Program-made: the position numbers and the translations under genes
Source of the DNA: Capnocytophaga catalasegens
GTDB lineage: Bacteria; Bacteroidota; Bacteroidia; Flavobacteriales; Flavobacteriaceae
Assembly (NCBI RefSeq): GCF_026005215.1
Contig: NZ_BPMA01000037.1
Coordinates: 20,499-58,182, forward strand
Direction of reading: 5' to 3'
Length of the DNA: 37,684 bases
The notes under the pieces: model-generated
Databases searched by the model: none
The model's input: only the letters and a program-made list of their open reading frames with translations
Told to the model about the DNA's origin: nothing
Part shown: positions 1 to 37,684 of the stretch, one piece after another
Position numbering within the stretch: the stretch's first letter is position 1
How the letters are laid out: every line of letters starts with the position of its first letter

Positions 1-299
1 GTGGTTTAGCTTATCACAACCTATGAAAGTAAAAAAAATAATAGATTTTAAAAAAAATACGCTATGAAAGAACTAAACAAGTACGAATAAGGCTACATCA
101 CACCCAATTTTTGGAGTTTTTATTCCGCTTTTTGGAAATTTCATCAAAAATATTACTTTAAAACAATAAAAACGATATTTTCGAACAAAAATTCATCTTT
201 TACCGAACAAAAAAACGACAAATGTGTATCGTTTTAAAAGTTTAGAAGATTCAATCGAGAAAATATCCTACCGATGTAACAATTTAAACATATAAAATA
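1..299. other. Left-edge non-coding stretch
   Basis: I see no convincing gene here on either strand. The stretch is very AT-rich. It holds a possible 8-codon peptide frame at 64-90 with nothing to support it. No clear TAnnTTTG promoter is visible in front of the lipoprotein gene that starts at 300. The end of an upstream gene may lie just outside the window. Confidence 0.5.
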
Positions 300-1403
300 A
301 TGAGAAAATTAGCTTTTTTTTTAAGTATTATTACACTAATAAGTTGTAATAAAAATGAACAAACACAACAAGATTTTTCTATTGAAAAAAACTCACTTTC
401 ATTGTTAGTACAAAAAGAAGAAAGTGTGAAAATTGTATCGGGTAGTAAGGAATATACACTCAGCGTATCAGACCCTACTATTGTAACGGCTTCTATTGAG
501 CAAGAACTCATTAAAATTGTAGGACAAAAACAGGGACAAACCCAAGTTGTGGTTACTGATACAAAAAGTAATCAGTCACAAACTATCAAAGTAACTGTTT
601 TTGACAAATTGAGCTTAGAAACCTCAGCGCTTTCTTTAAATCCTGATCGAAAAGTAGTTGTCAATATAACAACAGGTTCCGAACAATATCAGGTCAAATC
701 AGATAACAAATCCGTAGCAACAGCTGAACTAAAAAATGGGAAAGAAATTCACATTACAACCATTGCCAATGGACAAGCCAAAATTATAGTTACAGATTCT
801 CAAACTAATGACATACAAGAAATTACCCTAATAGTACAATCCGATATTATTATAAACCAAGAGGGAGTTCTTACCAAATATACCGCTCAAATACCCGATG
901 ATGGTAAATTGATTCTTACAAACATCAAAGCCATAGATAAAGAAGTTTTCAAAAATAATCAAAATATTACCCATTTAGTTTTGGAAGGTGTAGAAACTAT
1001 TGGCGAAAACGCCTTTGCAAGTTGTCAAGCAATAGAAACTATTTCAATAAGTGGCGTAAAAACCATTGAAAAACTAGCTTTTAGTTTTAATGCAGAATTA
1101 AAATCTGTAACCATAACCAATCCCGTGAATACAGATTTGGTAATCAATACACAAGCCTTTGCCAATTGCCCTAACTTGGAGTCGGTGGTTCTCCCTTCTG
1201 AAACAAAAGAATTAAAAAGCAATGTTTTTTCTTTTTGCAGAAGTTTACAAACAATAACTAGCAACTCCATTGAAGCACCCAAAATTGCCCGCAATACATT
1301 TCCTTCATCACTAAAAGCACAAGGAAAATTGATAGTCCCCAAAGGAAGCAAAGACAAATATACTACTTGGGAAAGTAGTTTTAGTACAATTCAAGAACAA
1401 TAA
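300..1403 (+). CDS. BspA-like leucine-rich-repeat lipoprotein with Ig-like N-terminal repeats
   Basis: The 367-residue product starts with a lipoprotein signal peptide; the lipobox LISC puts the lipidated cysteine at residue 16, so it should sit in a membrane facing the periplasm or outside. Residues about 28-100 and 103-180 form two similar beta-rich repeats (each with VTD near its end) that look like bacterial Ig-like domains. From about residue 200 to the end there are LRR_5/BspA-type repeats, with motifs such as IGENAFASC, INTQAFANC and LKSNVFSFC. The family is known for surface adhesins and matrix-binding proteins of Bacteroidota; binding here is only inferred. The ATG at 300 fits the signal peptide. 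The gene stands alone, followed by a weak AT-only hairpin. Confidence 0.8.
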   Translation: MRKLAFFLSIITLISCNKNEQTQQDFSIEKNSLSLLVQKEESVKIVSGSKEYTLSVSDPTIVTASIEQELIKIVGQKQGQTQVVVTDTKSNQSQTIKVTVFDKLSLETSALSLNPDRKVVVNITTGSEQYQVKSDNKSVATAELKNGKEIHITTIANGQAKIIVTDSQTNDIQEITLIVQSDIIINQEGVLTKYTAQIPDDGKLILTNIKAIDKEVFKNNQNITHLVLEGVETIGENAFASCQAIETISISGVKTIEKLAFSFNAELKSVTITNPVNTDLVINTQAFANCPNLESVVLPSETKELKSNVFSFCRSLQTITSNSIEAPKIARNTFPSSLKAQGKLIVPKGSKDKYTTWESSFSTIQEQ

Positions 1404-1419
1404 AAAAATTTTTTTATTG
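1398..1419 (+). terminator. AT-only palindrome after the LRR lipoprotein gene
   Basis: A perfect 22-base palindrome made of CAAT, a run of A, a run of T and ATTG overlaps the stop codon. It has no G-C pairs in the core, so it is a weak candidate terminator. Confidence 0.3.
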
Positions 1420-1478
1420 AATCGTACGGAACAATGCTAACCTGTTTAAATCAATTCTAATATTTCAGTTATTATGAA

Positions 1479-1510
1479 TTTGCAAAGAAAAAAAAAGATT
1501 TGTACATTTG
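1479..1510 (+). promoter_or_regulatory. Bacteroidota-type promoter of the OmpH-like gene
   Basis: TTTG at 1479-1482 and TACATTTG at 1503-1510 are 20 bases apart, the layout of the phylum's main sigma factor promoter. The ATG at 1531 follows 20 bases later, giving a very short leader. Confidence 0.7.
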
Positions 1511-1530
1511 CCCAAAATTCAATTTAGAAT

Positions 1531-2037
1531 ATGAAAAGAACATTTTTATCAGTGATGATACTTTTAACATTTGTATCGTGCCAAGACAAAGTAATGTATG
1601 TGGATAATACCAAACTTTTGAACGAATATCAAGAAAAAATAGATTTGGAAAATTCACTTCAAAAGAAAATAGATGCATATAGCCGTAAGCGTGATAGTAT
1701 CTCTCGTGTTTTCCAACTCGAAGCACAACAATTTGAAAGTCAAGCTCAAAGTTTAGGACAAGCCGTAGCTCAAAAAAAATATAATGAGCTAATGCAAAAA
1801 AGTCAAATGCTTCAACAGCACTTAATGCAAGAAGAACAAGCTATTCAATCTGAAAGTCAGTCCAAAATGGATACTCTCTTGACCAAAGTGAAAAAATTTG
1901 TAAAAGAATACGGGAAAAACAAAGGCTATACATACATACTCGGCGCCAACGAAGGAGGCAGTGTCTTGTATGGTACTGATTCCAAAAATATTACCGATGA
2001 TGTAGTAAAAGCATTAAACGATAATTATAAAAAATAA
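1531..2037 (+). CDS. OmpH/Skp-like lipoprotein
   Basis: The product (168 residues) has a lipoprotein signal peptide with lipobox FVSC (lipidated Cys at residue 17). It then shows the OmpH/Skp layout: a short beta segment (VMYVDNTKLLNEY), a long charged and Gln-rich helical stretch from about residue 40 to 125 that should form coiled coils, and a C-terminal YTYILGANEGGSVLYG beta segment that returns to the body. Skp is a periplasmic holdase chaperone for outer membrane proteins. Lipid-anchored versions are common in Bacteroidota, but their exact job is less clear. It is monocistronic, with a phylum-type promoter upstream and a G-C hairpin terminator downstream. Confidence 0.85.
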   Translation: MKRTFLSVMILLTFVSCQDKVMYVDNTKLLNEYQEKIDLENSLQKKIDAYSRKRDSISRVFQLEAQQFESQAQSLGQAVAQKKYNELMQKSQMLQQHLMQEEQAIQSESQSKMDTLLTKVKKFVKEYGKNKGYTYILGANEGGSVLYGTDSKNITDDVVKALNDNYKK

Positions 2038-2060
2038 TCCTTATCTTTTTACTATTTATG

Positions 2061-2091
2061 AAAAGTCGCCTCTCGGGGTGGCTTTTTTTTT
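2061..2091 (+). terminator. Rho-independent terminator after the OmpH-like gene
   Basis: GTCGCC and GGTGGC form a short stem (two G-T pairs) flanked by AAAA and a run of nine T. The GTG at 2078, which opens the longest version of the next reading frame, lies inside this hairpin. Confidence 0.7.
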
Positions 2092-2122
2092 AAAAAAAAG
2101 TAAAATATTTCAAAAAAAGATG

Positions 2123-2130
2123 TATATTTG
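2123..2130 (+). promoter_or_regulatory. -7 element of the mevalonate kinase promoter
   Basis: TATATTTG matches TAnnTTTG. I see no TTG at the usual distance upstream. It lies inside the longest possible reading frame of the next gene, so that gene must start downstream of it. Confidence 0.6.
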
Positions 2131-2164
2131 CCTCGCAATCAACTATTTTTTTAAACCAAAATCT

Positions 2165-3106
2165 GTGAAATCATCTTTGTTCTATTCAAAAATATTACTT
2201 TTCGGAGAATACGGAATTATTAAAAATTCTAAAGGATTAGCTATTCCATTCAGTTCATACAATGGCGGACTGAAAATGCTCTCAGATACCACTGAAAATA
2301 TTTCTATTGCAACAAAATCTAACGAAACTCTTAAAGAATACGTACATTACCTAAGCCAAATAACACAACAAAAAAACAACGGATTTCAGTTAGATATAAC
2401 ACAAATACAAAAAGATATTGAACAAGGAATGTATTTCGATAGTAGCATTCCCCAAGGATATGGCGTAGGAAGTAGCGGAGCTTTGGTTGCTGCTATTTAT
2501 GATAAATACGCTTTTGACAAAATAACAGAACCGCTTACACGTGAGAAACTACTTAAACTCAAAACTATTTTTAGCAAAATGGAATCTTTCTTTCACGGAA
2601 AATCTTCAGGGCTTGACCCTCTGAATAGTTATTTGAGCTTACCTATTTTAATCAACTCACAAAACCATATTGAAGCTACAGGTATTCCCACAGAATCTAT
2701 CAATGGCAAAGGTGCTGTTTTTCTGCTTGATAGTGGAATAGTTGGTCAGACTGCTCCTATGGTTCAGATTTTTATGGAAAAAATGAAAAACAAAGGTTTT
2801 CGAGCCATGCTCAAAAATCAATTTTCAAAATATACCAATGCTTGCATTGAAAATTTTCTGCAAGGCAATTTTAATTTGTTAGTTGGCAACGTAAAGGAAC
2901 TTTCAAGTGTAGTACTGAGCAATTTTAAACCCATGATTCCTGAGCAATTTCACGAACTTTGGCAACGAGGTATTGATTCGGGTGATTATTTTTTAAAACT
3001 TTGTGGCTCAGGAGGTGGAGGCTATATCTTAGGATTTACCGAAGATTTTCAAAAAGCCAAAACAGCTCTTAAAGGACACAAGTTGGAAGTTGTATATCAG
3101 TTTTAA
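2165..3106 (+). CDS. mvk: Mevalonate kinase (GHMP kinase family)
   Basis: It phosphorylates mevalonate in the mevalonate route to isopentenyl diphosphate. I choose the GTG at 2165 (313 residues, beginning with KSSLFYSKILLFGEYGIIK): the frame is open further upstream, but that part contains the terminator of the previous gene and a promoter element, and its residues look unlike protein. Visible GHMP motifs are the N-terminal LLFGEYGII, the ATP-binding PQGYGVGSSGALVAA at about residue 96-110, SSGLDPLNSY in the middle, and the C-terminal CGSGGGGYILGF. The whole sequence resembles the flavobacterial mevalonate kinase type, not the GYDIA-type GHMP kinases of the same phylum. The prenyltransferase gene follows after 21 bases, so the two are probably cotranscribed. 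Confidence 0.85.
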   Translation: MKSSLFYSKILLFGEYGIIKNSKGLAIPFSSYNGGLKMLSDTTENISIATKSNETLKEYVHYLSQITQQKNNGFQLDITQIQKDIEQGMYFDSSIPQGYGVGSSGALVAAIYDKYAFDKITEPLTREKLLKLKTIFSKMESFFHGKSSGLDPLNSYLSLPILINSQNHIEATGIPTESINGKGAVFLLDSGIVGQTAPMVQIFMEKMKNKGFRAMLKNQFSKYTNACIENFLQGNFNLLVGNVKELSSVVLSNFKPMIPEQFHELWQRGIDSGDYFLKLCGSGGGGYILGFTEDFQKAKTALKGHKLEVVYQF

Positions 3107-3127
3107 CTTCCTCAGAAGGAACTAATA

Positions 3128-4024
3128 ATGACCAAAATCAAATACACATTATTGAAAATATTAGGTCTTTTTTCGGTAATACGAGGATATAATATTCTGA
3201 TAATTTGTATTGCTCAATATTTGACCTCAATTTTTATCTTGTCCCAATACCCTACAAAAGAAGTATTGTTCGACGACAATCTTTTTATGCTCATATTGGC
3301 AGGCGCTCTATCCATTGCGGGCGGATATATTATCAACGGATTTTATGATAAAGAGAAAGACCTTATTAACAAACCATATCGGGTAATGATTAACCGATTA
3401 GTTAGTCAGCATACCAAGCTAACTTTATATTTTTTACTCAATTTTTTTTCTATTATTGTAGCGAGCTATGTTTCGTTTCGAGCAGTTATATTTTTTTCGC
3501 TATACATTTTCGGTATGTGGATATATTCACACAAACTCAAAAAAATAGCATGGATTGGCAATATCGTTTCGGCAACTCTTTCCATTATTCCTTTTTTTGC
3601 TATATTTATTTATTACAAAAATTTTGAACATGTCATCTTTTTCCATGCGATGTATTTGTTTTTACTAATTCTAATACGAGAACTTGTAAAAGATTTGGAA
3701 AATATAAAAGGTGATTTTACTTTTGACTATCAAACAATTCCTGTTAAGTACGGAGAGGTTTTCTCCAAAATCATCATCTCAGTACTAACGCTACTTACTC
3801 TTATTCCTATCTATTTTCTATTATATCAATATCACGTTGGGCTGATGAAATATTATTTTATCATAGCAGGTTTTTTGCTAATTTATTTTTTGGCAAAATT
3901 ATGGAAAGGGCAAAATCAAAAAACATATCATTCACTACATAATTTACTCAAAATTACTCTTATCACAGGAGTTTTTAGCATTTTACTTATTCACCCAGAA
4001 AAGATAATTCAAATTTTCAAATAA
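3128..4024 (+). CDS. UbiA-family prenyltransferase, probably geranylgeranylglycerol-phosphate geranylgeranyltransferase-like
   Basis: The protein (298 residues) is an integral membrane protein with about eight or nine hydrophobic helices. The two Asp-rich motifs of the UbiA family are visible: NGFYDKEKD at residues 70-78 and DLENIKGD at 189-196. These bind magnesium and the prenyl diphosphate. In flavobacteria the member that follows mevalonate kinase is usually named after the archaeal lipid enzyme that makes digeranylgeranylglyceryl phosphate; the real acceptor in bacteria is uncertain, and a quinone or another acceptor is possible. Its place just downstream of mevalonate kinase fits a role in using isoprenoids. 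Confidence 0.75.
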   Translation: MTKIKYTLLKILGLFSVIRGYNILIICIAQYLTSIFILSQYPTKEVLFDDNLFMLILAGALSIAGGYIINGFYDKEKDLINKPYRVMINRLVSQHTKLTLYFLLNFFSIIVASYVSFRAVIFFSLYIFGMWIYSHKLKKIAWIGNIVSATLSIIPFFAIFIYYKNFEHVIFFHAMYLFLLILIRELVKDLENIKGDFTFDYQTIPVKYGEVFSKIIISVLTLLTLIPIYFLLYQYHVGLMKYYFIIAGFLLIYFLAKLWKGQNQKTYHSLHNLLKITLITGVFSILLIHPEKIIQIFK

Positions 4025-4055
4025 AAAAGTAGTTTCTTTTTTATAACGAAAATAG

Positions 4056-4063
4056 TATCTTTG
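4056..4063 (+). promoter_or_regulatory. -7 element of the ABC-F promoter
   Basis: TATCTTTG matches TAnnTTTG and lies 17 bases before the ATG at 4081. No clear TTG upstream partner is seen. Confidence 0.5.
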
Positions 4064-4080
4064 CCCTTTATTTTTTCAAA

Positions 4081-5979
4081 ATGTTAAACGTACATAATCT
4101 ATCTATTTCTTTTCAAGGAGAAAACTTATTCGAACAAGTTTCTTTTATGCTCAAAACAGGAGACCGAGTGGGACTTATTGGCAAAAATGGAGCTGGAAAA
4201 TCAACTTTACTTAAACTCCTTTCCAAAGAAATACCTATGGATACAGGCGTTATTGCCACAGAGAAAGATGTAAAAATAGGTTTTTTAAAACAAGATATTG
4301 ATTTTCGCTTCGGATACACAATTCTTGAAGAAGCCTATCAAGCTTTTGACCAATTGATACATTTGGAACAAAAAATCGAAAAAACTCAACAGGCGCTCGC
4401 ATCACGTACCGATTATCAGAGCGATGATTATCAGAACCTTATGGTTTCTCTTAGTGAAGATACGCATCAGTACGAAATTTTGGGCGGACACCAATACAAA
4501 GGAGATACCGAAAAAGTACTCACAGGGCTTGGTTTCAAAAGAGAAGATTTTGATAAACTAACCGATTCGTTTTCAGGAGGTTGGCGAATGCGAATTGAAC
4601 TTGCCAAGCTACTCCTTCAACGCAATGAAATTCTCTTACTCGATGAGCCAACCAATCACCTTGATATTGAGTCAATTATATGGCTCGAACAATTCTTGAA
4701 AAACTACAATGGAGCTATCGTAATTGTATCGCACGATAGAATGTTTTTGGACAATGTTACCAATCGAACTATTGAAATTGTTTCTGGCAAAATTTACGAC
4801 TATCCAAAACCTTATTCGGCTTTTTTAGAACTTCGCAAAGAAATTATTGCACAGCAAATAGCTGCTCAGAAAAATCAAGAAAAGTATATTGAACAAACCG
4901 AAAAACTAATTGAAAAATTCAGAGCCAAAGCTTCCAAAGCCTCAATGGCTCAATCACTTATTAAAAAACTTGACCGCATTGACCGCATCGAAATAGACCA
5001 AGAAGATACAGCGACTATGTCTGTTCAATTTTCAATTTGTGAGCAACCTGGCAAGGTTGTTTTAGAAATACAAAAAGTTTCTAAAAATTATGACCAAAAA
5101 CAGGTTCTCAATCAGGTTGAACTTCTCATTGAAAGAGGAAGTAAAATCGCCTTTGTTGGACAAAACGGACAAGGAAAAACAACTCTTGCCAAAATGATTG
5201 TAAATGAAATAGATTTTGAAGGAAATATCAAACTGGGACACAATGTCAAAATAGGATATTTTGCTCAAAATCAAGCACAATATTTAGACGGCGAAAAAAC
5301 ACTACTCGAAACTATGTTTGAAGCTGCTAGCGACAGCAATCGAACCAAAATTCGTGATATTCTTGGAGCTTTTCTCTTTCGAGGAGATGATGTTGAAAAA
5401 AAAGTAAAAGTCCTCTCGGGAGGAGAACGAAATCGATTGGCTTTAGCCAAATTGTTACTTACTCCTTTCAATGTTTTAGTAATGGACGAACCAACCAATC
5501 ACCTTGATATTGCTTCAAAAAATGTTTTAAAAAAAGCATTATTACAATTTGAAGGAACACTAATTTTAATATCTCACGACCGAGATTTTTTACAAGGTCT
5601 TGCTCACAAAATATATGAATTCAAAGACAAAACAATTAAAGAATACTTAGGCGATATTGATTTCTTTTTGGAGCAGAAATCTGCTTCTAATTTTAGACAA
5701 ATAGAAAAAACGGAAAATAAAAAACAAGAAGAAAACCGTTCTCCAAAAGAAAATAATTCTTACAAACAACAACGCGAACAAAAAGCCCGACAAAATCGAA
5801 TAAACAAACTCGAAAACCAAATAACAGAACTCGAAATACAATTAGCAGCGCTCAATACCCAAATGTATGAAAATCCATCTATTGCTACTGATGATTTTTT
5901 CAAAGAATACGAAACTATCAAACAAACTTTAGATGCTCGTATGCAAGAATGGGAAATGGAAATTTCACAAGAAAATTAA
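4081..5979 (+). CDS. ABC-F family ATPase (YdiF/Uup type)
   Basis: The 632-residue protein has two ABC domains in tandem and no membrane segment, the layout of ABC-F translation factors that act on the ribosome. Domain 1 has Walker A GKNGAGKST (residues 34-42), signature SGGWRMRIELAKLLL and Walker B LLLDEPTNHLD. A charged helical linker follows. Domain 2 has GQNGQGKTT, LSGGERNRLALAKLLL and VMDEPTNHLD. The C-terminal 90 residues are a Lys/Glu/Gln-rich coiled coil, as in the Uup/YdiF C-terminal domain. Both sites look catalytically intact. Resistance-type ABC-F proteins share this layout; nothing here points to an antibiotic target site function, so a housekeeping role is more likely. Confidence 0.9.
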   Translation: MLNVHNLSISFQGENLFEQVSFMLKTGDRVGLIGKNGAGKSTLLKLLSKEIPMDTGVIATEKDVKIGFLKQDIDFRFGYTILEEAYQAFDQLIHLEQKIEKTQQALASRTDYQSDDYQNLMVSLSEDTHQYEILGGHQYKGDTEKVLTGLGFKREDFDKLTDSFSGGWRMRIELAKLLLQRNEILLLDEPTNHLDIESIIWLEQFLKNYNGAIVIVSHDRMFLDNVTNRTIEIVSGKIYDYPKPYSAFLELRKEIIAQQIAAQKNQEKYIEQTEKLIEKFRAKASKASMAQSLIKKLDRIDRIEIDQEDTATMSVQFSICEQPGKVVLEIQKVSKNYDQKQVLNQVELLIERGSKIAFVGQNGQGKTTLAKMIVNEIDFEGNIKLGHNVKIGYFAQNQAQYLDGEKTLLETMFEAASDSNRTKIRDILGAFLFRGDDVEKKVKVLSGGERNRLALAKLLLTPFNVLVMDEPTNHLDIASKNVLKKALLQFEGTLILISHDRDFLQGLAHKIYEFKDKTIKEYLGDIDFFLEQKSASNFRQIEKTENKKQEENRSPKENNSYKQQREQKARQNRINKLENQITELEIQLAALNTQMYENPSIATDDFFKEYETIKQTLDARMQEWEMEISQEN

Positions 5980-5986
5980 AAAAACA

Positions 5987-6023
5987 AAATAGAGATATGA
6001 GTAATTTACTCACATCTCTATTT
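5987..6023. terminator. Bidirectional terminator between the ABC-F gene and sucB
   Basis: AAATAGAGAT and ATCTCTATTT form a 10-bp stem, continued after one mismatch by TGAGTA/TACTCA around a 3-base loop. It lies between two convergent genes and can serve both. Confidence 0.75.
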
Positions 6024-6043
6024 GAATTTTCTCTCAGAATTTT

Positions 6044-7234
6044 TTACAATTCCAAGGCTGTTTTTATATCGTTATTCATCAGTAACTCAACAGGATTTTC
6101 AAGAGCTTCTTTTACAGAAACCAGAAAACCTACCGATTCGCGTCCATCAATAATACGATGGTCATACGAAAGTGCTACATACATCACAGGAGCCACTACT
6201 ATCTGTCCGTTTTTTACCACAGCACGTTCCACAACATTATGCATACCCAAAATAGCCGACTGAGGAGGATTGATTATTGGGGTAGATAACATCGAACCGA
6301 AAACTCCTCCGTTGGTAATGGTAAAAGTTCCTCCGGTCATTTCATCAACGGTAATTTGTCCTTCTCTAGCACGAATAGCAAGACGTTTTACCTCTGCCTC
6401 TACTCCACGAAATGACAAGTTTTCCGCATTGCGAATCACAGGCACCATCAATCCTTTTGGACCTGAAACTGCGATTGAAATATCACAATATTCGTAGGTT
6501 ATTTTTTCTTGATTATCAATCATTGAATTTACATCAGGGAACAATTTTAATGCCCTGACCACAGCCAAAGTAAAGAAAGACATAAAGCCCAGATTTACAT
6601 TGTGTCGCTCTTTGAAAACATCTTTGTATTGATTGCGAATTTCGTAAATAGCCGACATATCCACTTCGTTGAATGTAGTAAGCATAGCTGTTTCATTTTT
6701 TACAGAAACCAAGCGTTCGGCTACTTTTCGGCGAAGCATAGAGAGTTTTATTCGTTTTTCAACACGCTTACCTGTTGAAGGTATTGTACCCATACTATGT
6801 TGGGCTTTAAGGGCATCTTCCTTGGTAATACGTCCCCCTTTACCTGTTCCTTCCACTTCGGAAGGAGCAATATTTTTCTCTTCGAGAATTTTTTTAGCAG
6901 CAGGACTTGCCGTATTAGAAGCATACGTTTTGGGTTGCTGTACTGGCTCAACAGGTTTTTCTACTGATTTTTCTTGTGAAGAAATGTCTTCTTTTTTGGC
7001 AGAAGTATCAATTAAACAAACTACTTGACCCACTGCAACGGTATCGCCTTCACTTGCTTTGAGTGTAATAATTCCACTTTCTTCGGCAGGAAGTTCAAGC
7101 GTTGCTTTATCTGAATCAACTTCGGCAATGGCTTGGTCTTTGGTTACATAATCACCATCTTTGACAAGCCAAGTGGCTATTTCTACTTCGGTTATGGACT
7201 CCCCTGGTGAGGGAACTTTCATTTCTAATATCAT
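6044..7234 (-). CDS. sucB: 2-oxoglutarate dehydrogenase E2, dihydrolipoyl succinyltransferase
   Basis: This is the core subunit of the 2-oxoglutarate dehydrogenase complex in the citric acid cycle; it moves the succinyl group to CoA. The 396-residue protein has the family's three parts. The N-terminal lipoyl domain carries the lipoylated lysine at residue 43 in DSDKATLELP. A linker leads to the E3-binding domain at about 105-140 (SPAAKKILEEKNIAPSEVEG). The catalytic acyltransferase domain has the DHRIIDG motif (His359, Asp363). It has a single lipoyl domain, usual for SucB. The E1 gene sucA lies 41 bases upstream on the same strand, so they form an operon; the E3 gene (lpd) is not in the window. 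Confidence 0.95.
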   Translation of the reverse strand: MILEMKVPSPGESITEVEIATWLVKDGDYVTKDQAIAEVDSDKATLELPAEESGIITLKASEGDTVAVGQVVCLIDTSAKKEDISSQEKSVEKPVEPVQQPKTYASNTASPAAKKILEEKNIAPSEVEGTGKGGRITKEDALKAQHSMGTIPSTGKRVEKRIKLSMLRRKVAERLVSVKNETAMLTTFNEVDMSAIYEIRNQYKDVFKERHNVNLGFMSFFTLAVVRALKLFPDVNSMIDNQEKITYEYCDISIAVSGPKGLMVPVIRNAENLSFRGVEAEVKRLAIRAREGQITVDEMTGGTFTITNGGVFGSMLSTPIINPPQSAILGMHNVVERAVVKNGQIVVAPVMYVALSYDHRIIDGRESVGFLVSVKEALENPVELLMNNDIKTALEL

Positions 7235-7275
7235 GTTTTATTATTTTAAAATTATGCAATCTTATTTTATCTCGA

Positions 7276-10053
7276 TCAATTTTTATTAAAAACCTTATCA
7301 ATGGCTTCTTTATGGCGTTTTCTATCGCGTGTATGACTACCTGCCGCAGGAGCTGCATACGCCCCCATTGATGCCAACCGCCATTTTACCAGATCAAAAT
7401 ACATCAGCATATAACTATAAGCTCCCATATTCTTAGGTTCTTCTTGTGCCCATACGTAATCATCCACGTTTTTGTATTTGTCAATGATTTGTTTGATTTG
7501 CTCCACAGGTAGTGGGAAAAGCTGTTCGATTCGAATTATAGCAACATCGTCACGTTCTATTTTTTCTCTCTCAGCAATTAAATCGTAATAAAAACGTCCT
7601 GAGCAGAAAACTAACGTTTTAATTTTCTTAGGTACAGCTTGCGGGTCATCAAGGACTTCTTGGAAAGTTCCGTTTGCTAGTTCATCAATTGGAGAAACCA
7701 CCTGAGGGTGTCGCAATAGCCCTTTAGGGGAGAAAACAATCAGCAGTTTTCTAAAATTAGTTTTCATTTGTCTGCGAAGTACGTGGTAAATATTGGCAGG
7801 TGTTGTACAATTAACCACATACATATTTTTGTAAGCACAGAGTTGCAAAAATCGCTCTACACGTGCAGAAGAATGCTCTGCCCCTTGTCCTTCATATCCG
7901 TGAGGGAGTAATAATACTAAACCATTTTGGTTTTTCCATTTGTCTTCTCCACAACAAATATATTGGTCTATCATAATTTGCGCTCCATTGGCAAAATCAC
8001 CAAATTGTGCTTCCCAAATGGTCAAAGTATTGGGTGTAGCCAAAGCGTATCCGTAATCAAAGCCAAGTACCCCATATTCCGACAAAAGAGAGTTATACAC
8101 AGAGAAATTTCCCCCATTAAAAGTATCTTTCATTTTACTTAAAAGAACAACTTCTTCTTCGGAATCTTCAACCTTGATAACCGCATGCCGATGTGAGAAT
8201 GTTCCCCGCTCTACATCTTCTCCTGATAGACGCACATTGTAACCTTCTGAAAGTAATGTCCCGAATGCTAAATGCTCGGCAAGCCCCCAATCAACTTGTT
8301 CTTTTCCAAAATAAATTTCTTTGCGGTCATTTATAATTTTACTTATTTTATTGATGAATTTTTTGTCTGACGGAAGCTCTGTGAGTATTTTTGCTATTTG
8401 ATTAAGTTTATTTCTATCAAAAGAGGTATCTACTTTTTCAAGCATTTTCTCACGTGAAGCCAATTCAAATCCCTCCCACTCTTCTTGCATAAAAGGAGTT
8501 ATAATCGTGAGTTCTTTTTTTCGTGATTCTTCCAAATCAACTTCCAAAGTTGCACGATATTTTTCCTCTATTTGACTGATATACTTATCGTTAATAATAC
8601 CTTGTTGTTTTAATTTTTCAGCATAAATAGTTCGCGGATTGGGGTGTTTTGCAATAATTTTGTACAAAATAGGCTGTGTAAATCGAGGTTCGTCGCCTTC
8701 ATTATGTCCGTATTTTCGATATCCGAGCAAATCAACAAATACATCACTAGCAAATTTCATACGAAAATCCAAAGCGAAAAGCATCGCATGTACTACAGCT
8801 TCCACATCGTCAGAATTCACGTGTAATACAGGTGAGAGCGTAACTTTACCAATATCTGTACAATACGTTGAAGACCGAGCATCTAAATAATTGGTCGTAA
8901 AACCTACTTGATTATTGATTACCACGTGAATAGTTCCTCCTGTTTTGTAACCATCAAGTTGCGACATCTGAACAATTTCATATACAATGCCCTGTCCCGC
9001 AATAGCTGCATCGCCGTGAATGGCAATAGGAAGCACTTTGGAAAAGTCATCCGAATAATAATTATCTTGTTTTGCTCGCGTAATTCCCTCAATAACAGCA
9101 CCTACTGTTTCCAAATGTGAAGGATTAGGTGCCAAATTGATAGTTATTTTTTGCCCATTTTCGGTTATTTTTTCAGAGGTTTGCCCCAAGTGATATTTAA
9201 CATCTCCGTCAAAAATATCAATTTCATAATCTTTCCCATCAAATTCTGAAAAAATATCTTGCGGATTTTTACCTAAAATATTTGCCAAAACATTCAATCT
9301 CCCTCGATGAGCCATTCCAATGACAAATTCTCTCACTCCCCTTTCGGCTCCTGCTTCAGTCAAAATAGCTAATGCAGAAACAATTGCCTCACCTCCTTCA
9401 AGCGAAAAACGCTTCTGACCCACATATTTTGTATGTAAGAAATTCTCAAACGTTACGGCTTCATTCAGTTTATTAAGAATAATTAGTTTTTGTTCTTTGG
9501 TGAAATTGGGTAAATTTTGATTAGAACGTAAGCGCTCTTTGACCCAATTTACTATTTCAGGTTGACGAATATAATCAAATTCAACTCCGATGGATTGACA
9601 AAAAATAGTTTCTAACTGAGTAATGATATTGGAAAGTGTGGTGGGTTGTAACCCAATTTCTTTGGCTGCATCAAAAGTGGTATTCAGATCACTCGAAGAA
9701 AGACCATAGTTTTCAATACTTAAATCGGGCGTATAGGTACGACGTTTACGCACCGGATTAGTTTTTGTAAACAAATGTCCTCGTGAGCGATAGCCATTGA
9801 TAAGGTTAATAACCTTAAATTCTTTTTCTACCTTTTCAGGAATATTTCCAACTATTGCTTGTTCAGTTACTTGTTTTACAACATTTCCAGAAATAGGAAA
9901 ATCTGCATCTGAATAATTTTCCTGAGCAAAATCAAATCCTTGAAAAAAAGCACGCCAACTAGGCTCTATTGAATCTGGATTTTCTAAATATCGGTCGTAT
10001 AAATCTGCAAAAAATTGAGTATTTGCAGCATTTAAAAATGAATATCTATCCAT
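7276..10053 (-). CDS. sucA: 2-oxoglutarate dehydrogenase E1 (thiamine diphosphate-dependent)
   Basis: This subunit decarboxylates 2-oxoglutarate and passes the succinyl group to the lipoyl arm of SucB. The product is 925 residues when started at the ATG at 10053 (MDRYSFLNAAN, the usual flavobacterial start); another ATG lies two codons upstream at 10059. Visible features are the N-terminal E2-binding segment (FADLYDRYLENPDS...WRAFF), MAHRGRLNVLANILGK, the thiamine-diphosphate segment HGDAAIAGQGIVYE with INNQVGFTTN, and a C-terminal transketolase-like domain with LPHGYEGQGAEHSSARVER. Length and motifs are normal. A TATTTTTG element on the minus strand at 10089-10096 lies 35 bases upstream. Confidence 0.95.
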   Translation of the reverse strand: MDRYSFLNAANTQFFADLYDRYLENPDSIEPSWRAFFQGFDFAQENYSDADFPISGNVVKQVTEQAIVGNIPEKVEKEFKVINLINGYRSRGHLFTKTNPVRKRRTYTPDLSIENYGLSSSDLNTTFDAAKEIGLQPTTLSNIITQLETIFCQSIGVEFDYIRQPEIVNWVKERLRSNQNLPNFTKEQKLIILNKLNEAVTFENFLHTKYVGQKRFSLEGGEAIVSALAILTEAGAERGVREFVIGMAHRGRLNVLANILGKNPQDIFSEFDGKDYEIDIFDGDVKYHLGQTSEKITENGQKITINLAPNPSHLETVGAVIEGITRAKQDNYYSDDFSKVLPIAIHGDAAIAGQGIVYEIVQMSQLDGYKTGGTIHVVINNQVGFTTNYLDARSSTYCTDIGKVTLSPVLHVNSDDVEAVVHAMLFALDFRMKFASDVFVDLLGYRKYGHNEGDEPRFTQPILYKIIAKHPNPRTIYAEKLKQQGIINDKYISQIEEKYRATLEVDLEESRKKELTIITPFMQEEWEGFELASREKMLEKVDTSFDRNKLNQIAKILTELPSDKKFINKISKIINDRKEIYFGKEQVDWGLAEHLAFGTLLSEGYNVRLSGEDVERGTFSHRHAVIKVEDSEEEVVLLSKMKDTFNGGNFSVYNSLLSEYGVLGFDYGYALATPNTLTIWEAQFGDFANGAQIMIDQYICCGEDKWKNQNGLVLLLPHGYEGQGAEHSSARVERFLQLCAYKNMYVVNCTTPANIYHVLRRQMKTNFRKLLIVFSPKGLLRHPQVVSPIDELANGTFQEVLDDPQAVPKKIKTLVFCSGRFYYDLIAEREKIERDDVAIIRIEQLFPLPVEQIKQIIDKYKNVDDYVWAQEEPKNMGAYSYMLMYFDLVKWRLASMGAYAAPAAGSHTRDRKRHKEAIDKVFNKN

Positions 10054-10088
10054 AATCATATTTTTTTAGTAAAAACTATTAGAAATGA

Positions 10089-10096
10089 CAAAAATA
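10089..10096 (-). promoter_or_regulatory. -7 element of the sucA-sucB operon
   Basis: On the minus strand this reads TATTTTTG (TAnnTTTG), 35 bases before the sucA start. No TTG partner is seen at the right distance; the region is almost pure A/T. Confidence 0.45.
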
Positions 10097-10242
10097 AAAA
10101 TAAAAATTGACATTTTAAAGAAAAAAACTATAAATTTTAGTAAGAAAAATTTATTTAAAAAAATATTTACACATCATTTTATATTGATAATCAATTATTT
10201 AAAAATTTATTTAAAAATAATAATGAAAAAAAGTAAAAAAAA

Positions 10243-10273
10243 TTTGCAGATATAAAATTTTGTCGTAAATTTG
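10243..10273 (+). promoter_or_regulatory. Promoter of tRNA-Asn
   Basis: TTTG at 10243-10246 and TAAATTTG at 10266-10273 have a 19-base gap, a good match to the phylum's promoter. The tRNA begins about 70 bases further on, so a 5' leader must be trimmed by RNase P. Confidence 0.6.
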
Positions 10274-10341
10274 CACTCGCAATTTGCAAATATAAGTATA
10301 TTTAAAAAATTGTAAACAATTTAGTATTTAAATTTTTTCAT

Positions 10342-10415
10342 TCCTCCTTAGCTCAGTTGGTTAGAGCATCTGACTGTTAATCAGAGGGTCACTGGTTCAA
10401 GTCCAGTAGGGGGAG
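10342..10415 (+). tRNA. tRNA-Asn (GTT)
   Basis: All arms of the cloverleaf fold. The acceptor pairs are TCCTCCT/AGGGGGA (one T-G). The D arm contains GCTCAGTTGGTTAGAGC. The anticodon stem TCTGA/TCAGA encloses the loop CTGTTAA with anticodon GTT. The T arm is ACTGG/CCAGT with loop TTCAAGT. The discriminator base is G10415. CCA is not encoded. It is a single-gene unit with its own promoter and a strong terminator 11 bases downstream. Confidence 0.95.
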
Positions 10416-10426
10416 CTAAGAAAATC

Positions 10427-10460
10427 AAGCACTTACAAGTAAAATGTAAGTGCTTTTTTT
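10427..10460 (+). terminator. Strong terminator after tRNA-Asn
   Basis: AAGCACTTACA and TGTAAGTGCTT form a perfect 11-bp stem around a 7-base loop, followed by T residues. Confidence 0.9.
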
Positions 10461-10632
10461 ATTGTACAAACTAAAAGTACCTCCATTGTTATTTAATTTT
10501 ATTCAAAAAAAAAATATATAATTTTTCATCTGTACTCTTTATAATCCACAAATAAATACTTTAAAAACTTCTTGTAAATCATTGATTTTCAATAAAAAAA
10601 TAAAGAATATTTATATTTTTGTTTATTTTGTT

Positions 10633-10662
10633 TTGTTTGTATTAAACTAATGAGTACATTTG
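10633..10662 (+). promoter_or_regulatory. Promoter of the RND efflux operon
   Basis: TTG at 10633-10635 and TACATTTG at 10655-10662 have a 19-base gap. The first gene starts at 10727, leaving a leader of about 55 bases in which the GbsR-type regulator encoded downstream might bind; no clear inverted repeat is visible there. Confidence 0.7.
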
Positions 10663-10726
10663 CATCCGATTTCTGTTATTGAATTCGTCATAATGAAATC
10701 ATTCTTACAATAAAAACAACAAAACA

Positions 10727-12133
10727 ATGAAGAGAATTTTTAGCAAAATACTATTTCTTAGTGCCATTAGTATTAGTATCGTATCGTGCGCAGGACGTAA
10801 ATCATACACAAGAACTGCAGACGTATCCAAGCAGATTGTTTTTCGTACAGAAGAATTGCCTTCAGATAGTCTTAGTGTAGCTAATGTGTCATGGAAAACT
10901 ATCTTCACGGATGGAAAACTACAACTTTATATAAATCAAGCTTTAAGTAATAACTTAGATATACGTGTTGCTTTGCAAAATATAGAGGTAGCTCGATCTG
11001 GGCTATTACAAAGCAAATACGCTTTACTACCTTCGGTGAATGCTTCGGTGAGTTACATGCGCTCTACATCATCATTAACAAGTACAGGCGTATCACCTTT
11101 GCCAAGCAGAACCTATGCAAATACATGGGATTTGACAGGTACAGCATCATGGGAAATTGATGTGTGGGGTAAGCTAACAGCTCAAAAGAGAGCAAATATG
11201 GCTTCGTATATGGGTACGATAGCTGCACACCAAGCAATACAATCGGAAGTGGTAGCCACTGTAGCTACATCATATTATCAACTCTTGATGCTTGATAAAC
11301 AAAAGCAAATACTAACTGAGACTATCAAGCTCAGAGATCAAAGTCTGCAAACTACCAAAGAGTTAAAACAATCGGGTTCAACGACAGAAGTTGCTGTACA
11401 ACAAACAGAAGCCCTTTATTATAATGCAAAATCTCAACTTATTACTATTAAAAACTCTATAAAAGCGCTCGAAAACTCAATTTGCATTTTGTTAGGAGAC
11501 CCACCACATGATATTGAACGAACTTCGCTTGATGTGCAACAATTTCCGCAGAAGCTTAATGAAGGTTATCCTATGCAAATACTCGAAAACAGACCCGATG
11601 TGCGCCGTGCTGAGCTTAGTTTAATCCATAATTTTGAATTGACCAACGTAGCTCGAGCAAGTTTTTATCCTACGCTTACACTCACGGGACGAGGTGGAGT
11701 AACAAGTAGAATGCTTGAAGACTGGTTCAGTGCAAATTCGCTCTTTGCTAACTTAATGGCAGGACTCACACAACCTATTTTCAATCGAAGACAAATTCGT
11801 ACGCAGTATGAGATAAGTAAAGCCAATCAAGAAGTTGCTTTATTAAACTTCAAAAAGGCGCTCATTTCGGCAAGTAAAGAAGTATCAGACGCGATACATC
11901 ACTACGCTTCGCAAGACGAATATATTCACTTAAAGACCAAAGAAATGGAAGCATACCAGAAAGCAACCGATTATTCGAAGGAGCTTTTCAATAGTGGGCT
12001 TGCTACGTACTTGGAGGTTATTACCGCTGAGGTAAATCGATTGAACTCTGAACTGAGTGTTGCCACAGCGCAATTCAACAAAATGCAGTACGGAATTACG
12101 CTATACAAGGCACTGGGCGGAGGCTGGCGATAA
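10727..12133 (+). CDS. RND efflux outer membrane factor, NodT/CusC-type lipoprotein (TolC family)
   Basis: The 468-residue product forms the outer membrane channel of a tripartite efflux pump. It has a lipoprotein signal peptide with lipobox IVSC (lipidated Cys at residue 21), typical of the NodT/OprM branch. The two OEP repeats are visible: NNLDIRVALQNIEVARSGLL about residue 80, TWDLTGTASWEIDVWGK about 145, and the second-half landmarks ILENRPDVRRAE and NSGLATYLEVITAE. It is the first gene of an operon with a GbsR-type regulator (50 bases downstream) and an adaptor. The pump itself is further away, past a DUF6261 gene. Confidence 0.9.
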   Translation: MKRIFSKILFLSAISISIVSCAGRKSYTRTADVSKQIVFRTEELPSDSLSVANVSWKTIFTDGKLQLYINQALSNNLDIRVALQNIEVARSGLLQSKYALLPSVNASVSYMRSTSSLTSTGVSPLPSRTYANTWDLTGTASWEIDVWGKLTAQKRANMASYMGTIAAHQAIQSEVVATVATSYYQLLMLDKQKQILTETIKLRDQSLQTTKELKQSGSTTEVAVQQTEALYYNAKSQLITIKNSIKALENSICILLGDPPHDIERTSLDVQQFPQKLNEGYPMQILENRPDVRRAELSLIHNFELTNVARASFYPTLTLTGRGGVTSRMLEDWFSANSLFANLMAGLTQPIFNRRQIRTQYEISKANQEVALLNFKKALISASKEVSDAIHHYASQDEYIHLKTKEMEAYQKATDYSKELFNSGLATYLEVITAEVNRLNSELSVATAQFNKMQYGITLYKALGGGWR

Positions 12134-12183
12134 GCAATCTTATTTATTGAATCAATTACAACAACCCTAATAAGACATAATCA

Positions 12184-12651
12184 ATGATAGATACAATTGA
12201 CCAAAAACTCTTGCAAGACTTAATTAACATGTATATAAAGTATGCAGGATTTTCGCCCATAGCGGCAAAGATATGTGCTTATCTGAAATTCGACTTTTCA
12301 GGCGAGGGAGTTACATTCGACCAACTTATAGAGGCTTTGGGAGTAAGCAAAGGTTCTGTATCGCTCAATTTGAGGCAGTTAATTGACAAGGAAATCATTG
12401 TTGAGATTAAAAAATTTGACAATAGAAAGACCTATTATACCTACAATCATAATTATATCTTATTATGGTTCGAGGAAATGATTAAAAAACTTGAATACAT
12501 GAGTGATATAAGCAATCGAATTACAGAAATGGCTCAAATAGAAGGGAAAATAGATGAACGAACCTTGCATATCAAACGCATACACCAATCTTTTTTAGAA
12601 GAAAGTATCATACGATTTAAAAGAACACTTACAAAAATAGAACAAATATGA
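12184..12651 (+). CDS. GbsR/MarR-family transcriptional regulator
   Basis: The 155-residue protein has a winged helix-turn-helix in the first 85 residues (FDQLIEALGVSKGSVSLNLRQLIDKEIIVEI is the recognition helix and wing) and a helical C-terminal part, as in GbsR-type members of the MarR superfamily. It lacks a membrane segment and should be cytoplasmic. It sits between the outer membrane factor gene and the adaptor, and its last four bases overlap the adaptor's start (ATGA), so translation is coupled. By position it most likely represses its own efflux operon in response to a pumped compound; the ligand cannot be told from sequence. Confidence 0.75.
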   Translation: MIDTIDQKLLQDLINMYIKYAGFSPIAAKICAYLKFDFSGEGVTFDQLIEALGVSKGSVSLNLRQLIDKEIIVEIKKFDNRKTYYTYNHNYILLWFEEMIKKLEYMSDISNRITEMAQIEGKIDERTLHIKRIHQSFLEESIIRFKRTLTKIEQI

Positions 12652-13745
12652 GAAAATGTATTATTCTAGCACTTTCGGCTTTTGTAATTGCTTGTAAAGA
12701 AGCGCCAAAACCGATGCAACAAGGAGCGAAGGAGCTTCCGGTGATACGTGTGGGAGCTCAAAGTAGCACCAATCAACTAGCATATCCGGTGAATATAGAA
12801 GGAACTATCAATAGCCCTGTGCAAGCGCGCGTGTCGGGCTACATTACCCAAGTTTTAGTAGATGAAGGGGCAAAAGTCAGCAAAGGACAACCACTATTTC
12901 GTTTAGAAACACAGGCGCTTAGCCAAAGTGCGCAAGCAGCAAAATCAGCTGTTGATGCCGCACAAGTCGAAGTCAGTCGATTAGAACCCTTAGTAGCGAA
13001 AAACATCGTAAGTCATGTACAACTCGAAACTGCCAAGGCAAACCTCAGTAGAGCTAAAGCAAGCTATGCAGAAGTGAATGCCAACCTCGATTATGCCATT
13101 GTTCGCGCACCTGTAAATGGTGTCGTGGGAAGCATCAATCTACGTGAAGGAGCATTGGTTTCGGCAAACAGCACTACGCTAACAACTGTATCAGATGTAA
13201 AACAGGTATATGCTTACTTTTCGATGAATGAAAAAGAATATTTATCTTTTTTAGGCAATGCAAAAGGTGGGTCTTTGTCTGAAAAAATCAGCAATTTGCC
13301 CGAGGTTACTCTTCGTATGGCAAACGGACAACTCTACGATTTGAAAGGAAAAATACAGGCTGTTACAGGTCAAATAGATAAAACGACAGGAAGCATTCAG
13401 TTTCGTGCTACATTTGACAATCCGAACGGATTGCTTACCAATGGTAATAGCGGAACGATATTACTCCCTGAAACCCATACGAATACTTTGGTCATTCCAG
13501 AGGTGGCAACCTACGAAATGCAAGGAGTTATCTTTGCCTTCAAGGTTGAAAACGACACACTAAAACAGGTTATCCTTACACTAAAAAATAGAAGCAATAA
13601 CCTCGCCGTAGTAGAAAGCGGTCTTGAAAATGGTGATTTGCTCCTTGTACAAGGGCTTAACACAGCACGAAGTGGTATGGTTATCAAACCGAAAGAGGTT
13701 TCAATGGATAGTATTGTACAAGCCATAAAACCTATATTTAGATAA
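12648..13745 (+). CDS. RND efflux periplasmic adaptor (membrane fusion protein), lipoprotein
   Basis: The 365-residue adaptor bridges the RND pump and the outer membrane channel. It has a lipobox VIAC (Cys at residue 16). Then come the biotinyl/lipoyl-like half motifs VSGYITQVLVDEGAKVSKGQPLF and ANLDYAIVRAPVNGVVG, which flank a helical hairpin rich in Ala, Gln and Glu (about 85-145). Beta-barrel and membrane-proximal domains follow. It is translationally coupled to the regulator. The pump gene, which normally follows directly, starts 1784 bases later, after a long repeat-rich gap and a DUF6261 gene. Confidence 0.9.
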   Translation: MRKCIILALSAFVIACKEAPKPMQQGAKELPVIRVGAQSSTNQLAYPVNIEGTINSPVQARVSGYITQVLVDEGAKVSKGQPLFRLETQALSQSAQAAKSAVDAAQVEVSRLEPLVAKNIVSHVQLETAKANLSRAKASYAEVNANLDYAIVRAPVNGVVGSINLREGALVSANSTTLTTVSDVKQVYAYFSMNEKEYLSFLGNAKGGSLSEKISNLPEVTLRMANGQLYDLKGKIQAVTGQIDKTTGSIQFRATFDNPNGLLTNGNSGTILLPETHTNTLVIPEVATYEMQGVIFAFKVENDTLKQVILTLKNRSNNLAVVESGLENGDLLLVQGLNTARSGMVIKPKEVSMDSIVQAIKPIFR

Positions 13746-13767
13746 CCATAAATAAAATTAGTAGAAC

Positions 13768-13945
13768 GAGGTCAATATTGCAACTTTACTAACAATAAAG
13801 TTACAAGAACGAGTTCGATATTGTAAGTTTTTATTTATAAAAACAAGTAAAATAGATACAACACATTATATTTATACATAGCAAAGTTATTATAACGAAC
13901 TAAATACAAGAAGTTTATTGCAAACAAAAATACAATATTGACCTC
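13768..13945. repeat. 13-bp inverted repeat pair with a degenerate direct copy
   Basis: GAGGTCAATATTG at 13768-13780 has its exact reverse complement CAATATTGACCTC at 13933-13945. A related direct copy, GAGTTCGATATTG (two mismatches), is at 13811-13823. CAATATTG is itself palindromic. Whether these are protein sites or element remnants cannot be told. Confidence 0.5.
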
Positions 13946-14229
13946 AATATATCAGATTTAGTTTATACAAATTAGCACTAATGTACTCAATATGCTAATT
14001 TTTTGAAATAAAAAAACAATCAATTTATAAACAGATATTTATTTTACTTACATAAAAATAGGTAAAAATAAAAAGCTACACAAACTTATAGCACATAAAA
14101 ACACACAAACCTATTGCGGTATTCCGATTTTGGTATTACAAAAGTAATACTAAAGCTCTCAAAACAAAAAATTTAAGTCCCTAAAACTATTTTTGTTGAA
14201 TACACCCAATAAGGTTTTGTTTCACAACA

Positions 14230-14306
14230 CCTATTATACGTATGCTATTTATACATATTTTTTCAACGTATTTATTTTTCAAGCAACGTATAATAGGATT
14301 TTTTTT
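14230..14306. repeat. 12-bp inverted repeat with following T-run
   Basis: CCTATTATACGT at 14230-14241 pairs perfectly with ACGTATAATAGG at 14286-14297; TGC/GCA extends the stem by three pairs past a one-base bulge. The loop is about 36 bases and contains a further CAACGTAT copy. Eight T follow. It could be a terminator with a long loop, an RNA structure, or ends of a small mobile element. Confidence 0.5.
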
Positions 14307-14464
14307 ACAAACAAGTTCTTTGACAGACTGAGTATGCAAATTTTCTATTAGAAAAACCTACCTCCTATTTGCTTGCATGCGAATTCAATTATCTCAAAAT
14401 TACAAAATGATACTTTTAATAAAGATTTAATATTTCTTTAACACTAAGATTGCTTTTAAGTTTT

Positions 14465-14499
14465 TACATTTGCCAAAAATTTAGTTCATTTACTAAATT
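14465..14499 (+). promoter_or_regulatory. Promoter of the DUF6261 gene with an overlapping inverted repeat
   Basis: TACATTTG at 14465-14472 is a good -7 element. Just downstream, over the expected start of transcription, AATTTAGT (14478-14485) and ACTAAATT (14492-14499) form a perfect 8-bp inverted repeat with a 6-base spacer, which is the size of a dimer operator. Binding by any regulator is an inference. Confidence 0.5.
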
Positions 14500-14533
14500 A
14501 TGAAATAAAGTAACAACCTAACAAAATTAGATT

Positions 14534-15286
14534 ATGGAAGATATTACTAAAATTAAAGAAGTGCATTTGGGTAAGTTCAACAATGCGGAATATACTCAAT
14601 TTTTGAGCAATACGAAAGAGCTGATAGAGAAAACTACTTTGGAAACGTTGATGTTAGATGCTGAAGTATTTGATGCGTTCAAAGAGAATATAAAGCTCCT
14701 TACCGATTCGCTGCAAGAGAGTCGCATCAGCAATGAAACGAAAGAACTTGCACTGCTAGATAAACAACGCAACGAAGCATTGCTATTCTTACAAATGAAC
14801 TTTCGTTCGGAACAAAAGAATCCTATCGAAAAACGCCGAAAAGCAGGTACAGAACTCTATAATGTAACGAAACCTTACAGCAAAGTGCGTACGCTACCTG
14901 TTCGACAAAAGACGCAGATGATAGAGGGATTTATTGCCGATGTAACTAAGGAGGGCGTGGCACAAAATCTGACAACTTTGGGCATCAAAGAAGCCGTAGA
15001 AAAGTTAGCTTCTATCAATGCACAATATAAAAGATTAACTGCCAATAGAGCTGATAGTCAAGCTGCTATTGTGAAAGTTAATGTAAAGGAACTTAGAAAG
15101 AAAGCTGACAAACAATACGATTACTTAACGACACGTGCGTTTGTAACTTCGGTTGCTACGCCATCGGAAGAAGCCAAAGCCTTTGTAAGCTCCATTAATA
15201 AGCTAATTGTTGATACGAATACCGCTTATAAACAACGCCAAACCGGAAAGCGCTTGAAAGAACCTGGAATGAAAGATGAAGAATAA
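14534..15286 (+). CDS. DUF6261-family protein
   Basis: The 250-residue protein is largely helical, with no signal peptide or membrane segment. I recognise it as a DUF6261-type protein of Bacteroidota from its overall sequence: the N-terminal LGKFNNAEYTQFL, a middle part with YNVTKPYSKVRTLPVRQKTQMIEGFI, and AQYKRLTANRADSQ followed by a helical tail. Members often occur as many paralogues in one genome; no function is established. It stands between the adaptor and pump genes of an RND system, but has its own promoter and a strong terminator, so it is probably an inserted unit and not a pump component. Confidence 0.7.
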   Translation: MEDITKIKEVHLGKFNNAEYTQFLSNTKELIEKTTLETLMLDAEVFDAFKENIKLLTDSLQESRISNETKELALLDKQRNEALLFLQMNFRSEQKNPIEKRRKAGTELYNVTKPYSKVRTLPVRQKTQMIEGFIADVTKEGVAQNLTTLGIKEAVEKLASINAQYKRLTANRADSQAAIVKVNVKELRKKADKQYDYLTTRAFVTSVATPSEEAKAFVSSINKLIVDTNTAYKQRQTGKRLKEPGMKDEE

Positions 15287-15316
15287 CTTCATCTCATATT
15301 TAATAAATTTAATTTT

Positions 15317-15367
15317 AGTTTGCCGATAGTTAAATTACTTCTTTTAATTATTCGGCAAACTTTTTTC
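15317..15367 (+). terminator. Terminator after the DUF6261 gene
   Basis: AGTTTGCCGA (15317-15326) and TCGGCAAACT (15352-15361) form a perfect 10-bp stem, continued by TAGTTAA/TTAATTA, then a run of T. A further copy of TATCGGCAAA occurs at about 15474. The hairpin should block read-through into the pump gene, so the pump needs its own promoter in the 160 bases that follow; no TAnnTTTG is evident there. Confidence 0.85.
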
Positions 15368-15529
15368 TGAAATTAGTTTGCACACTTGGGTCTGTCATCA
15401 TATTATATAGAAACAAAATAAATATACGTATTGTTTTCTCTTACTCACTTCTACAATAAGTAGTACTATGGGGTATCGGCAAATAATTACGTATTAAACC
15501 AAATAACAAAAACGATAAAAGGTAATAAT

Positions 15530-18500
15530 ATGGTACAAATATTTATCAATCGACCCGTACTCTCAACTGTAATTTCAATCTTAATTGTTATACTGGGTAT
15601 TTTAGGAATTGTGGCTTTGCCCATATCGCAATACCCTGATATATCGCCTGTAACGGTTTCGGTATCGGCAAACTACACCGGAGCGAATGCAGAAACCGTT
15701 TTAAAGTCTGTTGTAATTCCGCTCGAAGAACAAATAAATGGTGTGGAGAACATGGATTATATTTCCTCGACCGCTACCAACAACGGACAGGCATCAATAA
15801 ACGTATTTTTCAAGCAGGGAACAGACCCCGATATTGCCGTAGTTAATGTACAGAATCGGGTAGCTCGTGCTAACTCTATCTTACCTAGTGAAGTTACACG
15901 GGCAGGAGTTATCACGCAAAAGCAAAACTCTGGAGCGCTGATGTTCCTTACGTTTTATTCAGAAAATAAGGGCTTGGACGATACCTTTTTGCAAAATTAC
16001 CTAAACATCAATATCATTCCTGCCTTAAAGCGTATAAATGGTGTGGGTGATGCCTCAGTTTTTGGTGGCAAAGATTACTCAATGCGCATTTGGCTATGCC
16101 CCGAAAAGTTAGCTGCTTACGGCTTAAATCCTTCGGAAGTTACTGCCGCTATTTCTGACCAAAGTAGAGAGGCTGCCGCAGGTTCTATCGGTCAGAACGT
16201 AGGGGGGACTTACGAGTATGTAATCCGCTATAAGGGAAAGTTTGACGATGCTTCTGAGTATGAGAATATCGTAATCAAGGCTCTTGACGGCGGTCGCATT
16301 TTGCGATTAAAAGATGTAGCGGACATCGAATTGGGGTCTTTATCTTATACAGGCTTTGCGCAGAATAATGGCAACCCAGCTGTTTCAATGGGAATCTTCC
16401 AGACGCCTGGCTCGAATGCACGTGATATTATCAACGAAATAAAAGCCTACCTACAAAAAGCACAATCTTCCTTCCCCGAAGGTATTAACTACACCATTAA
16501 TATGGACTCCAACGAGTTCTTAGATGCTTCCATTGCCAAAGTATTGACCACTTTGCTTGAAGCATTCTTATTGGTGTTCTTAGTTGTATATATTTTCTTA
16601 CAAGATTTTCGTTCGACACTGATACCTGCTATTGCTGTTCCGGTATCAATAGTTGGTACTTTCTTCTTCTTAAACCTATTTGGTTATTCAATAAATATGC
16701 TTACGCTCTTCGCTCTGGTACTTGCTATTGGTATTGTAGTTGATGACGCAATCATTGTAGTAGAAGCGGTACATGCGAAAATGGAAGACATGCATCAGAA
16801 AGCCAAGTCTGCCACCATTGGAGCTATGCACGAGATAACGGGCGCTATTATTTCGGTTACCTTAGTAATGGCTGCGGTATTCGTTCCGGTAACTTTCATA
16901 GGAGGGACAACGGGTGTTTTCTACAAACAATTTGGTATTACGCTTATTGTATCGATTGTTATTTCGGCAATCAATGCCCTTACACTAAGTCCTGTATTGT
17001 GTTCGCTTTTCCTTAAACCACATGGAGATAAAGCATATCAAGAAAAATCGTTCATAGGAAAGGCTTTTCATAAGTTTAATATTGCTTTCGAGGCAGCAAC
17101 TACCCGATATGGGAAAACCTTTACTTTCTTTTTGCGACACAAGTGGGTAACTTTAGTGCTTTTTGTACTGGCAGGCGTAGCGCTTTATTATAGTAATGCT
17201 ACGATGAAAAAGGGATTTGTACCTATCGAAGACAATAGCCTACTAATGATAAATGTTGAACTGATACCCGGCGCTTCTATGGAACGAACTGCCAATATAT
17301 TGAGCGAGGTACAGAAACGAGCTCGTAAAATCGATGGAATACAATCAGTTACCACTATTTCAGGGCGTAGCTTCATATCAGGAGCAGGAAGTAACTATGG
17401 TATGGGCTTTCTTCGGCTGAAACCCTTTGTAGAACGCCAACATGACCTCAATCAATCCATTGAATCAATCGTAATGCAAGCATTCGGAGCAGTTGCTTCA
17501 ATACCCGATGCACGTATTATCTTCTTTCAACCCCCTGCTATACCAGGGTTTGGGCTAAACTCAGGATTTTCAGTAGCTTTGTTAGACAAATCGGGGGGAG
17601 AAATTACTCAGTTGAACGAAACCACGCAACATTTTATAGGAGAATTGACCAAGCGCCCCGAGATTCAGTATGTACAAACTTCGTTCAATGTGAATTATCC
17701 ACAATATGAACTCTCAATGAATGTAGAGCGTGCCTTCCAATCAGGAGTTTCAGTAAGCACATTGTTAGCAACATTGCAAAATTATATAGGTGGATTGTAC
17801 GCAACAGACTTTACCAAGTACGGGAAACAATTTCGCGTGATGGTGCAATCACTTCCCGATGATCGAAAAAATATTCAGAGCTTGGACAAACTTATGGTAC
17901 GGACATCAAGCGGAGAAATGGCTCCTGTATCACAATTCGTAACCTTAGAGCGTGTATTTGGTCCGCAGAGTGTAAATCGATATAACTTATTCACTTCTGT
18001 CAATCTTACCGGAGCCAATGCCGAAGGATATAGTACAGGCGATGCTCTCAAAGCTGTACAAGAAGTAGCCACTCAGACCCTTAGTACTAATTATGCCATC
18101 GATTATACAGGACTTACACGCGAGGAACAAAAAGCTGGGTCACAAACCTTAATTATCTTTCTACTATCGCTCATATTCACATACTTTATACTCTCTGCCC
18201 AGTACGAAAGCTACCTACTTCCTTTGGCAGTAATCTGCTCGCTGCCTTTCGGAATAATGGGTGCTTTCCTCGGACAATGGTTGATGGGACTTGAAAATAA
18301 TATTTACTTCCAGATATCTTTGATTATGCTGGTCGGTCTATTAGCTAAGAATGCAATACTTATCGTAGAATTTGCCGTGCAACGAAGACACCAAGGAGAG
18401 AGCTTATCCAAATCAGCAATAAATGCAGCTATGGCACGATTAAGACCGATATTGATGACATCGTTTGCCTTTATCATTGGTCTATTACCTCTTGTATTTG

Positions 18501-18661
18501 CCAGTGGAATCGGTGCCGCAGGGAATCGTTCTGTTGCCACAGGAGCTGTAAGCGGTTTACTTATTGGTACATTTATCGGACTGATAGTAATCCCCGTACT
18601 TTATGTTATTTTCCAATGGTTTCAAGAGAAGATTTCAGAAAAATTTTCTACCTCAGAATAA
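15530..18661 (+). CDS. RND-type multidrug efflux permease (HAE1 family, AcrB-like)
   Basis: The 1043-residue protein is the proton-driven inner membrane pump of a tripartite efflux system. It has the family's full length and the doubled layout of one helix, a large periplasmic loop and a bundle of helices, twice. The N-terminus FINRPVLSTVISILIVILG and the start of the first periplasmic loop, LPISQYPDISPVTVSVSANY, are typical. The proton relay residues are intact: Asp405-Asp406 in GIVVDDAIIVVEAV and Lys940 in GLLAKNAILIVEFA, matching AcrB Asp407/408 and Lys940. The partner channel and adaptor genes lie upstream but are separated by the DUF6261 unit. Substrates cannot be told from sequence. A strong hairpin terminator follows. 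Confidence 0.95.
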   Translation: MVQIFINRPVLSTVISILIVILGILGIVALPISQYPDISPVTVSVSANYTGANAETVLKSVVIPLEEQINGVENMDYISSTATNNGQASINVFFKQGTDPDIAVVNVQNRVARANSILPSEVTRAGVITQKQNSGALMFLTFYSENKGLDDTFLQNYLNINIIPALKRINGVGDASVFGGKDYSMRIWLCPEKLAAYGLNPSEVTAAISDQSREAAAGSIGQNVGGTYEYVIRYKGKFDDASEYENIVIKALDGGRILRLKDVADIELGSLSYTGFAQNNGNPAVSMGIFQTPGSNARDIINEIKAYLQKAQSSFPEGINYTINMDSNEFLDASIAKVLTTLLEAFLLVFLVVYIFLQDFRSTLIPAIAVPVSIVGTFFFLNLFGYSINMLTLFALVLAIGIVVDDAIIVVEAVHAKMEDMHQKAKSATIGAMHEITGAIISVTLVMAAVFVPVTFIGGTTGVFYKQFGITLIVSIVISAINALTLSPVLCSLFLKPHGDKAYQEKSFIGKAFHKFNIAFEAATTRYGKTFTFFLRHKWVTLVLFVLAGVALYYSNATMKKGFVPIEDNSLLMINVELIPGASMERTANILSEVQKRARKIDGIQSVTTISGRSFISGAGSNYGMGFLRLKPFVERQHDLNQSIESIVMQAFGAVASIPDARIIFFQPPAIPGFGLNSGFSVALLDKSGGEITQLNETTQHFIGELTKRPEIQYVQTSFNVNYPQYELSMNVERAFQSGVSVSTLLATLQNYIGGLYATDFTKYGKQFRVMVQSLPDDRKNIQSLDKLMVRTSSGEMAPVSQFVTLERVFGPQSVNRYNLFTSVNLTGANAEGYSTGDALKAVQEVATQTLSTNYAIDYTGLTREEQKAGSQTLIIFLLSLIFTYFILSAQYESYLLPLAVICSLPFGIMGAFLGQWLMGLENNIYFQISLIMLVGLLAKNAILIVEFAVQRRHQGESLSKSAINAAMARLRPILMTSFAFIIGLLPLVFASGIGAAGNRSVATGAVSGLLIGTFIGLIVIPVLYVIFQWFQEKISEKFSTSE

Positions 18662-18687
18662 GTATATTTTAGTTATTTAATAAAGTT

Positions 18688-18724
18688 AGTTGCTATAATA
18701 TTCATATTATAGCAACTTTTTTTT
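18688..18724 (+). terminator. Terminator after the RND pump gene
   Basis: AGTTGCTATAATA and TATTATAGCAACT form a perfect 13-bp stem around a 4-base loop, followed by a run of T. Confidence 0.9.
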
Positions 18725-18733
18725 AATATTTTT

Positions 18734-18763
18734 TTGTATAATAATTAAAATAATGTACCTTTG
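18734..18763 (+). promoter_or_regulatory. Promoter of the NTF2-like gene
   Basis: TTG at 18734-18736 (inside TTTTG) and TACCTTTG at 18756-18763 have a 19-base gap; the ATG follows at 18805. Confidence 0.7.
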
Positions 18764-18804
18764 CAACCTATTTTTTTTAGTATAAATCTATATTTTTTTA
18801 ACAA

Positions 18805-19335
18805 ATGAAACAATTTTTTATTCTATCTACTCTACTTCTGACTTCAATAAATAGTTTTTGCCAACATACAAAATCGAATACCTATTCACAAAAACAAACT
18901 TTATTAGAAGATAAACAAGCTCTTCGAGAACTTGTCGATGATATATCAATACTTACAGATGATAAAAATACTTCGTTACAAGTACTTTTATTTACAGAAA
19001 ATGCTACAATGGAAAGCTATCAAGATAGTCAACTCTTGTCAAAAAGGTCAGGAAGGAAACAAATAACCGAATTCTTTAACGAATATCTTGATCTATTTGA
19101 AACAACCTACCATACCAATGGACAACAAAAACTAACCATTAAAGGCAATAAAGCAACTGGAGTTACCTATTGTCAGGCAGTACTTATCAGCAAGCAAGAT
19201 GGGCATCACCTTAGAACTACCAGTGGAATTATTTATTACGATACTTACGTAAAAGAAAAAGGTAAATGGTATATCGCCAAGCGAATTACCAATATTCGTT
19301 GGAGTGATGTGAAAGAATTAAAAATAGGTCAATGA
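18805..19335 (+). CDS. Exported NTF2/SnoaL-like protein
   Basis: The 176-residue product has a signal peptide (MKQFFILSTLLLTSINSFCQ), so it should be exported to the periplasm or beyond. The rest fits an NTF2-like cone fold of the SnoaL type: an N-terminal helix (EDKQALRELVDDISILTDD), the segment FTENATMESYQD, GRKQITEFFNEYLDLFE, and three long C-terminal strands ending in GKWYIAKRITNIRWSD. These folds bind small hydrophobic molecules or catalyse reactions on them; neither a ligand nor catalytic residues can be assigned. It is monocistronic, flanked by terminators on both sides. Confidence 0.7.
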   Translation: MKQFFILSTLLLTSINSFCQHTKSNTYSQKQTLLEDKQALRELVDDISILTDDKNTSLQVLLFTENATMESYQDSQLLSKRSGRKQITEFFNEYLDLFETTYHTNGQQKLTIKGNKATGVTYCQAVLISKQDGHHLRTTSGIIYYDTYVKEKGKWYIAKRITNIRWSDVKELKIGQ

Positions 19336-19345
19336 TAATAAAACA

Positions 19346-19371
19346 AATAGCCCGAAAGTATTCGGGCTATT
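19346..19371. terminator. Bidirectional terminator between the NTF2-like gene and obg
   Basis: AATAGCCCGAA and TTCGGGCTATT form a perfect 11-bp stem with a 4-base loop, between convergent genes. Confidence 0.85.
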
Positions 19372-19429
19372 CTATTTATTCTAAATCTACCTGCTCTAAT
19401 CAGGTTACAAACTTTATCTATATAAAAAT

Positions 19430-20440
19430 TTATGATTTGGAGTGCGTTTTAAGGATATCCCAAAGCATATCTTTCAGTTGGGTAATGCCTTTACCAGATA
19501 CCGCCGAAATGAATAGATAAGGTGTGCCTCCAAACTTTCCTTTTATCTCCGTATCAATTGCTATTTGTAGCTCATCGTCAAGCATATCGCTCTTAGAAAT
19601 TGCAATAATGCGCTCCTTATCCAACAATTCAGGATTGTATGCTTTGAGTTCGTTTAGCAAGATATGATATTGTTCCAAAATATTACTATCGGCAGGTATC
19701 AGAAAAAGTAGAGTCGCATTGCGTTCAATATGCCGCAAGAAGTAATGCCCCAAACCTTTCCCCTGCGAAGCTCCTTCTATAATACCCGGTATATCAGCTA
19801 TGGCAAACGACTGATAATCACGATGCTGAACAATTCCCAAGTTGGGTTTCATCGTAGTAAAGGGATAGTCCGCAATCTTGGGCTTTGCAGAAGTGAGAAC
19901 CGACAAGAGTGTTGATTTTCCAGCATTTGGAAAGCCAACCAAACCTACATCAGCCAAAATTTTAAGCTCTAAAAGTATCTCTAACTCCTCTCCCGCAATA
20001 CCAGGTTGAGCATATCGAGGCGTTTGATTGGTTGCTGAGCGAAAGTGCCAGTTTCCCAATCCACCTTTTCCTCCTTTTAGAATCGCTTTTTCCTCCTTAT
20101 CTTGTGTTATTTCACAGAGAATCTCTCCTGTTTCAGCATTTTTAACAAGTGTACCTAAGGGTACGTCAAGAAATACGTCATTTCCATCAGCTCCTGTACT
20201 GCGATTACTTCCTCCATCTTGCCCGTTTCCTGCTCTGAAATGCTTCTCAAATTTGAAATGAATTAGTGTCCATAGGTTTTTATTTCCTCGAACGATAATA
20301 TTCCCGCCACGTCCACCATCGCCACCATCGGGTCCTCCTTTGGGAACAAATTTTTCTCTGTGTAAGTGCATAGAGCCTTTGCCGCCGTTGCCCGATGTCA
20401 CAAAAACTTTTACATAATCGGTAAAATTTCCTTCTGTCAT
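19430..20440 (-). CDS. obg: GTPase Obg/CgtA
   Basis: Obg is an essential GTPase that binds the large ribosomal subunit and links ribosome assembly to growth and stress. The 336-residue protein has the Gly-rich Obg fold in the first 155 residues (for example [17 protein letters not shown] and [11 protein letters not shown]), then the G domain with G1 GFPNAGKST (169-177), [16 protein letters not shown] as G3 and switch II, and SKSD as the G4 motif. It ends soon after the G domain, without the variable C-terminal extension found in some phyla. A TATTTTTG element at 20458-20465 on the minus strand lies 17 bases upstream. Confidence 0.95.
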
Positions 20441-20457
20441 AGCCTAAAATATTTCGG

Positions 20458-20465
20458 CAAAAATA
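20458..20465 (-). promoter_or_regulatory. -7 element of the obg promoter
   Basis: On the minus strand it reads TATTTTTG. No TTG at the ideal distance was found. Confidence 0.45.
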
Positions 20466-20663
20466 CAATTTTTTACGGATTTGTTTTTACAAAAATAGAA
20501 TTTTCATTGTCTAACAGAAAAAATACTTTATCTATAAACTTTAATTTTCGATTAAAAAAACTTTTTTTATGATTTATTGAGTCAAAATGAAAAGTTTAAC
20601 GAATAATATTTTATTTATTGAAAATAGATTAAGATATTTGCACCCGCAACTATTTTGAAAAGA

Positions 20664-22028
20664 ATGATTCGAACACTAACCATAGGGCTGATACTTTTGA
20701 CCTCATCTACCTTCGCACAATATGGAAGTAGAGATTTGGTTTCTAACGATACTATTCAGCAAATAGAGAGGCAATCCATGGGAATGATGAATGCCTCTGA
20801 AGGAAACCTCTCTGGTTTTAATTCGCCACAAAAAGAAGGTATTATCAATCTTCAAGATAATATCAAAGCAAAGCATTACGACCAAAAGTGGCTCAAAGAA
20901 CTTTCAGACAAAAATGTATTTACGAATTTGTATGCAGATATCCACAAATCATACGATGCTGATGTTACATTTGAGGAATTGTCTACCGACCTTTTGAGAC
21001 AACGATTAGAACTCTTGAATCAAAAAACACCATTTCATATTGAATATAACCCCATTTTGGAACGAGTTATCAAAACTTTTCTCAAAAATAGAAGAGAAGC
21101 CTTGCAGCGGTTAATGAATATTAGTCAATATTATTTCCCTATGTTTGAACAAGAGTTAGTTAAACATAAAATTCCACTTGAAATCAAATACTTAGCCATT
21201 GTAGAATCGGCACTAAATCCAAAAGCAGGTTCACGTATGGGAGCTCAAGGACTTTGGCAATTTATGTACCAAACAGGTAAAATGTATGGGCTTGAAGTAA
21301 GTAATTATGTTGATGAAAGAAGCGACCCTTTACGCTCAACACAAGCTGCAATGAAGTATTTGAATCGGTTATATAGTATTTTCGGCGATTGGGATTTAGT
21401 TTTGGCAGCATATAACTCGGGACCAGGCAATGTTACCAAAGCTATGAGACGTTCTGGAGGTAAAACTAATTATTGGAATTTACGTCCATATCTTCCAAAT
21501 GAAACAGCAGGATATATACCCGCATTCTTGGCGACACTTTATATTTTTGAATATGCCAAAGAACACGGATTTAGACCTGAAAAACGAAATAATATATTCT
21601 TTGACACCGATACCATTCAGGTAAAACGACATATTCCTTTTCAAGATATTGCTGATGTAGTTGGAATGACTGAGCAAGAAATAGAATTTCTTAATCCATC
21701 GTATTCACTAAATGTTGTGCCTTATGTAGAAGGAAAGAATTATGGATTGAGGTTACCTATTGAAGTCATTGGGAAATTTGTTAATAATGAAGAAATAATA
21801 TATGCTTATATTGACCAAAGGTTGTCAGAAAGAGAAAAACCATTGCCTGAATTGCTGAAAAATTCTTCTACTCTAAGTCAGGGAGGGAAATATCATAAAG
21901 TACAAAAAGGAGATAATTTGGGGCGAATTGCCGCCAAATATGGAACTACAATAACTAATTTGAAAAAATGGAATAACCTTAAAGGGACTAATATACAAGT
22001 AGGTCAAAGACTTATTGTGAGGCGATAA
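20664..22028 (+). CDS. mltD: Lytic murein transglycosylase with C-terminal LysM (MltD-like)
   Basis: It cleaves the glycan strands of peptidoglycan. I choose the ATG at 20664 (454 residues, signal peptide MIRTLTIGLILLTSSTFAQ); a TTG three codons upstream at 20655 is possible. The SLT/goose-lysozyme-like domain is at about 160-300, with the catalytic Glu181 in LAIVESALNP, then AGSRMGAQGLWQFM and VLAAYNSGPGNV. A divergent LysM-like segment follows (DIADVVGMTEQEIEFLNPSY). The last 50 residues are a clear LysM domain (KVQKGDNLGRIAAKYGTT). The weak -7 element GATATTTG at 20633-20640 precedes it, and a strong hairpin follows the stop. Confidence 0.9.
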   Translation: MIRTLTIGLILLTSSTFAQYGSRDLVSNDTIQQIERQSMGMMNASEGNLSGFNSPQKEGIINLQDNIKAKHYDQKWLKELSDKNVFTNLYADIHKSYDADVTFEELSTDLLRQRLELLNQKTPFHIEYNPILERVIKTFLKNRREALQRLMNISQYYFPMFEQELVKHKIPLEIKYLAIVESALNPKAGSRMGAQGLWQFMYQTGKMYGLEVSNYVDERSDPLRSTQAAMKYLNRLYSIFGDWDLVLAAYNSGPGNVTKAMRRSGGKTNYWNLRPYLPNETAGYIPAFLATLYIFEYAKEHGFRPEKRNNIFFDTDTIQVKRHIPFQDIADVVGMTEQEIEFLNPSYSLNVVPYVEGKNYGLRLPIEVIGKFVNNEEIIYAYIDQRLSEREKPLPELLKNSSTLSQGGKYHKVQKGDNLGRIAAKYGTTITNLKKWNNLKGTNIQVGQRLIVRR

Positions 22029-22078
22029 GAGATTTATTTTTCGTTTTTTTTCATAATATTTATTTTTTAGTAGTTTAA

Positions 22079-22105
22079 GTGAGGAAACATTTCCTCACTT
22101 TTTTT
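22079..22105 (+). terminator. Terminator after the transglycosylase gene
   Basis: GTGAGGAA and TTCCTCAC form an 8-bp stem with loop ACAT, followed by seven T. The GTG that would begin the longest version of the dxs frame is the first base triplet of this hairpin. Confidence 0.85.
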
Positions 22106-22146
22106 GAAATCTATACAGATTTAAGTTCTATTACGAAAAAAAATAC

Positions 22147-22154
22147 TACTTTTG
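22147..22154 (+). promoter_or_regulatory. -7 element of the dxs-pth promoter
   Basis: TACTTTTG matches TAnnTTTG and ends only five bases before the ATG at 22160. Transcription would start at or next to the start codon, so the mRNA may be leaderless. Confidence 0.5.
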
Positions 22155-22159
22155 TTGCG

Positions 22160-23926
22160 ATGAAATCTTTGTTAGAACATATCATTTCTCCTGTAGATTT
22201 ACGAAAAATTCCTCAGAGAGACTTGCCTCTTTTGGCACAACAAATGCGTGATTTTATTCTAGACATTGTTGCTGCCAAAGAAGGTCATTTGGGTGCAAGT
22301 TTAGGTGTAGTTGAACTAACAATAGCTTTGCATTATATATTTAACACCCCTGACGATATTTTAGTTTGGGACGTGGGACACCAAGCCTACGGACATAAAT
22401 TACTTACTGGCAGGCGTTTAGCTTTTGAAAAAAATAGACAATGGGGAGGAATTTCAGGTTTTCCGAAACAAAATGAAAGTTCTTTTGATAGTTTTGGTGT
22501 TGGACATTCTTCTACATCTATTTCAGCAGTGCTTGGCATGGCTACAGCTTCTCTTTTGCAGGGAAATTTAACTCGTAAACATATTGCTGTTATTGGAGAT
22601 GCTTCTATCGTAAGTGGAATGGCTTTTGAGGCGCTTAATAATGCTGGTAAAAGCGGAACAAATCTGCTTATCATATTGAATGATAATCAAATGGGGATAG
22701 ATCCTTCGGTAGGTGCCTTTCGAGATTATTTGGAAAAATTAGGAACTTTCGCCTCAAAAGATACTTTTTTTTCTGCATTACAAATTGAATATTTGGGCAG
22801 TATAGATGGACATAATTTTTCAGAACTTATCAATAGTTTTCAAAAGGCAAAACAAAGCCAAGCAGTTCAAATACTTCACGTAAGAACCCTAAAAGGAAAA
22901 GGATTTAAGCAAGCTGAAAAAAATCAAACAAAATATCATTCTCCAGGTAAATTTGATCGAAAAACAGGAAATATTCTTCCACAAGAAGACATTTTATTTG
23001 ATAAATATCAAGATGTTTTTGGCAAAACATTACTCGAATTAGCATTAAAAAATTCAAAAATAATAGGGATTACTCCTGCAATGCTTACCGGAAGTTCACT
23101 TACCTATATGAAAGAAAAATTGCCCAAACGTACTTTTGATGTAGGAATAGCAGAACAACATGCCGTAACATTTGCCGCTGGATTAGCCACGCAGGGTATG
23201 CTACCTTATTGCGTCATATATTCTACTTTTCTCCAACGTGCTTATGACCAAATAATTCACGATATAGCTTTGCAAAATCTCCCTGTAATCTTATGTATTG
23301 ACCGAGCAGGACTGGTAGGAGAAGATGGGGCAACTCATCAAGGAGTATTGGATATCGCTTTTTTGCGTTGTGTTCCCAATATGGTTATTTTAGCTCCTTC
23401 TAACGAAATAGAATTCCGTAATATGCTATATACCACTCAGTTACCTGATTGGAAATATCCTACCGCTATTCGCTATCCTCGTGGTAGAGGACACTTATCG
23501 CAATGGAATTTCCCTTTTGAAAAAATTGATTTCGGAAAAGCTCAATGTCTCCAAAAAGGACAGAAATATGCTATTTTAAGCATTGGAACCATAGCTAATA
23601 ATGTACAACAAGCTCTTTTACAATGTGATAATTATAAAGATTTTTCACACTATGATATTCGTTTTATAAAACCCCTGAATGAGCAATTTTTGCATATTAT
23701 TTTTAGTGATTATCAGGCAATTATTACTATCGAAGAGGGTATCGAAAAAGGTGGTTTTGGAAGCGCTATTGCAGAATTTGCTTCACTACACAAATATCAT
23801 AACCCTCTGTATATCAAAGCAATTAAAGATGAATTTATAGAACATGGTAGTGTTGAAATACAAAAAAAATATGTAGGTTTAAGTACCGACAAGCTCGCTA
23901 TTTTCTTTAAAAATTTTAAATCATAA
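22160..23926 (+). CDS. dxs: 1-deoxy-D-xylulose-5-phosphate synthase
   Basis: It joins pyruvate and glyceraldehyde 3-phosphate to 1-deoxyxylulose 5-phosphate with thiamine diphosphate. The product feeds the MEP isoprenoid route and also the thiazole of thiamine and pyridoxal phosphate. I choose the ATG at 22160 (588 residues); the frame is open to 22079, but that part is a terminator and promoter. Motifs are GHLGASLGVVELTIALHYIF, WDVGHQAYGHKLLTGRR, the cofactor motif GDASIVSGMAFEALNNAG...LNDN, and DVGIAEQHAVTFAAGLA with DRAGLVGEDGATHQG in the second half. GDAS instead of the usual GDGA occurs in relatives, so it is not a defect. pth follows after 3 bases. Confidence 0.93.
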   Translation: MKSLLEHIISPVDLRKIPQRDLPLLAQQMRDFILDIVAAKEGHLGASLGVVELTIALHYIFNTPDDILVWDVGHQAYGHKLLTGRRLAFEKNRQWGGISGFPKQNESSFDSFGVGHSSTSISAVLGMATASLLQGNLTRKHIAVIGDASIVSGMAFEALNNAGKSGTNLLIILNDNQMGIDPSVGAFRDYLEKLGTFASKDTFFSALQIEYLGSIDGHNFSELINSFQKAKQSQAVQILHVRTLKGKGFKQAEKNQTKYHSPGKFDRKTGNILPQEDILFDKYQDVFGKTLLELALKNSKIIGITPAMLTGSSLTYMKEKLPKRTFDVGIAEQHAVTFAAGLATQGMLPYCVIYSTFLQRAYDQIIHDIALQNLPVILCIDRAGLVGEDGATHQGVLDIAFLRCVPNMVILAPSNEIEFRNMLYTTQLPDWKYPTAIRYPRGRGHLSQWNFPFEKIDFGKAQCLQKGQKYAILSIGTIANNVQQALLQCDNYKDFSHYDIRFIKPLNEQFLHIIFSDYQAIITIEEGIEKGGFGSAIAEFASLHKYHNPLYIKAIKDEFIEHGSVEIQKKYVGLSTDKLAIFFKNFKS

Positions 23927-23929
23927 CAA

Positions 23930-24496
23930 ATGAAAAAATTTCTTATAGTAGGTTTGGGAAATATAGGTGAAGAATACCGCTATACCCGACACAATATTGG
24001 TTTCTTAGCACTTGATTATATAGCCCAACATTATAATGCAAAATTTGAGACGCAACGTTTGGGCGATGTTCTCGAAATTAGACATAAAGGACGTATTTTT
24101 ATTCTTTTGAAACCTTCTACTTATATGAATTTAAGTGGTAAAGCTATTCGGTATTGGCTTGAAAAAGAAAAAATTTCGCTAAATAATTTGTTAGTAATTA
24201 CTGATGATTTGAATTTGCCTTTCGGAACACTACGAATGAAGAAAAAAGGAAGTGACGGAGGACATAATGGACTTAAAAACATTCAAGCAGAACTAAATAC
24301 GACCGAATATGCTCGTTTTCGCTTTGGTATTAGTGATAATTTCGACAAAGGTAAACAAATAGATTATGTACTTGGACGTTGGAGTGAAGAAGAAATAAAA
24401 CAACTTCCCGAACGCTTTGATAAAATACACCAAGCGATATTTTCTTTTGGACTTTCGGGAGTTGATATTACAATGAATACATTTAATAATAAGTAA
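23930..24496 (+). CDS. pth: Peptidyl-tRNA hydrolase
   Basis: It frees tRNA from peptidyl-tRNA dropped by ribosomes. The 188-residue protein shows all family motifs: GLGNIGEEYRYTRHNIGF with Asn11 and the catalytic His21, KPSTYMNLSGKAI, DDLNLPFGTLRMKKKGSDGGHNGLKNI and a C-terminal YVLGRWSEEE. The length is usual. It starts 3 bases after the dxs stop, so it is cotranscribed with dxs. It converges on dut; a small hairpin overlaps both ends. Confidence 0.95.
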   Translation: MKKFLIVGLGNIGEEYRYTRHNIGFLALDYIAQHYNAKFETQRLGDVLEIRHKGRIFILLKPSTYMNLSGKAIRYWLEKEKISLNNLLVITDDLNLPFGTLRMKKKGSDGGHNGLKNIQAELNTTEYARFRFGISDNFDKGKQIDYVLGRWSEEEIKQLPERFDKIHQAIFSFGLSGVDITMNTFNNK

Positions 24497-24511
24497 GTAT
24501 TATTACTTATT
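24488..24511. terminator. Small hairpin between pth and dut
   Basis: AATAAGTAA and TTACTTATT form a 9-bp A/T-rich stem across the two convergent stop codons. It is a weak candidate for a shared terminator. Confidence 0.4.
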
Positions 24512-24941
24512 TCCCTGTACTTCCGAATCCTCCTTCTCCTCTTTGGGTAGTGCTAAGCGAAGTAACAGATTTCCACTGAATAGTTTCGTGTTGAGCTATG
24601 ACCATTTGTGCAATACGTTCTCCGCTTTCTATAACAAAATTTTCTTGTGAAAAGTTTATCAAAATAACTCCTATTTCTCCTCGATAATCTGCATCAATAG
24701 TTCCAGGAGAGTTCAACACGGTTATTCCTTTTTTGAGTGCCAAACCACTACGCGGGCGTATTTGTGCTTCGTAACCTTGTGGCAATTCGATAAAAAGCCC
24801 TGTTTTGACAAGTACTCGTTCCAAAGGTTTTATGGTTATAGGTTCCGAAATATAGGCTTGAATATCCATGCCTGCTGATAATATAGTTTGATAAGCAGGT
24901 AATGGATTATTAGACTGATTGATAATTTTTATTTGTATCAT
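24507..24941 (-). CDS. dut: dUTP diphosphatase
   Basis: It hydrolyses dUTP to dUMP and diphosphate, keeping uracil out of DNA and supplying dTMP synthesis. The 144-residue protein has the five motifs of the trimeric family in order: [35 protein letters not shown] and the C-terminal [10 protein letters not shown], whose arm closes over the neighbouring subunit's active site. The length is normal. recX lies 10 bases upstream on the same strand, so the two are cotranscribed. Confidence 0.95.
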
Positions 24942-24951
24942 AAATATTTAG

Positions 24952-25428
24952 TCAAAATGGGTATAATTCAGCTACTTTATCATATACCAAATGTGATTCC
25001 CAACCTTTATATAATAAATAATCTGCTAATTTTTTTCGAGCTTTGGAAGAATTTTTTTCTAAAATAGAATCATATTTGGTTTGAGCCAATTCTTCAAATA
25101 CATCATAATAGGTTTCTTCTATTTCTTGCATAGCAAGTTGAATATTATACTGACTAATTCCTCGCATTTTCAGTTCGCGTTGAATTCGTATTCTTCCCCA
25201 TTTTTTTATTTGAAATTTTCCTTGTGCAAAGTTTCGAGCAAAACGTTCTTCATTCAGATAATTTTCATTGATAAGATGCACTACAATATGATCAATAGCT
25301 TGGGGAATCATACGCATCTCTCGAAGTTTTTGTACCACTTCCTTATGACATCGTTCTTGGTAAGCACAATAGTTTTCGAGCTTGGCAGTAGCTTCACTCA
25401 CAGTATAAGTTTTTACTTTTTCTTGCAT
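24952..25428 (-). CDS. recX: Regulatory protein RecX
   Basis: RecX binds RecA filaments and limits recombination. The 158-residue product is almost entirely helical, with the repeated three-helix RecX pattern: CAYQERCHKEVVQKLREM, then LINENYLNEERFARNFAQGKF, IKKWGRIRIQRELKMRGIS, and a third repeat ending in LLYKGWESHLVYDKV. The length matches the family. recA is not in the window. dut follows after 10 bases. Confidence 0.88.
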   Translation of the reverse strand: MQEKVKTYTVSEATAKLENYCAYQERCHKEVVQKLREMRMIPQAIDHIVVHLINENYLNEERFARNFAQGKFQIKKWGRIRIQRELKMRGISQYNIQLAMQEIEETYYDVFEELAQTKYDSILEKNSSKARKKLADYLLYKGWESHLVYDKVAELYPF

Positions 25429-25467
25429 AAATAGTACAAAATTGAATGAAGTAACATTTCTACTCTA

Positions 25468-25911
25468 TTAAAAAGAAAGCCACGTAGCCCAAGGGATAAC
25501 ACCCAATATTAAAAGAAGCCCCAGAGCGTAAAAAAGGGCTATTTTGCCAAAAGCTCGCTGTGATGTTTTTTGTTTTTTATGTAAAGACCAACCCATTGTA
25601 ATTAAAATGATACCTACAATTACTCCAAAAGGGTGTTCTACCAACATTTTTCGAAGATAAGCATCTTTCATAATGGCTGCTATTCCAAGAGTTTTCCAAC
25701 CATTGAATAGTGGAGAAATAAAATATAAAACAATTCCCAAAAGTAACTGAATATGAGTAACTATGAGTGTAAAAAGACCTATTCTGTAATCGGGTTGTTT
25801 GTAATCTCTTTTTGAAAAAAAGCCAATACAAGCATTGATAATTGCTACCAAAATGAGTATAAGAACCAAATAAGCCCACCATGAATGAGTCATTTTTAAA
25901 ATTTCGTACAT
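25468..25911 (-). CDS. Four-helix membrane protein with conserved histidines (cytochrome b-like)
   Basis: The protein is 147 residues when started at the ATG at 25911. The frame is open further upstream, but a TATTTTTG promoter element lies inside that part. It has four hydrophobic helices, with His9 (MTHSWWAYL) and His53 (LIVTHIQLLLG) in helices, His93 (VEHPFG) at the start of the third and His111 (WSLHKKQ) after it. Relatives in flavobacteria are annotated as hypothetical or cytochrome b-like. Haem binding by the histidines is my inference. Confidence 0.6.
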   Translation of the reverse strand: MYEILKMTHSWWAYLVLILILVAIINACIGFFSKRDYKQPDYRIGLFTLIVTHIQLLLGIVLYFISPLFNGWKTLGIAAIMKDAYLRKMLVEHPFGVIVGIILITMGWSLHKKQKTSQRAFGKIALFYALGLLLILGVIPWATWLSF

Positions 25912-25936
25912 AACTATTATTTTTTTATTTTGGGGG

Positions 25937-25944
25937 CAAAAATA
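25937..25944 (-). promoter_or_regulatory. -7 element for the four-helix membrane protein
   Basis: Minus strand TATTTTTG, 25 bases upstream of the ATG at 25911. It decides the start by excluding the upstream ATG at 25956. Confidence 0.5.
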
Positions 25945-25989
25945 ATAAATAATCAACGAAATAAAAATATTTTCAAAAAAACTTTTTAC

Positions 25990-27342
25990 CTATTGTTGTA
26001 TATAGAATTCTAATAATTTCTTTTTGAGTAAATATTCAAACTTAGCTGAACTTACACGAGCTTGGGCTATTAACAGATTTTCCTTAGCGATGTTGTAATC
26101 ACTGATGGTAAGTGTCCCGCTGTTGAACTTTTGATTGATATGAAATAAAATTGTTTCGGTGCGTTGTACCTGTGACTCGGCGGTTTGGTATTTTTTCTTA
26201 GCAACATCAATCTCTACGATGAGTTTGCGTATTTTTTCGTTCAAATTCTTCTTATTTTGTTCTAATTCGTTCTTGGCTTGTTCGGTTTGATACTGATTTA
26301 TTTTTAGGTTTTTACGAATTTGAAACACATTGGTCAGTGGTATATTCAAAGAAAGTCCGATATATCCCATTTGGTTGTTACGCAATTGGTCAGAAATAGA
26401 ATAATCAGTCTGGGCGATGTTATTACCTGGCAGATAGATATAATTACCATTATTATCTAAGAGTGGTACTCTACTAGAAGAGTTGAACGAGCTTCCATAC
26501 GAGGCATTCAAAGAGAGTGTAGGATACAAAGCGCTTCTTGTTTGCTTGGCTGAAAACTCCATAGCGGTTATTTTACTTATTGCCGAAGCTATTTCGGGAA
26601 GGCGATCCACTATTTGACTTATAGATTGGTCATTTAGATTTTCAGAAAGCAAATCGGGTTCTATATTTTCAACATCAAAAGTTTCATAATCGGTAATATG
26701 AAGCAAATTACACATATCTATTTTTGCTATAAGCAAATTCCCTTGTGCAGATGATATTGCATAAAGTTCATCATCTCTTTGTGCCAACATATTTTGCAAT
26801 TTTTCTTCGGTAAGATTACCTACTTGATACATTTGTTGGGCTTTTTCAATGTTAATATCTGAAACTTCTAATTGTTTTTGTGCTGAGGCAATCAATTCTT
26901 TATTCAAAAGAATTGTAACATAAGCCTGAATAACTGAAAGAGACAAATTATTACGAACCACTTGGGCATCATATTTTGAAATATCCCAATCTACAAGTGA
27001 TTTTTTGACCGAATAATATTTGCGAAGACCTCCAAACAATTCTGCCGAAGCTCCTATACTTAAATTAGTCGAATTATTAGTACTTGTTTTGATGTATTGC
27101 ATTGTCCTAGCATCATTTTCTCTTCGTATTTGTGTCTGATTTGATGCAGAAATCCCAACATTGGGTATATTTCCAAGTCTTGAAAATTCAACAACTTCCT
27201 TTGCATACTTTTCTGACAATTCTGCATTACGACTACTCAAATTATGTGTTTTAGCTTGCGAAATACATTCTTCAAGTGTCCATTTTTTCTGTGAAAAGCA
27301 GCATATAGGAAATAAAAAAGCTATAATATAAATATTTTTCAT
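25990..27342 (-). CDS. TolC-family outer membrane efflux protein
   Basis: The protein is 450 residues from the ATG at 27342, which gives a clean signal peptide (MKNIYIIAFLFPICCFSQ); the frame extends 11 codons upstream without support. Features of the OEP family are the N-terminal KWTLEECISQAKTHNLSSRNAEL, long helical stretches with a TolC-like periodicity (about 160-210 and 335-410), and the second-repeat beta segment SLNIPLTNVFQIRKN. It is the last gene of the ABC efflux operon, and supplies its outer membrane channel. It is separated from the ATPase gene by a 42-bp tandem array. No TAnnTTTG promoter is visible directly upstream, so it probably depends on read-through of the array. Confidence 0.88.
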   Translation of the reverse strand: MKNIYIIAFLFPICCFSQKKWTLEECISQAKTHNLSSRNAELSEKYAKEVVEFSRLGNIPNVGISASNQTQIRRENDARTMQYIKTSTNNSTNLSIGASAELFGGLRKYYSVKKSLVDWDISKYDAQVVRNNLSLSVIQAYVTILLNKELIASAQKQLEVSDINIEKAQQMYQVGNLTEEKLQNMLAQRDDELYAISSAQGNLLIAKIDMCNLLHITDYETFDVENIEPDLLSENLNDQSISQIVDRLPEIASAISKITAMEFSAKQTRSALYPTLSLNASYGSSFNSSSRVPLLDNNGNYIYLPGNNIAQTDYSISDQLRNNQMGYIGLSLNIPLTNVFQIRKNLKINQYQTEQAKNELEQNKKNLNEKIRKLIVEIDVAKKKYQTAESQVQRTETILFHINQKFNSGTLTISDYNIAKENLLIAQARVSSAKFEYLLKKKLLEFYIQQ

Positions 27343-27406
27343 AGAAAAAAAATTATTTATTGACATTATATACACTATTTATGATTCTTTTAATTTTATT
27401 TACTAA

Positions 27407-27883
27407 AAATTGAATTCTTTTTTATACCAATAAATTTATAATATCATAAATTTGAATTCAATTTCACGTCAAAAAATATTAAACAAACAAAAATTTAACT
27501 CTTTTTTATACTAATAAATTTATAATCTCATAAATTTGAATTCAATTTTGCATTAAAAACATTATATAAACAAAATTTGAATTCAATTTCATACAAATAA
27601 ATATCTAATCACAACAAATTGAATTCAATCCTTTATAAAAAATATCAAAAAAAATAAAAATTGAATTATTTTTTTCATTATTAAATTACAAATATAAATA
27701 AATTGAATTCAATTCTACGCAAATAAACATTAAATAACTAAAACTTGAATTCAATTTTACACAAACAAACCTTTAATCACAATAAATTGAATTCAATTCT
27801 ATCTAAAAAAACATCAAATAACTAAAAATTGAATTCAATTTTACTTAAATAAAAATCTGAAAACCAGAAATTGAATTCAATTT
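27407..27883. repeat. Tandem array of 12 units of 42 bp, each with an EcoRI-centred palindrome
   Basis: GAATTC or a one- to two-base variant recurs at 27412, 27454, 27496 (TAACTC), 27538, 27579, 27621, 27663 (GAATTA), 27705, 27747, 27789, 27831 and 27873. The spacing is 42 bases, once 41. Each is the centre of a palindrome up to 16 bp, consensus AAATTGAATTCAATTT, and is followed by a variable A-rich spacer of 26 bases. The spacers alternate: the spacer of unit 1 matches unit 3 at 24 of 26 positions, and unit 8 matches unit 10 at 21 of 26, so the higher-order period is 84 bp. The array starts just after the ATPase stop codon and runs to about 65 bases before tolC. No long reading frame crosses it. 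The spacers resemble each other, so it is not a CRISPR. Confidence 0.9.
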
Positions 27884-27897
27884 TAGGCTACACAATT

Positions 27898-28563
27898 TCA
27901 ATTTGAAGCAATTTGACCATCAACTACACGTATTAGTCTTTTAGTTTGGTCTGCAATATCCTGTTCGTGGGTTACAATAACTACCGTTCGGTTATCGTTA
28001 TTTATATCTTTGAATATTTGCATTACTTCGGCGGTAGTTTTAGAGTCAAGCTGCCCTGTGGGTTCATCAGCAAGTATAAGAGGAGGCTCACTAACCAGTG
28101 CACGAGCTATAGCAACTCGTTGTCGTTGCCCACCAGAAAGCTCATTGGGGAAATGCGTTGCCCAGTCTGCCAAACCAAGTGATTCTAATTTCTCTAAGGC
28201 TTTTTTGTCTCGAATTTTCTTTGAAACATTTTGATAAAAGAGCGGAAGGGAAACATTTTCCATTACATTTTTGTAGGGAATTAAGTTTGCGGACTGAAAC
28301 ACGAATCCTATAAATTTGCTACGATAATATGACAACTCTTTTTTGGATAATTGATTCATATTTTGGTCATTAAATAGATAAGTTCCGCTGTCGTAACTAT
28401 CCAGAAGCCCAACAATATTCATAAGTGTCGATTTTCCAGAGCCAGAAGCCCCCATTATAGACACCATTTCCCCCGAATCAATCCGAAGATTGATACCTCG
28501 AAGCACATGTAGGGCGTTATGCTCTGTTCGATACGTTTTGTGTATATCGCTTAGCTGTATCAT
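27898..28563 (-). CDS. ABC transporter ATP-binding protein (MacB/LolD type)
   Basis: The 221-residue ATPase has Walker [10 protein letters not shown] (38-46), signature [15 protein letters not shown], Walker [13 protein letters not shown] and the switch His in [10 protein letters not shown]. It is of the LolD/MacB group, which works with FtsX-type permeases in mechanotransmission; here ATPase and permease are separate proteins. The adaptor gene ends 2 bases upstream, so the genes are cotranscribed. Directly after its stop the 42-bp array begins. The system may export macrolide-like compounds, peptides or other molecules; the substrate is unknown. Confidence 0.92.
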
Positions 28564-28565
28564 GT

Positions 28566-29672
28566 TTATTTTGCTTTATCGGGGGTTGAAGAAAGGTCTT
28601 CAGCTGTTGGAAGTACTATTTTGTCGGACTCAGAAAGCCCCTGAGTAACTTCGGTAAACTTCCCGTTAGACACACCCAGGGCTATTGACTTTTTATTTTT
28701 CCCTTTAGCATCTTTAACCATAACAAAGGTAGAATCATTTCGATAAATAATATAGTTTTCTGGCAAAGATAGTGCTTGTTTTTTACTATTTAGGATAATT
28801 TCTGCCGTTGCCGAATATCCAGAGCGAATCGTTGGCATCTGATTATCGACCGGGAACTCTGCATCGAGTGTGTATTTCATAATTCCGTTTTCAATCACTC
28901 CTTTGGCAGATATTTTATTAACCACAGCGATGGTTTTAAGATTTTTGTAGGCATTAAAAGAAAGCGAAATGGTGTCACCAATTTGTATATGCTCCAAATA
29001 TTGTTCTGCCACTTGCGTACGGAAAACAAATTGCCCCATCTGTGCCAATACCGCTACTGTTGTTCCCGGATTGAAGTTATTTCGTTCCACTATCGAAGCT
29101 CCGCTCTCCAAAGGAAGGTCAATTACCGTTCCTTCTATGCTCGATTTAACAATATTAGAGATTTGTGAAGAAGAAGCTACCTTCCCTTTTTTCTGAATAT
29201 CTAATTGATTCTGTACCGACACCAATTGTTCTTTGGCAGTATCGTAGTTTCTCTGCGCTTCTTCCATCTCCGATTTTGAAATAGTGTTCGTTGCGAATAA
29301 TTTTTCAGACCGCTCATAGCTAAGTTTCACGGCATCGAAATTAATTTTGGCCAATCGAACATTATTCTCCAAACGTTCTAACTCAATTGCACTTGGTACA
29401 AGCCCAACTGAAGCAATTGGAGTTCCTTTTTCAACTCTATCACCTATTTTGACGAAAATTTCACTCAAAATTCCCGATAATTGAGGTTTAATCTCTATTT
29501 CTTTGACCGGATATACATTGCCCGGTATATAAATTTCCTCTTTTATATCTCTTTTTTCGAGTGAAGTTATTTTTTCGTTTGCAGTATCCTTACTTGACGA
29601 GGCTATTTTATACACAATAAAGCCAACTACAAGTATAATTATAGTCATAATGCTCCATTTTATTGCTTTCAT
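28566..29672 (-). CDS. MacA/HlyD-type periplasmic adaptor of the ABC efflux system
   Basis: The 368-residue protein has one N-terminal membrane anchor (about residues 7-26) and no lipobox. The split lipoyl-like domain is visible as PQLSGILSEIFVKIGDRVEKGTPIA and KSSIEGTVIDLPLESGASI, with a helical hairpin (about 85-150) between them. The beta-barrel part (VFRTQVAEQYLEHIQIGDTI) and a membrane-proximal domain follow. It connects permease and TolC. The upstream permease gene lies 80 bases away on the same strand; the ATPase gene follows after 2 bases. Confidence 0.9.
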   Translation of the reverse strand: MKAIKWSIMTIIILVVGFIVYKIASSSKDTANEKITSLEKRDIKEEIYIPGNVYPVKEIEIKPQLSGILSEIFVKIGDRVEKGTPIASVGLVPSAIELERLENNVRLAKINFDAVKLSYERSEKLFATNTISKSEMEEAQRNYDTAKEQLVSVQNQLDIQKKGKVASSSQISNIVKSSIEGTVIDLPLESGASIVERNNFNPGTTVAVLAQMGQFVFRTQVAEQYLEHIQIGDTISLSFNAYKNLKTIAVVNKISAKGVIENGIMKYTLDAEFPVDNQMPTIRSGYSATAEIILNSKKQALSLPENYIIYRNDSTFVMVKDAKGKNKKSIALGVSNGKFTEVTQGLSESDKIVLPTAEDLSSTPDKAK

Positions 29673-29752
29673 CTTACTAATTTATTTAAAAATTTATTTG
29701 ATTATCCTATTTTTGTATCTTTTTTTAGTTAGAGAAAGTAGAAAATCCCTTG

Positions 29753-31000
29753 CTAACCTCTATTTTCGTGTCTGATAGCATCAACAGGCTGAATATTAGA
29801 TGCTTTTATGGCGGGGAAAAGTCCAGCCAACACACCCGATATCGTCATTATGACCAATGCACCAAAAGCCACACCAAAATCGAACACAGTTCGCTTCAAC
29901 GGAAATGAAGACTCCCCTCCTGCCGATAAAACAAAGTCTATCAGTTGTAAAATACCAAAAGCGAGCAACGTACCGATAATCCCTGAAAGTAACGTAATGC
30001 TAAGTGCCTCTATGAGTATCTGCCAAATAATATTGGAGGGCGTTGCTCCCACTGCCATTCGTATTCCTATCTCGCTGGTACGCTCTTTTACGATGATAAA
30101 CATAATGTTACTAATGCTAATCATCCCACTTATAAGGAAACATATCCCTACTATCCATATAAAGATACTTAATCCATTGAAAACTCCCGATATCGCATTT
30201 AAATTCTCTTCAATCGCCTGTATATATATGGCTCTATCATCATCATTGGCGAAATTAAGTTTGTTAGCCAAGTAGTTTTTAAGTTTTTTGGCAAATATAC
30301 TTGGCGAAACTTCGGCTTCATCTTTTAAATAAAGACTAAATCCTTGAATATCGGGCGTATCTTGAATATTTCGAATGAAAGAAGTATGCGGAATATAGAC
30401 ATAGTTTTCATCTTGTTGTGTAATTATATCATCATTGCGCATCACTCCAACTATAGTATAATAAACACCTCCCACGTTTATCATTTTGTCTATGGGTTGA
30501 GCGCTTCCAAAGAGATTTGTAGCCACTTTCTTCCCTATGATGGCTATGTTACGTGCATTTCTATCGTCAGACGGATTGAATTTGCGACTTCCATCTCTCA
30601 TTTTAGGGCTAATCATTTCAAAATATTGAGAAGTTACCCCCGAAACTGAAGCCGACGTATTTCGTTTTTCAAAAATAACATTCTTAGATACCGCCGACAT
30701 AGGTGAGACACCCTTAACTTCTGAAAATCTACGTTCAATATCTTTCAAAAGATACTTATCAAAAACAATAGGACGCCCTTCGTTCATATTTTTGTATTGT
30801 TTGGAAGTAATTCCTCCCCAAACACCAATGGTTTTGCGTGAGAAACCTTTAAGTGAATCCTGAACACCAAGCTCTAAGCCTTTCCCTACTCCCAAAAGTG
30901 ACACCAGAATCATTATTCCCCACAAAATACCAAAACCCGACATAAAAGTACGAACCTTATTCTGCCGAATTGAATGCCATATTTCTTTAAGTATTTCCAT
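29753..31000 (-). CDS. ABC transporter permease, MacB-type (FtsX family)
   Basis: The 415-residue permease has the MacB topology: a first helix (RTFMSGFGILWGIMILVSLLG), a large periplasmic MacB core domain (about 45-275), then three helices ending the protein (IFIWIVGICFLISGMISISN, a Leu/Ile-rich helix near 340 and one near 385). MacB itself has its ATPase fused in front of this; here the ATPase is a separate gene two places downstream. It is the first gene of the operon. A TAACTTTG element at 31065-31072 on the minus strand lies 65 bases upstream. Confidence 0.9.
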   Translation of the reverse strand: MEILKEIWHSIRQNKVRTFMSGFGILWGIMILVSLLGVGKGLELGVQDSLKGFSRKTIGVWGGITSKQYKNMNEGRPIVFDKYLLKDIERRFSEVKGVSPMSAVSKNVIFEKRNTSASVSGVTSQYFEMISPKMRDGSRKFNPSDDRNARNIAIIGKKVATNLFGSAQPIDKMINVGGVYYTIVGVMRNDDIITQQDENYVYIPHTSFIRNIQDTPDIQGFSLYLKDEAEVSPSIFAKKLKNYLANKLNFANDDDRAIYIQAIEENLNAISGVFNGLSIFIWIVGICFLISGMISISNIMFIIVKERTSEIGIRMAVGATPSNIIWQILIEALSITLLSGIIGTLLAFGILQLIDFVLSAGGESSFPLKRTVFDFGVAFGALVIMTISGVLAGLFPAIKASNIQPVDAIRHENRG

Positions 31001-31064
31001 ACGATTCAGGCTATGTTTCTTTTCTCATCTTGTAAAACTCTATTTAAGAGTATTTTTTGACAAT

Positions 31065-31072
31065 GCAAAGTT
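31065..31072 (-). promoter_or_regulatory. -7 element of the ABC efflux operon
   Basis: Minus strand TAACTTTG. A TTG (complement of CAA at 31095-31097) lies 22 bases further upstream, slightly more than usual. Confidence 0.5.
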
Positions 31073-31246
31073 ATAAAAATATTTTCATACTATGCAATAC
31101 AAAGTAGCTATTTTTTATAATCTTTTTTTCCTATTTTAGAATACCTTTTTAAATCAATTGATTATAAACAGAGACGAAATGTATCATTTTCGGTATATTT
31201 TATATTCTATTTTTTAATAAAATATACTTTACATAAATTATTATTT

Positions 31247-31852
31247 CTACATTTGTTGTAACTCAGTTGATACATTTTGTATCACAATAGAAAATAAAGT
31301 AAATATCAATACAGGCACAGCCGCCACAACGATTGCTTGCCAAATTTTTATTTCGCAAACATACCAAATCACGCCAACCATATAGGCTACAAAGAATATA
31401 TTGAACAAATGCCCAATGTATTGATATTCGCCTATAAGTTTTTGCACTTCAAAAGCGGTTTGGTAATCAGTGAAATCAACTTCGCCTAAAAAATAAATGG
31501 TAAGCGTAGCGCTTATTATCGAAAAAATATACCCATAAGAAGATAGAAGCAAAATACGCTTAAACGAACTATTTCTATTGAAAATTAGTGCCAACAAGAA
31601 AAATACTCCCGCATAAAAAAGCCAACCAATAATAGAAGTAATAAAAGATGACCCCAAGGTGATGTATTTGGTAACATTCATCACCTTGGCAAAGGTTTCA
31701 TTATCAGTCATACTTTTTTCCACAGCCATTACTTGCTGTGTAACATCGAAAGCCATATATCCTAAATACGAAAAAAGTATTGCCATAACAAGCACAATCG
31801 AAATACCATACATTGATGATATTTTCTCTAATTGGTAGAAAAAATTTTTCAT
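31247..31852 (-). CDS. Yip1-like membrane protein
   Basis: The product is 201 residues from the ATG at 31852 (MKNFFYQLEKISSMYG); another ATG two codons upstream is equally possible. About five hydrophobic helices cover nearly the whole sequence after a short N-terminal amphipathic part. The layout, with a helix pair around SFITSIIGWLFYAGVFFLLALIF, followed by FKRILLLSSYGYIFSIISA and a last pair near 150-195, resembles the Yip1 domain. No catalytic residues are apparent and no function is assigned. It has its own promoter at 31881-31911. Confidence 0.6.
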   Translation of the reverse strand: MKNFFYQLEKISSMYGISIVLVMAILFSYLGYMAFDVTQQVMAVEKSMTDNETFAKVMNVTKYITLGSSFITSIIGWLFYAGVFFLLALIFNRNSSFKRILLLSSYGYIFSIISATLTIYFLGEVDFTDYQTAFEVQKLIGEYQYIGHLFNIFFVAYMVGVIWYVCEIKIWQAIVVAAVPVLIFTLFSIVIQNVSTELQQM

Positions 31853-31880
31853 AATCAATCTTTTTATATTAAAATTAAGA

Positions 31881-31911
31881 CAAATTTACATATAAAAATT
31901 TTTTCAAACAA
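31881..31911 (-). promoter_or_regulatory. Promoter of the Yip1-like gene
   Basis: Minus strand TAAATTTG (complement of 31881-31888) with TTG (complement of CAA at 31909-31911) 20 bases upstream: a good match. Confidence 0.6.
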
Positions 31912-31924
31912 CAAAACTGCTCAT

Positions 31925-33196
31925 TTATTTGAGTATCGGAGCTAAAATTTCAGTTTTCCCATCAATATTCGGAGGATTATCTACGCCAAGAAGACGAGTA
32001 ATAAACGGATAAATATTTACATTTTCAAAAGGAGGAATTTTATAATTCGATTTAATATTTTTACCTACGGCAAAGAAAATAGAAGCCATCTCTGGTGTAA
32101 CATAAGGATCATATCCGTGCGTTCCCCATGTATATTTGCGTTTAGCGACAGCATCTTTTTTATTTTTGAGCATATAATAGGGAGCATCAGTTATAATAAG
32201 AATATCACCTATATTTTCGTGTTTATTATAATGCCAATGTTCGGGAGTTTCTTCTTTTTTATAAACTGAAACGAAAGGTTTTTTGACAAAATATTTTTTG
32301 ATTTCTTGATAAACAGCCTCTTTGTCTGCATCTTCTTTAAGATAGACTTGACAATGCATGCCATTATTTATAAAAGAAGCTTTGTTTGCCAATCTTTTTT
32401 CAATAGTTTCTAAAAACACTAATCGACTTGGAAGACTTTTCATATCAATCATTCCATGGTCAGAGGTAATAATTACTGTTATGGGAAGATCTATTTTGTT
32501 AATGCCCTCAATTATAAGCCCTACAAGGCGATCAGCTTCTAGAGTAGCTTCCTTTATTTCTGAGGAATTCGTTCCTGTGTGATGCCCTACCGTATCAACA
32601 AATTCAAAATACAATGTAACTAACCGAGGACGATCTTCATCAGGCATTTTGAACCATCTGATGACTTGTTCAATACGTTTTTCGTATGGTGTATTAGAAT
32701 CGAACGGATAATAATATGTAGGATGCTCACCATGTATAGGTGCTTCTGACCCAACCCAAAAATATGATGCTGTTTTCATTCCGTTTTTCTGCAACCACTG
32801 CCAAAGAGGTGTGCCTCCGTAATACGCTGCATTTTCAACGGCTTTTCTGTTGGGAATAGAATATTGACTTTGAAGCGTTTTAGAAAAAAATTTGTTATCA
32901 ACAATGCCGTGATTACCTGGATACATTCCAGTTATAATACTATAATGATTGGGAAATGTTTTACTGGGAAACGAAGAAATAAGCCCCTCACAATAAGAAC
33001 CTTGTTTCATCAGTTTTTTGAAATTGGGCAAATCAAACTTCGTAACATAATCATTTCGAAATCCGTCAAAAGAAATCAAAAGTACATAATTTTTAGGCTT
33101 TGAGCTATGTCCAATTTCTTCTGTTGAATTTTTTTTAGTAGTTTTACACGAGAAAACTAACATTAGGATTGCAAGAAAAAATATAATTCGTTTCAT
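31925..33196 (-). CDS. ENPP-type nucleotide pyrophosphatase/phosphodiesterase, lipoprotein
   Basis: The protein (423 residues) belongs to the alkaline phosphatase superfamily, ectonucleotide pyrophosphatase/phosphodiesterase branch, which cleaves phosphodiester or pyrophosphate bonds with two zinc ions. It has a lipobox VFSC (Cys at residue 17). Visible metal and nucleophile sites: LLISFDGFRNDY with the first Asp, PSKTFPNHYSIITGMYPGNH with the nucleophile Thr, EFVDTVGHHTG, TSDHGMIDM, and WGTHGYDPY with the last His. All are intact. It would act on the cell surface or in the periplasm, for example on nucleotides scavenged from the surroundings. A minus-strand TAAATTTG at 33216-33223 precedes it. 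Confidence 0.88.
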   Translation of the reverse strand: MKRIIFFLAILMLVFSCKTTKKNSTEEIGHSSKPKNYVLLISFDGFRNDYVTKFDLPNFKKLMKQGSYCEGLISSFPSKTFPNHYSIITGMYPGNHGIVDNKFFSKTLQSQYSIPNRKAVENAAYYGGTPLWQWLQKNGMKTASYFWVGSEAPIHGEHPTYYYPFDSNTPYEKRIEQVIRWFKMPDEDRPRLVTLYFEFVDTVGHHTGTNSSEIKEATLEADRLVGLIIEGINKIDLPITVIITSDHGMIDMKSLPSRLVFLETIEKRLANKASFINNGMHCQVYLKEDADKEAVYQEIKKYFVKKPFVSVYKKEETPEHWHYNKHENIGDILIITDAPYYMLKNKKDAVAKRKYTWGTHGYDPYVTPEMASIFFAVGKNIKSNYKIPPFENVNIYPFITRLLGVDNPPNIDGKTEILAPILK

Positions 33197-33215
33197 TCAA
33201 AATAATTTGAGCGCA

Positions 33216-33223
33216 CAAATTTA
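33216..33223 (-). promoter_or_regulatory. -7 element of the ENPP gene
   Basis: Minus strand TAAATTTG, 20 bases before the ATG at 33196. No TTG partner is clear. Confidence 0.5.
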
Positions 33224-33400
33224 CAAAAAATAAAAATTATCTAAAAAAAAATAAAAAAAATCATCAATATCCAAACAATTGATATTAAAATTCAAGATGA
33301 TAATTAAAACCAACTATTGAACATAGGGCTTTTAGTTTATTCTGTATTCTGTTTCTACTCTCGCATTTTTCTGATATAATTTAACTTTGTAAAAGTACAT

Positions 33401-34139
33401 TTATCGTTTATCTTTTGCTTCCTCTTCATTGGAAAACAAGTATTTAATATGATAAATGGGTTAAACTTCCAAATTATACACTACCTGACGGAATCCTTCC
33501 CATTTGGTGTGATTCATCAGGCTTGTAAGTTGTTCATTTTGAATATAAAGAATGATTTTCTGGTGATAAGTTTTATAATTATTAAAGTTGTCGCATTATA
33601 TTTTGCTTTCAAGTTGTTTGTATTCTTGCCTTTCCCATTGGTCTTTTTGGATTTGTCGGGTGATTTTTTCGTTGTATTCAAGGTCAAAAAGGGCATTTAA
33701 ACCATTATCTGTGAGGATAATTTGCTCTAAACTTACAATTTTGAGGTCATTTTATCGCTTATAATAGTCCGTCAAATTTCTTTTGTTCATTTTCTAAAAT
33801 GGCACAAGATACCCTCTAAAATATCATCATACAAAGTATTAACTAAGAAAGTTTTCCTAAGTTTATCTTATCGTTGACATTGTTAAGAAGGCGTGAAATA
33901 TATTGATATTCAGTCCAAAAACGATAATCACCCATAAGAATTATTCATACCACAAAGCCAAACTCTTTGTTCATTAGCTATTACTTTTTTCCTTTGCCAT
34001 ATATCCATGATAAGTTTTCAATATTGGTCAGGTATCTGATGACTTTTTTAAAATCATCAAAGCGAAAAAAAAATGTTTCATTGTTTTTGGGTTTTATAAA
34101 AGATTCTAACAAAAGTAAAAGAATATCTGAGAGGAGGCA
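33401..34139 (-). pseudogene. Decayed gene (or genes) of unknown function next to the immunity-like cluster
   Basis: No intact gene spans this stretch, but the minus strand still shows protein-like sequence in pieces. From 34139 down to 33981 a frame reads KPKNNETFFFRFDDFKKVI then YLTNIENLSWIYGKGKK. After a shift at a run of A comes VIANEQRVWLCGMNNSYG; then MGDYRFWTEYQYISRLLNNV (33935-33843), and NTLYDDILEGILCHF. From ATG 33790 one frame continues for about 130 codons, with in-frame TAA at codons 13, 65 and 110 and the end at 33401. It contains LEQIILTDNGLNALFDLEY and HTKWEGFRQVVYNLEV. Several frameshifts plus several stops make a sequencing error an unlikely explanation. I do not recognise the family. 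Confidence 0.6.
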
Positions 34140-34145
34140 AGTTAG

Positions 34146-34730
34146 CTATTCTTTTTCTTGCTCGTAGGTGTGCTTTGGCATTTTCAGCATTCTGTTTACG
34201 GCGTTGTGTATCAGGTGTGCAAAGCCATCTTCGAGGGTAAAAAGCTGATTTGACCAATAAGTTTCTTCGTTTTCTACGGCAGCTGGGTCAAAATCCTTGA
34301 TGAAATGGGTGATGCGTTCCACCTCGGCTTCCAGAGGAAAGTCTGCATCGGTGGGGTGGGCTTTGTACATAAAAATCCCTGCCATATACCGACAATAGTT
34401 CCTAAAAAATGCCGTAAGCGAACTATTGACAAATACCAAATTGGATTCGCTTTCGTAATAAAAATCGTATTTAAAGATTTTCCCCTCGTTGTCCATCACA
34501 AAATATTGCCTCTCAAAGCCAATCTTCCCAAAACACCAAAAATCCCCGAAAGGAATCCGTATCTGAGGCATTTCATCGGCAAAATGTACAAAATAAATCT
34601 GCTCGTGTTTGTTGTCGAGCAACTGCGGAATTTCGCTTTTGTAAATCGTTTCAAGGTCTTTTTCTTCGCTTTGGCGTTCTTGCAGAATGGTTACACCATC
34701 GGTTTGGAGGCATTTTAGTAAGTTCATCAT
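34146..34730 (-). CDS. SUKH-like immunity protein candidate
   Basis: The 194-residue cytoplasmic protein has no signal peptide. The middle part, with IRIPFGDFWCFGKIGFERQYF, DNEGKIFKYDF and FVNSSLTAFFRNYCRYM, resembles the SUKH-4 branch of the SUKH (SMI1/KNR4) superfamily. In that branch a glycine-containing strand pair is followed by a short acidic turn and an NSSL-x-x-F helix. SUKH proteins are common immunity proteins against polymorphic toxins. It is the last intact gene of the minus-strand cluster. The next gene upstream ends 20 bases away. Two adjacent ATG codons (34730, 34727) are possible starts. Confidence 0.5.
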   Translation of the reverse strand: MMNLLKCLQTDGVTILQERQSEEKDLETIYKSEIPQLLDNKHEQIYFVHFADEMPQIRIPFGDFWCFGKIGFERQYFVMDNEGKIFKYDFYYESESNLVFVNSSLTAFFRNYCRYMAGIFMYKAHPTDADFPLEAEVERITHFIKDFDPAAVENEETYWSNQLFTLEDGFAHLIHNAVNRMLKMPKHTYEQEKE

Positions 34731-34750
34731 TTGTATATAAAAAGTTGATT

Positions 34751-35500
34751 TTATGTATAATCAAAAGTGAAAAGCACAATGCGACTCACAGGCTCGTACA
34801 CCAGGATAATGGCATCAGCACCGCTTCCGCAGTAATTATAACCAGCCACATTACCAATGTAGTAAAACGGATTGCCCTGATAGGTGATTTCAATGCCGTC
34901 ATTGGGCAATTCTTCATCTCCAAAAAAGTCCTTTACCGTCATTTCAAAGGCTGTCGGCATTCCTTCTTCCTCGGCTGAACTTGTCCAGTTGCCGTACCAA
35001 AAACCACCGCCTATATCGTCTAAAAAATTCATAACATTGAGCTTTCCTTTGTATTCTGGATATTTCAAATTAACCAAATGCCCAAATTTAGCCACATTTT
35101 CTTTACTTTTTTGGAGGTTTTCTTTCATTTTTTGAAAATCTTTTTCCACTTCGCTGTTAAAATCCCAATGGTTGATGGCTGTTCGCAAGAAAAAACCTTC
35201 GTTGCCTAGAAATTCGTACTTATTATCTTCCGTTAGGCGGAAAGCCAACCAGTTGGGAGCCGTAAACTCATTGTGATGCTCTCGGGTTTCATCACCTATA
35301 AAACTTTCGTATGGCTCAAAAGGGCAAAGCATATGCAGAATTGTGTCTTTCCATTCGGGATTTATTTCCGCCAAATTGATAGAAATCAGTGGTAAAAAAT
35401 GATCTTTTAGCCAAGGTTGTTTTTCTGAAAATATGTTTTCTGCTTCAGGAAATGCTTTCAAATTTTCGTTTAGTTTGTTTATGTTTTCTATTAAATTCAT
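34751..35500 (-). CDS. Protein of unknown function in the immunity-like cluster
   Basis: I do not recognise this 249-residue protein. It is soluble and acidic, with many aromatic residues. The N-terminal 30 residues are helical (NLIENINKLNENLKAF). A charged helix (EKDFQKMKENLQKSKENVAKFG) is near the middle. The C-terminal half has GGGFWYGNW and ends in strands with YIGNVAGYNYCGSGADAI and RIVLFTFDYT. The Gly- and aromatic-rich strands and the neighbours are consistent with an immunity protein, but no family can be named. Spacing to the next gene downstream is 20 bases, to the one upstream 40. Confidence 0.7.
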   Translation of the reverse strand: MNLIENINKLNENLKAFPEAENIFSEKQPWLKDHFLPLISINLAEINPEWKDTILHMLCPFEPYESFIGDETREHHNEFTAPNWLAFRLTEDNKYEFLGNEGFFLRTAINHWDFNSEVEKDFQKMKENLQKSKENVAKFGHLVNLKYPEYKGKLNVMNFLDDIGGGFWYGNWTSSAEEEGMPTAFEMTVKDFFGDEELPNDGIEITYQGNPFYYIGNVAGYNYCGSGADAIILVYEPVSRIVLFTFDYT

Positions 35501-35540
35501 ATTGTTTATAGTTTTAATTTGTTGATGAAAAGCAATTTTT

Positions 35541-36095
35541 TTATTTTATGATATTTTCAAATTCTTTTTTGTCGTTTAAGGCTTCTGCGGAACGATACAA
35601 TAGAGAACCTTCACCATTTTCATCATAATCATCACTATAAAAAGCAAAAAGTAGTAGTCCGTTTTCCTTTCTGTTGCCAAAAACACCCTCTTCATCACAT
35701 TTTTTAAGAGCATCAATGATACATTGTTCAAAATCTGCTCGGATTTGGTTGTATCTGTCGTAGTCGTCCAAGCCTTCTACAAGTGAATAGGCGGTGTCGT
35801 ACAATTCTTCACTTATAGAAGTAAAATCTCCTTCGTAAAGTTCACAAACACCTGACCAAATGGCATCTAACAATCCGTTATATTCGGGGTCATAATCATC
35901 TGTCTTTTTCCAAGTTTCTATATCTTGTTGGGTAATTCCAGCGTTATTGGCTGCGAAAAAATCATCAACCAAAAAGAAATAATACGCTACAAGGTCTTTA
36001 CCTTCCTTATCGGTTTGGTTTTTAATGAATTGGAAAGAATGGCGGATTTCTGCTTCAGCCAAAGCCTGAATTTTTTGTTTTTGTTCTTGAGTCAT
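35541..36095 (-). CDS. DUF4303-like protein
   Basis: The 184-residue protein is very acidic and soluble. Its layout resembles DUF4303: an N-terminal helix (KIQALAEAEIRHSFQFI), a Tyr/Phe-rich strand (LVAYYFFLVDDFFAAN), a central helical part, the helix DYDRYNQIRADFEQCIIDAL, and a C-terminal strand LLLFAFYSDDYDENG followed by SLLYRSAEALND. DUF4303 genes are often found in immunity gene clusters. High acidity is common for proteins that neutralise basic nuclease toxins; that use here is only inferred. Confidence 0.55.
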   Translation of the reverse strand: MTQEQKQKIQALAEAEIRHSFQFIKNQTDKEGKDLVAYYFFLVDDFFAANNAGITQQDIETWKKTDDYDPEYNGLLDAIWSGVCELYEGDFTSISEELYDTAYSLVEGLDDYDRYNQIRADFEQCIIDALKKCDEEGVFGNRKENGLLLFAFYSDDYDENGEGSLLYRSAEALNDKKEFENIIK

Positions 36096-36149
36096 AATGT
36101 TGATATTTAAGTTTTTATGAAATTTAATGTTATTTTACATATTTCTATC

Positions 36150-36692
36150 TTATTTGATATTTACATATAATTTATGCTTTTCGATAAGATTTTTTAGTTT
36201 TTCCGAAATAAACCAATCCGTGTAACTATTTTTATCACGAGCGATGTAAAATTCGGGTAAATTTTCGTTATAAACGATGTTTCCGAAATAGTCCAAAGTT
36301 AGTTCTCCGTCTATTTCTTCGGTGTCTGATTTTTCATAGTCGATAAACTCCAAATATCGGTTTATTTTTCCCACAAAAAATTGTTTTTTGATGGTTTTTG
36401 CTTCAATTTCAATGGGATAAAAAGTTATTTCATTGCTCAATGTATCGGCTAAAATCTCCACAAAACGCTCCGAAAATATGGGTAAACTTACAAAGCCTAT
36501 CAGAAAATCGACTTTCTCTAAATCACTATCCTTTACGCCTGTATCAGCTTTGCCAGTAAGGCTCATATATTGCAGAAACTTGCCGTCACCATCAGGAGCA
36601 ACGAAATAATTAAACATTCTGTCCTCAGAGGCTTTCACTGTAACATAAATGCACTCGGCTCGTAATTTGGGGGATAATTGATATATTTTCAT
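36150..36692 (-). CDS. Imm11/DUF1629-like immunity protein candidate
   Basis: The 180-residue product resembles the Imm11/DUF1629 type: FVEILADTLSNEITFYPIEI, then a strand with KKQFFVGKINRYLEFIDYEKSD, then LTLDYFGNIVYNENLPEFYIARD, and the C-terminal WFISEKLKNLIEKHKLYV, where members have an ISERLKEAIE-like helix followed by a hydrophobic strand. Its first 50 residues are less typical. It starts 5 bases after the end of a broken small immunity-like gene, which suggests that they were cotranscribed. Confidence 0.5.
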   Translation of the reverse strand: MKIYQLSPKLRAECIYVTVKASEDRMFNYFVAPDGDGKFLQYMSLTGKADTGVKDSDLEKVDFLIGFVSLPIFSERFVEILADTLSNEITFYPIEIEAKTIKKQFFVGKINRYLEFIDYEKSDTEEIDGELTLDYFGNIVYNENLPEFYIARDKNSYTDWFISEKLKNLIEKHKLYVNIK

Positions 36693-36697
36693 ATTTT

Positions 36698-36901
36698 TTA
36701 CAGTGTTATGGGTTTGTAGTTCAGTGCTTTATCGGCAATTTCTTCGGCTGAAAGTTTTTACCAATAAATATAATCAGAAATGTCTGGGTCAAGAACGCCT
36801 TTTTCTAATTCTTCTAAAATAGCATCTTCTTGCTCCTCAGAAAGGTCTTCGGTTCGGATTTTTTGTATCAAACTAATGATTTCTTCTTTACTAAGTGCCA
36901 T
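36698..36901 (-). pseudogene. Small colicin-immunity-like gene interrupted by a TAA codon
   Basis: The ATG at 36901 opens a frame for MALSKEEIISLIQKI followed by EDLSEEQEDAILEELEKG and DPDISDYIYW, ended by TAA at 36758-36760 (47 codons). The same frame continues without a break with KLSAEEIADKALNYKPITL and ends with TAA at 36698-36700, 68 codons in total. The joined product resembles small helical bacteriocin immunity proteins of Bacteroidota (pattern: DP-x-ISD-x-I-[FY]-W, then EL-x-x-EEI-x-x-KAL-x-YKPI). A single base change in one codon would restore it. It could instead be a real 47-residue truncated form. The neighbouring Imm11-like gene starts 5 bases further on. Confidence 0.65.
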
Positions 36902-36934
36902 AATTTATCTTATTTTCCAGATTTTTTTCTCTTA

Positions 36935-37603
36935 CTATGATTCTATAATATCCCAAAATTTTTGCGGTAATGCCAAATATTTGATTTTGTGCGTTTTTTG
37001 TAATTTGTGTAAGGCGGAAATATCTTGCAATTTTTTAGCATAAGCAATTTCAAATTTTTCTAGTTTTTTCATATTTTCAATGCCTGACAGATTTTCAACA
37101 GACGGATGTACGAGCAAGAAATCTTTTAAATTTATCAAATCCGAAAACTCGCTTAAATCCTTGCCTTTGTACGACCAAATGTACAAACGCGTGAGTTTTG
37201 TAGCCTTGCCAATTCCCAAAATATTTGGCGAATAATCAAAACACAAATCTACTAAATTGGGGATTTTGGAAACATTGATTTGCAGTTTTTTACTCGGTTT
37301 TTTGATGTTTAAAACGCTTAATTTTTCCAAAGAATAGAGCGTTTCGATATTCAAAACTGCATCAATTTTAAAATTATCTTCAATGCTAAGTTCAGGTAAA
37401 TCAGGATAATTTTGCAAAGGCAAAAAATCCAAAATCACTTTATCACTTGTGGTTTCAAATTTCCCAAAAAGTCCCACAAAATCAGCAGTAATTCTGATTC
37501 CGCAATTTTTCAATTTTGCGTATTTTATCCCTGAAGCTAAATGTTCAGGCAATACTTCCACGCAGTCGATACTTTCGTTGTAATGGTATGTTATTTTGTT
37601 CAT
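36935..37603 (-). CDS. Leucine-rich-repeat protein in the immunity-like cluster
   Basis: The protein is 222 residues from the ATG at 37603 (MNKITYHYNESIDC); a TTG two codons earlier is less likely. From about residue 70 it has irregular LRR repeats of about 20-24 residues: LNIETLYSLEKLSVLNI, VSKIPNLVDLCFDYS, IGKATKLTRLYIWS, FSDLINLKDFLLVHP, LSGIENMKKLEKFEIAYA and ISALHKLQKTHKIKYLALP. No signal peptide is present, so it is cytoplasmic. LRR proteins of this kind are common in toxin-immunity loci of Bacteroidota, where they bind a partner protein. The gene is the first of the visible cluster on the minus strand. Confidence 0.7.
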   Translation of the reverse strand: MNKITYHYNESIDCVEVLPEHLASGIKYAKLKNCGIRITADFVGLFGKFETTSDKVILDFLPLQNYPDLPELSIEDNFKIDAVLNIETLYSLEKLSVLNIKKPSKKLQINVSKIPNLVDLCFDYSPNILGIGKATKLTRLYIWSYKGKDLSEFSDLINLKDFLLVHPSVENLSGIENMKKLEKFEIAYAKKLQDISALHKLQKTHKIKYLALPQKFWDIIES

Positions 37604-37684
37604 TTTCAAATTTTTTTAGTTAAATCCAATCTTCAAAAGCAATCATTTTATCAAAAGTAAAAAAATTGTATATCCGTAATCACT
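37604..37684 (-). other. Right-edge fragment, possible 3' end of a further gene
   Basis: On the minus strand a frame from the window edge reads SDYGYTIFLLLIK before a TGA, and a second frame reads TFDKMIAFEDWI before TAA at 37620-37622. Either could be the tail of a gene lying mostly outside the window, or a frameshift at the run of seven T joins them. I cannot decide. Confidence 0.25.

Follow-up and report, generated by a model that had tools for sequence, protein, structure and literature searches.

A phased palindrome array in an efflux operon of Capnocytophaga catalasegens has its core in common with an array upstream of a DUF6261 gene

Introduction

Transcription factors that regulate themselves through tandem operators have palindromic sites in front of their own gene, all facing the same side of the helix. 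Plasmid iterons and centromere or parS arrays are likewise built of phased repeats, which are bound cooperatively by an adjacently encoded protein. In the following, we describe an array of this general appearance from a 37,684-nucleotide stretch of the C. catalasegens genome (the window), together with the arrays of 41–43-bp period that precede genes of the DUF6261 family (PF19775) in the same genome and in other Bacteroidota.

The DUF6261 arrays share with the tandem operators of autoregulated factors the one-face palindromic sites upstream of the own gene, but they comprise up to ~12 sites over ~500 bp, the encoded proteins have no recognised DNA-binding domain, and 29 paralogs with private cores occur in one genome. 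The same 29 loci in one genome, and the position of the window array beside an efflux operon, distinguish these arrays from iterons and parS arrays. The window array recalls CRISPR in its regular alternation of conserved and variable stretches; however, its spacers are diverged copies of each other (52–62% alike) rather than unrelated sequences, its conserved part measures 10–16 bp, and the four genes around it are efflux genes. The first-pass annotation of this DNA had considered CRISPR, iterons and attC sites to fit poorly.

The REP/TnpA_REP-RAYT systems known as REPtrons are also alike in that a gene lies near palindromic repeats of its own type, related palindromes are found elsewhere in the genome and several protein–repeat pairs have co-evolved (PMC8266576). 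Unlike REPtrons, the DUF6261 proteins match neither a HuH nuclease nor another Pfam family, the neighbours of the window array are efflux genes, and the repeats are tandem, with a fixed period of 41–43 bp and degenerate spacers, and are located 5' of the gene (downstream in 1 of 28 cases).

Results

A twelve-unit array in a MacB-type efflux operon

The operon that bears the window array is a MacB-type efflux operon, in which the order on the minus strand is permease (MacB/FtsX), membrane fusion protein (HlyD), ATPase, array and TolC:

25990..27342, minus strand: gene for a TolC-like outer membrane efflux protein (PF02321 with E 2.3e-44; scanned span 25990-27339); its frame opens with GTG at 27375, and the array is directly upstream
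27404..27885, no strand assigned: phased palindrome array with core AAATTGAATTCAATTT, located between the ABC ATPase and tolC genes; its 12 units have a period of 42 (once 41)
27868..27883, no strand assigned: perfect 16-bp palindrome AAATTGAATTCAATTT, one of two; the other copy is at 27826-27841
27898..28563, minus strand: gene for an ABC ATPase (PF00005), at whose 3' end the array starts
28566..29672, minus strand: HlyD-type membrane fusion gene, next gene in the same direction
29753..31000, minus strand: MacB/FtsX-type permease gene, next gene in the same direction

TRF reported one array at 27404-27885 with a period of 42, 11.4 copies and a score of 246, and longer periods scored more (385 for 84 and 426 for 168). 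The self-identity of the array was 0.64 at lag 42 and 0.67 at lag 84, whereas the best-lag identity was at most 0.48 throughout 300 dinucleotide shuffles; the array is far from chance. It could be tiled into twelve units with 42-bp steps and a single 41-bp step, and the location and period read by the first-pass annotation were confirmed by these results. The flanking genes that it had named were also recovered. A gap of 12 bp separates the array from the ATPase stop; on the other side, the GTG with which the tolC frame opens (27375) is 29 bp away and the ATG (27342) preceding the TolC signal peptide ~61 bp, the last distance being read from the sequence.

The sequence is very AT-rich (GC 0.156). 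The array had been described as twelve palindromes; twelve units are present, nine of which carry the exact core TTGAATTCAA, but the cores of the remaining three (27407, 27491 and 27658) are worn and degenerate. This core is absent from the window outside the array, and it occurs three times in 720 kb of other sampled C. catalasegens sequence. Between units at lags 1 to 6, the palindrome columns are 0.81–0.87 alike versus 0.52–0.62 for the spacers, in line with the earlier proposal that the palindrome has been kept while the spacers diverged. Because the similarity of spacers is higher at a distance of two units (0.62) than between neighbouring units (0.52), the two alternating spacer types and the 84-bp super-unit suggested previously are mildly supported. 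The reading of the array as a set of RNA hairpins fits poorly, given that the core is a zero-loop palindrome and that no Rfam family reached its cut-off in a scan of 27000-28300 with Rfam 15, in which the single match up to E 1 was mir-186, with 21.6 bits against a cut-off of 70.

A twin array upstream of a DUF6261 gene on contig 32

When the whole C. catalasegens genome was searched for the 16-mer core with up to two mismatches, 34 places were found; within one mismatch there were 17, eight in the window array, eight in an array on contig 32 and one elsewhere. Two copies of TTGAATTCAA at 42-bp spacing were present at nine places in the genome, all within these two arrays, and this pair was found nowhere in 19 other genomes of the genus. 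The spacing search recommended by the first-pass annotation, run with TTGAATTCAA on this genome and the 19 congeners, hence returned one twin array, that of contig 32.

The contig-32 array consists of 12 units, all exactly 42 bp long, and, like the window array, fills a gap between the stop codon of a gene and the start codon of its neighbour. It follows a small NifU-like frame (read by eye) and precedes a DUF6261 gene located on the same strand (PF19775, E 1.6e-37). The unit consensuses of the two arrays gave a score of 29, compared with a maximum of 21 over 600 shuffles, a value to be read beside the 26 that the AT-rich DUF6261 array L356 scores with the window array and the 29 that two AT-rich arrays without a DUF6261 gene score with each other. 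With nhmmer at E<=0.01, the pair was not linked in either direction. The proposed link between the window and contig-32 arrays is based on the exact core, the spacing and the consensus score of 29.

The window array thus resembles the DUF6261-linked class proposed here in its palindromic core at 41–43 bp, and it has core and period in common with one DUF6261-linked array. It is not itself directly upstream of a DUF6261 gene, tolC being found there instead, whereas its contig-32 twin is; we filed it as a second site, not the primary one, of a DUF6261-linked array, and we consider it very probable that it belongs to this class.

Orthologs of the contig-32 gene were seen in two other genomes, G019 (L288) and G005 (L289), where the upstream units are larger (126 and 125/167 bp) and include a GTCAGGCTGAGC stretch. 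This or a similar stretch is also present in arrays of G019 (L336) and G014 (L292).

Arrays of 41–43 bp precede most DUF6261 genes

The hypothesis of a link between the arrays and the gene family originated from a search with the contig-32 DUF6261 protein, which gave matches from 14 of the 20 genomes of the genus, followed by TRF on 30 DUF6261 loci, where 41- or 42-bp arrays of unrelated units were found 5' of many genes. A Pfam search (PF19775) identified 29 dispersed DUF6261 genes in the C. catalasegens genome. For each gene, the best lag between 10 and 69 was determined in a 650-bp upstream slice, and a score of at least 5 was regarded as strong; 213 other genes whose upstream gap measured at least 200 bp served as the control. 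With slices placed by locus coordinate for the DUF6261 genes and by start codon for the others, the best upstream lag was 41, 42 or 43 in 24 of 29 DUF6261 genes versus 26 of 213 other genes (Fisher 1e-14), and a strong lag of 41–43 was seen in 22/29 versus 12/213 (6e-17). Downstream of the DUF6261 genes, a lag of 41–43 was found in 1 of 28.

TRF copy numbers upstream of the 29 genes ranged from 1.9 to 11.5. Five loci were missed by the lag test. At two of them, L362 and L363, TRF gave arrays of 41 and 43 bp, respectively, located ~0.7–1.1 kb upstream; at L362 another open frame lies between the array and the DUF6261 gene, and at L363 the gene start used is misplaced. The third, L365, is at the end of a contig, and its slice covered sequence other than the upstream region. 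At the remaining two, L338 and L343, no upstream array was detected by either the lag test or TRF.

One of the 29 genes is in the window itself, where it is accompanied by a worn array:

14534..15286, plus strand: DUF6261 gene (PF19775, E 2.6e-36)
13741..14005, no strand assigned: degenerate 43-bp array, ~530 bp upstream of the window DUF6261 gene; best lag 43, score 4.3 (below 5)

The profile of the 13741..14005 array matched no other DUF6261 locus.

In the other genomes of the genus and at two Parabacteroides distasonis loci, a lag of 41–43 was found at 21 of 29 loci, a set of which 27 had served to generate the hypothesis and which includes some close orthologs and some misplaced gene starts. 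Outside the genus, the best lag was 41 or 42 at seven of eight DUF6261 genes, with a score of at least 5 in two only. PF19775 was present in 6/296 Bacteroidota genomes, in 24/59 genomes of one other genus and in 5/57 of another family. Protein searches of a plasmid collection added four DUF6261 genes from named species. In P. distasonis, the array upstream of L374 has a period of 42 bp with 4.0 copies and 90% matches (TRF), and at L375 TTCTTAGGCCTAAGAA cores with one to three mismatches follow each other at steps of 41, 42, 41 and 42 between unrelated spacers, a locus that is negative in both tests (best lag 20, no TRF row). The Riemerella anatipestifer locus is weak (lag 41, score 3.8, no TRF row), with cores around TTTTAAAA. 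The Prevotella nigrescens locus has a lag of 41 with a score of 9.3 and the core TGCCGAnnTTCGGCA, and its annotated start codon lies inside the array; a direct repeat of ~120 bp in several copies (L377:1500-1900) was also observed just upstream of this array.

Cores are private and spacing is kept

Profiles of 26 DUF6261 arrays were compared with 901 kb of the genome, consisting of the samples and all 29 DUF6261 loci, at E<=0.01. Each profile recovered its own array, and none matched another DUF6261 locus in these 901 kb. Five of the 26 matched another place. The L337 profile matched L229:12122 (43 and 43 bp, E 1e-7, reciprocal 1e-5), and the L354 profile matched L234:9726 (41 and 41 bp, E 9e-7, reciprocal 6e-7, core TTCCAAnnATTGGAA). 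The L347 profile matched L233 one-way (42/42 bp, E 0.0026), with related cores every 42 bp in both arrays and an end unit shared over ~60 bp. Three arrays away from DUF6261 genes (L229:12122, L234:9726 and L233) therefore each match one DUF6261 array in sequence and period. The other two matches were weak, that of L340 in L246 (0.008) and that of L349 at window positions 3-35 (0.009).

Among the orthologs L302-L305, from four genomes, the core TTCTCAAnTTGAGAA is kept at 41-bp steps and the spacers are gone; at L305, the register is kept across decayed units, with steps of 41, 124 and 124. The period was common to 0.89 of the 18 DUF6261 pairs that are more than 60% identical, compared with 0.38–0.47 in the other identity classes. 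Overall, the similarity of the arrays was not correlated with that of the proteins (Spearman 0.05, p 0.09).

Symmetry was assessed in the 46 DUF6261-linked arrays whose lag identity reaches 0.55. Their best palindrome score was 0.725 versus 0.665 for the best mirror score (p 6e-4), and the palindrome block was more conserved than the mirror block (p 1e-3), although the mirror score was the higher of the two in 11 of the 46, including the contig-32 array. Two other ideas were rejected. Compensatory changes in the palindrome arms, noticed by eye in single arrays and apparent in a first test, gave no within-unit covariation beyond the mirror control (p 0.17), and a general palindromic rule for arrays in this genome was not supported, there being no palindrome excess in 24 arrays taken irrespective of linkage (Fisher p 0.20).

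The DUF6261 protein

DUF6261 is listed in Pfam as a family of unknown function. The proteins scanned match PF19775 only, and no nuclease, transposase or HuH (Y1) model of Pfam was matched. They are mostly 220–285 residues long, the P. nigrescens protein having 317 in its annotation. Two residues, D76 and R79 (numbering of the window protein), are invariant in 21 sequences, and the last 25 residues contain on average 5.7 K+R versus 3.5 D+E. A single-sequence model of the window protein, predicted with no alignment, is helical and confident at residues ~70–170, with poor ends and a mean pLDDT of 64; the structures it matches are helical bundles of a generic type, with scores under the tool's threshold for a meaningful match between such bundles. 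In a profile search of the PDB, the best E value was 0.027 and no DNA-binding fold could be assigned. No relative of the contig-32 protein was found in the phage collection.

Other arrays of similar pitch

TRF on ~803 kb of sampled genome, including the window, gave 29 arrays of at least 75 bp, four of which had been chosen by pattern or finding. Among the other 25, which are unrelated in sequence, the base period was 21, 41–43, 63 or 84 in 21, and it was 41–43 in 15 of these 21, two of them being pieces of one L180 region. The remaining four have periods of 23, 36, 81 and 285; the 36-, 81- and 285-bp arrays are wholly inside open frames and the 23-bp array mostly so. Open frames also contain L189:3755, L227:16027 and L237 wholly and L241:19383 mostly, all from the set of 21, and at least some of these are there by chance because periods of 21, 42 and 63 keep a frame open. 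In other genera of the family (20 stretches, four of them under 1.4 kb), seven arrays were found, none with a period of 21 or 41–43; one of them, inside an open frame, had a best lag of 84. For approximately 13 of the 18 sampled arrays away from DUF6261 genes no partner was found, and many of these flank housekeeping genes.

The motif GAATTC repeated four times at 42 bp was present in at least 117 stretches of the species collection. Most of the 80 matches listed were 21-bp arrays or other repeats, and none of the listed loci that were examined encodes DUF6261, indicating that the bare GAATTC pattern is not diagnostic. Among the matches listed (L045-L124), 21-bp GAATTC arrays were common in Nostoc relatives, Spirochaetes and Peribacillus.

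A second protein family was found upstream of which arrays also occur. The array L191:9362 (21/42 bp) is upstream of a gene for a 218-residue, helical-looking protein with no Pfam match over the cut-off. This family has seven matches in C. catalasegens, two of which are pieces of one broken copy, and among the 20 genomes of the genus 13 encode it, each of which has DUF6261 as well. A 21-bp-based array is directly upstream in all three sampled members (L191:8487-9143, L336:5218-5865 and L333:18608-19228), and the family may account for some of the arrays that lie away from DUF6261 genes. In addition, L237:15847-16347 and the gene to the right of the array 18480-18688 in L209 encode homologous proteins of 166 and 171 residues (phmmer E 1.5e-8), each gene having a 63- or 21-bp array at its 3' end; these proteins possibly form a third family, whose arrays would follow the gene instead of preceding it.

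Discussion

The rows of paired half-sites that recur every four helical turns before most DUF6261 genes look like an undescribed kind of element, and the DUF6261 set suggests many proteins that each recognise a private DNA address. Autoregulation by paralog-specific dimers would be the simplest account of a private, often palindromic core that is repeated at whole turns 5' of one gene family. DUF6261 forms large paralog families in the genus, and most of their genes are preceded by an own 41–43-bp array (four helical turns). According to this model, each DUF6261 protein, or a dedicated partner, would bind its private core as a dimer, neighbouring dimers would touch on the same DNA face, and occupancy of the array would regulate the protein's own promoter. 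Where an array recurs at another locus with its core and period unchanged, as seen in a few cases, it would be a second site. The window array would be the second address of the contig-32 paralog (core TTGAATTCAA), between the ATPase gene and tolC, where its occupancy may block, tune or insulate tolC transcription. On balance, we regard it as probable that the window array provides binding sites for the contig-32 DUF6261 paralog as part of such paralog-specific dimeric autoregulation. As DUF6261 is the only neighbouring gene known to vary with the core, we infer from genetics that it is the binder; the dimeric state, the cooperativity and the effect on transcription are predictions drawn from the arrangement of the sites. 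Of the three readings offered by the first-pass annotation, that of a platform bound cooperatively by a dimeric protein has by far the strongest support, with DUF6261 as the candidate family and its binding as a prediction.

It is unlikely, in our estimation, that the arrays are cis-acting tuners of expression with no dedicated protein, in which variable-number repeats would set promoter strength or phase, the sequence would be irrelevant and the window array would be a stray copy. Such a tuner would agree with the copy numbers, which vary between paralogs from 1.9 to 11.5 upstream of the 29 genes (TRF), and with the presence of arrays at genes other than DUF6261, but it leaves unexplained both the TTCTCAAnTTGAGAA cores that outlast their spacers in the orthologs of four genomes and the occurrence of the same core and period at distant loci. 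Cores conserved beyond their spacers, and a register kept across decayed units, also argue against a neutral minisatellite expanded by slippage, with the period as a by-product of the duplication mechanism, and so does the link to DUF6261 (24/29 versus 26/213), which recurs in distant families with different sequences. We consider this explanation quite improbable, although 21 of the 25 arrays not chosen by pattern have a period of 21, 41–43, 63 or 84 in unrelated sequence and several arrays away from DUF6261 genes flank housekeeping genes. A neutral minisatellite would follow no positional rule and decay equally in all columns, whereas the DUF6261 class follows a positional rule and the columns of the window array have decayed unequally. 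Slippage or recombination probably made the copies, but this does not explain the DUF6261 link or the kept spacing. That annotation had also reasoned that similar arrays at many unrelated places with no positional rule would point to neutrality; many unrelated arrays of the same pitch do exist, and most of those away from DUF6261 genes follow no rule, but a large class follows the DUF6261 rule.

Just as improbable is a mobile-unit relic, in which the DUF6261 gene and its array would have moved together and lone arrays would be remnants of gene loss, comparable to REP sequences around a domesticated transposase. The 29 dispersed gene copies would be accounted for, as would the end unit that the L233 and L347 arrays share over ~60 bp, which is expected of a copied block. 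However, the 29 bp between the window array and the tolC frame are too short for a DUF6261 remnant, the DUF6261 proteins match no nuclease or transposase in Pfam, and a search of the phage collection gave no relative of the contig-32 protein. We assign the lowest probability to a structural DNA element, whose four-turn phasing would sum small bends into a curve that organises or isolates DNA with no sequence-specific binding. A period of 41–43 in arrays of unrelated sequence and the GC content of 0.156 in the window array are in its favour, but the arrays of P. nigrescens and L337 are much less AT-rich, periods of 41 or 43 bp drift out of phase over six or more units at 10.5 bp per turn (by arithmetic), and the private cores are left unexplained.

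If paralog-specific autoregulation is true, it would provide a function for DUF6261, which has 29 paralogs here and is also present in gut, oral and bird-associated Bacteroidota, and a route to many orthogonal protein–DNA pairs, in which the core is changed and the pitch is kept. It would also become testable how a protein with no recognised DNA-binding domain reads a palindrome and why the spacing equals whole turns, and there would be an explanation for part of the large group of intergenic repeat arrays that are listed as minisatellites by repeat-finding programs. More speculatively, and with a confidence somewhat below even, these arrays could be parts of a DNA-address system of Bacteroidota, in which small helical families (DUF6261 with 41–43 bp and the second, unnamed family with 21-bp-based arrays) would use private palindromic arrays, the protein fixing their pitch at two or four turns, and sister arrays would create tens of orthogonal networks per genome.

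The link between DUF6261 and the arrays was not described in the literature searched, a body that had most subscription journals outside its scope. In that literature, work on helical or 42-bp intergenic repeats, Capnocytophaga repeats, paralog-linked repeats, Bacteroidota arrays of 41 or 42 bp and four-turn tandem operators gave nothing on this link, and DUF6261 appears in one paper, in a table only.

Two minor observations concern the surroundings of other arrays. In the window (10727-18661), the DUF6261 gene and its worn 43-bp array are between a membrane fusion gene and an RND-like pump gene (the latter read by eye), and in G019 (L284:14237-14510) an 84-bp array is located between a membrane fusion-like and an outer membrane-like gene (both read by eye).
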